This document shows positions 1 through 64,000 of a stretch of DNA of 64,000 nt, in pieces. Origin of the DNA: Curvibacter sp. GWA2_64_110 (GTDB lineage Bacteria; Pseudomonadota; Gammaproteobacteria; Burkholderiales; Burkholderiaceae_C); NCBI GenBank assembly GCA_001797315.1, contig MGPC01000035.1:1-64000 (forward strand). Direction: 5' to 3'. The notes below the pieces were generated by a model. That model had not been told where the DNA came from, searched no databases, and was given only the letters and a program-made list of their open reading frames with translations. Each line of letters begins with the position of its first letter. Position 1 is the first letter of the stretch. The translations under genes were made by a program, and so were the position numbers.

Positions 1-1586
<1,586 letters not shown>

Positions 1587-1704
1587 AAGTGCTCCTTGCC
1601 TGAGGGTGCATGGCGGCGTTGCAGCCGCTTGCCGTACCAAAGTGGTACTGTCTGCACCCTCATGCTGCGTCGATGGGCGTTATGGCTCTCGACACAAAAC
1701 AAAA

Positions 1705-1739
1705 AAACCCGCAGTGCTTGTGCCCTGCGGGTTTTTCTT
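1705..1739 (+). terminator. Rho-independent terminator downstream of groL
   Basis: AAACCCGCAG tgcttgtgcc CTGCGGGTTT followed by T-run. Confidence 0.85.
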
Positions 1740-1754
1740 TGCCTCGGTAACTTT

Positions 1755-1794
1755 GCTATCGATTCAGCAGCTATTGGCGCAATATCAGAAAGGC
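1755..1794 (+). repeat. ~40-nt dispersed GCTAY...AGCT...CGCAAT...AAGGC repeat
   Basis: gctatcgattcagcagctattggcgcaatatcagaaaggc. Confidence 0.65.
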
Positions 1795-1802
1795 TTAACG
1801 GC

Positions 1803-3374
1803 CTATTTGGTTCTTAATTTTTTCAACAAGCCGGCACTGGACGCATCCAGCCCATCGGCGTTGCCGTTGTCCAGCCGCTGCTCCATGTCCTTGGCCAGCA
1901 CCTTGCCCAGCTCCACGCCCCACTGGTCGAAGCTGTTGATGCCCCAGAGCGAACCGGTCACAAAAACGCGATGCTCCTGCAACGCGATGATGGCACCCAG
2001 GCTGGCCGGCGTCAGTTCGTCCAGCAACAGGAAGGTACTCGGCCGGTTGCCCGGCAGATGACGGTGACCGCCGGCGTCCGGCTGCCCCAGCATCAGCGCG
2101 CGCGACTGCGCCAGCGCATTGGCCAACAGCTTGTGGTGATGTTCCGGCAACGGGTGTGCTACCTTCTTCACCGCAATGAACTCCACCGGAATTACGTCAC
2201 TGCCCTGGTGCAGCATCTGGAAATAGGCGTGCTGGCCATTGGCGGCCGGTTCGCCCCAGATCACGGGGGAAGTGGCATAGGGCAATGCCTGCCCTTCTTC
2301 ATCCACGCGCTTGCCGTTGCTCTCCATCTCCAGCTGCTGCAGATAGGCCTGCATACGACGCAGGCCGCTGTGATAGGGCGCCACACTGCGGCTGCCGAAG
2401 CCGTGGAAGTTGCGATACCAGATGTCAAGCAGCGCGAGGAGAACCGGTAAATTCTGTTCCAGTGGTGCCAGGCGAAAGTGCTCGTCCATGGCATGCGCGC
2501 CGGCCAGCATTTCGCGAAAGCGCTGCGGCCCGATGGCAATCGCAATCGGCAGTCCGATGGCAGACCACATGGAATAGCGCCCGCCAACCCAGTCCCAGAA
2601 GTCGAACGTCGTGCCGATGCCGAATTCGCGCGCGGCCTCGACATTGCTGGTCAGGGCGCAGAAGTGCCGGGCAATATCGCGCCCGCCCTTGGCCTCGAAC
2701 CAGGCCTTGGCCGAGCGTGCATTGGTCATGGTCTCCAGCGTGGTGAAGGACTTGGAGGCGATCAGGAACAGCGTACTCTCGGGTTGGACCTGCCGCAGCA
2801 CCTGGCTGAGCTCATGACCGTCCACACTGGAGACAAAGTGGAAACGTTTGTCCTGGGCCACAAATTCATCGAGCGCCAGCACCGCCATCTGCGGCCCGAG
2901 GTCGGAGCCGCCAATGCCGATGTTGACGATATCCGTGATTCCTTTGTCATGGCGCACCATCTCGGCATAGGTCAGCATGACATTCAGCGTGGAATGCACC
3001 TGGCCCAACTCTTTTGCTATGCTGTTTGCAGCGCCCTGCGCTGTATCTGCAAGGCCTGCTGCCGGATACCTCAACAAGAAGTGCATGACTCTGCGCTGTT
3101 CGGTCTTGTTGATGACGTCACCACGGAACATCGCCTCGCGATGCGCCTTCACCCCACACTGATGCGCCAACTCCAGCAATTGCGCCTGAACAGCGGCATT
3201 GATCAGGTTCTTCGACAGGTCGGCAAACACATGCGGCGCCTGCAGGCTGAAGCGGCCAAAGCGTTGCGCATCGGCGGCGAACGCCTGGCGCAAATCGAAG
3301 TCACGGCCCTGGATATCGTAGAGCGCGCGCAAGGCGCTCCAGGCCGGCGTATGGTCACAGCGGTTACGGCTCAT
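1803..3374 (-). CDS. pgi: Glucose-6-phosphate isomerase
   Basis: GIGGSDLGPQMAVLAL, GRYSMWSAIGLPIAIAIG, QWGVELGK motifs. Confidence 0.96.
   Translation of the reverse strand: MSRNRCDHTPAWSALRALYDIQGRDFDLRQAFAADAQRFGRFSLQAPHVFADLSKNLINAAVQAQLLELAHQCGVKAHREAMFRGDVINKTEQRRVMHFLLRYPAAGLADTAQGAANSIAKELGQVHSTLNVMLTYAEMVRHDKGITDIVNIGIGGSDLGPQMAVLALDEFVAQDKRFHFVSSVDGHELSQVLRQVQPESTLFLIASKSFTTLETMTNARSAKAWFEAKGGRDIARHFCALTSNVEAAREFGIGTTFDFWDWVGGRYSMWSAIGLPIAIAIGPQRFREMLAGAHAMDEHFRLAPLEQNLPVLLALLDIWYRNFHGFGSRSVAPYHSGLRRMQAYLQQLEMESNGKRVDEEGQALPYATSPVIWGEPAANGQHAYFQMLHQGSDVIPVEFIAVKKVAHPLPEHHHKLLANALAQSRALMLGQPDAGGHRHLPGNRPSTFLLLDELTPASLGAIIALQEHRVFVTGSLWGINSFDQWGVELGKVLAKDMEQRLDNGNADGLDASSAGLLKKLRTK
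3016..3056 (+). repeat. Copy of the ~40-nt repeat, inside pgi
   Basis: gctatgctgtttgcagcgccctgcgctgtatctgcaaggcc. Confidence 0.5.
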
Positions 3375-3375
3375 G

Positions 3376-4323
3376 TCAGGCCGCCAGCATCAGCTGTTCG
3401 AGTTTGCGGGTGTCGGTCGCAAAGGCACGGATGCCTTCGGCCAGTTTTTCTGTCGCCATGGCATCGTCATTGAGTGCGTAGCGGAAACCCGGTTCATCGT
3501 AACTGACCACAGGCAAATCCATGGCCCGTGCCGCTTGTGCATCCAGTGCACGCACCACAGGCGCATTGCTGGCCGCGAGTTGCGCCAGCAGGTCGGGGGA
3601 GATCGTCAGCAGGTCGCATCCGGCCAGTGCCGTGATCTGCCCGGTATTGCGAAAACTTGCGCCCATGATTTCGGTCGCAATGCCGAAACGCTTGTAATGC
3701 TGGAAGATGGCTCGCACCGAGGCCACGCCGGGATCATTGGCACCCGCGTTGGCCGCCTCGTCCCAGCCGGCACCAGCGTTTTTCTTGTACCAGTCGTAGA
3801 TGCGGCCGACAAAAGGCGAGATCAGCTGCACCTTGGCCTGGCCGCAGGCCACCGCCTGGCAGAAGGAGAACAGCAGGGTCAGGTTGGTATGGATGCCGCG
3901 CCGCTCCAGTTGCGCCGCCGCCTGGATGCCTTCCCAGGTGGCAGCAATCTTGATCAGCACGCGGTCGATGTGAATGCCCTGTGCCTGGTACAGCTCGACG
4001 ATGCGTTCAGCCCGTGCCACGGTGGCCTGGGTATCGAAGCTCAGTCGGGCGTCGACCTCGGTGGAAACGCGCCCCGGGATCAGCGAAAGAATCTCGCAGC
4101 CAAAGCTCACCAGCAGCCGGTCCATGATGTCGTCCAGCGGACGCGTCTTGAACTGCGCCACGGTTTCCTTGAGCAACGGCTGGTAGTCGGCCTTTTGCAC
4201 GGCCTTGAGAATGAGCGAGGGATTGGTGGTCGCATCCTGCGGTTTGAAGGCAGCAATCTGCCTGAAGTCCCCGGTATCAGCCACCACAGTGGTGAACTGT
4301 TTGAGAGCGTCGAGCTGGTTCAT
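3376..4323 (-). CDS. tal: Transaldolase
   Basis: [41 protein letters not shown]; adjacent to pgi. Confidence 0.96.
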
Positions 4324-4339
4324 GGGCTTGAATTATGAG

Positions 4340-4354
4340 TGAAATAAAATTACG
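4340..4354. promoter_or_regulatory. Putative HexR operator between tal and hexR
   Basis: TGAAATAAAATTACG resembles the HexR consensus TGTAATwwwATTACA, in the divergent tal/hexR promoter. Confidence 0.5.
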
Positions 4355-4414
4355 CTCGATAGTTTTTCTGTGTAACCATGAAGCAGCGCCTGGAACAGGC
4401 GCGCAGGAGTCCGC

Positions 4415-5263
4415 ATGCTGGATCGAATCAGGGCCTCACTGCCCTCCCTGGCCCCGGCCGAACAACGCGTCGGCAAACTCGTGCTGACGGACCCACGCGC
4501 CTTTGCCAAGCTGCCGGTCAGCGAACTGGCAGACCGCTCCCACGTCAGCAAGCCCACGGTGGTGCGCTTTTGCCGCAGCATGGGCTATGACGGCCTGTCC
4601 GACTTCAAACTCAAGCTCGCTGGCACCGTCAGCGAGGGCGTGCCTTTCATTCATCGCAGCGTGGACGTGGATGACAAGACCAGCGACGTGGTCGTCAAGG
4701 TCATCGACAACACCGTGGCAGCCTTCCTCAAATATCGCAACGACGCGTCAACCGCGGCCATCGACAAGGCAGCGACCATATTGGCCGCAACCTACAAGAC
4801 CGGCAAGCGCATCGAGTTCATCGGTGCCGGCAACTCCGGCATCGTGGCGCTCGATGCCCAGCACAAGTTCTTTCGCCTCGGCGTCAACACCGTGGCCTAC
4901 AGCGACGGCCACATGCAGGTCATGAGCGCCTCGCTCATGGGACCGGGGGACTGCCTGGTCGTCATCTCCAATTCGGGCCGCACACGCGATTTGATGGATG
5001 CCTGTGACATCGCACGCAAGAACGGCGCGACCACCATCGTCATCACCACCAGCGGTTCGCCATTGGCCATGGCCGGCCACATCCACCTGGCGGCCGACCA
5101 CCCGGAGGGCTACGACCGCTACAGCCCCATGGTCTCGCGCCTGCTGCACCTGATGATCGTGGACATCCTGGCCACCTGCGTGGCGCTGCGCATCGGCGGC
5201 AACCGCCTGCAGCCCATGCTCAAGGAAATGAAGAACAATTTGCGCAATAAGCGCTACGCCTGA
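4415..5263 (+). CDS. hexR: MurR/RpiR-family transcriptional regulator, HexR-like (HTH + SIS domains)
   Basis: N-terminal RpiR HTH (SKPTVVRFCRSMGYDGLSDFKLKLA) and SIS domain (GAGNSGIVALDAQHKFFRLG..SNSGRT); divergent from tal-pgi. Confidence 0.9.
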   Translation: MLDRIRASLPSLAPAEQRVGKLVLTDPRAFAKLPVSELADRSHVSKPTVVRFCRSMGYDGLSDFKLKLAGTVSEGVPFIHRSVDVDDKTSDVVVKVIDNTVAAFLKYRNDASTAAIDKAATILAATYKTGKRIEFIGAGNSGIVALDAQHKFFRLGVNTVAYSDGHMQVMSASLMGPGDCLVVISNSGRTRDLMDACDIARKNGATTIVITTSGSPLAMAGHIHLAADHPEGYDRYSPMVSRLLHLMIVDILATCVALRIGGNRLQPMLKEMKNNLRNKRYA

Positions 5264-5307
5264 AGCAGGCATGCCGCGGTAACCGGTTGGCGCCAGGCAA
5301 ACCGCTC

Positions 5308-6049
5308 TCAATCGTTTTGTGCCAACAGGGACGAGCGGTGTTGCACCGACCCGTACCAGGCGCGCGCCGTGGTCCGGGTGTTGTCGCTGTCGGTCATGAT
5401 GGCAATACCCACCAACGGGCCTGGCGGCTCGCCGAAGGCTTGCATGAAGTCGGCCCGGATATCGCGCTCGTAGTCCAGCCACTGGTTGAGATTGACCCGT
5501 CCCGACTCGACCACCAGTTTGCGGATCCGCCCCGTCCGCGGGTTGACGATCACGCTGCCCGGTGCACGCGTATTGCACCAGACGTACATCAGCGTGGCAT
5601 ACGGCATGGGTTCGCCTGTGAGCGCACGTGCCAGCTCGGACAGCATGCTGTCCTTGAGCGACAGCCTGGAACGGTCACCCTCAAAGGCCAGCACCACCCG
5701 TACCGGGGAATCTGCCGTTTCGCGTTGCCCCAGATCGGCCTGTGCAATCAGGTCCGGCACCTTCCACGAAAAACGCAGGCGCTCCAGATCATGGCTCAAT
5801 GCGCAGCGTCTGGCGCAGCATGCTGGCCGATGCAACAGCCCTCACCGCCATGGCCTCGCGCCCCTCGTCTTGCGTGGCCACATACTCGGTCGCTTGCTTG
5901 CCCGGCAACGGCCAATGCTGCCACCTTTGAAAACTGGAGGTCTGATCGGCCACGCCATGCTGCAACGCCACCTCGGACTGCCGGGGCACAACCGAGCAAA
6001 CCGTCACGAACAACAGCACCGGACCCCAGATCAAGACTTTCAATCGCAT
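5308..6049 (-). pseudogene. DUF3047-family protein split by a frameshift near 5793
   Basis: N-terminal half in ORF 5789..6088 (...GKQATEYVATQDEGREAMAVRAVASASMLRQTLRIEP*) and C-terminal half in a different frame of ORF 5308..5835 (HDLERLRFSWKVPDLIAQADLGQRETADSPVRVVLAFEGDRSRLS...). Confidence 0.7.
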
Positions 6050-6090
6050 CTGTCCCGCCAAAGACTCTTCGAAACTCCGACGCACCATAA

Positions 6091-6123
6091 AAAAACCCTG
6101 CCGGTTTGACGCGGCAGGGTTTT
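6091..6123 (-). terminator. Rho-independent terminator, downstream of porin (probably bidirectional)
   Basis: AAAACCCTGCCG gtttgacg CGGCAGGGTTTT with A/T tracts both sides. Confidence 0.85.
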
Positions 6124-6161
6124 AGCTTTCAATTCAGCTACTGGCAAAGCCAGCGGCAGAA

Positions 6162-7244
6162 TTAGAACACGTGGCGGATACCAACGTTGGTCTCGGTGTA
6201 CTTCGAGTTGTAGGTCAGGCCGGCTTGCGTACCATCCAGCTTGTTCACAACACCGGTCTTGGCAAAGGCAGTGGTGCGCTTGCTCAGGTCATAGGTCACG
6301 CCCAGGCCCCAGTCGTTACCGCTACGGTCTTCAGCGGTGGCACCAGCCGTATCGTTCTTCTGGGTGTTGCGGCCATAAACAGCCTGAACAGCCAGCTTGC
6401 CGAACGGAACGTTCACGCCGAGGTTGGTTTCGGTGTTGTCAGCGGCACCAGCCTTGTCATTCTGGGTGACCTTCTTGGTGATGTGGCCAACATACAGCTT
6501 GGCAACGCCGAAGTCATAGGTCACGGTCAGAGCAGAACCTTCGGTCTTGGTGGTCTGGCCACCAGCGGACGGCTGGGCTTCCATGTTACCCAGGCCCAGA
6601 CCAATGTACAGGGGACCGTTGGCATAGACACCGGATGCATGGGCGTTATGCGTGAAAACACCGGTCATGTCGGTGTGGCCAGTCGACAATTTGCCGGTGA
6701 AGCCGCCGAAGTTGGGCGACGTGTAAATCACTTGGCGGTCGATGGTGGAACCCACATTGCCAGCCAGGCCCACGGTGGACAGACGGCTCAGGCCGAACAC
6801 GTCGGAAGCAGCAGCCACCGAGAACATCGGGTTGTAATCACGGCCGATGTCGATAGCACCGAAAGCACCTTGAATACCGACCAAGGAGGTACGGTTGAAG
6901 GAAGCAGTGTTGGTGTTGCCGCCGCTAGCGCCGGTCACGCCGAGGTTACCGGTTGCCGGAAACAGGTCTTGCTCCAGCTTGAAGTTGGCCTTCATGCCGC
7001 CGCCCAGGTCTTCGGAACCCTTGATGCCCCAGTAGCTGGAGACGGAATTGTGGGACATGACGCCGTTGTTGTTGGTGTCAGTGGTAACGCCGTTGTTCTC
7101 AAGAGTGGTCTTGCCGGCAGCAATGCCAGCGTCCAGACGGCCATACAGGGTCACGGAAGACTGGGCGAAGGCGCTGGTGGCAGCAACAGCGGCCAGAGCG
7201 ATCAGGGTCTTTTTCATGTTGAAAGTTCTCCAAAGGTTAAACAA
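6162..7244 (-). CDS. Gram-negative porin (betaproteobacterial OmpC-like)
   Basis: Signal peptide MKKTLIALAAVAATSAFAQSSVTLYGRLDAG; C-terminal YTETNVGIRHVF; start possibly MKKTLIA at codon 10. Confidence 0.93.
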   Translation of the reverse strand: MFNLWRTFNMKKTLIALAAVAATSAFAQSSVTLYGRLDAGIAAGKTTLENNGVTTDTNNNGVMSHNSVSSYWGIKGSEDLGGGMKANFKLEQDLFPATGNLGVTGASGGNTNTASFNRTSLVGIQGAFGAIDIGRDYNPMFSVAAASDVFGLSRLSTVGLAGNVGSTIDRQVIYTSPNFGGFTGKLSTGHTDMTGVFTHNAHASGVYANGPLYIGLGLGNMEAQPSAGGQTTKTEGSALTVTYDFGVAKLYVGHITKKVTQNDKAGAADNTETNLGVNVPFGKLAVQAVYGRNTQKNDTAGATAEDRSGNDWGLGVTYDLSKRTTAFAKTGVVNKLDGTQAGLTYNSKYTETNVGIRHVF

Positions 7245-7474
7245 GGGTCCCGAAGGGAGTTTCGGTTCCCCGGGCCAACCTCCTCGTTAAGGAAGTTGTG
7301 TGTATTCCACCAGAGCCCGCCTCCTTTGGCAAAGAAAAACCGCTTCAAGCAGCGTTATAGACCTCGTTTCGTTGCACCTCTGCAACAAAGTGCAACGCCT
7401 GCCATGCAGGCCTCTTCCATTTCATTAAAATCTCCATAATTATCTATATCAAATCAAACTGGAATTGTCTTGTC

Positions 7475-7690
7475 TTGAAAAAGCAGAAAATCAACATCAC
7501 GCTGGATCCGGATGTCATTGCCTGGTTCAAGACCCGGGCGGGCGGGCGCGGTTACCAGACCCTGATCAATGCCGCACTGCGCGAGGCCATGGATCGGGCA
7601 TCGCTGGAAGAAACGCTGCGCCGCGTCATCCGCGAAGAAATGCAACCTGCCCTGACGCCAAGACATCCAGCCGAAAAGGTACATCCATGA
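7475..7690 (+). CDS. BrnA-like ribbon-helix-helix antitoxin, no BrnT partner visible
   Basis: TTG start; [37 protein letters not shown] is typical of BrnA-like RHH proteins. Confidence 0.65.
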
Positions 7691-8307
7691 TCGACGCCCT
7701 CCTGACCACTGCCGATACCGCCCTGCGCACGCTGTTTGCCACACCGCACGCCGCCCAGCCAACCCCGCAAGCCGCCACGCCCGGCAGCGAACTCTCAGAA
7801 GAAGAAAAGAAGCTCTCGGCCGCCTTGATGCGCGTCAATCATGTGGGTGAGGTGTGTGCGCAGGCGCTCTACACGGCCCAGGCTTTCACCACCCGCAACG
7901 ACGCCCTGCGCGCACAGTTCACCAAGGCCTGCGTCGAGGAAACCGACCACCTGGCCTGGACCCAGCAGCGCCTGGACGAACTGGGCTCACGCCCGTCACT
8001 GCTCAACCCGCTGTGGTACGCCGGGGCGTTTGGCATCGGCCTGCTGGCCGGCCGGCTGGGCGACCGCGTGAGCCTGGGTTTCGTGGTGGAAACCGAGCGC
8101 CAGGTGGAGGCGCACCTGATGAGCCATATGGACCGGCTGCCGGCAGGCGACACCGCTTCGCGCGCCATCGTGGCGCAAATGGCCGATGACGAGGTGCGCC
8201 ATGCGCTTGACGCCCAGAAAGCCGGCGCCATGGAACTGCCGGAACCGGTGAAAAACGTCATGAAAGCCGCCGCCAAGGTGATGACGACGGTGGCGCACCA
8301 CATCTGA
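7687..8307 (+). CDS. coq7: 3-demethoxyubiquinol hydroxylase Coq7
   Basis: [35 protein letters not shown] at 7687. Confidence 0.93.
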
Positions 8308-8320
8308 CGCGCCGGAAGAC

Positions 8321-8360
8321 GCTACAAAAACAGTAGCTGTCGACGCAATATTATCAAGGC
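8321..8360 (+). repeat. Copy of the ~40-nt repeat
   Basis: gctacaaaaacagtagctgtcgacgcaatattatcaaggc. Confidence 0.7.
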
Positions 8361-8383
8361 CGCACGACCAATTTCACGCCAGA

Positions 8384-8833
8384 TCAGAGTTCCACCAGAT
8401 CGAAACTGGTCATGATCTCGGCCGTCTTGCCCAGCATGATGCTGGCCGAGCAGTACTTGTCATGGCTCATGGCAATGGCGCGCTCCACCGCTGCCGCCGG
8501 AATGCCCTTGCCCGTGACGGTGAAGTGCATGTGGATCTTGGTGAACACCTTGGGATCGGTCTCGGCCCGCTCGCTGCTGAGCTTGACCGAACAGCCGCGC
8601 ACGTCGTGGCGGCCGCGCTTGAGGATGAGCACCACGTCGTAGGCGGTGCAGCCGCCGGTGCCGGCCAGCACGGTTTCCATCGGGCGCGGCGCCAGGTTCT
8701 GGCCGCCGTTCTCGGGTTTGGCGGCGTCGGGGGCGCCGTCCATCATCAGCGTGTGACCGCTGCCGGTTTCGGCCAAAAAGCCCATGCCCGAGCGCGCGCC
8801 CGTGGCGCCGGTCCAGCTCACTGTGCATTCCAT
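8384..8833 (-). CDS. OsmC family protein
   Basis: MECTVSWTGATGARSGMGF..GHTLMMDGAPD..PMETVLAGTGGCTAYDVVLILKRGR. Confidence 0.9.
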   Translation of the reverse strand: MECTVSWTGATGARSGMGFLAETGSGHTLMMDGAPDAAKPENGGQNLAPRPMETVLAGTGGCTAYDVVLILKRGRHDVRGCSVKLSSERAETDPKVFTKIHMHFTVTGKGIPAAAVERAIAMSHDKYCSASIMLGKTAEIMTSFDLVEL

Positions 8834-8876
8834 GGTTTTTCTCTTGTCAAAATGGAGGGGTGGTGTAACGCAAATT

Positions 8877-10445
8877 ATGACTACACTGACCCCTCCCATG
8901 AAAACAGCACGCCTCAAACCCGCCGATTACCTGAAAAAAATCCTGACGGCCCGCGTCTATGACGTGGCCGTGGAGTCGGCCCTCGAACCCGCCAAGAATC
9001 TCAGCCGCCGCCTGCACAACAAGGTGCTGCTCAAGCGCGAGGACCAGCAGCCGGTGTTCAGCTTCAAGCTGCGCGGCGCCTACAACAAGATGGCGCACCT
9101 GACGCCCGAGCAGCTCAAGAAGGGTGTGATCTGCGCCTCGGCCGGCAACCACGCACAGGGCGTAGCCCTGAGCGCGCACAAGCTGGGCTGCCGCGCCGTG
9201 ATCGTGATGCCCACCACCACACCGCAGCTGAAGGTCGACGCCGTCAAGGCGCTGGGCGGCGAGGCGGTGCTGTTTGGCGACAGCTTCTCGGACGCCTACA
9301 AGCACTCGCTCACGCTGCAGAAAAAGCAGGGCCTGACCTTCGTCCATCCGTTCGACGACCCGGACGTGATCGCCGGCCAGGGCACCATCGCCATGGAGAT
9401 GCTGCGCCAGCACCAGGGCCCGCTGGACGCGGTGTTCGTCGCCATCGGCGGCGGCGGCCTGATCTCCGGCGTGGCGGCCTACATCAAGGCGGTGCGCCCT
9501 GAAGTCAAGGTGATCGGCGTGCAGATGAACGACTCCGATGCCATGATGCAGTCGGTGGCTGCCGGCAAACGCGTCACGCTGGACGACGTGGGCCTGTTCT
9601 CCGACGGCACCGCCGTCAAGCTGGTGGGCGAAGAAACCTTCCGCCTCACGCGCGCGCTGGTGGACGACTTCATTGCGGTGGACACTGACGCCGTGTGCGC
9701 CGCCATCAAGGACGTGTTCGTCGACACGCGCAGCATCGTCGAGCCGGCCGGCGCACTGGCGGTGGCGGCCATCAAGCAGTACGTCGCCCAGCACAAGACC
9801 AAGGGCGAGACCTATGCCGCCATCCTGTGCGGCGCCAACATGAACTTTGACCGCCTGCGCTTCGTCGCCGAGCGCGCCGAAGTGGGCGAGGAGCGCGAAG
9901 CGCTGTTTGCGGTGACCATTCCCGAGGAGCGCGGCAGCTTCCGCCGCTTCTGTGAATCGATCGGCAGCCTGCCGGGCGGCCAGCGCAACGTGACCGAATT
10001 CAACTACCGCATCAGCGACGACCGCCGGGCCCATGTGTTCGTGGGGCTGACCACCTCAGCCAAGGGCGAGAGCGCCAAGATTGCCGCCAGCTTCAAACGC
10101 CAGGGTTTCGACGCCATCGACCTGACGCACGATGACCTGGCCAAGGAGCACATCCGTTATATGGTGGGCGGCCACTCGGCACTGGCGCAGGACGAGCGCC
10201 TGCTGCGCTTCGTCTTCCCCGAGCGCCCCGGCGCGCTGCTCAAGTTCCTCAGCCTGATGCGTCCGAGCTGGAACATCAGCCTGTTCCACTACCGCAACCA
10301 GGGTGCCGACTACGGCCGCATCCTGGTCGGGCTGCAGGTGCCGAAGGCCGACGACAAGGCTTTTGCCAAGTTCCTGGCCACGCTGGGTTACTCCTACGTG
10401 GAGGAAACCCGCAACCCGGCCTACCGCATGTTCCTGCAGGCCTGA
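8877..10445 (+). CDS. ilvA: Threonine ammonia-lyase, biosynthetic
   Basis: LLKREDQQPVFSFKLRGAYNKM PLP motif and two C-terminal ACT-like domains. Confidence 0.95.
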   Translation: MTTLTPPMKTARLKPADYLKKILTARVYDVAVESALEPAKNLSRRLHNKVLLKREDQQPVFSFKLRGAYNKMAHLTPEQLKKGVICASAGNHAQGVALSAHKLGCRAVIVMPTTTPQLKVDAVKALGGEAVLFGDSFSDAYKHSLTLQKKQGLTFVHPFDDPDVIAGQGTIAMEMLRQHQGPLDAVFVAIGGGGLISGVAAYIKAVRPEVKVIGVQMNDSDAMMQSVAAGKRVTLDDVGLFSDGTAVKLVGEETFRLTRALVDDFIAVDTDAVCAAIKDVFVDTRSIVEPAGALAVAAIKQYVAQHKTKGETYAAILCGANMNFDRLRFVAERAEVGEEREALFAVTIPEERGSFRRFCESIGSLPGGQRNVTEFNYRISDDRRAHVFVGLTTSAKGESAKIAASFKRQGFDAIDLTHDDLAKEHIRYMVGGHSALAQDERLLRFVFPERPGALLKFLSLMRPSWNISLFHYRNQGADYGRILVGLQVPKADDKAFAKFLATLGYSYVEETRNPAYRMFLQA

Positions 10446-10448
10446 ACA

Positions 10449-10568
10449 TGAAACACCCCAAGGCCTCGCGCACTGCGTGTCGCTACGCCACCCCCTTGCA
10501 GGGGGCAACGCCAGTGGACCAGCAAAGCCGGTTCCACGGCGTTCCCCGGTTAGCCCGTTTCATGCGTC
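10449..10568 (+). repeat. Structured ~120-nt dispersed repeat, copy 1
   Basis: Aligns along its full length with the reverse complement of 37646..37766. Confidence 0.85.
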
Positions 10569-10621
10569 GCAGCTCGTGCGCGGCGCTGTGAAAAGTAACT
10601 GATTCATTCCACGGAAACACC

Positions 10622-11401
10622 ATGACCTACGAACTGATCCAGGTGCGCACCGAAGCCGACAAGGTCGGCTTCGTCACACTGAACCGCCCCAAGCAGCTCA
10701 ATGCGCTGAACGACCAGTTGATGAACGAGCTGGGCCATGCGCTCAAGGCCTTCGACGCCGACCCCGGCATCGGCTGCATGATCATCACCGGCAGCGACAA
10801 GGCCTTTGCCGCCGGGGCCGACATCGGCGCCATGGCCAGCTACAGTTTTGCCGACGTCTACAAGGGTGACTACATCACGCGCAACTGGGAACAGATCCGC
10901 AGCATCCGCAAGCCGGTGATCGCCGCTGTCAGCGGCTTCGCCCTGGGTGGCGGCTGCGAACTGGCCATGATGTGCGACTTCATCATCGCCGCCGACAACG
11001 CCCGCTTCGGCCAGCCCGAGATCAAGCTCGGCGTCATCCCCGGCGCCGGCGGCACGCAGCGCCTGCCGCGCGCGGTGGGCAAGGCCAAGGCCATGGACAT
11101 GGCGCTGACCGGCCGCATGATGGACGCCACCGAGGCCGAGCGCGCCGGCTTGGTCAGCCGGGTGGTGGCGCTGGACAAGCTGATGGACGAGACGCTGGCG
11201 GCGGCGCTGCTGATCTGCGATTTCTCGCAAGTGGCGGTGATGGCCGCCAAAGAGTCGGTGAACCGCGCCTTCGAGGGCACATTGAGCGACGGCGTGATGT
11301 TCGAGCGACGCCTGTTCCACGCCCTCTTTGCCACGGCCGACCAGAAAGAAGGCATGGACGCCTTTGTCGCCAAGCGCAAGCCAGAGTTCCGGCACCAGTG
11401 A
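10622..11401 (+). CDS. Enoyl-CoA hydratase
   Basis: [45 protein letters not shown]. Confidence 0.95.
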
Positions 11402-11437
11402 TAGGACGCCCAACTTCGGGTTATAATTCGAGGCTCT

Positions 11438-11514
11438 GGCGCTTTAGCTCAGTCGGTTAGAGCGATGGAATCATAATCCACAGGTCCGCGGTTCGAATCC
11501 GTGAAGCGCCACCA
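11438..11514 (+). tRNA. tRNA with CAT anticodon (probably tRNA-Met)
   Basis: GGCGCTT...AAGCGCC acceptor, GCTC/GAGC D-stem, anticodon loop ATCATAA, TTCGAAT T-loop, encoded CCA. Confidence 0.9.
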
Positions 11515-11559
11515 AACAATCTGCCATGTTTCGGCCCGTCCCGAGACATTGACAGACAA

Positions 11560-11587
11560 GCCACTGTCCCGCACAGTGGCTTTTTTA
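11560..11587 (+). terminator. Rho-independent terminator downstream of tRNA
   Basis: GCCACTGT cccgc ACAGTGGC TTTTTT. Confidence 0.85.
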
Positions 11588-11608
11588 TTTTGTACTTTCA
11601 GCCTCTGG

Positions 11609-11977
11609 ATGAACACCATGAACCGCTGTCTGCCTCACCTCCGCCACGTCATGGCGGCCTTGCTGACCCTGTCCACCGCGCTGGCATGGCTTCTTCCCCT
11701 GCCGGCGGCGGCGCAAGCCACCATGGCGCGCACCCCGCTCATCCCCCAGACCGCCCAACGCGGCGTGCTGGTAGTCACCCAGCCGCCCGAAGTGCTGCTC
11801 GATGGCCGCCCCGCCCGGCTGTCACCGGGCGCGCGCATCCGCGGCCGCAACAACCTGCTGGTACTGTCGGCCTCGCTGGTCGGGCAGGAGCTGCCAGTGC
11901 GTTATGTGCGCGACCCGCAAGGTCTGGTCCACGCCGTCTGGATCCTGACCGAGGCAGAAGCCCAGGCCAAGCCCTGA
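11609..11977 (+). CDS. Conserved hypothetical exported protein
   Basis: ORF with signal peptide MNTMNRCLPHLRHVMAALLTLSTALAWLLPLPAAAQA. Confidence 0.65.
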   Translation: MNTMNRCLPHLRHVMAALLTLSTALAWLLPLPAAAQATMARTPLIPQTAQRGVLVVTQPPEVLLDGRPARLSPGARIRGRNNLLVLSASLVGQELPVRYVRDPQGLVHAVWILTEAEAQAKP

Positions 11978-12019
11978 GACGGCGCACCTGCGCCGGATTC
12001 AAAGCATCTCAGGGCATCA

Positions 12020-12060
12020 GCCCTCGTCTTCATTGCGTTGATAGCTATTAATTTGATAGC
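12020..12060 (-). repeat. Copy of the ~40-nt repeat
   Basis: Reverse complement gctatcaaattaatagctatcaacgcaatgaagacgagggc. Confidence 0.65.
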
Positions 12061-12074
12061 GAAAGAGATTTCCC

Positions 12075-13400
12075 ATGAGCAAAAAAGTTTTCATCAAGAC
12101 CTTCGGCTGCCAGATGAACGAGTACGACTCGGACAAGATGGCCGACGTGCTGGGCGCGGCCCAGGGCTATGAGCCGACGCAGAACGTGGAAGAGGCCGAC
12201 CTGATCCTCTTCAACACCTGCTCGGTGCGCGAGAAAGCGCAGGAGAAGGTGTTCTCCGACCTCGGCCGCGTGCAGCACCTGAAGAAAAAAGGCGTGAAGA
12301 TCGGCGTCGGCGGCTGCGTGGCCAGCCAGGAGGGCGCCGAGATCATCCGCCGTGCACCCTATGTGGACGTGGTGTTCGGCCCGCAGACGCTGCACCGCCT
12401 GCCCGAGCTGCTGGCCGCGCGCGATGCGCAGAAGCGGCCACAGGTGGACATCAGCTTCCCCGAGATCGAAAAATTCGACCACCTGCCGCCCGCCAAGGTG
12501 GACGGCGCCACGGCGTTCGTCAGCATCATGGAAGGCTGCTCCAAGTACTGCAGCTACTGCGTGGTGCCTTACACGCGCGGCGAGGAAGTGTCGCGCCCAT
12601 TCGAGGACGTGCTGGTAGAGATTGCCGGCTTGGCCGAGCAGGGCGTGAAGGAGATCAACCTGCTGGGCCAGAACGTGAACGCCTATCGCGCCCCGATGGG
12701 CGGCACCGCGGAACAGGCCGACTTCGCCACCCTGATCGAGTACGTAGCCGACATCCCCGGCATCGAACGCATCCGCTACACCACCAGCCACCCGAATGAA
12801 TTCACGCCGGCGCTGATTGCCGCCTACGACAAGGTGCCCAAGCTGGTGAGCCACCTGCACCTGCCGGTGCAGCATGGCAGCGACCGCATCCTGATGGCCA
12901 TGAAACGCGGCTACACCGCCATGGAATACAAGAGCACGGTGCGCAAGCTGCGCGCCATCCGTCCCGACATGGCCCTGAGCAGCGACTTCATCGTCGGCTT
13001 CCCGGGCGAGACCGAGGACGACTTCACCAGGATGATGAAACTGATTGACGACGTGGGCTTCGACAACTCCTTCAGCTTCATCTTCAGCCCGCGTCCCGGC
13101 ACGCCGGCGGCCAATCTGCACGATGACACGCCGCACGACGTGAAGCTCAAACGCTTGCAACAGCTGCAGGCCGCCATCGAAGCCAACATCAAGCAGATCA
13201 GCGCCAGCCGCGTCGGCACGGTGCAGCGCATCCTGGTGGAAGGCACGTCCAAGCGCGATGCGGACGAGTTGATGGGCCGCACCGAATGCAACCGGGTCGT
13301 CAACTTCAAGGCGCCGAAACGACTGATCGGCCAGCTGGTCGACGTGAATATCACCGAGGCCCTGCACTACAGCCTGCGCGGTGAAGTGCTCACCCAATAA
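12075..13400 (+). CDS. miaB: tRNA-2-methylthio-N6-dimethylallyladenosine synthase MiaB
   Basis: [17 protein letters not shown]; radical SAM motif [16 protein letters not shown]. Confidence 0.97.
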
Positions 13401-13405
13401 GTACG

Positions 13406-13506
13406 TGGGTCGTCGCGGCAAGCGCGCCTTCGGAGCGAGAAGGAATCGTCGCGAGTAGATCGCAATGCTGTGAGCAGCGCGGGCGCGCAAGATCGCCCTG
13501 CGCCGC
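13406..13506. repeat. Long imperfect hairpin element between convergent miaB and ffh
   Basis: GCGGCAAGCGCGCC...GGGCGCGCAAG...GCCGC arms around a loop containing TGTGAGCAGCGC. Confidence 0.5.
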
Positions 13507-13523
13507 AGATTGATTCAGACCTT

Positions 13524-14915
13524 CTAGAAAGGCATCTTAGGCATGCCTTTCATGCCGCCCATGCGCTTCATCATCTTCATGAGGCCGCCGCCCTTCATCT
13601 TCTTCATCATCTCCTGCATCTGCTCGAATTCCTTGAGCAGGCGGTTGACGTCCTGAACCTGCACGCCGGCGCCGGCAGCAATGCGGCGCTTGCGCGTAGC
13701 CTTGATGAGTTCGGGCTTGCGCCGCTCCAGCTTGGTCATGCTGTTAATGATGCCTTCCTTGCGGCGCAGGTCCTTCTCCACGCGGTCGGTATCGACCTGC
13801 CCGGCCTTGGCCGCCATCTGCGCCGGCAGCTTGTCCATCAGGCTGGACAGACCGCCCATCTGCTTCATCTGCTGCAGCTGGGCCAGGAAGTCATTGAGGT
13901 CGAAGCCTTCACCGCTCTTGACCTTGGCCGCCAGCTTCTGCGCCGCCGCCATGTCCACACCGGCGGCCACCTGCTCGACCAGGGCCACGATGTCGCCCAT
14001 GCCCAGCACGCGCCCGGCATGGCGCTCGGCATCGAACACCTCCAGGCCGTCGATCTTCTCGCTGGTACCGGCGAACTTGATCGGCACGCCGGTGACGGCA
14101 CGCACCGACAGCGCCGCACCGCCGCGCGAGTCGCCATCGGTCTTGGTCAGGATGATGCCGGTCAGCGGCAGTGCCTCCTTGAAGGCGCGGGCGGTGTTGA
14201 TCGCGTCCTGGCCCTGCATGGCATCGACCACGAACAGCGTTTCCACCGGGTTGATGGCGGCATGCAGATCGCGAATCTCGCGCATCAGCGCCTCGTCGAT
14301 CGCCAGCCGGCCGGCGGTATCGACCAGCAGCACATCGAAGAAATGCTTGCGGGCATAGTCCAGCGCCGCGTGGGCAATGTCGACCGGCTTCTGGTCCGGC
14401 GTGCTCGGGAACCATTCGGCCCCGGCCTGGGCCGTCACGGTCTTGAGCTGCTCGATGGCCGCCGGCCGGTAGACGTCGCCGGAGACCGTCAGCACTTTTT
14501 TCTTGCGCTTGTCGATCAGGTGCTTGGCCAGCTTGGCGGTGGTGGTGGTCTTGCCGGCGCCCTGCAGGCCGGCCATCAGAATCACTGCCGGCGGCTGCAC
14601 CGCCAGGTTCAGATCGCTGATGCCCTCGCCCATGGTGGCCGCCAGCTCGCGGTTGACGATGCCCACCAGCGCCTGCCCCGGCGTAAGCGACCCCATGACC
14701 TCCTGGCCAAGCGCCTTTTCCTTGACCCGGGCGACGAAGTCGCGCACCACCGGCAGCGCCACGTCGGCCTCCAGCAGGGCCATGCGCACCTCGCGCAGCA
14801 TGTCGGCCACATTGGATTCGGTGATGCGGGCCTGGCCCCGGATTTCCTTGACGAGGCGGCTGAGTTTGTCGGTGAGGGCGGAGGCCATAGGGGGTATTCC
14901 GGCGAACGGAACCAA
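13524..14915 (-). CDS. ffh: Signal recognition particle protein Ffh
   Basis: GLQGAGKTTTTAKLAKHL, DTAGRLAIDEALM, Met-rich C-terminus. Confidence 0.97.
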   Translation of the reverse strand: MVPFAGIPPMASALTDKLSRLVKEIRGQARITESNVADMLREVRMALLEADVALPVVRDFVARVKEKALGQEVMGSLTPGQALVGIVNRELAATMGEGISDLNLAVQPPAVILMAGLQGAGKTTTTAKLAKHLIDKRKKKVLTVSGDVYRPAAIEQLKTVTAQAGAEWFPSTPDQKPVDIAHAALDYARKHFFDVLLVDTAGRLAIDEALMREIRDLHAAINPVETLFVVDAMQGQDAINTARAFKEALPLTGIILTKTDGDSRGGAALSVRAVTGVPIKFAGTSEKIDGLEVFDAERHAGRVLGMGDIVALVEQVAAGVDMAAAQKLAAKVKSGEGFDLNDFLAQLQQMKQMGGLSSLMDKLPAQMAAKAGQVDTDRVEKDLRRKEGIINSMTKLERRKPELIKATRKRRIAAGAGVQVQDVNRLLKEFEQMQEMMKKMKGGGLMKMMKRMGGMKGMPKMPF

Positions 14916-14973
14916 AGTTGGGTGTCAACGGCAAATCGACACTGTGCAAAACGCTAAACTGTACCCATGGTGC

Positions 14974-15318
14974 GACTCGAAGTCGTTTCATTGATCTACG
15001 GATCAATTTTCAGGCCCTCGGGCCTTACTCATATTCCTGATCACATCCCCTCTCGGGGGGGCACATACTTACCCTTATTTTAGGGGCGAAAATGTGCAGC
15101 CGGATGGCTCAAGTTTGGCTGCACGAATACATCCCACAAGGATGGACTCACGTGTGTTTTGATCGCTTTTGCGCGATCAAAACGTTGCATACACACTACA
15201 TTTACACCCGTAAATGCAAGGTGTTACAAACTATTACATCTTGCACGTATCATGAAAACGAGAGCGACACCGCTCTCTGTGTCTTGTTTTCCACCAAAAC
15301 CACTTCTGGAACGAAGTG
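14974..15318. other. Hairpin-dense noncoding segment of unknown identity
   Basis: About ten consecutive perfect or near-perfect stem-loops; no recognisable protein; visibly AT-richer than neighbours. Confidence 0.6.
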
Positions 15319-15331
15319 ACCTCGACTGTAC

Positions 15332-17785
15332 GTGCGCCTGGAGTAATCCGGGGGTGCGGAGCTACGGTTAAACAACCCGCGCGCAAGTGCACAAGGCTGA
15401 CGTAAGTCAGTCCCAATCTCACGAACAAGACGTGGGGAGGTTGCCGGGGTAGAGGGTATGGGAAACGTAATGTGAACTCTCGTCTGAACCGTCGTTAACA
15501 GTAAGCAGCTAACTCTTGTCTCTCCCACAAGGGAGGAGCTGCGGCCAAAAGGCACGAAGTCAGGATGGGTCTGTCATGAACGGCTCATCGTTCCCAAACG
15601 ACTTCCGGCGGATAGGGAGCCCCTAACCCCCTCAGTCTGGCCGCCACCAGACTGGACACAGAGGGAAACGAGGTAAGCCCCACTCATCGCCAGCCCCGCA
15701 AGGGGCAGGCAACCTGCGAGCAATCAAAGGCCATGGTGGAGGGGGTAGAGGAAGAGGTAAGAAGCAAACGCCTGGCTGTAATGGACAGGATAGGGCTCAT
15801 GGCCTGCGGTGAAAACCGGCAGACTTGCCTCTGGTGCGACAGCGTAAAGCCGTTGCGACCTTAACAACGACCCAGAGGGCATCTGACCCTATGGGTCAGG
15901 GCCTTCTTCAAATGGGTTTTACCTAACTGGAGAATGGTATGGAAAACATCGGCAACGATGCTGCGTCTCCGGACGAATCAGATGACTGGCACTCCATCAA
16001 TTGGAAGGCCGTCATGCAATTCGTAGGAAAGGCGCAGATGCGCATAGCGCAGGCAGAAACAGAAAAAGACTTCCGCCGAGTCGCAAGACTTGCACGGGGT
16101 CTGATCCGATCCTGGCAGGCCAAGGCATTGGCCGTCAGGAAAGTAACGGAAAACCAAGGGAAGCGGACGAGTGGCATCGACTGCGTACTTTGGGACACGC
16201 CAACGAAAAAATGGAATGTGATCGGTTGTCTGAACTCTTCGGGATACAAGGCCCACCCCTTGCGGCGCGTCTACATCCCGAAAAGCAATGGAAAGGAACG
16301 CCCTCTGGGCATACCCACCATGAAAGACAGAGCCATGCAGGCGCTGCACCTGTTGGCACTGGAGCCTGCCGTGGAAAGTACGTCCGACCCGAACTCATAT
16401 GGGTTTCGGAAAGGAAGATCAACCCACGATGCTCGGCAACAGTTGTTTGTGTCCCTATCTCAGAAGGCTTCGGCCCAATGGGTTCTGGATGCGGACATCT
16501 CTGGGTTCTTTGACAACATCGACCACGACTGGCTGCTGAACCACGTCCACATGGACAAAGTGACGCTGCGGAAGTGGTTGAAATCTGGAGTAGTTGACGC
16601 GGGTCAGCTCCAGCGCACAGATGATGGAACGCCACAGGGCGGCATCATCTCGCCGACGTTAGCGAATGTCACCCTCAACGGTCTCGAAACTGGTCTGATG
16701 CGATTCCTCCGGGAAAAGTTGAAAGCCAAAGGGGCCACAGCGAGTAAGGTGAATCTGGTCAGGTATGCAGATGACTTTGTCGTAACCGGCAGTTCAAAAG
16801 AGCTGCTGGAAACAGTCGTTCGACCATGGATAGTTGAATTCCTGCGCGAGCGGGGACTGACGCTGTCTGAAGAAAAGACGCGCATCGTGCATATTGACCA
16901 GGGTTTTGATTTCCTAGGATGGAACTTCCGTAAATACGGGGGCAAGCTACTCATCAAACCGAGTCAGAAAAACGTGAAAGCGTTTTATGACAAGGTGAAG
17001 AAAATCATCGCCACATCACTATCGGTTCCAACAGAAACGCTGATACAGCGCCTGCGTCCAGTCCTCAAAGGCTGGGCTCAGTACCACCGCGGGACAGTCG
17101 CGAAACAAACCTTCAGCAAAATCGATCATCTGATTTATTGGAGATTGATGCGTTGGGGTCGACGCAGGCATCCGCGAAAAACCGGGAAGTGGGTATACGC
17201 CCACTACTGGAAACAGATCGACTTACGTCGTCTGTTCTCGGGCCTGCAAGATGACCCGTCGGGGAGTGACAAAAGGATACCGCTTCCGCTGTATTCCTTG
17301 GCGGACATGAAGATTGTTCGTCACGTCAAAGTGAAGGGGGACTTCAACCCCTTCCATCCCGACTGGGTTGCCTATGGAGAAAAACTGCGAGTGCAACGGA
17401 TGGGTGAAACCATCTGGAGCTCTCAAAGGGCTTCGCTGTGGTTCGACCAAGGTGGTAAGTGCGCTCACTGTGAGCAAGAAATAGACTTAGCTGATGAAAA
17501 CATGGACGACCACCATATCGTCTATCGGCAGCTAGGAGGGAGCGATGCTCTCTCCAATCGGGTGCTGTTACACCCGATCTGTCACAGGCGTGTTCACGCC
17601 CTAGGTTTGAAGGTTATCAAGCCGGTCTCCAGCACGGGAGACTTTAATCTGGTGAAGCAGTCGAAGGGTATGCAACCTGCTGACGCTGTGTAACCAGTGG
17701 TCGTGCGTGAGCCGTGTGCGGTGAAAGTCGCATGCACGGTTCTTAGGGGGGGATATCATTGAGAGATGGTATCCCTACCCTCCAT
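15332..17785 (+). mobile_element. Group II intron (chloroplast-like/CL type) with maturase ORF in domain IV
   Basis: 5' GTGCGCCTGG; DII-like CTGCGGTGAAAACCGGCAG; DIII-like CCTCTGG..CCAGAGG; DV GAGCCGTGTGCGGTGAAAGTCGCATGCACGGTTC (17709-17742); DVI hairpin with bulged A at 17777 and 3' AT end. Confidence 0.9.
15939..17693 (+). CDS. ltrA: Group II intron reverse transcriptase/maturase with C-terminal HNH endonuclease
   Basis: RT motifs YIPKSNGKERPLGIPTMKDRAMQ, GTPQGGIISPTLANV, RYADDFVV; HNH CAHCEQEI..MDDHHIVYRQLGG..LHPICHRRVH. Confidence 0.96.
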   Translation: MENIGNDAASPDESDDWHSINWKAVMQFVGKAQMRIAQAETEKDFRRVARLARGLIRSWQAKALAVRKVTENQGKRTSGIDCVLWDTPTKKWNVIGCLNSSGYKAHPLRRVYIPKSNGKERPLGIPTMKDRAMQALHLLALEPAVESTSDPNSYGFRKGRSTHDARQQLFVSLSQKASAQWVLDADISGFFDNIDHDWLLNHVHMDKVTLRKWLKSGVVDAGQLQRTDDGTPQGGIISPTLANVTLNGLETGLMRFLREKLKAKGATASKVNLVRYADDFVVTGSSKELLETVVRPWIVEFLRERGLTLSEEKTRIVHIDQGFDFLGWNFRKYGGKLLIKPSQKNVKAFYDKVKKIIATSLSVPTETLIQRLRPVLKGWAQYHRGTVAKQTFSKIDHLIYWRLMRWGRRRHPRKTGKWVYAHYWKQIDLRRLFSGLQDDPSGSDKRIPLPLYSLADMKIVRHVKVKGDFNPFHPDWVAYGEKLRVQRMGETIWSSQRASLWFDQGGKCAHCEQEIDLADENMDDHHIVYRQLGGSDALSNRVLLHPICHRRVHALGLKVIKPVSSTGDFNLVKQSKGMQPADAV

Positions 17786-18587
17786 TCTAGCGAGTGCTTC
17801 CTGGCTCCCCGTGGCGCTGACTGTGGCCGCCGCCGTCGCCTATACCCTGCCCGCCACGGCCGTGCGTCGCCTGGGGCCGCAGGCTGTGCCTCGCGTCATG
17901 ATGGCGGCCTGGCTGCTGCACGGTCTGGTGCTGGCCTTCAGCCTGCTGGGCAACAACCCGCACTTCGGCTTTGCGCCGGCACTGTCCGTCACGGCCTGGC
18001 TGGTGGCGGCCGTCTATGCCGTGGAAAGCCACGTCTACCCGCAACTGGAGACGCGTTGGGCCTTTTCAGCCCTGGGCGCCATCGCTGTCGTTCTGGCCTT
18101 GCTGTTCCCGGGGCAGACCTTGCATCCTGCAGCCTCGCCCTGGCTGCCACTGCACTGGGCCCTGGGTATCGCCTCCTATGGTCTGTTCGCCGCCGCGGCG
18201 GCGCATGCCTGGCTGATGAACCGCACCGAGGAACGCCTCCGTCTGGCGGCTGATCCGCACAGCGGCCTGCCGCTGCTGACGATCGAGCGCCTGACCTTCC
18301 GCTTCGCCGGCGCCGGCTTCGTGCTGCTGTCGGCCACCCTGCTGGTCGGCCTGCTGTTTGGCGAGTCGCTCTACGGCACGGCCGGCAGCCACTGGAAGTG
18401 GAACCACAAGACCGTCTTTTCCGTGCTGTCCTGGCTGACCTTCGCCATTTTGCTGATCGGGCGCGCGCGCTTTGGCTGGCGCGGCCGGCGTGCCGCCCGC
18501 ATTCTGTATATCGGCTCGGGTCTGCTGTTGCTGGCCTACGTGGGCTCGCGTTTCGTGATCGAAATCATCCTCGGTCGCAGCACATGA
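17766..18587 (+). CDS. Cytochrome c assembly (CcsA/YpjD-like) membrane protein; start codon lies inside intron domain VI
   Basis: Multi-TM protein with LPLHWALGIASYGLFAAAAAHAWLM and WDHK-like WKWNHKTVFSVLSWLTFAILLIGR. Confidence 0.88.
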   Translation: MVSLPSILASASWLPVALTVAAAVAYTLPATAVRRLGPQAVPRVMMAAWLLHGLVLAFSLLGNNPHFGFAPALSVTAWLVAAVYAVESHVYPQLETRWAFSALGAIAVVLALLFPGQTLHPAASPWLPLHWALGIASYGLFAAAAAHAWLMNRTEERLRLAADPHSGLPLLTIERLTFRFAGAGFVLLSATLLVGLLFGESLYGTAGSHWKWNHKTVFSVLSWLTFAILLIGRARFGWRGRRAARILYIGSGLLLLAYVGSRFVIEIILGRST

Positions 18588-18808
18588 AATTCCTGCTCTT
18601 GCTCGTGGTGATTTTTGTCGCCGCGTGGGCCTGGCGCTCAGGCAGGCTGGCCGATGTCGCTCACAAGCAAAAGCCGCCACCCACACCACCGCCGCAGGAC
18701 ATGGTGAGTTGCGCCCAATGCGGCGTGCACATCCCTCAAGCAGACGCCATTGCCGGTCGCGACGGACTGTACTGCTGCGCCGAACACCGGCAGCGCGCGG
18801 AGTCCTGA
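18584..18808 (+). CDS. PP0621-like small protein with Cys-rich C-terminus
   Basis: ATGA overlap with upstream gene; MKFLLLLVVIFVAAWAWRS...MVSCAQCGVHIPQADAIAGRDGLYCCAEHRQ. Confidence 0.75.
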   Translation: MKFLLLLVVIFVAAWAWRSGRLADVAHKQKPPPTPPPQDMVSCAQCGVHIPQADAIAGRDGLYCCAEHRQRAES

Positions 18809-20533
18809 ATGCAGGCGACCGACGAGGTCCACTCCTGGTTTGGTCCCTCCCTGCTGGACACGGACCTGGAGCCCGCCGACAACACGCTTCCCGAACTTGA
18901 ACGCCTGTGGCGCGGCTTCATGACGGCGCGCGCCACCATTGGCCTGGTGCTCCTGCTGTTGCAAGGCGCCCTGTACGGACTCGGCCAAGTCGGCAATCCC
19001 TGGCTGCTGGTCGTTTGTGTCGGTTATTTCATCAGCGCTCTGGCCGTCCGCATTGGCTTTCGCCCGCGCCGGCTGGGCCGGACCTTTGACCGGCAGTGGG
19101 TGGCCGTCATCGGCATTGACGTCCTGGTCTTCGCCACCCTGCAACTCCTGCACGGCAGCAGCATCAACTACACACCGCTGTTCGCCCTGCCGGTGCTGCT
19201 GGCCTCGGTGCTCGGCTCCCTGCTGCTGGCCATGGGCACAGCGGCTGGTGTCACGCTGCTGTTGCTGCTGCATGCCGTCAGGCTGTCGCTGCAAGCCCAC
19301 GTCGACGTGACGCCCCACTTTATCCAGGCGGCCCTCACAGGCGCCGGCAGCTTCGTGATCGCCTTTCTGGCCCATCAGCTTTCCATCCGGCTGGCCAAGG
19401 AGGAGCGGCGCGCCCGCCGCAGTCAATCTGCCGCACGCATTCAGCAACAGGTCAATGATCTGGTGATCGAATCCTTGAGCGATGGCATTCTGGTGGTCGA
19501 TGCGCGCGGTACCGTGCATGCGGCCAATCCCGCGGCGTGCCAGTTGCTGCAATCGGACAGCCAGCCGCTGCACAAAGCACCCTTCACGTTGGCCGGCGAG
19601 CCGGCCTGGCAGCCCTTGGCCGACCTGACGCAACAAAGCTTTGCCTACCGAGGCACCCAGCAGGCCGACATCAACATCCAACATGCTGGCCAGGGGCCTC
19701 GGCACATCCGGGCCCGCACCCGCCTGACCGCCACGCGCGGCAGCGGCGCCCAAAACCTGTGCGTCGTGTTCCTGCAGGACCAGCGCGAGATGGAGGCTCG
19801 CATGCGCACTGAAAAACTTGCCAGCATGGGGCGCATGTCGACAGCCGTGGCGCATGAAATCCGCAACCCGCTGTCGGCGATCGTCCAGGCCAATGCACTG
19901 CTGGACGAAGATCTCAGTGACCCGCGACTCAAGCAGTTGACCCGGCTGGTGCAGCAAAATGCCCGCCGACTGGAAAGAATCGTGGAAGACATCCTCGACA
20001 TCTCGCGGGTGCACAAGCGCGGCCAAGCCCACACCCTGGCACCGGAAACCCTGATCCTCGACGAAAGCGTCGCCCGCATCTGCCAGGACTGGGCGCAGCA
20101 GACACAGAGCCAAGCCCTGCACCTGGCGCTCGCCACCATGGCGCAGCCGGTCGACTTCGCCCAGGACCATCTGCGCCGTGTGCTGGTCAATCTGCTCGAC
20201 AACGCGCGCCGCTATGCCAGCGGGCAGGCCGATGCAATCCAGGTGGTCACCCAGACATCCGCCCGGGGTCAGATCACCCTGGCCGTCTGGAGCGATGGCC
20301 CGCCCATGGAGCCGTCGGTGGAACGCCATCTGTTCGAACCCTTTTTCTCCTCGGAAAGCCGCTCCAGCGGCCTGGGCCTGTACATCTGCCGCGAACTGTG
20401 CGAACGGCACGGCGCAGCCATCACCTTCCAGCGGACGCAACGTCTGGCGCACGGCAGCCGTATCGAGGGCAATGAATTTTTCGTATCCTTGCGCCGTCCC
20501 CGGTCGACCAATGACAACGCACCATCCCCCTAA
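18809..20533 (+). CDS. pilS: Sensor histidine kinase, PilS-like
   Basis: Six-TM N-terminus, PAS-like domain, AVAHEIRNPLSAIVQANALL H-box, SSGLGLYICRELCERHG G-box; next to NtrC-type regulator. Confidence 0.85.
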   Translation: MQATDEVHSWFGPSLLDTDLEPADNTLPELERLWRGFMTARATIGLVLLLLQGALYGLGQVGNPWLLVVCVGYFISALAVRIGFRPRRLGRTFDRQWVAVIGIDVLVFATLQLLHGSSINYTPLFALPVLLASVLGSLLLAMGTAAGVTLLLLLHAVRLSLQAHVDVTPHFIQAALTGAGSFVIAFLAHQLSIRLAKEERRARRSQSAARIQQQVNDLVIESLSDGILVVDARGTVHAANPAACQLLQSDSQPLHKAPFTLAGEPAWQPLADLTQQSFAYRGTQQADINIQHAGQGPRHIRARTRLTATRGSGAQNLCVVFLQDQREMEARMRTEKLASMGRMSTAVAHEIRNPLSAIVQANALLDEDLSDPRLKQLTRLVQQNARRLERIVEDILDISRVHKRGQAHTLAPETLILDESVARICQDWAQQTQSQALHLALATMAQPVDFAQDHLRRVLVNLLDNARRYASGQADAIQVVTQTSARGQITLAVWSDGPPMEPSVERHLFEPFFSSESRSSGLGLYICRELCERHGAAITFQRTQRLAHGSRIEGNEFFVSLRRPRSTNDNAPSP

Positions 20534-20548
20534 CCAGCCCACTCCTTC

Positions 20549-22018
20549 ATGGCACTGAATACTCCTGCAAATCCTGCGCACATCCTGGTGGTGGACGATG
20601 AGCCCGACCTGCGCACGCTGTATGAGTTGACCCTGCTGCGCGAAGGCTACCGCGTGGACATTGCCGAAAACCTGGAAACGGCCTGGCAGCATTTGAACGA
20701 ACGGCATTTCGATGTGCTGATCACCGACATGCGGCTGCCCGACGGTCTGGGGATCGAGCTGATCCAGCGCCTGCGTGCCCAGCAGCGCGGCGAGCGCTGC
20801 GTGGTCATCACGGCCTATGGCTCGGCCGAGAATGCGGTCGAGTCACTCAAGGCAGGTGCGTTCGACTACCTGACCAAGCCGGTCAACCTGCGGCAGTTCC
20901 GCGCCGTCATTGCCTCTGCGGTACAGGATGCCATCGCCCAGCGGGCCGGTGCGACGCCCCCCCCTTCGGCCCCGGCGCTGGGCATGCCCAACCCGTCGCC
21001 GGCAGCAGAAACCACGCTACAGCGCCTGGTCGGGACCTCTGCGGCCATGCGCCAGGTCAAGGAGCGCATTGCCAAAGTGGCACGCAGCATGGCCCCGGTG
21101 CTGGTCTATGGCGAATCCGGCACCGGCAAGGAACTGGCGGCCAACGCGCTGCATGCCAACAGCCATCGCGCGGGCGGCCCTTTCATTGCCGTCAATTGCA
21201 GCGCCATACCGGAGACCCTGCTGGAAGCCGAATTCTTCGGCGTCAGAAAAGGCGCCTATACCGGCGCCACGCAGGACCGCGACGGTTTCTTCCAGGCGGC
21301 CTGCGGCGGCACGCTGTTTCTGGACGAGATCGGCGATCTGCCCCTGGCCATGCAATCCAAGCTGCTGCGCGCCATCCAGGAGCGCTGCGTGCGCCCGGTG
21401 GGCGCGACACAGGAAGAGCCGGTCGATGTCCGCATCATCAGCGCCACCCACAAGAACCTGGCCGATGAAGTACAAGCCGGCCGTTTCCGCCAGGACCTCT
21501 ATTACCGGCTCAACGTGATCGAGATCGACATCCCACCCCTGCGCGAGCGGCGCGAGGACCTGCCGGCCTTGTGTGACGCCCTGCTCAAACGGATTGCGGC
21601 CGAATCCGGTCTGCCTGCCCACCCCCTCTCGCCGGCCGCACTGGCACAGCTGGCACAGCACCCGCTCAAAGGCAATGTGCGCGAACTGGAAAACCTGCTG
21701 CACCGCGCTGTGGCGCTGAGCGACGGCCACGAACTGCAGATCGAAGCGACAGCTCAGCCTGTGGCACAGGCCACCGATACAGCGACGGCATCAGCGCCGG
21801 CCACAACCGCAGAACCAGCCAGCACGCTGCCCGACGACCTGCAGCATCACCTGGACCAGCAGGAACGCGAAATCCTGATCAAGGCCTTGCAGGAAACCGG
21901 TTTCAACCGCACCGCCGCCGCCGCCCGGCTGGGCCTGAGCCTGCGCCAGATCCGCTACCGGATCATCCGGCTGAACATCGACATGCCGCAAGACCATGAT
22001 GCCGCCGACACCCCCTAA
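20549..22018 (+). CDS. pilR: Sigma-54-dependent response regulator, PilR-like
   Basis: REC domain (VVDDEPDLRTLYE), GESGTGKELAANALH, GAYTGATQDRDGFF, C-terminal Fis-type HTH. Confidence 0.9.
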   Translation: MALNTPANPAHILVVDDEPDLRTLYELTLLREGYRVDIAENLETAWQHLNERHFDVLITDMRLPDGLGIELIQRLRAQQRGERCVVITAYGSAENAVESLKAGAFDYLTKPVNLRQFRAVIASAVQDAIAQRAGATPPPSAPALGMPNPSPAAETTLQRLVGTSAAMRQVKERIAKVARSMAPVLVYGESGTGKELAANALHANSHRAGGPFIAVNCSAIPETLLEAEFFGVRKGAYTGATQDRDGFFQAACGGTLFLDEIGDLPLAMQSKLLRAIQERCVRPVGATQEEPVDVRIISATHKNLADEVQAGRFRQDLYYRLNVIEIDIPPLRERREDLPALCDALLKRIAAESGLPAHPLSPAALAQLAQHPLKGNVRELENLLHRAVALSDGHELQIEATAQPVAQATDTATASAPATTAEPASTLPDDLQHHLDQQEREILIKALQETGFNRTAAAARLGLSLRQIRYRIIRLNIDMPQDHDAADTP

Positions 22019-22601
22019 CGAGCCCGGTGCCGATGCGCTGTGGAACGGCGGCTGGTACCGCTTCGCCCATCGGCTGCCATCCCCCAACTTCGGCCCGCGC
22101 CCTGCGGGCACGGTGGTGGACCTGATCGTCATCCACTCCATCAGCCTGCCGCCTGGCCAGTACGGCGGTGACGAAGTGCAGCGCCTTTTTACCAACGCCC
22201 TGGACTGGGATGCCGACCCGTACTTTCGCACCATCCAGGGCCTGGAGGTTTCTTCCCATTTCTATATCCGGCGCAATGGCGAACTCTGGCAGTTCGTCAA
22301 TTGCGATGCGCGCGCCTGGCATGCCGGCACCTCGCACTACCGAGGACGCGACAACTGCAACGACGATTCCATCGGCATCGAGCTCGAAGGTCTCGAAGGG
22401 GAAACTTTTGAAGCGGCCCAGTACGAAACCCTGGCCGGCCTGTGTGCCGCCATCCCGCAACGCTACCCCGTCGGCCACATCGCCGGCCACGAGCACATCG
22501 CACCCGGCAGGAAAGCCGATCCTGGTGCCGGGTTTTCATGGGCGCTCCTGCGCCAAGCCCTGGGTTGGCCAACTCAGTGTTTTCCCGAGGGCGTTGCATA
22601 G
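21996..22601 (+). CDS. ampD: 1,6-anhydro-N-acetylmuramyl-L-alanine amidase AmpD
   Basis: VDLIVIHSISLPPGQYGG, VSSHFYIRRNGELWQFV, GHEHIAPGRKADPGAGFSW. Confidence 0.95.
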   Translation: MMPPTPPNEPGADALWNGGWYRFAHRLPSPNFGPRPAGTVVDLIVIHSISLPPGQYGGDEVQRLFTNALDWDADPYFRTIQGLEVSSHFYIRRNGELWQFVNCDARAWHAGTSHYRGRDNCNDDSIGIELEGLEGETFEAAQYETLAGLCAAIPQRYPVGHIAGHEHIAPGRKADPGAGFSWALLRQALGWPTQCFPEGVA

Positions 22602-22870
22602 ATGTTGCTGCGCTGAAAAATATTTTTGCGCACATGCGTGAGGCATACGCCGATCACGCACACAGACCGTGCATCACCCGCCACGTAGGCGCCATGCGGT
22701 CATGCGGGGAAAAATCTGCGGCATCGCTTGTGTTTTCTGGCTGCTGCACGACAACGGTTGATCTGGCCATGCCTTCAGCCCGGCTCGTACACCGCTGCCG
22801 CCGCATTTCACCGACTTGGTGCCGGCCACTTTTCCATGCTGCGGACACGGGCGCGTCATCGCGGCGCGAT

Positions 22871-22918
22871 ACACTACCTGTAGTGGCTTGTATTCATCCA
22901 AGACCCCATATATAGTGT
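22871..22918. promoter_or_regulatory. Tandem NrdR boxes upstream of nrdA
   Basis: acactacctgtagtgg (22871-22886) and accccatatatagtgt (22903-22918), 16 bp apart. Confidence 0.75.
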
Positions 22919-22948
22919 TTCCTGTTTGCACCGCGGCCCCTGCCGGCG

Positions 22949-25915
22949 GTGCATGAGAAGCCGGTGAACGTGACTGAAATAACCAATAAATTTGCTGAAG
23001 ACGAGGAACAGATGCAAACCGCCCTGAACACCCCCACCCCCCTCCACACAGGTGTCCTGACCATGCAGACGCAGGAAAGCACGGCAGCCCAAGCGCTCAA
23101 CCATTACCAGATCATCCGCCGCAATGGGGCGGTGGTGCCGTTCGAACCCAACAAGATTGCCGTGGCCATGATGAAGGCCTTCCTGGCCGTACATGGCACG
23201 CAAGGCGCCGCGTCCGCCAGCGTGCGCGAAGTCGTCGACAGCCTGACCCAGTCGGTGGTACGCGCCCTGATGCGCTCCCGTCCAGGCGGCGGCACCTTCC
23301 ACATTGAAGATGTGCAGGATCAGGTCGAACTCGGCCTGATGCGCAGTGGCCACCACGAAATCGCCCGTGCTTATGTGCTGTACCGTGAACGCCGCACGCA
23401 AGAACGGGCTCGTCAGGCCACCGCGGAAACGCCAAAAACGCCCGCGTTGCACGTCGTTGACGGCGACCAACGCATTGCCCTGGACCTGGGTCGTCTGCAA
23501 CACCTGATCGAATCGGCCTGCTCCGGCCTCGGCGCCGACATCAAGGCCGAGCCCATCATGGCCGAGACCATGCGCAACCTTTACGATGGCGTGCCCATCG
23601 ACGAGGTGTACAAGGCCGCCATCCTGGCCGCGCGCACCCTGATCGAAAAAGACCCCGACTACACCTACGCCACCGCACGCCTGCTGTTCCACACCATTGC
23701 CAAGGAGGTGCTCGGCCGCGACGTGCAGCCGTCCGAAATGGCCGAGGCCTATACCGACTATTTCCCCGGCTTCATCAAGAAGGGGGTGGAAAACGAACTG
23801 CTGGATGAGAAGCTGCTGCAGTTCGACCTCAAGCGCCTGGGCGCTGCGCTCAAGGCCGAGCGCGACCTGCAGTTCGACTACCTCGGCCTGCAGACGCTGT
23901 ACGACCGTTACTTCCTGCACGTGCGCAAGACCCGCATCGAACTGCCGCAGGCCTTCTTCATGCGCGTGGCCATGGGCCTGTCGTTGAATGAAGTCGATCG
24001 GGAAGCCCGTGCCATCGAGTTCTATGAAGTGCTGTCTTCCTTCGACTTCATGTCCTCCACGCCGACCCTGTTCAACAGCGGCACGCTGCGCTCGCAGCTC
24101 TCCAGTTGCTACCTGACCACCGTGCCGGACGACCTGGACGGCATTTACGAGTCGATCAAGGAAAACGCCCTGCTGTCCAAGTTCGCCGGCGGCCTGGGCA
24201 ATGACTGGACGCGCGTGCGCGCCCTGGGCTCCCACATCAAGGGCACCAACGGCGAGTCGCAGGGCGTCGTGCCTTTCCTCAAGGTGGTCAACGACACCGC
24301 CGTCGCCGTGAACCAGGGCGGCAAGCGCAAGGGCGCCGTCTGCACCTATCTGGAAACCTGGCACCTCGACATCGAAGAGTTCCTGGAGCTGCGCAAGAAC
24401 ACCGGCGACGACCGCCGCCGCACGCACGACATGAACACGGCCAACTGGATTCCGGACCTGTTCATGCGCCGCGTGATGGAAAAAGGCCAGTGGACGCTGT
24501 TCTCCCCCTCCAACGTGCCCGACCTGCACGACAAGTTCGGCGCTGATTTCGAAAAGGCCTATGTCGCCTACGAAGAGAAAGCCGCCCGCGGCGAGATCAA
24601 GCCGACACGCACGCTGCAAGCGACCGACCTGTGGCGCAAGATGCTGACCATGCTGTTCGAAACCGGCCACCCCTGGATCACCTTCAAGGACGCCTGCAAT
24701 GTGCGCTCGCCCCAGCAACACGCCGGCGTGGTGCACTCGTCCAACCTGTGCACCGAGATCACGCTCAACACCAGCGACACCGAAACAGCCGTCTGCAACC
24801 TCGGCTCCGTCAACCTGCGCCAGCACCTGAAGGACGGCCAGATCGACCACGCCAAGCTGAAGAAAACGGTGGCCACGGCCATGCGCATGCTGGACAACGT
24901 GATCGACATCAACTACTACGCCGTCAAGAAGGCCCGCGATTCCAACCTGCGCCACCGTCCGGTCGGCCTGGGCATCATGGCCTTCCAGGATGCGCTGTAT
25001 GAACTGCGCATCCCCTACGCCAGCGACGCCGCAGTGGAGTTTGCCGACCAGTCCATGGAAGCCGTCTGCTACTACGCCTACCTGGCTTCGACCGATCTGG
25101 CCAACGAGCGCGGCCGCTATTCCAGCTACCAGGGCTCACTGTGGGACAAGGGCATCCTGCCGCCGGACACGCTGGACATGCTGGCGCAGGCACGCGGCGG
25201 CTACGTCGAAGTCGACCGCTCCGCCACACTGGACTGGGACGCCCTGCGCAAGAAGATCGCCAAGGACGGCATGCGCAACTCCAACTGCGTGGCCATCGCC
25301 CCGACCGCCACGATTTCCAACATCATCGGCGTGGATGCATCCATCGAACCCTGCTTCGGCAACCTGTCGGTGAAATCCAACCTCTCGGGCGAATTCACCG
25401 TCATCAACAGCTACCTGGTGCGCGACCTCAAGCGTCTGGGTCTGTGGGATGACGTGATGGTCATGGACCTCAAGCACTTTGACGGTTCTCTGGCCCCCAT
25501 CGATCGCGTGCCGCAAGAGGTCAAGGCGCTTTACGCCACGGCCTTCGAGGTGGAAACGCGCTGGCTGGTCGAGGCTGCAGCACGCCGCCAGAAGTGGATC
25601 GACCAGGCCCAGTCGCTCAACATCTACATGGCCGGCGCTTCCGGCAAGAAGCTGGACGAGACCTACAAGCTGGCCTGGCTGCGCGGTCTGAAGACCACCT
25701 ACTACCTGCGTACCACATCGGCCACGCAAGCTGAAAAGTCCACCGTGGCTGCCGGCCGCCTCAACGCCGTGTCCTCTGGCGGCGAGGCGCAAGGCGGTGC
25801 GGGCATGAGCGCACTGGAAGCGGCTGCCGCAGCGGCGCAGGCACAGATGGCAACGGCTGCAACCGACATCAAGTTCTGCGCCATTGATGATCCCGGTTGC
25901 GAGGCCTGCCAATAA
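22949..25915 (+). CDS. nrdA: Ribonucleoside-diphosphate reductase, alpha subunit (class Ia)
   Basis: ATP-cone N-terminus (IIRRNGAVVPFEPNKIAVAMMKAF), STPTLFNSGTLRSQLSSCYL, C-terminal CAIDDPGCEACQ. Confidence 0.96.
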   Translation: MHEKPVNVTEITNKFAEDEEQMQTALNTPTPLHTGVLTMQTQESTAAQALNHYQIIRRNGAVVPFEPNKIAVAMMKAFLAVHGTQGAASASVREVVDSLTQSVVRALMRSRPGGGTFHIEDVQDQVELGLMRSGHHEIARAYVLYRERRTQERARQATAETPKTPALHVVDGDQRIALDLGRLQHLIESACSGLGADIKAEPIMAETMRNLYDGVPIDEVYKAAILAARTLIEKDPDYTYATARLLFHTIAKEVLGRDVQPSEMAEAYTDYFPGFIKKGVENELLDEKLLQFDLKRLGAALKAERDLQFDYLGLQTLYDRYFLHVRKTRIELPQAFFMRVAMGLSLNEVDREARAIEFYEVLSSFDFMSSTPTLFNSGTLRSQLSSCYLTTVPDDLDGIYESIKENALLSKFAGGLGNDWTRVRALGSHIKGTNGESQGVVPFLKVVNDTAVAVNQGGKRKGAVCTYLETWHLDIEEFLELRKNTGDDRRRTHDMNTANWIPDLFMRRVMEKGQWTLFSPSNVPDLHDKFGADFEKAYVAYEEKAARGEIKPTRTLQATDLWRKMLTMLFETGHPWITFKDACNVRSPQQHAGVVHSSNLCTEITLNTSDTETAVCNLGSVNLRQHLKDGQIDHAKLKKTVATAMRMLDNVIDINYYAVKKARDSNLRHRPVGLGIMAFQDALYELRIPYASDAAVEFADQSMEAVCYYAYLASTDLANERGRYSSYQGSLWDKGILPPDTLDMLAQARGGYVEVDRSATLDWDALRKKIAKDGMRNSNCVAIAPTATISNIIGVDASIEPCFGNLSVKSNLSGEFTVINSYLVRDLKRLGLWDDVMVMDLKHFDGSLAPIDRVPQEVKALYATAFEVETRWLVEAAARRQKWIDQAQSLNIYMAGASGKKLDETYKLAWLRGLKTTYYLRTTSATQAEKSTVAAGRLNAVSSGGEAQGGAGMSALEAAAAAAQAQMATAATDIKFCAIDDPGCEACQ

Positions 25916-26033
25916 ATTGAAGCCAGCTTCGCACGCAATGCGATGCTATTGAGCAACACAATCGAGCAGCGATGTGAACGAATACTTTTCATTTCATCTC
26001 GCTGCTCTCATAATCCGCTGATTGGAATCTCAT

Positions 26034-27218
26034 ATGTTGAACTGGGACGAAGAAGTCAAGCCCACCTCGCAAATGCCTTTTGCACACGGCTCATCCAGCA
26101 GCCGTACGACCGGGCTTCCTCTGCAATCCGCTGAACTTCGCACGGCACAAGCCGTCAGCGCCACTTCATTCACCACCGCCACTGACACCCCTGCTGCCGC
26201 ACACCGTATCAAGGCGTCCGACAAGCGCATCATCAACGGCCAGACCGACGTCAACCAGCTGGTGCCGTTCAAATACAAGTGGGCCTGGGAAAAATATCTG
26301 GCCACCTGCGCCAACCACTGGATGCCGCAGGAAGTGAACATGACGCGCGACATCGCGTTGTGGAAAGATCCGAATGGCCTGAGCGAAGACGAGCGCCGCA
26401 TCGTCAAGCGCAACCTCGGCTTCTTTGTGACGGCCGACTCGCTGGCCGCCAACAACATCGTGCTGGGCACCTACCGCCACATCACGGCTCCCGAGTGCCG
26501 CCAGTTCCTGCTGCGCCAGGCCTTCGAGGAAGCGATCCATACCCACGCCTACCAGTACATCGTGGAATCGCTCGGCCTGGATGAGAGCGAAATCTTCAAC
26601 GCCTACAACGAAATCCAGTCGATCCGCGACAAGGATGAGTTCCTGATCCCGTTCATCAACGCGATCATGGACCCCAACTTCAAGACCGGCACGCAGGAAA
26701 CCGACCAGACGCTGCTCAAATCCCTGATCGTCTTTGCCTGCCTGATGGAGGGTCTGTTCTTCTATGTCGGGTTCACGCAAATTCTGGCCTTGGGCCGGCA
26801 GAACAAGATGACCGGCGCCGCCGAGCAGTACCAGTACATCTTGCGTGACGAGTCGATGCACTGCAATTTCGGCATTGACCTGATCAATCAGCTCAAGCTC
26901 GAAAACCCCCATCTGTGGACTGCTGAATTCAAGGCCGAGATCAAGGCCCTGTTCGAAAAGGCCGTCGAGCTCGAGTACCGCTATGCCGAAGACACCATGC
27001 CCCGCGGCGTGCTGGGCATGAATGCCTCCATGTTCAAAGGCTATCTGCGCTACATCGCCAACCGGCGAGCCACGCAGATCGGCCTGGAGCCTCTGTTCCC
27101 CAACGAAGAAAATCCTTTCCCCTGGATGAGCGAGATGATCGACCTCAAGAAGGAGCGCAACTTCTTCGAAACCCGCGTGATCGAGTATCAGTCGGGCGGC
27201 GCACTCTCCTGGGACTGA
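26034..27218 (+). CDS. nrdB: Ribonucleoside-diphosphate reductase, beta subunit
   Basis: [44 protein letters not shown]. Confidence 0.96.
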
Positions 27219-27229
27219 GCAGACTGAAA

Positions 27230-27376
27230 ATGGCTTCCAGAATTACACACATCATTGACCGCCCCGTAGAGGACGGCTTTGGCGTGTGCACCCGAGTTCA
27301 TGGCGTTGGGATTGATCCCAGCGCCATGAATCGCTTCATGCACTCCAACTGGCATGAAGTGCTCTTTGTAACTTGA
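27230..27376 (+). CDS. Small ORF of unknown function (48 aa)
   Basis: [48 protein letters not shown], uninterrupted between nrdB and the histone-like gene; below ORF-track length cutoff. Confidence 0.5.
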
Positions 27377-27390
27377 TCAAGGAGAAAATG

Positions 27391-27921
27391 ATGGCAACTG
27401 CAAAAAAATCGGCCGCAAAGAAGGCCGCACCGAAGAAGGCTCCGGCCAAGAAAGCCGCAGCTAAGAAGGCTCCCGCCAAGAAGGTAGCAGCCAAAAAAGC
27501 TCCGGCCAAAAAAGCCGCAGCCAAGAAGGCTCCCGCCAAGAAGGTAGCAGCCAAGAAAGCTCCGGCCAAAAAAGCCGTAGCCAAGAAAGCGCCTGCCAAG
27601 AAGGTAGCAGCCAAAAAAGCTCCGGCCAAAAAAGCCGTAGCGAAGAAGGCTCCCGCCCGCAAGGCAGCAGCCAAGAAAGCTCCGGCCAAAAAAGCCGTAG
27701 CCAAGAAAGCGCCTGCCAAGAAGGCCGCTGCCAAGAAAGCTGCCGCCAAGAAACCGGCTGCGAAAAAGCCTGCTGCCAAGAAAGCCGCCAAGAAACCGGC
27801 TGCGAAGAAAGCAGCGAAAAAGCCTGCTGCCAAAGCAGCTCCGGCTCCGGCTGCCCCTGCTGCTCAGACCACTCTGAACCCGCAGGCCGCTTGGCCGTTT
27901 CCTACGGCCAGCAAGCCCTGA
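27391..27921 (+). CDS. Histone H1-like AK-rich DNA-binding protein
   Basis: [32 protein letters not shown]... repeats; tandem AAKKAPAKK units. Confidence 0.9.
27427..27735 (+). repeat. Intragenic tandem repeat encoding (A/V)AKKAPAKK units
   Basis: Repeated aag-aag/aaa-gct-ccg/ccc-gcc-aag-aag blocks at ~27-30 nt spacing. Confidence 0.85.
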
Positions 27922-27939
27922 TTCAGCGGCTTGGCCTCA

Positions 27940-27971
27940 AGCCCGATGCTCTCAAGGCATCGGGCTTTTTC
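27940..27971 (+). terminator. Rho-independent terminator downstream of histone-like gene
   Basis: AGCCCGATGC tctcaag GCATCGGGCT TTTTC. Confidence 0.88.
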
Positions 27972-27990
27972 TTCGTAGATTCGTTCCGCC

Positions 27991-28311
27991 ATGGCTGTTC
28001 CCCAACTCCCGTTTTTGCGCATCGAAAAGGATGGCGCCATCATCGTGGATGTCCATGTCATGCCCAACGCGCCGCAGACCCTGATCCAGGGGTTGCACGA
28101 CGGTGCGCTACGCGTTCGCCTCAAGGCGCCGCCAGTGGATGGCAAAGCCAACCTCGCCTTGCAGGCTTGGCTGGCACAAACCTTGGGGGTCCCGCGTACC
28201 TCCGTTGAACTGATCCGTGGCGATACCGCCCGGCGCAAGCAACTGCGCGTTGCGGCCAGTCATGTCAAGGCTGCCGACTGGGAGCGCCTGACACCCCCCT
28301 CAGCCGACTAA
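27991..28311 (+). CDS. DUF167 family (YggU-like) protein
   Basis: VHVMPNAPQTLIQGLHDGALRVRLKAPPVDGKANLALQAWLA. Confidence 0.9.
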   Translation: MAVPQLPFLRIEKDGAIIVDVHVMPNAPQTLIQGLHDGALRVRLKAPPVDGKANLALQAWLAQTLGVPRTSVELIRGDTARRKQLRVAASHVKAADWERLTPPSAD

Positions 28312-28322
28312 GAGCGCCTTGA

Positions 28323-29225
28323 TTACACGCCAAAGGCCTTGGCGTCGACCGTGTAGTTCTGCGGCCCGCGATGTGCGATCTTGTGCGAGCCCATGCGGTT
28401 GCCGAGTTCGGCGCAACGTGCCAGCGACCAGCCTTGCTCCAGGCCGTAGAGCAAGCCACCACGGTAGGCATCACCGCAGCCCGTCGGATCGACCACGTCA
28501 ACCGCCTTGACCGGCGGCACCAGCGTCTTCTGACCGTCGACCCAGACTTCACTCCCCTCATGTCCGAGGGTAATGACCAGACCGTGCACATGGCGCGAAA
28601 TCTCGGCCGGACTCCAACCCGTGCGATCGCACAGCATCTTGCCTTCGTAGTCATTCACCGTCACCCAGCTGGCCAGCTCGACAAAACGCGCCAGCTCCTT
28701 GCCGTCGAACATGGGCAGGCCCTGGCCCGGATCGAAAACAAAAGGAATATCTGCCGCCTTGAACTGCTCGGCATGCTGCAGCATGGCGTCACGGCCATCG
28801 GGCGAGATGATGCCGAGTTTGATGTCGGGATGTCGTTCGATGCGGGTCACGTGCGCCTGCATCATGGCACCGGGGTGGAAGGCGGTGATCTGGTTGTTGT
28901 CCTTGTCGGTCATGATCAGGGCCTGCGCGGTGTAGGTGTCGCCGATCTCGCGTACGAACTGCGTGGCAATGCCCAACTCGCGCAGGCGATGCACATAACC
29001 GGCACCATCATTGCCGACGGTCGCCATCGGCAACGGCGTGCCGCCCAGCGCCTTGAGTGCATAGGCGATGTTGCCGGCGCAACCACCGAAGTCGCGGCGC
29101 AGCGTCGGCACCAGGAAGGACACATTGAGGATGTGCAGCTGGTCGGGCAGGATTTGCTCGGCAAACCGGCCCTCGAAATTCATGATGGTGTCAAAAGCCA
29201 GTGAACCGCAGATGAGAGATGCCAT
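28323..29225 (-). CDS. PfkB-family carbohydrate/adenosine kinase
   Basis: GGCAGNIAYALKALGG; VDPTGCGDAYRGGLLYG. Confidence 0.9.
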   Translation of the reverse strand: MASLICGSLAFDTIMNFEGRFAEQILPDQLHILNVSFLVPTLRRDFGGCAGNIAYALKALGGTPLPMATVGNDGAGYVHRLRELGIATQFVREIGDTYTAQALIMTDKDNNQITAFHPGAMMQAHVTRIERHPDIKLGIISPDGRDAMLQHAEQFKAADIPFVFDPGQGLPMFDGKELARFVELASWVTVNDYEGKMLCDRTGWSPAEISRHVHGLVITLGHEGSEVWVDGQKTLVPPVKAVDVVDPTGCGDAYRGGLLYGLEQGWSLARCAELGNRMGSHKIAHRGPQNYTVDAKAFGV

Positions 29226-29246
29226 GGTGATGATGTAGAAAAGTTT

Positions 29247-30152
29247 TCAGGGATAAAAAGCGAGAACACGGTAGCCGGCAATCCGTTCTGCATTGCCGTT
29301 GGTCTTGATGCCAAGCGCCAGGGAAACCGCTGACTCCGAGCCAGCGGCAAGCACACCAGAAGACATGCCCAATTCGCCGGCCAGGAAGACCCGACGCATG
29401 AGCGCCTGGTCCTGGGCGTCGGTCAGCGACAACTCGATTGCCGGTAGCGCCACATCGGTCGCGGCCGCGTTCTTGAGCGTCAGATTCAACCGGTAAACGT
29501 CGGCTCGGAGCTTGTGGAAAGAGGCGCTGTCGATCAGCACCGACTCAATCTGGCGCAAGGGTGCCACACTGCATTGCAGTGGCGCACACATCGCTTCCAG
29601 CACCGGCTTGAAGCCCGGCACGGTGGCCGCAATCCGGTCCCGCTCATGCACCAGCAGTTGCATGAGCAAGGTAAGGCCCAAGAAGATGGCAGCTGGCAGC
29701 CCCACGAAGCGCCGCCAAGAATGCGCGGCAGGCGTGGTGCGCTCATCGGCCTCGCGCATGAAAGAGGGGGCTGGCGGCTCGACGGCTTCAGATTGTGCCC
29801 CGGTCAGCTCGTCCGTCTCCGCATCAGACCGGAAGAAAGAAGCCGGCTCCCAGGCAGGCATTTCATCCAGCACCGGCTGCAGCGGCGTCAACGCCACATC
29901 AACGGGTGCTTGCGGCGCAGGAACAGAATCCAGTACCGTTGTTTCATCGGCCGGTATCTCAGGCACTTCCAGCTCGATATCAACCGGCTCCGGTGGCGGA
30001 GCTTCGGCCTGTTGCGGATCCTGCAAATTCGACGAGGCATCAAAGACCTCGTCGCATTGGCCGCAGCGCACCCAGCCCCCGGAAATGCGCAGTTGGTCGG
30101 GCACGACCTTGAACATCGTCCGGCAAGCGGGGCAACGGGTGATCAGGCTCAT
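29247..30152 (-). CDS. Zinc-ribbon, DUF3426-domain membrane protein
   Basis: MSLITRCPACRTMFKVVPDQLRISGGWVRCGQCDEVFDA plus DUF3426-like C-terminus; start at 30152. Confidence 0.88.
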   Translation of the reverse strand: MSLITRCPACRTMFKVVPDQLRISGGWVRCGQCDEVFDASSNLQDPQQAEAPPPEPVDIELEVPEIPADETTVLDSVPAPQAPVDVALTPLQPVLDEMPAWEPASFFRSDAETDELTGAQSEAVEPPAPSFMREADERTTPAAHSWRRFVGLPAAIFLGLTLLMQLLVHERDRIAATVPGFKPVLEAMCAPLQCSVAPLRQIESVLIDSASFHKLRADVYRLNLTLKNAAATDVALPAIELSLTDAQDQALMRRVFLAGELGMSSGVLAAGSESAVSLALGIKTNGNAERIAGYRVLAFYP

Positions 30153-30187
30153 GAGGTCGGGATTGTAGAGCGCCGCCCCGGCCCCGG

Positions 30188-31078
30188 TCAGAAGCTGGCC
30201 GTCATCAGGATCCAGCCGTCTTCCGCGTCGCTCACCGTCAACTGGCAATAGGGTGCATAAGCCAGCTTCAACTCCTCGGCCTGCCGCTCCAGGATGCCCG
30301 CCAGTACCAGCGCCCCACCCGGCGCCACCCGGGCGCACAGCAAGGGCGCCAAGACTTTGAGCGGCGTGGCCAGGATATTGGCCAGCACCGTCCGGTACTG
30401 GCCGCTGGCCGCATCGGGCAGGCCCGCGTTGAGCGCGACCTCGTTGGCCTGCGCATTGAGGATGGTCGATGTCACGGCCGCCTCGTCAATGTCGACCGCA
30501 TCGATCTCACGCGCGCCGTGCTTGGCAGCACCGATCGCCAGAATGCCGGAACCACAACCGTAATCAAGCACCCGGCCCAGCCCCCCCTCGTCGGCGGCAT
30601 GGCACGCGATCCAACGCAGGCACATGCGGGTGGTCGGGTGCGTGCCAGTGCCGAAGGCCAGACCGGGGTCAAGCCGGATGATGGTCTTGGCTTGTGCCGG
30701 CGGCTCATGCCAGGTCGGCACAATCCAGAAATCCGGCGTGATTTCCACCGGTGCAAACTGCGACTGCGTCAGACGCACCCAGTCCTGCTCGGGCACTTCG
30801 CTGATGCCGAGCAGGCGGCAACCGTCGAAGAAATCCTGCGCCTGCAGCAAGGCTGCCGCCTCGCTGGCCGCCGCTTGTGTCGGGTACAGAGCCAGCATGC
30901 GCGAGCGCTGCCAACCGTCCTGCGGCGGCGGCATGCCGGGCTCACCGAACAAAGCCTGCTCGGCCTCGGTCTGCGCATCGGCATCTTCGACACTGACGCT
31001 CAGGGCATCGAGCGCATCGAGCGCATCGCTCAGGACTTCGACCCGCTCCTGCGGGCACAACAGACTCAGTTCATGCAT
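30188..31078 (-). CDS. prmA: Ribosomal protein L11 methyltransferase
   Basis: LDPGLAFGTGTHPTTRMCLRWI, VLDYGCGSGILAIGAAKHGA. Confidence 0.95.
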   Translation of the reverse strand: MHELSLLCPQERVEVLSDALDALDALSVSVEDADAQTEAEQALFGEPGMPPPQDGWQRSRMLALYPTQAAASEAAALLQAQDFFDGCRLLGISEVPEQDWVRLTQSQFAPVEITPDFWIVPTWHEPPAQAKTIIRLDPGLAFGTGTHPTTRMCLRWIACHAADEGGLGRVLDYGCGSGILAIGAAKHGAREIDAVDIDEAAVTSTILNAQANEVALNAGLPDAASGQYRTVLANILATPLKVLAPLLCARVAPGGALVLAGILERQAEELKLAYAPYCQLTVSDAEDGWILMTASF

Positions 31079-31087
31079 GGCCGCTGC

Positions 31088-32437
31088 CTAGCGTTTGTGG
31101 CGCGCCATCCACTCCTCAAGGTAGTGGATGTTGGTCCCGCCAGCCATGAACTTGGCATCGGCCATCAGCTCACGGTGCAGCGGAATATTGGTGTTGATGC
31201 CCTCGACCAGGGTCTCACCCAGCGCTGTGCTCATGCGCGCCATGGCCTGCTGACGCGTATCGCCATGGACGATGATCTTGCCGACCATCGAATCGTAGTT
31301 CGGCGGCACGAAGTAGTTGGTATAGACATGCGAGTCCACCCGCACGCCCGGCCCGCCGGGTGCATGCCACATGGTGACGCGACCCGGTGACGGTGTGAAT
31401 TTGTAGGGATCTTCCGCATTGATGCGGCATTCGATCGCGTGGCCACGGATCTGGATGTCGCGCTGCGTGAACGGCAGCTTCTCGCCGGCCGCCACCATGA
31501 TCTGCGTCTTCACGATGTCCACGCCGGTGATCATTTCGGTCACCGGATGCTCCACCTGCACACGCGTGTTCATTTCGATGAAATAGAACTCGCCGTCTTC
31601 ATACAGGAACTCGAAGGTACCGGCACCGCGGTAGCCAATCTTCTTGCAGGCCGCCACACAGCGCTCGCCGACCTTGTCGATCAGCTTGCGCGGGATGCCC
31701 GGCGCCGGCGCTTCCTCGATGATCTTCTGGTGGCGCCGCTGCATGGAGCAATCGCGCTCGCCCAGGTAGACGGCATTGCGATGCTTGTCAGCCAGCACCT
31801 GGATCTCGATATGGCGCGGATTCTGCAGGAATTTCTCCATGTAGACCGCCGGGTTGTTGAAGGCGGCACCGGCCTCGGCCTTGGTCATCTGTACCGCATT
31901 GATCAGCGCCGCTTCGGTGTGCACCACGCGCATGCCGCGCCCGCCGCCGCCGCCGGCCGCCTTGATGATCACCGGGTAGCCGATGGCCTTGGCGATGCGA
32001 CGGATCTGCACCGGATCGTCCGGCAGTTCGCCCTCCGAGCCGGGTACGCAGGGCACGCCGGCCTTGATCATGGCCTGCTTGGCCGATACCTTGTCGCCCA
32101 TGATGCGAATGGACTCGGGTGTCGGACCGATGAACTGGAACCCGCTTTGCTCGACACGCTCGGCAAAGTCGGCGTTCTCGCTCAGAAAGCCATAGCCGGG
32201 GTGAATGGCCTCGGCATCGGTCACTTCCGCCGCCGAAATGATGGCCGGCATATTGAGATAGCTCTGCCCGGACGGTGCCGGACCGATGCACACCGCCTCT
32301 TCCGCCAGCTTGACGTACTTGGCTTCGCGATCGGCTTCGGAATAGACCATCACGGCCTTGATGCCCAGTTCGCGGCAAGCACGCTGAATCCGCAGGGCGA
32401 TTTCTCCCCTGTTGGCAACCAGAATCTTTTTGAACAT
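31088..32437 (-). CDS. accC: Acetyl-CoA carboxylase, biotin carboxylase subunit
   Basis: [46 protein letters not shown]. Confidence 0.97.
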
Positions 32438-32450
32438 GAGACGAGTTGCC

Positions 32451-32915
32451 TTATTCGATGACGAACAGGGGCTGGCCGTATTCCACGGCCTGGCCGTTCT
32501 CGCCCAGGATCTGCGTCACGGTACCGGCCTTGTCGGCTTCGATCTCGTTGAGGATCTTCATCGCCTCGATGATGCACAGGGTGTCGCCTTCCTTGACCAC
32601 CGAACCCAGTTCGACAAACGCCTTGGCGCCGGGCGAGGCCGAGCGGTAGAACGTGCCAACCATGGGCGACTTGACGGTATGACCGGTGACGACCGGCGCA
32701 GCCGGGGCCGCAGCAGGCACCGGGGCCGCAGCAGGTGCGGCAGCGACGGCGGCCGGCGCAGCCGCCATGGGCACCGCAGGCAGCGAATAGCCCTGAACCA
32801 TGGCACCGCCGCCTTTGACGATACGCACCTTGCCTTCGGCTTCGGTGATTTCGAGTTCCGACACATTGGAATCGGACACCAGGTCAATCAGGGTCTTGAG
32901 TTTTCGCAAATCCAT
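32451..32915 (-). CDS. accB: Biotin carboxyl carrier protein
   Basis: [18 protein letters not shown] biotinylation motif. Confidence 0.96.
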
Positions 32916-33052
32916 GGGATCTCCAACGTTTTTCCTAAAGATTGCTTCAATTTACTTTGAACTGAAGCGATTTCCACCCAAATTTCGGGAATTCCAAAAA
33001 ACAAAAGGGCAGACATTTGCCGGCCGCCATCATAAAGGATGTGTTGCAAGCC

Positions 33053-33598
33053 CTACTTTAACTCACGCCAGAGCGCCAAATCGGACGGGGAGACCTTGCC
33101 AATTTTACGATTCCGGATCACGCCGTCAGCGCCCAGCACCACAGAAAAAGGCAGGCCGCCACTGACGTTGCCCAGTGATTTGCTTAAGGAAACGCCTTCC
33201 ATGCCAGCCAAAGCGACCGGGAAAGCCAGCGGTTGTTTAACCAGAAAATCACGCACCGGAGCAGTTTTATCCACCGCCAAACCAAAAACTTGCCAACCTT
33301 TAGCAGCATTTTCCTTATAAAAGGCATCCAATAAAGGTAATTCCTCGATGCAGGGCGGGCACCAGGTGGCCCAGAAATTGATCAGCAAGGGCCGCCCTCG
33401 CAGGCTTTCCATTGCCAGTGTCGCCCCCGTCGGCGTCTCGAAGGACAGCGACCACAAAGCCAGCGCCGCTTGGTCGTCGACTGGTTTGGGGGAAAACTTC
33501 CGCCAGGCCCAGCCCGCTCCCCCCAGACCCGCCACAGCGGCGACCGCCGCATACAACCAGTGCCGCCGGGAAGGTTTCAACTCATTTTCAAAACTCAC
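33053..33598 (-). CDS. TlpA-family thioredoxin-like protein
   Basis: LINFWATWCPPCIEELPLL. Confidence 0.9.
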   Translation of the reverse strand: MSFENELKPSRRHWLYAAVAAVAGLGGAGWAWRKFSPKPVDDQAALALWSLSFETPTGATLAMESLRGRPLLINFWATWCPPCIEELPLLDAFYKENAAKGWQVFGLAVDKTAPVRDFLVKQPLAFPVALAGMEGVSLSKSLGNVSGGLPFSVVLGADGVIRNRKIGKVSPSDLALWRELK

Positions 33599-33607
33599 AA
33601 AACATCC

Positions 33608-34198
33608 TCAAGTGGACTCAATGTCTGCCAACAATCGGCGAACAGCCGTTAAATCTCCACGCGGCACCCGACCTTTCGTGTCCCGCAGCAAAGCGCCACG
33701 CATGTCGTCGAGGTCATGGAGCATCAAATGGACACCGACTGTCTCGCCGAGTTCCGGACAGCGGGCATGAAAACTCAGGACCTCCACCGGCTCATGGTGA
33801 AAGCCGGTCACGGTGCGCGGCTCATAGGACACCCCCTGATCGATCAAGGCGATTTCGGCCGATTTTTCATCATCGCAAAACAGCTGCAGGTAAATATCCG
33901 ACAAACGGGTCGCCGTGCCGTGCCAGACCGCCCCGCCCAGGTAGGGCCGGAACAGGGTCAGCCGCTCCATCCATTGCAGAGCCAGGCGCCGCAGCGCCTG
34001 CAGTTCAGCCGGCTGGGTGTCGGCGCAGAACACCGCGATGTACTCACGCACCGCATCCTCCACCTCGTCATTGCCAGGCAACGGCGTGCGTGACGGCAAG
34101 CCAAGCTGGCGCACAGCGCGACGCTTGGCCAGGCCATACTCCAGCCCCTCGTCTACCACCATCTGCGCCGCCGCGGCGGCAATTTCCTGTTTGCTCAT
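33608..34198 (-). CDS. Conserved hypothetical protein
   Basis: ORF MSKQEIAAAAAQMVVDEGLEYGLAKRRAVRQLGL..., between tlpA-like and mpl. Confidence 0.7.
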   Translation of the reverse strand: MSKQEIAAAAAQMVVDEGLEYGLAKRRAVRQLGLPSRTPLPGNDEVEDAVREYIAVFCADTQPAELQALRRLALQWMERLTLFRPYLGGAVWHGTATRLSDIYLQLFCDDEKSAEIALIDQGVSYEPRTVTGFHHEPVEVLSFHARCPELGETVGVHLMLHDLDDMRGALLRDTKGRVPRGDLTAVRRLLADIEST

Positions 34199-34275
34199 GC
34201 CGGGGGTATTGTGCACCTGCGCTTGATACCCAGGCGGTCGCAAGGACACCTGCCACCTCCCCCTAGAATCGGGCC

Positions 34276-35685
34276 ATGCATATTCACATCCTCGGCATCT
34301 GCGGCACCTTCATGGGTGGACTGGCTGCCCTCGCCCGCGAAGCGGGCCACAAGGTCACCGGCTGCGATGCCGGCGTCTACCCGCCGATGAGCGACCAGCT
34401 GCGCGCGCTCGGCATTGAGCTGATCGAGGGCTTCGGCGCCGAGCAGTTGGCACTGCGCCCGGACATGTTCGTGATCGGCAACGTGGTCAGCCGAGCCCGC
34501 CTGGCCGACGGCAGCCCCAAATTCCCCCTGATGGAGGCCATCATGGAAGCCGGGCTGCCCTATACCAGCGGCCCTCAATGGCTGGCCGAGCATGTGCTGC
34601 AGGGCCGCCATGTGCTGGCAGTAGCCGGCACCCACGGCAAGACCACCACCACCTCGATGCTGACCTGGATCCTGGAGGCTGCCGGCCTGCAGCCGGGCTT
34701 TCTGGTCGGTGGCGTACCCATGAACTTCGGCGTGTCAGCCCGGCTTGGCGCGCCAGTTCGCCCCCACGCCAAGACCCCGGCGGATCAGCGTCCGCTGTTC
34801 GTGATCGAGGCCGACGAATACGACACGGCCTTTTTCGACAAGCGCAGCAAGTTCGTGCACTACCGGCCACGCACGGCCGTGCTCAACAACCTGGAGTTCG
34901 ACCACGCCGACATCTTCGACGACCTGGCCGCCATCGAACGCCAGTTCCACCATCTGGTGCGCACCGTGCCCGCCTCAGGACGCGTCGTGGTCAACGGCCT
35001 GGAAGAGAGCCTGGCACGCGTGCTGCACGCCGGCTGCTGGAGTGAGGTACGCAGCTTCGGCGCAGCGGTGAGCGATTTCTCGGCCCACGGCGAACCACAC
35101 CGCTTTGACGTGCTACGCCAAGGCCAGCCTGTTGCCAAGCTTGAGTGGACACTCACTGGCATTCACAACCAACTCAATGCGCTGGCGGCCATCGCGGCAG
35201 CCGAGCATGTGGGCGTGGCACCTGAGGTGGCTGCACGCGCCCTGGGTGAGTTCCAGAACGTCAAGCGCCGCATGGAAGTGCGCGGCAGCGTCCACGGCAT
35301 CACGGTCTACGATGACTTCGCCCACCACCCGACGGCCATCCGCACCACACTCGACGGCCTGCGCCGCAAGGTCGGGCCGGATCACCGCATCCTGGCGGTA
35401 TTCGAGCCGCGCTCCAACACCATGAAGCTGGGCACCATGAAGGCACAGTTGCCCTGGAGCCTGGAGGATGCCGACCTGGCTTTTTGCCATGCTGGCGGCC
35501 TGGGCTGGGATGCGCGCGAGTCCCTGGCCCCCATGGGCGCACGGGTGCAAGTGGCGAACACGATAGACGAACTGGTTCGCCAGGTGGTCGCCAGTGCGGA
35601 AGCGGGCGATCACATCCTGTGCATGAGCAACGGCGGTTTCGGCGGCATTCACCTCAAGCTGCTGCAAGCGCTACAAGAAAAGTAG
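34276..35685 (+). CDS. mpl: UDP-N-acetylmuramate:L-alanyl-gamma-D-glutamyl-meso-diaminopimelate ligase
   Basis: [51 protein letters not shown]. Confidence 0.95.
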   Translation: MHIHILGICGTFMGGLAALAREAGHKVTGCDAGVYPPMSDQLRALGIELIEGFGAEQLALRPDMFVIGNVVSRARLADGSPKFPLMEAIMEAGLPYTSGPQWLAEHVLQGRHVLAVAGTHGKTTTTSMLTWILEAAGLQPGFLVGGVPMNFGVSARLGAPVRPHAKTPADQRPLFVIEADEYDTAFFDKRSKFVHYRPRTAVLNNLEFDHADIFDDLAAIERQFHHLVRTVPASGRVVVNGLEESLARVLHAGCWSEVRSFGAAVSDFSAHGEPHRFDVLRQGQPVAKLEWTLTGIHNQLNALAAIAAAEHVGVAPEVAARALGEFQNVKRRMEVRGSVHGITVYDDFAHHPTAIRTTLDGLRRKVGPDHRILAVFEPRSNTMKLGTMKAQLPWSLEDADLAFCHAGGLGWDARESLAPMGARVQVANTIDELVRQVVASAEAGDHILCMSNGGFGGIHLKLLQALQEK

Positions 35686-35820
35686 TTCCCGTCGCACACA
35701 GGAGAGGGGCAACAGATTGGCCGGCTTGAACCTGTCCCTGCCGGCCACCCTGCGGCACTGGCGCGGATATGCCGATAAGATGACATCGAACCGTTTTTTG
35801 TTTGTCTTCGGGGACATGCC

Positions 35821-36288
35821 ATGACTTCCGACAAACCACTGAAAAGCAGCACCACCCAGATAAAGAGTACGCCGTTCGCCCCGCACGGGCAGGTTGATAT
35901 CTGGATGGAGGGCAACCTGCACCATTACGAATCCACCGGCCCTTTCAACAAGGAGCTGGTGGACTGCCTGGCGGTCGCCCAGTCGAATTTCCTGCAAGCA
36001 CTGAAGCTGGACGGCCCCTGGGTCAGCATCTGCACCATCAAGAAAAGCGCCTTGATCACCCCGGACGGCCTGCAGCGGTATGCCGATCTGATCCGCAAGA
36101 CGCCGCCGGAACTCACTCCGGTGGCCACGGCGTATGTCATTGCCCCCGAAGTCGAGGGGGGCCAGTTCATGACCCCCCACTTTGTCAAGATCTTTGCCGA
36201 CGCCGACCGGCCGTTCCAGACCTTTGAAACCATGGCCGAAGCCCAGAGCTGGGCCCGGGCCCTGATCGACAGGGCCGGCGCGCCTTAG
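35821..36288 (+). CDS. Hypothetical protein
   Basis: 155-aa ORF with own start after mpl, convergent with DAHP synthase. Confidence 0.7.
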   Translation: MTSDKPLKSSTTQIKSTPFAPHGQVDIWMEGNLHHYESTGPFNKELVDCLAVAQSNFLQALKLDGPWVSICTIKKSALITPDGLQRYADLIRKTPPELTPVATAYVIAPEVEGGQFMTPHFVKIFADADRPFQTFETMAEAQSWARALIDRAGAP

Positions 36289-37412
36289 CGCTCCCGGCGC
36301 GCCTTGACCGCGCCGGACAGGATTTCCAGCACTTCCAGCGAGTCGTCCCAGCCCAGACAGGCATCGGTGATGCTTTTGCCGTATTCCAGATTGCAGGCAT
36401 CGTCCTTGCCCGGCGTGAACTTCTGCGCGCCGGCATGCAGGTGGCTCTCCACCATCACGCCGAAGATATGGCGCGAACCGCCTGCCATCTGGGCCGCAAT
36501 GTCGCGCGCCACATCGAGCTGCTTCTCATGCTGCTTGCTGCTGTTGGCATGGCTGCAGTCCACCATCAGGGTGGCCGGCAATTTGGATGCGGCCAGCTCC
36601 TTGCACGCGGCCTCGACACTGGCAGCGTCGTAGTTCGGCGCCTTGCCGCCACGCAGGATGACGTGGCAGTCCTTGTTGCCGTTGGTCTGCACGATGGCGA
36701 CCTTGCCGTTCTTGTGCACCGACAGGAAGTGGTGGCCGCGCGCGGCCGCCTGGATGGCGTCGGTGGCAATCCGGATGTTGCCGTCGGTGCCGTTCTTGAA
36801 GCCGATCGGGGCCGACAGGCCGGAGGCCAGTTCGCGGTGCACCTGGCTCTCGGTGGTGCGCGCGCCGATGGCGCCCCAGGAGATCAGGTCGCCGATGTAC
36901 TGCGGCGAGATCACGTCGAGGAACTCGCTGCCGGCCGGCAGGCCCAGGCGATTGATCTCGATCAGCAGCTGGCGCGCAATGCGCAGGCCCTCGTCAATGC
37001 GGTAGCTCTCATCCAGGTAGGGGTCGTTGATCAGGCCCTTCCAGCCCACCGTGGTGCGCGGCTTCTCGAAGTAGACGCGCATCACGATCTCCAGCGTGTC
37101 CTTGTATTTTTCGCGCTGCGCCTTCAGGCGGCGGGCATATTCGAGCGCGGCGGCCGGGTCGTGGATGGAGCACGGGCCGATGACCACCAGCAGGCGGTCG
37201 TCCTTGCCGGCCATGATGTTGTGGATGCTGTGGCGGGTGTGGGAGATCAGGCTCTCCACGGGCGTTCCCTCGATGGGGAAAAAGCGGATCAGATGTTCGG
37301 GCGGAGGCAACACAGTGATGTCCTTGATACGTTCGTCGTCGGTGCGGCTGGTCTTGTCACCGGGATGCGCATACCAGGCATCGGTACTGGTGGGTTGTGC
37401 TTTGGCAGTCAT
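36285..37412 (-). CDS. aroG: 3-deoxy-7-phosphoheptulonate synthase, class I (AroG/AroF type)
   Basis: VVIGPCSIHDPAAALEYARRL, YFEKPRTTVGWKGLINDP, MVDCSHANSSK. Confidence 0.95.
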   Translation of the reverse strand: MTAKAQPTSTDAWYAHPGDKTSRTDDERIKDITVLPPPEHLIRFFPIEGTPVESLISHTRHSIHNIMAGKDDRLLVVIGPCSIHDPAAALEYARRLKAQREKYKDTLEIVMRVYFEKPRTTVGWKGLINDPYLDESYRIDEGLRIARQLLIEINRLGLPAGSEFLDVISPQYIGDLISWGAIGARTTESQVHRELASGLSAPIGFKNGTDGNIRIATDAIQAAARGHHFLSVHKNGKVAIVQTNGNKDCHVILRGGKAPNYDAASVEAACKELAASKLPATLMVDCSHANSSKQHEKQLDVARDIAAQMAGGSRHIFGVMVESHLHAGAQKFTPGKDDACNLEYGKSITDACLGWDDSLEVLEILSGAVKARRER

Positions 37413-37453
37413 CGTGTCGCTCCTTGTGCTCGGGATTTGCTGTGTGATCCGGT

Positions 37454-37485
37454 CAAAAAAAAACCGCCGGACTGGCCGGCGGTTT
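37454..37485 (-). terminator. Rho-independent terminator/attenuator between leader peptide and DAHP synthase
   Basis: On minus strand AAACCGCCGG ccagt CCGGCGGTTT TTTTTT. Confidence 0.88.
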
Positions 37486-37517
37486 GGTGGAATTCGGTAC
37501 GTTTCTTGTGGGTACGT

Positions 37518-37589
37518 TCAGAACTCTCTTCCGCCGACGGCGCTTGAGAACCAAAAATAGCCAAAAAAGTAGGAACGGGTCGAAACCAT
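37518..37589 (-). CDS. Aromatic leader peptide (MVSTRSYFFGYFWFSSAVGGREF)
   Basis: 23-codon ORF containing Y-F-F-G-Y-F-W-F, immediately before a terminator and the DAHP synthase. Confidence 0.75.
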   Translation of the reverse strand: MVSTRSYFFGYFWFSSAVGGREF

Positions 37590-37645
37590 GGCTGCAATAT
37601 AGCACAGGTCCAGGCCAGTGGATCCGCCGCACATCACGCAACACG

Positions 37646-37766
37646 GACGCATGAAACGATCTAAGCGGGAAACGCCGTGGAACCGGCTAGGCCGGGCCAC
37701 TGGCGTTGCACCCTGCAAGGGGCGTGGCGAAATGACACGCAGTGCATGGAGCCTGGGGGTGTTTCA
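37646..37766 (-). repeat. Structured ~121-nt dispersed repeat, copy 2
   Basis: Reverse complement aligns with 10449..10568; starts 2 nt after tldD stop codon. Confidence 0.85.
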
Positions 37767-37768
37767 CC

Positions 37769-39229
<1,461 letters not shown>

Positions 39230-39273
39230 GGTTTCATTTTAGGCCGCGGCGATCCCCCGCCGCGACGTGGGGG

Positions 39274-40167
39274 CTAGCGGCGGTGGTCTTCGAGCCACTG
39301 CAGCACGGCGGCATCATCCAGTTCGGCCAGGCCGGCGGCGCTGGCATGGGCAAACACGGCCGCCGCCGCCGCACCCAAGGGCCCGTCAAAACCGGCTGCA
39401 GCCGCCGCCTGCACGGCCAGCCGCGTGTCCTTCTCCAGCAGCGTCATGTGGGCACGCGGCGCATAGTCGCCGGCAATGGCGCGGCGCATGCGGTCGGCGC
39501 CGATCCAGCTCTGGCCGCTGGACTGCTCGATCACATCGAGCGTGCGTTCGGCGTCCAGGCCCATGGCGCGCGCCATGGCCAGCACCTCGGCCGCCCCCAC
39601 CAGGTTGATGCCGGCGAGCAGGTTGTTGACCAGCTTGGTGCGTGCGCCGTCGCCCACGCGCCCGCTGATGCGAAACACCCGGGACGACAGGGCCGTGAGC
39701 AAGGGCGCAAAGCGCTGGTACACGTCCTCGGCGCCGGCCACCATCAGGCTCATGCTGCCGTCGCGCGCCCGGGCCGGGCCGCCCGACATCGGCGCATCGA
39801 GCACCGCCAGGCCGCGCTCGGCCAGCCGTTGCGCCAGCGACTCGGTGTCTTCGGGCGCGATGGTCGGGCACAGCAGCACCAGTTGACCGGGCTGCATCAC
39901 GGCGGCGGCCCCGTCCGGGCCGAATAGCACCTGCTCGCATTCGGCGGCATCGACCACGCAGACAATGACCGCTACAGAATTGATAGCTGCCTGCGAAGCA
40001 CTATCGCAGCCCAGAGCCCCCAATGACTCCAGATCGCGAACCCGCCGCGGCACCACGTCGCACACATGCACTGGCCAGCCGCGCGCCAGCAGATTGGTCG
40101 CCATGGCGCCGCCCATGTTGCCGACGCCGATCACGGCAACCGGAAATTTTTCCGGCGACGCCGTCAT
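39274..40167 (-). CDS. NAD(P)-dependent oxidoreductase, 3-hydroxyisobutyrate dehydrogenase family
   Basis: VAVIGVGNMGGAMATNLLARGWPVHVCD; LDAPMSGGPARARDGSMSLMVAG; start ATG overlaps rodA stop. Confidence 0.92.
   Translation of the reverse strand: MTASPEKFPVAVIGVGNMGGAMATNLLARGWPVHVCDVVPRRVRDLESLGALGCDSASQAAINSVAVIVCVVDAAECEQVLFGPDGAAAVMQPGQLVLLCPTIAPEDTESLAQRLAERGLAVLDAPMSGGPARARDGSMSLMVAGAEDVYQRFAPLLTALSSRVFRISGRVGDGARTKLVNNLLAGINLVGAAEVLAMARAMGLDAERTLDVIEQSSGQSWIGADRMRRAIAGDYAPRAHMTLLEKDTRLAVQAAAAAGFDGPLGAAAAAVFAHASAAGLAELDDAAVLQWLEDHRR
39971..40012 (+). repeat. Copy of the ~40-nt repeat, inside oxidoreductase CDS
   Basis: gctacagaattgatagctgcctgcgaagcactatcgcagccc. Confidence 0.65.
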
Positions 40168-41318
40168 GACTGGACCAGGCGCTTGGATTTGGCGATCGAC
40201 ATCAGGATGCCCAGGCCCAGGCCCAGGGTCACCATGGCGGTGCCGCCGTAGCTGATGAAGGGCAGCGGCACGCCCACCACCGGCAGGATGCCGCTGACCA
40301 TGCCCATGTTGACGAAAGCATAGGTGAAGAAGATGAGCGTGATGCTGCCGGCCAGCAGGCGCGCGAACAGCGTCGGCGCCTCCAGCGCAATGGCCAGGCC
40401 GCGCAGAACCAGGAAGATGAAGCCGCCGATCAGCAGCAGGTTGCCGAGCAGGCCGAATTCCTCGGAGAAGGCGGCGAAGATGAAGTCGGTGGTGCGCTCG
40501 GGAATGAACTCCAGGTGGGTCTGCGTGCCCTGCATAAAACCCTTGCCGAGCACGCCGCCCGAGCCGATGGCGATCATGCCCTGGATGATGTGGAAGCCCT
40601 TGCCCAGCGGGTCGCGCGAGGGATCGAGCAGGGTACAGATGCGCTGCTGCTGGTAGTCGTGCAGCACCGGCCAGCGCACGCCGTCGGCGCACAGCCTCGG
40701 TTCGAAGAAGATCACCAGGACAATCCCCACCACACCCAGCAGCACCGGCGGAATGATGAGTTTCCAGCTCAGGCCGGCAAAGAAGATCACCGACAGGCCG
40801 GCGGCCAGCACCAGGATGGCCGTACCCAGGTCGGGCTGCTTGACGATCAGCCCCACCGGCACCGCCAGCAGTGCGCCGGCCACCAGGAAGTCCAGCGGAC
40901 GCAACTGGCCCTCGCGTTTCTGGAACCACCAGGCCAGCATCAGCGGCATGGCGATCTTGAGGATTTCGCTGGGCTGGATGATGACGCCCACATTGACCCA
41001 GCGCTTGGCGCCTTTTTTGGTGATGCCGAACACCGCCACCGCGATCAGCAGGGTCACGCCCAGCACATACAGCGGCACGGCAAACGCCATGAGCCGCTGC
41101 GGCGGGATCTGCGCCACCACGAACATGATGAACCCGGCGATCAGCATGTTGCGGCTGTGGTCCAGAAAGCGCGTGCCGTGGTCGTAGCCCGAAGAGAACA
41201 TGGTCAGCAGGCCCGCACAGGCCAGCAGGAACACGGCAAACGCCAGCGGACCGTCGAAGCCTCGGAACAGAGGCATCATCCGCTGCGGCAGGGAAGGTCT
41301 TTCAAATACGACGGCCAT
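40164..41318 (-). CDS. rodA: Rod shape-determining protein RodA
   Basis: SEDS family: GITKKGAKRWVNVGVIIQPSEILKIAMPLMLAWWF; EFIPERTTDFIFAAFSEEFGLLG. Confidence 0.95.
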   Translation of the reverse strand: MAVVFERPSLPQRMMPLFRGFDGPLAFAVFLLACAGLLTMFSSGYDHGTRFLDHSRNMLIAGFIMFVVAQIPPQRLMAFAVPLYVLGVTLLIAVAVFGITKKGAKRWVNVGVIIQPSEILKIAMPLMLAWWFQKREGQLRPLDFLVAGALLAVPVGLIVKQPDLGTAILVLAAGLSVIFFAGLSWKLIIPPVLLGVVGIVLVIFFEPRLCADGVRWPVLHDYQQQRICTLLDPSRDPLGKGFHIIQGMIAIGSGGVLGKGFMQGTQTHLEFIPERTTDFIFAAFSEEFGLLGNLLLIGGFIFLVLRGLAIALEAPTLFARLLAGSITLIFFTYAFVNMGMVSGILPVVGVPLPFISYGGTAMVTLGLGLGILMSIAKSKRLVQS

Positions 41319-41353
41319 GCGCCATTATCCTGCGACTGGCACGCCGCTGCCGG

Positions 41354-43192
41354 TCAGTCCAGCACGATTTCCACCACCGTGCAGCCCGGCGCGCTGACGA
41401 TGCCCAGCCGCGCCCCGATGGCAGCGGCGCGCTCGCGCAGCGAACTCAAGCCCCGGCGCTGCACGCGCGCCGGGTCGAAGCCGCGGCCGTTGTCGATCAC
41501 GCGCAGCTGCGCGCCGCCGCCGGGCAGGGCGCGCAGTTCGATGCGCAGCACGCTGGCCTGCGCGTGCTGCAGCACGTTGGACAACGCCTCGAACACCATG
41601 AACTGCAGCTGGCGCATGGCCTTGGCGTCGAGTCGCAGCAGCGGCGGCAGCAGGTCCACGTCCCATTGCAGCTCGATGTCGGAGGCCTTGAACCGCGGTT
41701 CCAGCCGGTAGCGCAGATTGGCCAGCAGCGCCGTGAGATCCCCCGGGGCCAGGTTCATGGCGTCGATCGAGAGCTTGAGCTGGTCGAGCGAGTCGCGCAG
41801 CGTCTGCAGCAACTGGTCGGTGCTGGCCTTGCCCGACTGCAGCTGCCGGATGGCGGCGCTGATGTGCGAGCCCACGCCGTCGTGCATGTCGCGCAGGATG
41901 CGCGTACGCTCGGCGGCGCGCTCCTGTTCGCGTGCCAGCTGTTCCAACTGGCGGTAGCTGGCCGCCAGCGCCCGCTCCTTTTCCTGCACCTTGGCTGCCA
42001 TGTTGGCCATCAGGTCGCGCGCCTGGGCGCTGGCCTCGCGAAAGCGCGTGATCACGATGTAACCGAGCGCCAGGCCGAACAGCACCGAGGAATAACGCAT
42101 CCAGGACACTTCGCCGAAGTTGTCGCCGGCACGGATCACCAGCCAGTCGCGAAAGCCCACCAGCACATTGAACACCCCGGCGGCCGCCACCAGCATCCGC
42201 TCGGTGGTCGGCCGCCGCAGCGCCGACCAGACGTAAAGCACGCCGTAGCCGATGAAGAGAAAGCTGGCAAAGCCGTACCAGACCGTCAGGTACCGGTCGG
42301 CATGCCGGCTCAAGGCCCAGTACGCCACGGGGGCCGAGGTCAGAAACAGGCTTCCCAGCGCCAGCCGCACCCAGCGCATGCTCGCATGCCGGTGCCAGCC
42401 CATCACCTGGTGGCAAAACAGCGCGGCACAACAGATCCAGCCGGCATAGGCCACGGTCTGCAGCACGCCCCACCAGGGCCAGGCCAGCGGCGGCTGGGTG
42501 ATGGCCGCATCGCTCAGGCGCAGCATCCAGCACAGCTCGGCCAGACCGGCACTGAGGTACAGCCCTTCGAGACGGCTGCCGCCGTCGCGCCCGGGTTCGG
42601 CCTGCGTCAGCCACAGCAGCAAGGCCAGCACGCCCACCACCAGACTGAAGACGGCCACGGCAATCGACCCCGTGACGCGCCAGCGGTAGTGCTGATTGAA
42701 CAGCTCGCGCACCTCATCCTCGGGACCGACCGTCACCCACGACAAGCCACCCCGGCGCCCGCCGTCGGCATGGATGATGATGCGGAACAGGTTGCTCTGG
42801 TGCAGCAGCTGGGCCGGAATCGGCACGTACTGCGGTGCCTTGGCATAGTCGGCCCCATTGGGGCTGCGCACATCGCCATAACGCGACAGCAGCATGCCGT
42901 TGAGCCAGATCTCCGCCGTGTTGCCCACGCGTGCGAAATTCACCGCATGGGGACCCGTCGGTTCGCTCGGCAACGTGAACGGGATTTCAAACACCGCCTG
43001 ACCCGGCTGCTGCTGGTGCACATGGTCCCAGTGGTAGGGCAGCGCCACCTCGCGCGGCGCACTCTCCCCCGGCAGCGTGGTGCTGACCCGGGCGGTCCGC
43101 AACTCCAGCAGCGCAGCCTGCGCAACAGGCAACAGGCAGCCCCACAGCAGCAACACCCGCAGCAGCCGGGCCAGCGCGGCCCCTTCAGGCAT
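41354..43192 (-). CDS. Sensor histidine kinase (7TMR-DISM/NarX-like)
   Basis: RTRILRDMHDGVGSHISAAIRQLQ DHp; HATPase GGGAQLRVIDNGRGFDP; start at 43192 overlaps response regulator. Confidence 0.85.
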   Translation of the reverse strand: MPEGAALARLLRVLLLWGCLLPVAQAALLELRTARVSTTLPGESAPREVALPYHWDHVHQQQPGQAVFEIPFTLPSEPTGPHAVNFARVGNTAEIWLNGMLLSRYGDVRSPNGADYAKAPQYVPIPAQLLHQSNLFRIIIHADGGRRGGLSWVTVGPEDEVRELFNQHYRWRVTGSIAVAVFSLVVGVLALLLWLTQAEPGRDGGSRLEGLYLSAGLAELCWMLRLSDAAITQPPLAWPWWGVLQTVAYAGWICCAALFCHQVMGWHRHASMRWVRLALGSLFLTSAPVAYWALSRHADRYLTVWYGFASFLFIGYGVLYVWSALRRPTTERMLVAAAGVFNVLVGFRDWLVIRAGDNFGEVSWMRYSSVLFGLALGYIVITRFREASAQARDLMANMAAKVQEKERALAASYRQLEQLAREQERAAERTRILRDMHDGVGSHISAAIRQLQSGKASTDQLLQTLRDSLDQLKLSIDAMNLAPGDLTALLANLRYRLEPRFKASDIELQWDVDLLPPLLRLDAKAMRQLQFMVFEALSNVLQHAQASVLRIELRALPGGGAQLRVIDNGRGFDPARVQRRGLSSLRERAAAIGARLGIVSAPGCTVVEIVLD

Positions 43193-43895
43193 TCGGCGGC
43201 AGCAGGCCCAGGCGCGAGGCCTCGAACACTGCTTCGTTCTTGGAATGCACGGACAGCTTGGCATACAGGTTCTTGATGTGGGTCTGCACCGTGTGCACGC
43301 TCACCGCTTGCAGGCGCGCAATCTCGGCATAGGAAAAACCCCGCGCAATCAGGGCCAGCACCTCCTGCTCGCGCGGCGACAACAACGTGGGCGGCGGCTC
43401 GATCGCACCTTTTTTTATAGCACTTCCCGCAGATTCCACAAGGGCCCCAGCCGTTTTTTGCTTCGAACTTGCGTACTTGGCCAGCACCTTGCGCGCGATC
43501 ATGGGCGAGATCGGCGAGGCGCCGGCCTTCATCTCCAGGATGGTCTGCGCGATGTCGCCGGGCGCCGAGTCCTTGTGGATGTAGCCCAGGGCGCCGGCCT
43601 CGATGCTGGCCAGCACATTGTCCTCGTCGCCGAACATCGAAATCACCAGCGGTTCGCAGCGCGGGTGCAGTCCGACGGCGTGGCGGATCACTTCCAGCCC
43701 GCTGCCGTCGGGCAGGCCCAGGTCAACCAGCAGCACGTCAACGGTGTGGGCGCCGTCATCGAGCCAGGCGCGCGCCTCGGCCACCGAGCCCACGCTGCCG
43801 GCGAGCTGCAGCTCGGCGCAGCGCGACACGCTCGCCACAAAGAACTCCCGCATCTGCGGATCGTCCTCCACCACCAGTACACGCCACACTTGCAT
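43185..43895 (-). CDS. LuxR/NarL-family response regulator
   Basis: WRVLVVEDDPQMREFF; LLVDLGLPDGSGLEVI; LSPREQEVLALIARGFSYAEIARL HTH. Confidence 0.92.
   Translation of the reverse strand: MQVWRVLVVEDDPQMREFFVASVSRCAELQLAGSVGSVAEARAWLDDGAHTVDVLLVDLGLPDGSGLEVIRHAVGLHPRCEPLVISMFGDEDNVLASIEAGALGYIHKDSAPGDIAQTILEMKAGASPISPMIARKVLAKYASSKQKTAGALVESAGSAIKKGAIEPPPTLLSPREQEVLALIARGFSYAEIARLQAVSVHTVQTHIKNLYAKLSVHSKNEAVFEASRLGLLPPNA
43405..43445 (+). repeat. Degenerate copy of the ~40-nt repeat, inside response-regulator linker
   Basis: gcacctttttttatagcacttcccgcagattccacaagggc. Confidence 0.45.
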
Positions 43896-44024
43896 CGCCA
43901 GGCATCCCCCTTGGCTGCGAGCATAGCCGCAGCTGCCGGTGCTGGCCATGCCGGTTCCTCCCATGTTCATGGGAGAGCATCCCGCATGGCCTACGATAGC
44001 CGCTGCACGATACAACCACCTGCC

Positions 44025-44609
44025 ATGGCCACCACCCACCTGCTCTACCTGCACGGCTTTCGCTCATCCCCCCGCTCGACCAAGGCGCAGCTGGTGCGCC
44101 AGCGCATCGAAGCGCAGCACCCCCAGGTGACGCTGTGGTGCCCGCAGCTGCCGCCCTCACCGCGCGAGGCCATGGCCTTGGTGATGCAGGGCATTGCCGG
44201 CTGGCCCCGCGACAAGATGGCGGTCGTGGGCTCGTCGCTCGGCGGCTTCTACGCCACCTGGGTGGCCGAGCAGACCGGCTGCCGCGCCGCCCTGCTCAAC
44301 CCGGCCGTGCACCCGGCACGCGACCTGGCCAGGTACATCGGCGAGCAGACCGCCTGGCACGACCCTGGCGAGCGCTTTTTCTTCCGTCCCGAGTTCGTCG
44401 ACGAACTGCATGCCCTGCACTGCCCGGCCGTCACCCGGCCCGAGCGCTACTACGCGCTGATTGCCAAGGGCGATGAAGTGCTCGACTGGCGCGAGATGAC
44501 GGGCCGCTACCCGGGCGCGCAGATCCGGCTGCTCGAAGGCAGCGACCACGCCATCAGCGAGTTTGCCGATTACCTGGACGAAGTGCTGACCTTTCTCGAC
44601 CTGAGCTGA
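44025..44609 (+). CDS. YqiA/YcfP-family alpha/beta hydrolase (esterase)
   Basis: LLYLHGFRSSPRSTKAQLV; VVGSSLGGFYATWVAE. Confidence 0.9.
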   Translation: MATTHLLYLHGFRSSPRSTKAQLVRQRIEAQHPQVTLWCPQLPPSPREAMALVMQGIAGWPRDKMAVVGSSLGGFYATWVAEQTGCRAALLNPAVHPARDLARYIGEQTAWHDPGERFFFRPEFVDELHALHCPAVTRPERYYALIAKGDEVLDWREMTGRYPGAQIRLLEGSDHAISEFADYLDEVLTFLDLS

Positions 44610-44691
44610 AAGGACACACCCCGGGCTGCCCAACGGGCGTGTCGCGACGCCTCTCCCCGCTCGCCATGAGGGGCATGGGACAATTGCACCC

Positions 44692-46749
44692 ATGTATGCA
44701 TTGTTTGATGAAGCCGGCAAATTCCTCGCCGGACGGATCCTGTCCGAGGCCGAGGCCTCGATCCAGGTCGAGTTGGAATCCGGCAAGCGCGTCAAGGTGA
44801 AAGCCACCAACGTGCTGCTCAAGTTCGAGAAGCCCGGCCCGGCCGAGTTGCTGAGTGCCGCCCAGCCCCTGAGCCAGAGCATCGAACTCGATCTGGCCTG
44901 GGAGTTCGCACCGGAAGACGAGTTCGGTTTTGCCGACCTCGCCAGCGTCTATTTCCAGGACCCGCCCACGCTGCCGCAGCAGACGGCGGCGCTGCTGCGC
45001 CTGCAGGAGGCGCCGCACTACTTCCGCCGCGCCGGCAAGGGACGCTTCAAGAAGGCACCGGCCGAGATCATCCAGCAGGCGCTGGCGGCGATCGAAAAGA
45101 AACGCGTGCTGCAACTGCAGATCGAGGACTGGGCCGCCGCCCTGGCCAAAGGCGAGTGCCCGCAGGCGGTGCGCGAACAGCTCTACAAGATCCTGTTCAA
45201 GCCCGACAAGAACGCGCCCGAGTACAAGGCCGTGGTCGAGGCCTCGCGCGCCAGCCACACGGCACCGCTGGACCTGCTGCAGAAAGCCGGCGCCATCGAT
45301 TCGCCCTACCAGTTCCACTGGCGGCGCTTCCTGTTCGAGAATTTCCCCAAGGGCTACGGCTTCCCGCCGCTGCAAGCACCCGAGATCCGCGACGAGCTGC
45401 CGCTGGCCACCGTGCAGGCCTTTTCCATCGACGACTCGGCCACTACCGAAATCGACGATGCACTCTCGGTGCAGGGCCTGGGCGACGGCACGGTGACGGT
45501 GGGCATCCACATCGCCGCGCCGGGCCTGGCCGTGCAGCGTGGCGACGCGATCGACAACGTCGGCCGGGCACGCCTGTCCACCGTCTACATGCCGGGCTAC
45601 AAGCTCACCATGCTGCCCGACGAGGTGGTGCAGCGCTACACCCTGCAAGAGGGGCGCGACTGCCCGGCGGTTTCGCTCTACGTGGCGCTCGACGAAGCCA
45701 CGCTGGAGATCCGCGGCCACGAGACCCGGCTGGAACGCGTGCCGATCGCGCACAACCTGCGCCACGACCAGCTCGACACCCTGGTCACGGCCGAATGGCT
45801 GCAGAACCCCGAACTTGCGCATCAGAATGGTACGCACCCCGCGTCGCATCTGCGCGAGCAGCTATCATTTTTATACCGCCTGGCCCTGCACCTGAAGGCG
45901 CAGCGCGAAGTGGTCCGCGGCAAGCCCGAGACCTTCAACCGGCCGGACTACACCTTCCGCCTGGTCGGCAACGATGGCGCCGAGCCAACCGGCCACGAGC
46001 AGGTGCAGATCGGCACGCGCCAGCGCGGCGCCCCGCTCGACCTGATGGTGGCTGAGGCCATGATCCTGGCCAACAGCACCTGGGGCCAGTGGCTGGCCGA
46101 GCACGGCGTGCCCGGCATCTACCGCAGCCAGGCGTCCCTGGCGCCGGGCGTCAAGGTACGCATGGGCACCAAAGCGCTGCCGCACGCCGGCATCGGCGTC
46201 AAGAGTTACGCCTGGAGCACCTCGCCGCTGCGCCGCTACACCGACCTGGTGAACCAGTGGCAGATCATTGCCTGCGCACGCCATGGCAAGACGGCGGCGC
46301 TGGCCGCGCCCTTCAAGCCGAAGGATGCCGACCTGTTCTCCATCGTCTCCGGCTTCGATGCCGCCTACAGCGCCTACAACGGCTACCAGGGCGCCATCGA
46401 GCGCTTCTGGACGCTGAAATACGTGCAACAGAACGGCATCACCGAGCTGGTGGCCACCGTGTTCAAGGACAACATGGCGCGCGCCGACGAACTGCCGCTG
46501 GTGCTACCGGTGCTCGGTGCGCAGGACCTGCCGCGCGGCGCCAAGGTGCGCGTGAAGCTGGGCGAGATCGACGAAGTGGCGCTCGATGTGAAGGGCACCG
46601 TGATCGAGCGGCTCGACAGCGCGCCCGAAGCCGTGGCCGAGGAAGAAGCCGAGGAAGAAGAAGCCGAACACCTGGCCGCCGGCCCGATCGAGATTGCCGT
46701 GGACCTCAACGAGGCCGAGCCCGTCGCGGGCGATAATCCTGCTCCGTGA
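44692..46749 (+). CDS. RNB-domain ribonuclease (RNase II/R family)
   Basis: FSIDDSATTEIDDALSVQGLGDGTVTVGIHIAAPG; YAWSTSPLRRYTDLVNQ. Confidence 0.93.
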   Translation: MYALFDEAGKFLAGRILSEAEASIQVELESGKRVKVKATNVLLKFEKPGPAELLSAAQPLSQSIELDLAWEFAPEDEFGFADLASVYFQDPPTLPQQTAALLRLQEAPHYFRRAGKGRFKKAPAEIIQQALAAIEKKRVLQLQIEDWAAALAKGECPQAVREQLYKILFKPDKNAPEYKAVVEASRASHTAPLDLLQKAGAIDSPYQFHWRRFLFENFPKGYGFPPLQAPEIRDELPLATVQAFSIDDSATTEIDDALSVQGLGDGTVTVGIHIAAPGLAVQRGDAIDNVGRARLSTVYMPGYKLTMLPDEVVQRYTLQEGRDCPAVSLYVALDEATLEIRGHETRLERVPIAHNLRHDQLDTLVTAEWLQNPELAHQNGTHPASHLREQLSFLYRLALHLKAQREVVRGKPETFNRPDYTFRLVGNDGAEPTGHEQVQIGTRQRGAPLDLMVAEAMILANSTWGQWLAEHGVPGIYRSQASLAPGVKVRMGTKALPHAGIGVKSYAWSTSPLRRYTDLVNQWQIIACARHGKTAALAAPFKPKDADLFSIVSGFDAAYSAYNGYQGAIERFWTLKYVQQNGITELVATVFKDNMARADELPLVLPVLGAQDLPRGAKVRVKLGEIDEVALDVKGTVIERLDSAPEAVAEEEAEEEEAEHLAAGPIEIAVDLNEAEPVAGDNPAP

Positions 46750-47615
46750 ACCTGCGCGCCTTCAGTCCCTTGCAGCTGGCCCTCGGCATCTCGGTGGCCG
46801 TTCATGCCGTCTTGCTGACGGTGCGCATCGTCGCCCCCGAGGCCTTCAACCGCGTGTTCGAAGACACGCCGCTGGAAGTGGTGCTGGTCAACGCCCGCAC
46901 CCATGAGAAGCCCGACAAGGCCCGCGCCATCGCCCAGGCCACCATGGCCGGTGGCGGCGAGGCCGAACGCGGCCGCGCCACCAGTCCCTTGCCCTCGGCC
47001 CTGTTCAGCGACAGCGGCGACGCACTGGAAGCGGAAACGCAGCGCAAGCTGCAGTCCATGCAGCAGCAGCAAACCCTGCTGCTGGCGCAGATCAAGCAGC
47101 AGATCGCCGCCCTGCCCAAGACCGACCCGACCCAGCCCAGCGATGCGTCCGAGCTGGCCGCCCGCGCGGAAAAGCGCCGCCAGCTGATCAAGCTGCTGGC
47201 CGAGATCGAGCGCCGCATCAACCAGGAAAACGCCCGACCCAAGAAGCGCTACATCAGCCCGGCCACGCGCGAAGAGGTCTATGCGCTGTACTACGACCAG
47301 CTGCGCCGCAGCATCGAGGACCGCGGCACGGAAAACTTTCCCGAGGCCGGCGGCCGCAAGCTCTATGGCGAGCTGACCATGATGGTCACCGTCAACCATG
47401 ACGGCCGCGTGCTCGCCACCGAGGTGGTGGAGAGTTCGGGCAACCGCACGCTCGACCGTCGTGCCCAGGCCATCGCCAAGAGCGCCGGCCCCTTCGGCGC
47501 GTTCAGCCAGGCGATGCGCCGCCAGGCCGAGCAGATCGTGGTGGTGTCGCGCTTCCGTTTCACGCGCGACCAGACCCTGGAAACCCGCATCAGCGCGCCG
47601 GTGTCACAGCGATGA
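46746..47615 (+). CDS. TonB-family energy transducer-like protein
   Basis: C-terminal TonB box: YGELTMMVTVNHDGRVLATEVVESSGNRTLDRRAQAIAKSAGPFGAF. Confidence 0.85.
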   Translation: MNLRAFSPLQLALGISVAVHAVLLTVRIVAPEAFNRVFEDTPLEVVLVNARTHEKPDKARAIAQATMAGGGEAERGRATSPLPSALFSDSGDALEAETQRKLQSMQQQQTLLLAQIKQQIAALPKTDPTQPSDASELAARAEKRRQLIKLLAEIERRINQENARPKKRYISPATREEVYALYYDQLRRSIEDRGTENFPEAGGRKLYGELTMMVTVNHDGRVLATEVVESSGNRTLDRRAQAIAKSAGPFGAFSQAMRRQAEQIVVVSRFRFTRDQTLETRISAPVSQR

Positions 47616-48343
47616 AAGGCCCGCTGCGCTGGACCCTCCTGCTGGCGGCCGCGCTGCTGGCGCTGCAGCTGTTCTTTGTGGCGCGCATCGCCCTGATGGT
47701 GGTCGTCAACCCGCAGTCCAGCGCCTTCGAGCGCTCCGAGGCCTGGCGCCTCCTGAACGAGAAGGACAAGCTGCGCTGGCGCCAGCAATGGGTGGACTAT
47801 GCCGACATCTCCGACCACCTCAAGCGTGCGGTGATCGCCTCGGAGGACGACGGTTTCACCTACCACGACGGCGTGGACTGGGACGCGCTGGAAAAAGCCT
47901 GGCAGAAGAATGCCAAGGCCGAAGCACAGGCCGCGAAGAAGGCCGCCAATGGCGCCCGGGTGGTGAAGCCGCCCAAGGTCGTCGGCGGCTCCACCATCAC
48001 GCAGCAGTTGGCCAAGAACCTGTTTCTCTCGGGCGAACGCACCTTCGTGCGCAAGGGCCAGGAGTTCGTGCTGACCTTCCTGCTGGAGCGCCTGCTGAGC
48101 AAGCGGCGCATCCTGGAGATCTACCTCAACCACGTGGAATGGGGTGAAGGGGTGTTCGGCGCCGAAGCTGCCGCACAGCACTACTTCCGCAAGCCGGCAT
48201 CACGGCTCACGCCGCTGGAGGCGGCGCGGCTGGCGGTGATGCTGCCGCGCCCCAAGTACTTCGAGAAGCTGCCCAACTCCAGCTACCTGGCCGAACGCTC
48301 GGCCGTCATCGCGGGCCGCCTGTGGAACGCCGAGCTGCCATGA
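47612..48343 (+). CDS. mtgA: Monofunctional biosynthetic peptidoglycan transglycosylase
   Basis: [38 protein letters not shown]. Confidence 0.95.
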
Positions 48344-48888
48344 GAATCCTTGGCATCGACCCCGGCCTGCGCACCACCGGCTTCGGCATCATCGATGTCG
48401 CCGGCCACCAGTTGAGTTATGTGGCCAGCGGCACCATCAGCACCCTGCACCTGGCGCAAGGCGAGTTGCCGGCGCGCCTGAAGGTGCTGTTCGAAGGCAT
48501 TCACGAGGTGATCGCGTGCTACCAGCCCGAGGCGGCTTCGGTGGAGATCGTGTTCGTCAACGTCAACCCGCAGTCCACCCTGCTGCTGGGCCAGGCACGC
48601 GGCGCCTGCGTCAGCGCGCTGGTCACGCGCGACCTGCCGGTGGCCGAATACACCGCGCTGCAGATGAAGCAGGCCGTGGTCGGCCACGGCCGCGCACAAA
48701 AAGCCCAGGTGCAGGAGATGGTGAAGCGCCTGCTCAAGCTGCCCGGCCTGCCGGGGCCGGACGCCGCCGACGCGCTGGGCCTGGCCATCACGCACGCCCA
48801 CGTCGGCCAGGCCCAGGCCCAGATCGCCAAGGCCACGGCGCTGACGCGTTCGACCAGTGGCATGTACCGGGCGGGACGCAGCCGCTGA
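48340..48888 (+). CDS. ruvC: Crossover junction endodeoxyribonuclease RuvC
   Basis: [22 protein letters not shown] overlap with mtgA. Confidence 0.95.
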
Positions 48889-48915
48889 TGCGACGACGGC
48901 CCGCCCGCTCCCGCG

Positions 48916-49695
48916 TCAGAACGCGTAGTTGATGTTGGCGCCGGCACCCCACTCCGGGCTGCCGGTCTCGAAGCCCTTGAGCAGATAGAACTGGCTCTTC
49001 CAGTGCTTGTCGATCTTGTGGCTCACATAGGCCATCGCCTCGCTCATCGCCCCCGATGTCGAGGTCACGCGCTCGCGCGCATCGTAGGTCAGGCCGGCCG
49101 TGGTCAGGTCGTTGAGCTTGTATGCGCCACCCAGCGTCAGGTTGAAGACGTTGTTGAGCGACAGGTAGGGTGAGCTGCCCAGTGCGGTATAACCCATGCC
49201 GCCGAACACGGTGAAATGGCCATAACCCTTGTACACGTCGACCTGCGCCGAATAGTCGTTCTCGCCCGTGCCCAGCCCCTTGTCGCGGTCGGCGGTGCCG
49301 AACTTGACCTTGCCCGTCAGGTCGACGCCCAGCGCCGACGCGCTGTCGTAATAGGCGGCGTAGGTGGCGGCGGCCACCACATCGCCCAGACCTTCGGCCG
49401 AGGCCGTACGACTGCGCGGATTGCGGTTGTCGGCGCCGCCGACACCGGGGATCACGCTGGTGCCGCCGCTGACATACAGGTAGGGCAGCGTCAGCTTGAG
49501 CGTCCAATCCGCCGTCTCGTATTTCAGCAGGAACGGGATGGACGTGACGTCGGTGGTGGTCGCCGTGCCGTAGCGACCCGAGATGTAATTGAAACCGGTC
49601 CCGACACTCACCGTGCCGTCGGCCGCCGATGCGAACGGCATCGCGGCGCAGCAGCACAAGGCAGCCGCAACATGTTTGATCGCGTCAATGCGCAC
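48916..49695 (-). CDS. Outer-membrane beta-barrel/transporter-like hypothetical protein
   Basis: Signal peptide, alternating beta-strand pattern, C-terminal NINYAF; GTG start at 49695 preceded by AGGAGA. Confidence 0.75.
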   Translation of the reverse strand: MRIDAIKHVAAALCCCAAMPFASAADGTVSVGTGFNYISGRYGTATTTDVTSIPFLLKYETADWTLKLTLPYLYVSGGTSVIPGVGGADNRNPRSRTASAEGLGDVVAAATYAAYYDSASALGVDLTGKVKFGTADRDKGLGTGENDYSAQVDVYKGYGHFTVFGGMGYTALGSSPYLSLNNVFNLTLGGAYKLNDLTTAGLTYDARERVTSTSGAMSEAMAYVSHKIDKHWKSQFYLLKGFETGSPEWGAGANINYAF

Positions 49696-49741
49696 TCGAT
49701 TCTCCTGATCAATCTGAAAAAAAGGGATTTCGTTCCCCATT

Positions 49742-49768
49742 AAAAAAACGCCCGCAGAAGCGGGCGTT
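49742..49768 (-). terminator. Rho-independent terminator
   Basis: AACGCCCGC ttct GCGGGCGTT TTTTT on minus strand. Confidence 0.88.
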
Positions 49769-49785
49769 GTCCGCACGATACGAAC

Positions 49786-50256
49786 TCAGTGCCCCGCTCG
49801 CGACAGCTTTTCCGGGCGCTCGATTCGTTCCGGGCGTGCCACCCTGTCAGGGCGTTCCGCCCGTTCGGGACGTTCTGCTCTTTCAAGACGCTCGACTTTT
49901 TCCGGCTTGTGCGGCCGTTCCATCTCGACCCGGTGGGACTCGAAACGCTCACGGTTGACGCTCAATCGGTCCGCCGCGTTCTGCAGACCTCGGTTGTCGG
50001 GGTTTTTCACCAAGTTCCGGTTCACGCTGCTGATACCTTGCGTCAACGGCTGCCGGCTGGCCGTCGGCACAGTGGTGCCGGCCAACGGGGTGGTGCCCAC
50101 TGTCGAGCCGGCGCCGCCGCCCGTCGTGGTGCCGACAGTCGTTCCGCCCGTGGTACTGCCCGTGGTGGTCGAGGTGCTGCCGGTGACCGTCTGAGCCTGA
50201 GCCCAGACCATGGTGAGCGCCAGGCCGCAGGCCAGCGCAATTCGGGTTTTGAACAT
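49786..50256 (-). CDS. Exported low-complexity protein (Thr/Gly-rich then Arg/Glu/Pro-rich)
   Basis: MFKTRIALACGLALTMVWAQAQTVTGSTSTTTGSTTGGTT...RLERAERPERAERPDRVARPERIERPEKLSRAGH. Confidence 0.75.
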   Translation of the reverse strand: MFKTRIALACGLALTMVWAQAQTVTGSTSTTTGSTTGGTTVGTTTGGGAGSTVGTTPLAGTTVPTASRQPLTQGISSVNRNLVKNPDNRGLQNAADRLSVNRERFESHRVEMERPHKPEKVERLERAERPERAERPDRVARPERIERPEKLSRAGH

Positions 50257-50531
50257 GTGTATTCCCTTTCTCGTTCAATCCGGCTGATCAGGGCATCCAA
50301 TGGCCCCGACAAGAACCGGTGCAACAAGTCTAGGTTGGCCATCTGCAGCGATGGTGGCCATTTGTTTCAGGCTGACGCGCACCCCGTCCACCCGAAGCGG
50401 CGCGTAAACCGTGCCGTGGCGCGGCATCGGCAATGCCGGGACTGTGCCGGCTTGCCTTCAGCCCTGTAACGCAGGGTTACGCAAGACACACCAGATAGCT
50501 GTTCTGCCGCTCGGCCCCGGTGTGCCGTCGC

Positions 50532-52394
50532 TCAGACCTCGATCCCGGGCTTATAGTCCGCCACCGTCTGCCAGCGGCGCACCAGGCTGGCCAGCAGCAG
50601 CGCCAGCGCGCCGATCAGCATCACCTCCAGCCATGCAGACAGCCAGCCGTTGTCAAAAGCACCGAACAGGCTGGCACGCAAGGACTTGATGACCCAGGTG
50701 AACGGCAGCCAGCCATGCACAGCCTGGAAGAAGTCGGCAGTGAGTTCGATCGGCATGACGCCACCACCCGCCGCCAGCTGCAGCGTGAGCAGCAGAATGA
50801 CAAACAGCTTGCCGGCCTCCCCCAGCCCCCGCAGCAGCAGAAAGACGATGGCCAGGAAAGCCTGTCCCGCGGTGATCATGGACAGCGAGAAACTGAGGTA
50901 GTCCGGCACGGCGATGCCCAGCCCGTAGACCAGCGTCAGAAAGGTCAGGCCCGTCTGCACCAGCACCAGCAAGGCCGGCACGGCAAACTTGCCCAGCGTC
51001 TTGGCCAGCGCGCTCGCGCCGGCATGCTCCACGGCCAGCACGCGCACGTTGAACAGATAGAGCGCCATCACCGCCCCCAGCCACAAGGCCATGGCGATCA
51101 TGTTGGGCGCGAAGGCGCTGCCGTTGTTGGCCACCGGCGCCAGCACCTCCAGCGCCGGCTCCACCGAATCGGCCAAGCCGCGCGCGCTGCCGTCGGGTTT
51201 GTTGACTGAGGCCGGCAACGCCGACTCCACCAGATCAATGCCGGTGCGCAGCTTGGCCACACCGCGCACCAGCTCGTCGCCCCCTTTGGCAAAGGCATCA
51301 AGACGCACGTCCTCCGGCAACTTCTCGGCCAAGGTACGCAGCCCCTCGCCCAAGGCACCCGCGCCATCCACCAGCTTGCCCGTCCCCTCTTCCACCTTGG
51401 TCGCACCGCGGGCCAAGCGGGCGTTGGCGTCGAGCGCCGTGGTCAGCCCGTCCGTCAACTGCTGACCACCGGCGGCCAATTCGCCGGCGCTGGCGGCAAT
51501 TTTTTCGCCGACGAAGGGAATGCCCGCAGTTTCCTCCTGCAGTTGCGTGGCGCCCTCCGTCAGCTTGCGTGCCCCGCCATGCAACAGTTCCAGGCCGCCG
51601 CCCATTTCGCGCTGGCGCTGGGCCAGGCGCTGGGTGCCGCTCCTGAGCGTCTGGAGCTCGGCTTCCGCCGGCAGTTTCGACTCCATGGTGCGGATGCTCG
51701 CGCCGACTTGCTTGAACCCGCGCGCCAGCTGCGCGGCCGCTGCGTTGTAGCGGACCAGGCCGTCGTTGTAGGCCGATGCACCGGTACGCAACTGGGCCAT
51801 GCCGGCCTGCAGCATCTCCAGGCTCTTGCCCGAACCATCGACCGACACCAGCACCTGCTCCCAGCGCTTCTCGTTCAGTGCCTCGTTGACCTGATGGCCG
51901 AGATCGGCCGCGAAACGCCGCGCAAAACCGGCGGCCGCGTAGTTGTTGCCCTCCGACAGAACCACCGTCACCTTGCCGGCGCCGGCGTACGTCCCTGGCA
52001 CCGCGCTGGCACTGAACTCTTTGGGAATGATGACCGCAAACGCCAGGTTGCCGAGCTTGACCGCCTGCCGCGCGGCGTCTGCATCCTCCATGGTGCGAAA
52101 ACCAAAGGTGCCGGACTGGATCAGCTCGGTCGTCAGCTCCGCGCCGACATTGGTGATGTGCCCCCGGTAGTCATAGCCGTCGTCCAGGTTGACGATGCCC
52201 ACCGGCAGGTCGCTGGTCTTGGCATTCGGGTCCCAGACGCTGGAGAGGTAGATCAGCGCATACGCCGCCGGCACCAGCGCAATGGCCAGCGTTGCCAGTC
52301 CCAGCCGCGGGAACTGCTTGAACAGCGACAGGTCGGTTTTGGCGATCTGCCAGGTGGACTGCAAAAAACGGGTCAGCATGTTCGTCAGGCTCAT
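50532..52394 (-). CDS. YhgE/Pip-family ABC-2-type membrane protein
   Basis: N-terminal TM + LPVGIVNLDDGYDYRG, long central region, C-terminal ABC-2 membrane domain (MYLFNVRVLAVE...). Confidence 0.88.
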   Translation of the reverse strand: MSLTNMLTRFLQSTWQIAKTDLSLFKQFPRLGLATLAIALVPAAYALIYLSSVWDPNAKTSDLPVGIVNLDDGYDYRGHITNVGAELTTELIQSGTFGFRTMEDADAARQAVKLGNLAFAVIIPKEFSASAVPGTYAGAGKVTVVLSEGNNYAAAGFARRFAADLGHQVNEALNEKRWEQVLVSVDGSGKSLEMLQAGMAQLRTGASAYNDGLVRYNAAAAQLARGFKQVGASIRTMESKLPAEAELQTLRSGTQRLAQRQREMGGGLELLHGGARKLTEGATQLQEETAGIPFVGEKIAASAGELAAGGQQLTDGLTTALDANARLARGATKVEEGTGKLVDGAGALGEGLRTLAEKLPEDVRLDAFAKGGDELVRGVAKLRTGIDLVESALPASVNKPDGSARGLADSVEPALEVLAPVANNGSAFAPNMIAMALWLGAVMALYLFNVRVLAVEHAGASALAKTLGKFAVPALLVLVQTGLTFLTLVYGLGIAVPDYLSFSLSMITAGQAFLAIVFLLLRGLGEAGKLFVILLLTLQLAAGGGVMPIELTADFFQAVHGWLPFTWVIKSLRASLFGAFDNGWLSAWLEVMLIGALALLLASLVRRWQTVADYKPGIEV

Positions 52395-52530
52395 GCAACG
52401 ATTGTGCTGGCTTTCCGGCTGGCGCGTCAGAGCCGGAGCATTAAGCGCTTCACGTTTTACATAACTTCATCGAGCAGGGAACCTGGCTTGGTTTGCGCCA
52501 TCAGTCCCGAGCCATCAAGACGCCACGCAT

Positions 52531-52707
52531 CTACGCGATGCGCTCCAGAATCAACACGGCAAAGAAGCCCCCCGCGGCAATCAGCGTCCACTTGAGCGTC
52601 AACAGACCCCAGCGCTTGTAGCGCGGCTGACCGGTGCCGGCATAGAAGGCAAACGACACGGCGGCACCGAGCAGCAGCAGGAGGATGAGCCAGCGAAACA
52701 GCAGCAT
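52531..52707 (-). CDS. Small membrane protein (58 aa)
   Basis: MLLFRWLILLLLLGAAVSFAFYAGTGQPRYKRWGLLTLKWTLIAAGGFFAVLILERIA. Confidence 0.75.
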   Translation of the reverse strand: MLLFRWLILLLLLGAAVSFAFYAGTGQPRYKRWGLLTLKWTLIAAGGFFAVLILERIA

Positions 52708-52730
52708 GGTGGATGCCTCGCCGACAGGAC

Positions 52731-53654
52731 TTACCAGGCGCGTGCCAACTGGGCAAAGCCCTTGGGAGCGAGCTTTTCGTCGGGAAAGGTGACGGTTTCC
52801 CAGGCGTCGGTGCGCACCAGCAGTTCGCGCAGCAGCTTGTTGTTGAGCGCATGGCCGGAACGGAAGGCGCTGTAGCTGGCCAGCAGCGGGCGGCCCAGCA
52901 CGTAGAGGTCGCCCATGGCGTCGAGGATCTTGTGCTTGACGAACTCGTCGTCGTAGCGCAGGCCGCCGGCGTTGAGCACCTTGTAGTCGTCCATCACGAT
53001 GGCGTTGTCCAGCCCGCCGCCCAGGGCCAGGCCGTTGGCACGCATCATCTCCACGTCCTTGGTGAAGCCGAAGGTACGCGCACGGGCGATGTCGCGCGAG
53101 TAGTTGTGCACGCTCATGTCGAATTCGACGCGCTGGCCGGTGGAGTCCACCGCCGGGTGGCTGAAGTCGATCTCGAAGCTCAAGCGGTAGCCATGGTACG
53201 GGTCGAGCCGGGCCCACTTTTCGGCAGCACCCTGGCCTTCGCGTACCTCGACCGGCTTGATGACGCGGATGAAGCGGCGTGGCGCGTTCTGCAGTTCGAT
53301 GCCGGCGCTTTGCAGCAAAAAGACGAAGGATGCGGCCGAGCCATCGAGAATCGGCACCTCTTCGGCCGTGATGTCCACATACAGGTTGTCGATCCCGAGC
53401 CCGGCGCAGGCCGACATCAGGTGCTCGACCGTGTGCACTTTGGCGCCGCCGTTGGACAGCGTGGAGGCCAGGCGCGTGTCGCTCACCGCCAGGGCCGACA
53501 CCGGGATGTCCACCGGCTGCGCCAGATCGACACGCCGGAACACGATGCCGGTGTCGGGCTGGGCCGGACGCAGCGTGATCTCGACCCGCTGGCCGCTGTG
53601 CAGACCCACGCCCACGGCACGGGTCAGGGATTTGAGGGTTCGTTGTTGCAACAC
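52731..53654 (-). CDS. lpxC: UDP-3-O-acyl-N-acetylglucosamine deacetylase
   Basis: [49 protein letters not shown]. Confidence 0.97.
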
Positions 53655-53737
53655 GGCGCTATTTTAAGTGGGCAGGCACTTCCGTGTCCGTGGCAATTTC
53701 AATGGCGGCCATAGATTGGCGGGATGACCAGCGTCGC

Positions 53738-53816
53738 GAGCGGCTCCAAGGTGAGCCTGAGGAGCGCAACCGTACTCCAGTACGGTGAGCACCGCAAGGC
53801 TCAGATTGGGCCGCGC
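53738..53816. repeat. Long hairpin element between ftsZ and lpxC
   Basis: GCGGCTCCAAGGTGAGCCT (arm) / AGGCTCAGATTGGGCCGC (arm) enclosing inner CCGTACT-CC-AGTACGG hairpin. Confidence 0.7.
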
Positions 53817-53832
53817 AGCAGCTGGGCACCCG

Positions 53833-55101
53833 TCAATCAGCTTGCTTGCGCAAGAAGGCGGGGATCTCGAAGTCATCCATACCGCCGGAGGACAGTGCAT
53901 CCACCTTGGCCGCGGCCTGCGTGCGGTTGGTGCGCCAGACGCTGGGCGTGGCCATGGTCTGGTAGTCCGGCTGCGGCACGCCGGGGGTGGCGGCAGCCAC
54001 GCCAGGCGACATCATGCCGGCGCCCATCGTGCCGGGGGTAACGCCGCCGCTCTGCGGCGTGCTCAGCGTAGGCACCTGAAACGGCACATTGTCGGTACCG
54101 GTACGCAGCACCTGCAGCGGCGGCGCCGTGCGGCGCATGCCCTGGCGGGAGAGGCCGGTGGCCACCACGGTGACGCGGATGTCGTCGCCGAGCTCGTCGT
54201 CGTAGGCGGTGCCGTAGATCACGTGTGCATCCGGCGAGGCGTAGGCACGGATGGTGTTCATCGCCAGCTTGGACTCGGACAGCTTGAGGCTGCCCTTGGC
54301 AGCGGTGATGAGCACCAGCACGCCCTTGGCGCCCGAGAGGTCGATGCCTTCGAGCAGCGGGCAGGCCACCGCCTGTTCCGCGGCGATGCGGGCGCGGTCC
54401 GGGCCGCTGGCCACCGCCGTGCCCATCATGGCCTTGCCGGGTTCGCCCATGACGGTGCGCACGTCCTCGAAGTCGACGTTCACATGGCCGGGCACGTTGA
54501 TGATCTCGGCGATGCCGCCGACGGCGTTCTTCAGCACGTCGTTGGCGTGGGCAAAAGCCTCGTCCTGCGTCACGTCTTCGCCCAGCACTTCGAGCAGCTT
54601 CTCGTTGAGCACCACGATCAGCGAGTCCACATTGGCTTCCAGTTCGGCCAGGCCGTTGTCAGCGTTGGTCATGCGGCGGCCGCCCTCCCAGTCAAAGGGC
54701 TTGGTGACCACGCCGACCGTCAAGATGCCCATCTCCTTGGCCACACGCGCGATCACGGGCGCCGCGCCGGTGCCGGTGCCACCGCCCATGCCCGCCGTGA
54801 TGAAGAGCATGTGGGCACCTGCGACAGCCGCACGAATGTCGTCCTCGGCGACCTCCGCGGCATCACGGCCCTTCTCGGGCTTGCTGCCGGCGCCCAGGCC
54901 GCTGTTGCCGAGCTGGATCACCTTGTGCGCACTGCTGCGCGTCAAGGCTTGCGCATCGGTGTTGGCGCAGATGAATTCCACCCCCTGCACATCGCTGGCG
55001 ATCATGTGCTCCACAGCGTTGCCGCCGCCGCCGCCGACACCGATCACCTTGATCTGGGTGCCTTGGTTGAAGCTTTCGTCTTCAATCATTTCGATGCTCA
55101 T
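53833..55101 (-). CDS. ftsZ: Cell division protein FtsZ
   Basis: GVGGGGGNAVEHMI, FITAGMGGGTGTGAAPV, C-terminal DDFEIPAFLRKQAD. Confidence 0.98.
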   Translation of the reverse strand: MSIEMIEDESFNQGTQIKVIGVGGGGGNAVEHMIASDVQGVEFICANTDAQALTRSSAHKVIQLGNSGLGAGSKPEKGRDAAEVAEDDIRAAVAGAHMLFITAGMGGGTGTGAAPVIARVAKEMGILTVGVVTKPFDWEGGRRMTNADNGLAELEANVDSLIVVLNEKLLEVLGEDVTQDEAFAHANDVLKNAVGGIAEIINVPGHVNVDFEDVRTVMGEPGKAMMGTAVASGPDRARIAAEQAVACPLLEGIDLSGAKGVLVLITAAKGSLKLSESKLAMNTIRAYASPDAHVIYGTAYDDELGDDIRVTVVATGLSRQGMRRTAPPLQVLRTGTDNVPFQVPTLSTPQSGGVTPGTMGAGMMSPGVAAATPGVPQPDYQTMATPSVWRTNRTQAAAKVDALSSGGMDDFEIPAFLRKQAD

Positions 55102-55234
55102 TTTGTTTCTCCTGTAATGCAGTTGCCTTTGATTTCTTTACGGTATCTCTCGAATTCACATGCGTGCGGCGGCCCGGTACACCGCCATCGTTGGTGGGGA
55201 CTTCCTCTTGCCATCCAGATCTTGTGCGTCATGG

Positions 55235-56464
55235 TCAGAAATTCCCGATGAACCAGTCCTTGACACGGCCCATCGCCGTCTTCATGGAACCGTTTTTCTG
55301 CGCCACCTTGAAGCCGCGCATGCGCGCCAGACGGGCCTCTTCCAGCAGACCCATGACGGTGGCCGCGCGCGGCTGCGCCACCATGTCGGCCAGGGCGCTC
55401 GAATATTTCGGCACGCCGCGGCGCACCGGTTTGAGAAAGATGTCCTCGCCCAGCTCCACCATGCCGGGCATGATGGAGCTGCCGCCGGTGAGCACGATGC
55501 CGGAGGACAGCACCTCCTCGCAGCCCGACTCGCGCAGCACCTGGTGCACCAGCGAGAAGATTTCCTCGATGCGCGGCTCGATCACGCCGGCCAGCGCCTG
55601 GCGGCTGAGCATGCGCGGGCCGCGGTCGCCCAGCCCCGGCACTTCCACCTGGGTCTCGGGGTCGGCCAGCAGCTGCTTGGCAAAGCCGCTTTCCACCTTG
55701 ATGTCTTCGGCGTCCTTGGTCGGGGTGCGCAACGCCATGGCGATGTCGCTGGTGATGAGGTCGCCGGCGATCGGGATCACCGCCGTGTGGCGGATGGCGC
55801 CGTTGGTGAAGACGGCCACATCGGTGGTGCCGGCGCCGATGTCGACGCAGGCCACGCCGAGTTCCTTCTCATCATCGGTCAGCACCGACAGACTGGAGGC
55901 CAGCGGGTTGAGCATCAGCTGCTCCACTTCCAGGCCGCAGCGACGGACGCACTTGATGATGTTTTCGGCTGCACTCTGCGCACCGGTAACGATGTGCACC
56001 TTGGCCTCGAGCCGGATACCGCTCATGCCGATCGGCTCGCGCACGTCCTGGCCGTCGATGATGAATTCCTGCGGCTCCACCAGCAGCAGGCGCTGGTCGG
56101 TCGAGATGTTGATGGCCTTGGCGGTCTCCACCACGCGCGCCACGTCGGCCGCCGTCACTTCACGGTCTTTCACTGCCACCATGCCGCTGGAGTTGATGCC
56201 GCGGATATGGCTGCCGGTAATGCCGGTGTAGACGCGCGTGATCTTGCAGTCGGCCATCAGCTCAGCCTCTTTGAGGGCCTGCTGGATGCTCTGCACCGTG
56301 GCGTCGATGTTGACCACCACGCCTCGCTTCAAGCCGTTGCTCGGGGCAATGCCCAAGCCGGCGAGCTTGAGTTCGCCATTGGGCAGCACCTCGGCCACCA
56401 CCGCCATCACCTTGGCGGTGCCGATGTCCAGCCCGACAACCAGGTCTTTGTACTCTTTTGCCAT
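55235..56464 (-). CDS. ftsA: Cell division protein FtsA
   Basis: KDLVVGLDIGTAKVMAVV; VDIGAGTTDVAVF. Confidence 0.97.
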   Translation of the reverse strand: MAKEYKDLVVGLDIGTAKVMAVVAEVLPNGELKLAGLGIAPSNGLKRGVVVNIDATVQSIQQALKEAELMADCKITRVYTGITGSHIRGINSSGMVAVKDREVTAADVARVVETAKAINISTDQRLLLVEPQEFIIDGQDVREPIGMSGIRLEAKVHIVTGAQSAAENIIKCVRRCGLEVEQLMLNPLASSLSVLTDDEKELGVACVDIGAGTTDVAVFTNGAIRHTAVIPIAGDLITSDIAMALRTPTKDAEDIKVESGFAKQLLADPETQVEVPGLGDRGPRMLSRQALAGVIEPRIEEIFSLVHQVLRESGCEEVLSSGIVLTGGSSIMPGMVELGEDIFLKPVRRGVPKYSSALADMVAQPRAATVMGLLEEARLARMRGFKVAQKNGSMKTAMGRVKDWFIGNF

Positions 56465-56492
56465 ATGCGGTCCTGTGTGTCTTTGTTTCTCT

Positions 56493-57287
56493 CTACTTTT
56501 GCTGTGCCTTCTGCGCCTCCGGCAGCACGGTGCTGACACCGCGCAGCCGGACGGCATACCCTTCCTGATGGCGCAGGTCGGCCGACTCCAGCGCCGCCAC
56601 CGTGCGGCCATAACGCGAGGCCACCTGCGTCACGGTTCCGAGAAAACGCTGCGTACGCGCCATCACCTCGTCTTCCGTACCACGTCCGAGCTCGATCTGC
56701 GCGCCGGTATCGAGCTTGGCGCGCCAGCTGCCGTGGCCGGTCAGTTCCAGCGCCTCGATCGACAGCTCCAGCCGCCCGAACAGCGGTAACAAGGCTCGGT
56801 ACATGGCCAGCACCTGGGCCGACTGGCCCTGCGGACCATCCAGACGCGGCAGCTCGTCCTGGTCCACCTCGTCCACATTGGCCTCGAACACCTCGCCAAA
56901 GCTGTTGACCAGGGTCGAGTCGCCCTCCGCCCCCCAGTAGCCCACGGCCTGGTGTTCCTGCAGGATGGCCTTGAGCCGGTTGGGGAACTCGCGCCGCACC
57001 ACGGCGCGACGCACCCAGGGCATGGTCTCGAAAGCCCGGCGCGCTGCGGCCAGGTCGATGGTGAGGAAGGTCCCTCGCAGCTGCGGCGCCACATTGGCGC
57101 GCAGCGTGAGTGCATTGTTGTGGTTGACGTCGCCGGCCACCGTGACACCGCGGATGGCAAACAGCGGGTGCGCCATCGCCCAGCCCGCCAGCGCCCCCAG
57201 CGCCAGCAGCACGAACGCGACCAGCAGCAGGCTGCTGGTCAGGTTCATGAGCTTGACGTCCAGAGGGGCGGGCAGGCTGTTGTTCAT
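56493..57287 (-). CDS. ftsQ: Cell division protein FtsQ
   Basis: Single TM, POTRA-like [40 protein letters not shown]; position in dcw cluster. Confidence 0.95.
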
Positions 57288-58240
57288 CCGTGCTCCTGCG
57301 GATGGTCGAGCGTGGCGGCCTGCAGCAGCCGCACGCACAGGTCTTCGTAGCTGATGCCGGCGGCGCGCGCCGACATCGGCACCAGCGAATGCCCGGTCAT
57401 GCCGGGTGCAGTGTTGATCTCCAGCAGATAGGGCTGGCGGGTGCGAGCGTCGATCATGACGTCGGCGCGCGCCCAGCCGCGGCAGCCCAGCACGCCGAAG
57501 GCCTTGAGCACCAGTTGCTGGATGTGCGCTTCTTCGCCGGCCGGCAGGCCGCAGGGCACCAGGTACTGCGTGTCGTCGGTGAAGTACTTGTTCTGGTAGT
57601 CGTAATTGCCGCCGGGCGCCACGATGCGGATCACCGGCAGCGCGCGCGCCTGGGCGCCCGTGCCCAGCACCGGCACCGTGACCTCGTCGCCGCTGACGAA
57701 CTGCTCGCACAGCACCTGCTCGTCCTCCTGCGCCGCCCGCGCATAGGCCGCGTCGCACTGGTCGGCCGACATCACCTTGGTCAGGCCGATGGACGAGCCC
57801 TCGCGCGCCGGCTTGACGATCATGGGCGCGCCGAGTTCGGCGAAGGCCGCGCGCGTGGCTTCTGCGCTCGCCACTTCTTTCCAGGCCGGCGTCGGCAGTC
57901 CTTCCGAACGCCAGATGCGCTTGGTCATGACCTTGTCGATGGCAATGCTGGAGGCCATGACGCCCGAGCCGGTGTAGGGAATACCCAGCAGTTCGAGTGC
58001 CCCCTGCACCGTGCCGTCTTCGCCGAAACGTCCGTGCAGCGCGATGAAGCAGCGTGCAAAACCTTCGCGCTTGAGCTCGCCCAGATCCCGCTCCGACGGA
58101 TCGAAGGCATGGGCATCCACGCCCCGCTCGCGCAGCGCCTTGAGCACACCGCTGCCCGACATGATTGAAATGTCGCGTTCGGCGGATGACCCGCCCATCA
58201 ACACCGCCACTTTCCCTAGGTTCACTTGGTCCTCACTCAC
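57284..58240 (-). CDS. ddl: D-alanine--D-alanine ligase
   Basis: [23 protein letters not shown] start at 58240 overlaps murC stop. Confidence 0.95.
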
Positions 58241-59658
58241 TTCTTGCCTACCTGGGCCTTCTGGCCCTGCAACGCCACGACCTTGGCCGGCACGGCGCCG
58301 ATCGAGCCGGCTCCCATGCACATCACGACATCGCCGTCGCGCGCGTTATCCACGATGGCCTGCGGCATGGCGGCGATGTCGTCCACGAACACCGGCTCGA
58401 CCTTGCCCGCCACGCGCAGGGCGCGCGCCAGGGCACGGCCGTCGGCCGCCACGATCGGTGCTTCGCCGGCGGCATAGACCTCGGCCAGCAACACGGCGTC
58501 GGCCTCGCCGATCACCTTGACGAAATCCTCGAAGCAGTCACGCGTGCGCGTGAAACGATGCGGCTGGAAGGCCAGCACCAGACGCTTTCCGGGAAAGGCA
58601 CCGCGCGCTGCCGCCAGCGTGGCCGCCATCTCGACCGGGTGGTGGCCGTAGTCGTCGATCACGGTGAAGCTGCCGCCATCCTTGGCCGGCACCTCGCCGT
58701 AACGCTGGAAGCGTCGCCCCACGCCCTTGAACTCGGCCAAGGCCTTGCGCAGCGCGGCGTCCGGTATGTCGAGCTCGGCCGCCACCGCAATGGCTGACAG
58801 CGCATTGAGCACGTTGTGCCGCCCTGGCAGGTTGAGCACCACCTCCAGATCGGGCAGCACCACGCCGTTGCGCCGCTGCACGGTGAAGTGCATCTGGCCA
58901 TCGACCGCGCGCACGTTGACGGCGCGCACCTGCGCATCCTCGGCAAAGCCATAGCTGGTGATCGGACAGGACACCTCGGGCACGATCTCGCGCACCGCCG
59001 CATCGTCGGTGCACAGGATGGCAGTACCGTAGAACGGCATGCGGTGCAGGAAGTCGACAAAAGCCTTCTTGAGCCGGCCGAAATCGTGGCCGTAGGTTTC
59101 CATGTGGTCGGCGTCGATGTTGGTCACCACGGCCATCACCGGCATCAGGTTGAGGAAGGAGGCATCCGACTCGTCGGCCTCGACCACGATGTAGTCGCCC
59201 TGTCCCAGCCGTGCGTTGGCACCCGCACTGTTGAGGCGGCCGCCGATGACGAAGGTCGGGTCCAGCCCGGCCTCGTTCAGCACGCTGGCCACCAGGCTGG
59301 TGGTGGTGGTCTTGCCGTGCGTGCCGGCAATGGCAATGCCCTGCTTCAAGCGCATCAGCTCGGCCAGCATCACGGCGCGCGGCACGATCGGGATGCGCTT
59401 CTCGCGTGCCGCCAGCACCTCAGGGTTGTCGCTCTGCACCGCGGTCGAAGTGACCACCGCATCGGCACCGGCGACATGGGCCGGTGCATGGCCGACGAAG
59501 GTCTTGATGCCCAGCGAAGTCAGACGTTTGAGCGTGGCGCTATCGGCCAGGTCGGAGCCGGAGATCTGGTAGCCGAGGTTGAACAGCACTTCGGCAATGC
59601 CGGACATGCCGGAGCCGCCCACGCCGACAAAATGAATGTGTTTGATCGCGTGTTTCAT
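58237..59658 (-). CDS. murC: UDP-N-acetylmuramate--L-alanine ligase
   Basis: [44 protein letters not shown]. Confidence 0.97.
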
Positions 59659-60716
59659 CGGCTCACCTCCTCACACGCAGCCACCACTTGGGCGACGGCC
59701 TCGGTTTTCGCAAGCTTTTTAGCCTTTTCCCCTAGAGAAACAAGCGCGGTTCGCTCCGTTTTTTGTAGCAATTCAGCCAGTCGTTCAGGTGTCATGTCTT
59801 GTTGCGGCAGCAGCCAGCCGGCGCCCTGGTCGACCAGGAAACGCGCATTGGCGGTCTGGTGATCGTCCACCGCCGCCGGGAAAGGCACGAACAGCGCCGC
59901 AGCGCCGACGGCGGCAATCTCGGTCACGGTGCTGGCGCCGGCACGGCAGACAATGAGGTCAGCCTCGGCAAAGGCCTGCGCCGTGTCGTCGATGAAAGGC
60001 GTGAGTTCGGCCTGCACGCCGGCAGCGGCGTAATTGGCACGCAGCGCGTCGATCTGCTTGGCGCCGCTCTGGTGGATGACCTGCGGCCGCGCAGCGGCCG
60101 GGATCAGCGCCAGGGCCTTCGGCACCGTGTCATTGAGCGCCCTGGCACCCAGGCTGCCGCCCACCACCAGCAGACGCAACGGACCCGTGCGGCCAGCCAG
60201 ACGCGTGGCCGGCTCAGGGTGTTTCAGGAAGGCCTCGCGCAGCGGGTTGCCGACCCAGGCGGCTTTTTTGATCACACCGGGGAAAGCGGTAAAGACGCGG
60301 TCCGCCACGCCCGCCAGCACCTTGTTGGCCATGCCCGCCACCGAGTTCTGCTCATGCAACACCAGCGGTTTGCCCAGCAGCACGCTCATCATGCCGGCCG
60401 GAAAGGTGATGTAACCACCCAGGCCCACCACCACATCGGGTTGCACGCGGCGCAGCACCCGGATGCTCTGCCAGAAGGCCTTGAGCAATCGCAACGGCAA
60501 TAGCGCCAGCGTGGCGAAGCCCTTGCCGCGCACGCCGGAGAATTCAATCGTCTCGAACGGAAAGCCGCGCGGCGGCACCAGCGTCGCCTCCATGCCGCTG
60601 GCATTGCCCAGCCAGTGCACGCGCCAGCCCTTGGTACGCAAGGCTTCCGCCACGGCCAGGCCCGGGAAGATGTGGCCGCCCGTACCGCCCGCCATGACCA
60701 GAGCACACTTGCTCAT
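59655..60716 (-). CDS. murG: Undecaprenyldiphospho-muramoylpentapeptide beta-N-acetylglucosaminyltransferase
   Basis: [33 protein letters not shown]. Confidence 0.97.
59722..59769 (-). repeat. Copy of the ~40-nt repeat, inside murG 3' end
   Basis: Reverse complement gctacaaaaaacggagcgaaccgcgcttgtttctctaggggaaaaggc. Confidence 0.55.
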
Positions 60717-61966
60717 ACACGGCCTCCGTGCATGAGCTGCCTGTTTTCGTAATCAATCCGCAGCACCACGGCGAGCGCGACGAGGTTCATCAGGATGGCC
60801 GAGCCGCCGTAGCTCATCAGCGGCAGGGTCAGGCCCTTGGTCGGCAGGGCGCCAAGGTTCACCCCCATGTTGATGAAGGCCTGGAACCCCATCCAGATGC
60901 CCACGCCCTGCGCCACCAGACCGGCAAAGACCCGGTCCAGGGCAATGGCCTGGCGGCCGATGTGCATGATGCGACGCGTCATCCAGAGGAACAGGCCGAT
61001 CACGGTCAGCACGCCGATCAGGCCGAACTCCTCGCCGATGACGGCCAGCAGGAAGTCGGTATGCGCCTCCGGCAGCCAGTGCAACTTTTCTACGCTGCCG
61101 CCGAGGCCGACGCCGAAGATCTCACCGCGGCCGATGGCAATCAGCGAGTGCGACAGCTGATAGCCCTTGCCGAGTGTGTGTTTCTCATCCCAGGGGTTGA
61201 GGTAGGCGAAGATGCGCTCGCGCCGCCATTCACTGAAGGCAATCATCATGCTGAAGGCCACCACCAGGACGGTGGCGATCAGGAAGAACATGCGGGCATT
61301 GACGCCACCCAGAAAGAGGATGCCCATGGCGATCACCGCGATCACCATGAAAGCGCCCATGTCGGGCTCGGCCAGCAGCAGCAGACCCACCACCGCCACC
61401 GCCACGCCCATCGGCAGCACGGCGCGGAAGAAGCGTTCCTTCACATCCATCTTGCGCACCATGTAATCGGCCGCGTACAGCAACACGGCGAACTTGGCCA
61501 GCTCCGAAGGCTGGAAATTCATGATGCCCAGCGCAATCCAGCGCCGCGCGCCGTTGACGCCCTTGCCGATGCCAGGGATCAGCACCGCGATCAGCAGCAC
61601 CAGCGAGATCACGAACAGCCAGGGCGCCAGCTTCTCCCAGGTTTCCACCGGCACCTGGAAAGCGATCAGCGCGGCGACGAACGCCACCACCAGCGACAGC
61701 ATGTGCCGGGTCAGGAAATGGGTATGGGCATAACGCGCAAACTTCGGGTTGTCCGGCATGGCGATCGAGGCCGAGTACACCATCACCAGTCCCCAGACCA
61801 GCAGCGCCACAGTCACCCAGACCAGCGCCTGGTCGAAACCCGACATGCGCACCGGCGCACCGCCGGCCGTGCCGCGCATGCCGCCCAGCCGCACCGGCAA
61901 CGCATCGCCGGCCGGGCGCGCCATGCCGCCCAGCCAGCCGGTGAAACGTTGCGCCAGGGTGTTCAT
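60713..61966 (-). CDS. ftsW: Lipid II flippase/glycosyltransferase FtsW
   Basis: SEDS family; position between murG and mur[24 protein letters not shown]. Confidence 0.96.
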
Positions 61967-63855
61967 GCCATACCCCCTTCGGCCAGACCTACATCCTGCG
62001 CCAGCGCACGCACCGCCTCGATGAAGACGCGGGCCCGGTGCTCGTAGTTGTCGAACATGTCGAAACTGGCGCAGGCCGGCGACATCAGCACCGCATCGCC
62101 GGCGTGGGCACGCTGGTTGGCCAGCTGCACCGCCTCTTCCATCGAGCCGGCCGCCAGCAACGGTACGCCGCTGCTCTCGATCGCAGCGCGGATGGCCGGC
62201 GCATCGCGCCCGATCAGCACCACCGCACGTGCATAACGCGCCACAGGTGCGGCCAGCGGGGCAAAGTCCTGCCCCTTGCCGTCGCCACCGAGAATGACCA
62301 CCAGCTTGCGCTCGGCACCGAGTCCTGTGAGCGCCGCCACGGTGGCGCCGACGTTGGTACCCTTGCTGTCGTCGAAGTACTCGACCTCGTTCACGATGGC
62401 CACCGGCTCCACGCGGTGCGGCTCACCGCGGTATTCGCGCAGGCCATAGAGCATGCTCCCCAGACTGCAGCCCGCCGCCTGGGCCAGCGCCAGGGCGGCC
62501 AGGGCATTGGTGGCGTTGTGCCGCCCGCGGATGCGCAGGGCATCGGCCGGCATCAGTCGCTGAATGAACAACTCCACCTCTTCGCCGCGCTTGCGCTTCT
62601 GCGTTTCGTCGGCCTCCATGGCGCGCACCAGCCAGGCCATGCCATTGACCATCTCGATGCCAAAGTCGCCCGGGCGCTTCGGCATCTCGAACCCGAAGCT
62701 CACGTACTCGCGCCATTGGGGCTTTTGCAGCTTGACGCGCACCGGCTCGGGCAACATCGCCATCACCGCCGGGTCATCGCGGTTGAGCACCAGCAGGCCG
62801 TGTTCGCCGAAGATGCGCGCCTTGGCGGCGCCATAGGCCTCCATGCTGCCGTGCCAGTCCAGATGATCCTGTGTCACATTCAACACCACGGCGGCCGTGG
62901 GCTCGAAACCCTGCACGCCGTCGAGCTGGAAGCTCGACAGCTCCAGCACCCAGACCTCGGGCAGCGCACCCGCATCGACGTGCTGGGCCAGCGTGTCCAG
63001 CAGGCTGGGACCGATATTGCCGGCCACCGCCACGCTCTTGCCCGCATGGGCCACCAGTTGGCCGGTCAGCGCCGTCGTGGTCGTCTTGCCGTTGGTCCCG
63101 GTGATCGCCAGCACCTTGGGGGCATAAGCGCGTTCGGCCTGCAGGTCGCGCAGGGCACGTGCGAACAGGTCCAACTCGCCGCCCACCCACAGGCCGATGG
63201 CCTGCGCCGCCTGCCACACCGGCGCCACCACGGCCGGCGGCAGCCCCGGACTCTTGAAGACGGCACGGAAGTCGCTGCCTTCGATCAACGCAGCGTCGAA
63301 AGCACCACTGCGGAAGACCACATCGGGCAACTCGCTGCGCAGGGCGGCCAGCTGCGGCGGCGCCTCACGGGTGTCGGCCACCGTCACATGCGCGCCCTGA
63401 CGCACACACCAGCGGGCCATGGCCAGCCCCGAAGTCCCCAGGCCCAGGATGAGAACCGGCTGGTCCCGTAACGGCGAGGCCACCGCCTCGTCGCCCGGCT
63501 CGGCGGCCACAGGGGTTTCTTCACCCACCCCCGACGCAGTGGCGTCAGACGGCGGCGTCTCCTCTGCGGACGCAGTCGGTACGGCGTATTCAGGTGCACT
63601 CACTTCGGCAAACAATTGCGCCACGAAGGCCGCCGCGTCGCGCGCGGCCGTCAGAGTTTCCGGCAGAGGCTTGGCGGCTTTCGTGCTGATCACCTCGGCG
63701 GGCGTCTGGGCCACTTCCGCCTCGGAAGGCTGCAGCGCAGGTGCTGGCAACTCAGGCACAGCCTCTGGCTCCGCTGCTGGCACGTGCGCCGGCATCACCT
63801 CCGCCGGAGGCTGCACAGGCACATCGCTGGGGTTGAGGGGCTCGTTCGGGTTCAT
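61963..63855 (-). CDS. murD: UDP-N-acetylmuramoylalanine--D-glutamate ligase with long N-terminal extension
   Basis: [43 protein letters not shown] 63855 overlaps mraY stop. Confidence 0.95.
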
Positions 63856-64000
63856 CGCAGTTTCAGGGTCGACAGGCCGATCAGGCACAGCAGCATGGTG
63901 ATGATCCAGAAGCGCACCACCACCTGCGTTTCCTTCCAGCCGCTCTTCTCGAAATGGTGGTGCAGCGGCGCCATCTTCAGGATGCGCCGGCCCTCGCCGT
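63852..64000 (-). CDS. mraY: Phospho-N-acetylmuramoyl-pentapeptide-transferase, C-terminal fragment (runs off window)
   Basis: [48 protein letters not shown]. Confidence 0.95.

Follow-up and report, generated by a model that had tools for sequence, protein, structure and literature searches.

Group II introns are credited with three target specificities in a review of these elements, and insertion into promoters is not one of them (PMC4424553). Group IIC introns prefer a class of motifs over one homing site (PMC4424553); they insert at terminators or attC sites and contain no endonuclease domain. In other introns, the intron-encoded protein contributes to target choice by reading bases just 5′ of IBS2: the protein of TeI4h selects C-16 and A-15, that of EcI5 (both CL/IIB1) reads C-18, C-17, A-15 and A-14 (PMC2882425), and that of RmInt1 (IIB3/class D) recognizes G-16 and T-15 upstream of IBS2 (PMC8914252). 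RmInt1 has no endonuclease domain and favors replication forks. Promoter insertion is not reported for EcI5 or TeI4h, and the literature we searched, in which few subscription journals were represented, contained no promoter-inserting group II intron. For insertion at the boundary of a housekeeping gene, an example is the group II intron of Azotobacter that sits at the stop codon of groEL.

We analyzed a 64,000-nucleotide stretch of DNA from Curvibacter sp. GWA2_64_110 (hereafter the window), in which a dense array of hairpins lies between ffh and ccsA. Based on sequence comparisons, we propose that a group II intron, apparently complete, spans 14970-17783, that this array very probably makes up the 5′ third of its ribozyme core, with an expanded domain I, and that the intron belongs to a clade inserting just downstream of TAnnnT at predicted transcription starts. 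The best solved-structure match of the intron protein is PDB 6me0 (E 5.7e-164, over nearly the whole length), which we take to be the TeI4h RNP. The window intron resembles EcI5 and TeI4h in its EBS1/EBS2 logic and, as far as can be deduced for its clade, in protein reading just 5′ of IBS2, a trait that RmInt1 would also share. It differs in the bases that appear to be read, T and A in place of C and A, and its ORF begins at position 970 of the intron compared with 755 in TeI4h (PMC2882425). Unlike RmInt1 and the group IIC introns, it encodes an HNH domain. This domain and the location at the ccsA start codon place the intron outside group IIC and its attC-inserting members. Its clade shares with group IIC the preference for a class of motifs, but shows a covarying EBS2 and probable transcription-start sites. 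As with the Azotobacter intron, the insertion lies at the boundary of a housekeeping gene, whereas the clade appears to use promoters and start codons.

The limits of the insertion were established from intron-free relatives of the same genus (L006, L007), in which the ffh-ccsA spacer is short and reads CTGTACCCATG/ATTCTAGCG, with a slash for the junction. The window reads CTGTACCCATG/GTGCGACTCG...TACCCTCC/ATTCTAGCG, with ...CCCATG/GTGCGACTCG at the 5′ junction (14970) and CCCTCC (17783)/ATTCTAG at the 3′ junction. By this comparison, 14970-17783 is therefore an insertion that includes the array. Its first bases, GTGCGAC at 14970, are at the empty-site boundary and agree with the group II consensus GUGYG, and its last base, 17783, coincides with the end of the Rfam domain V-VI model RF00029 (69.7 bits, full length). 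A block of ∼25 bp ending in ...CTAAACTGTACCCATG, which carries the –10-like hexamer of ccsA, is conserved in many intron-free relatives. The features of the locus, all on the + strand, are as follows.

14955-14960, + strand: –10-like hexamer TAAACT (TAnnnT) of the predicted ccsA promoter, in the 5′ exon (site analysis)
14958-14962, + strand: IBS2 (ACTGT), partner of EBS2 (complementarity scan of 42 introns)
14964-14969, + strand: IBS1 (CCCATG), its final 3 nt being the ccsA start codon (complementarity scan; start codon from intron-free relatives)
14970-17783, + strand: apparently complete group II intron of 2814 nt, separating codon 1 (ATG) of ccsA from codon 2 (ATT) (empty sites L006 and L007; RF00029 end)
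14970-14986, + strand: intron 5′ end GTGCGAC and first hairpin, CGACT-cga-AGTCG (empty sites; hairpin scan)
14987-15300, + strand: hairpin array, the enlarged 5′ part of domain I (folding, covariation, length comparison)
15300-15443, + strand: match to RF02012 (group-II-D1D4-7), opening with the hairpin CACTTC-GAAGTG (Rfam)
15327-15371, + strand: internal helix CUGUA/UACGG around GTGCGCC, the earlier supposed 5′ end (covariation)
15498-15502, + strand: EBS2 (ACAGT), third base A invariant in the clade (complementarity scan)
15575-15580, + strand: EBS1 (CATGAA) (complementarity scan)
15939-17693, + strand: intron-encoded protein, 584 aa, with RVT_N, RVT_1, GIIM maturase and HNH domains; TIGR04416 (domain matches)
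17707-17783, + strand: domains V and VI, RF00029 (Rfam)

The window holds a single D5/D6 pair, and a twintron was rejected. Domain VI (17766-17783) contains an ATG in frame with ccsA; its use as a backup ccsA start was likewise rejected, since it is not conserved (absent in L033, L040, L047 and L113).

A sequence-only reading of the window had placed the canonical intron 5′ end at ∼15333 (GTGCGCC), so that the array would precede the intron, unexplained by its domains, as 5′ exon, landing site or independent RNA element. GTGCG is indeed present at this position as well, and the ∼607 nt that separate it from the ORF would be a normal length. However, the array is missing from the empty site and accompanies the intron to a second one: both occur at the same ccsA site in another species (L003) and at a different site, again starting with GTGCGACTCG, in two further species (L004, L005). 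Moreover, the two sides of 15333 pair with each other and show compensatory changes. GTGCGCC lies inside the helix at 15327-15371, in which 8 of 19 sequences are doubly changed at two pairs (alignment A1, columns 385-390/425-430; also helix 15 of A2). Finally, the sequence 5′ of 15333 is variable, and the pairing of the intron's EBS1 is at 14969. The empty sites, the second site and EBS1/IBS1 covariation all put the 5′ end at 14970, and we consider a start at 15333 extremely improbable. Two earlier suggestions, a non-autonomous hairpin element and a landing site for the intron, do not hold, because the array came in as part of the intron. An ordinary ffh/ccsA spacer is a poor fit too, the true spacer being ∼70 bp long and without hairpins.

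The description of about ten hairpins in a row was correct, both in sequence and in the hairpins listed. Ten perfect non-overlapping hairpins (stem of at least 5 bp, loop of 3-8 nt) are found in 14970-15331, at 14973, 14990, 15012, 15077, 15130, 15156, 15199, 15260, 15286 and 15301; dinucleotide shuffles (n = 1000) contain 1.6 on average and at most 6. In the shuffled-control check of folding energy, the RNA of 14964-15331 folds at –130.1 kcal/mol, far below the –90.8 ± 5.3 of the shuffles (z = –7.5); the opposite strand reaches z = –6.7, and arrays of other relatives also fold better than their shuffles, with z between –2.0 and –8.3. As had been noted, the GC content of the array (0.45-0.56) is lower than that of the flanking genes (0.60-0.71); it is roughly that of the intron 3′ of the array (0.49-0.61). 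No Rfam model matched the array itself.

The array is the first (5′) third of the group II intron RNA core and not a separate element. The stretch separating the intron 5′ end from the first position of the Rfam D1D4-7 core measures 55 nt in short forms, 156 in introns inserted in tRNA genes, 273-568 in the clade of the window and 468-692 in stop-codon introns (801 in L095). Since short-form relatives have only 55 nt here, as against ∼330 nt in the 5′ part of domain I of the window, the array represents an enlarged 5′ part of this domain. A first alignment of all 19 arrays was misaligned in the middle through indels, and covariation was therefore counted in ten like-structured relatives, leaving out the array of the window, whose middle hairpins are arranged somewhat differently. 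RNAalifold returned 104 pairs, 44 of them with double-sided compensatory change, compared with 18.9 ± 3.0 doubly changed pairs in shuffles, none of which reached 44 (0 of 500). In a pairing control, 94% of cells were paired and ∼40% after sliding by 1-3 columns. From this comparative evidence, we conclude that the array is a selected RNA structure. The earlier proposal of a structured RNA thus gains support from shuffled controls and covariation, while that of a separate element gives way to a part of the intron.

An array that is absent in short-form relatives and spans 273-568 nt in the promoter clade might also be of foreign origin, a hairpin element that transposed into the domain I of an ordinary intron. 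We regard this as very unlikely: the array is present, diverged and covarying across a large clade and its stop-codon relatives, shows neither an Rfam element nor a direct-repeat boundary, and was never found apart from the intron, being absent at empty sites and single-copy in the genome at BLAST level. A long domain I is found in promoter and stop-codon introns alike (L098, L099, L102 and L104 among the latter), and array length fails to separate them. Because stop-codon-inserting relatives carry the array too, its most likely role is that of a peripheral scaffold supporting folding and the binding of protein, not that of a targeting device. The array itself is ordinary intron RNA, a large domain I.

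Exon-binding sites were located by an unguided complementarity scan of 42 introns, in which each 5′-exon stretch was compared with every aligned intron position. The last six exon bases select one intron column (EBS1), with 6-bp pairing in 29 of the 42 introns, and the exon stretch 8 nt further upstream selects a second column (EBS2). Both pairings, EBS1/IBS1 and EBS2/IBS2, covary across more than 50 aligned related introns and work only with the splice site at GTGCGAC; the junction is therefore 14969/14970. In the window, EBS2 ACAGT (15498-15502) pairs with ACTGT (14958-14962), and EBS1 CATGAA pairs with its own exon only via CATG (4 bp). This short pairing may reflect drift, or arrival or seeding from another site. 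The window's EBS1 (15575-15580) is a better match to TTCATG than to its own exon (14964-14969). TATGGG near 15458 had been considered as EBS1 and proved wrong, as the 42-intron scan gave CATGAA at 15575.

For the description of insertion sites, 80 of ∼530 relatives found were retained. The clade is represented by 44 distinct sites, and in 40 of them TAnnnT, the core of the σ70 –10 element, ends 9-12 nt upstream of the intron; the background is 0.93% per four positions (binomial 7e-77, with no correction for relatedness, although each site is different). No TAnnnT peak at this distance is seen in 22 sites of relatives outside the clade. In 43 of 43 cases, the TA precedes the IBS2 hexamer by exactly 2 nt, while the distance from IBS2 to the junction varies; base 3 of EBS2 is A in all 43, and the first two EBS2 bases are free. 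The fixed register to IBS2 and the invariant base therefore suggest that the RNP itself reads TA and T. A –35 hexamer at 15-19 nt spacing is not enriched over flanks at the insertion sites (p = 0.22). As a hold-out, 400 genomes of the order Burkholderiales, most of them unused in finding the rule, yielded 12 further introns: TAnnnT occurs at the right distance in all six whose RT identity is 56% or more and in none of the six at ∼50% or less. A distant relative on the reverse strand (L131, RT 41%) lies 9 nt downstream of TATAAT. L131 is possibly an independent promoter-inserting lineage, and given this intron the TAnnnT rule may not be confined to the clade.

We also determined what lies behind the introns. 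On the same strand follow guaB, argH, rimO, dapA, ubiE, psd, tig, lepA, prfB, ilvB, ptsN and others; 26 of 30 downstream ORFs tested have a Pfam match, gene names beyond the Pfam family being our reading of the translations. At many sites the start codon is 13-35 nt past the intron. In the window's own subclade, the intron is usually located right after the ATG (ccsA, hemB, slt, yceD, M48 peptidase), as in the window, where it directly follows the ATG of ccsA at a predicted transcription start. At several sites the downstream feature starts within ∼6 nt of the junction. In L093 (ZTP) and L136 (SAH), a riboswitch begins at the junction; tRNAs start 6 nt past it in L132 and ∼60 nt past it in L084. 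Since transcription starts lie close to the beginning of riboswitches and tRNA leaders, we interpret the insertion sites as promoters, with clade junctions around +3 to +5 relative to the predicted start. Different introns (L074, L075, L076, L078, L082, L083) share one promoter sequence in several Pseudomonadaceae, with a trigger factor gene behind L074, and guaB is likewise targeted in several Sphaerotilaceae.

It is quite conceivable that no promoter preference as such exists, and that the RNP needs only TAnnnT beside IBS2 while purifying selection spares copies upstream of genes. The register of TA is fixed to IBS2 and not to the junction, a –35 signal is absent, and related proteins read two to four bases at this position (PMC2882425), all in favor of such a scenario. 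Nevertheless, at nearly all of 35 mapped sites a same-strand feature (gene, tRNA or riboswitch) follows at a short distance, whereas selection alone should spare antisense and gene-tail sites as well. Homing to the open promoter complex, with DNA melted by RNA polymerase as the single-stranded target, appears unlikely to us. The junction would fall on the downstream margin of the bubble expected there, and the recognition of bases 5′ of IBS2 by the protein usually acts in DNA melting (PMC2882425), but a register to IBS2 instead of the transcription start favors reading by the RNP itself.

A tree of the RT unites the promoter introns in a single clade (100/100) embedded among stop-codon introns, and within it one member (L091) has since moved to a stop codon; tRNA introns and short forms fall outside. 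Stop-codon insertion was observed for L091, L098, L099, L102, L104 and L139, several of them at a common gene end (...GGPNYPNM-stop), with an equally long hairpin-rich domain I. L114, L118, L130 and L143 occupy one shared tRNA gene (...TTCAATGGTAGAAC...TTCCCAAGC/GTGCGAC) and constitute a conserved tRNA-homing branch. A close relative of this betaproteobacterial intron is present on a contig binned as Akkermansia muciniphila (L039), probably a binning error.

For the promoter clade, we propose the following mechanism. The intron protein would read the T and the A just upstream of IBS2, while the final T of TAnnnT would be read by the invariant third base of EBS2; with the other EBS1 and EBS2 bases varying by site, the RNP could recognize an easily melted –10 element and reverse-splice there. 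The intron would then be transcribed from the host promoter behind a 5′ exon that, judged from the hexamer position, would comprise only 3-5 nt (AUG in the window), and splicing would restore ATG-ATT of ccsA. We think it reasonably probable that members of the clade splice with 5′ exons of only ∼3-5 nt, which in the clade of the window would be the AUG opening a leaderless mRNA.

A group II intron clade with a preference for promoters is apparently undescribed. If our interpretation is true, a retroelement has become specific for the core to which σ70 also responds, which would bring many promoters within reach and leave the mature message almost unaltered. Splicing of a ribozyme with a 5′ exon of three to five nucleotides would then pose a biochemical puzzle, and the clade could suggest tools for promoter-targeted gene insertion.
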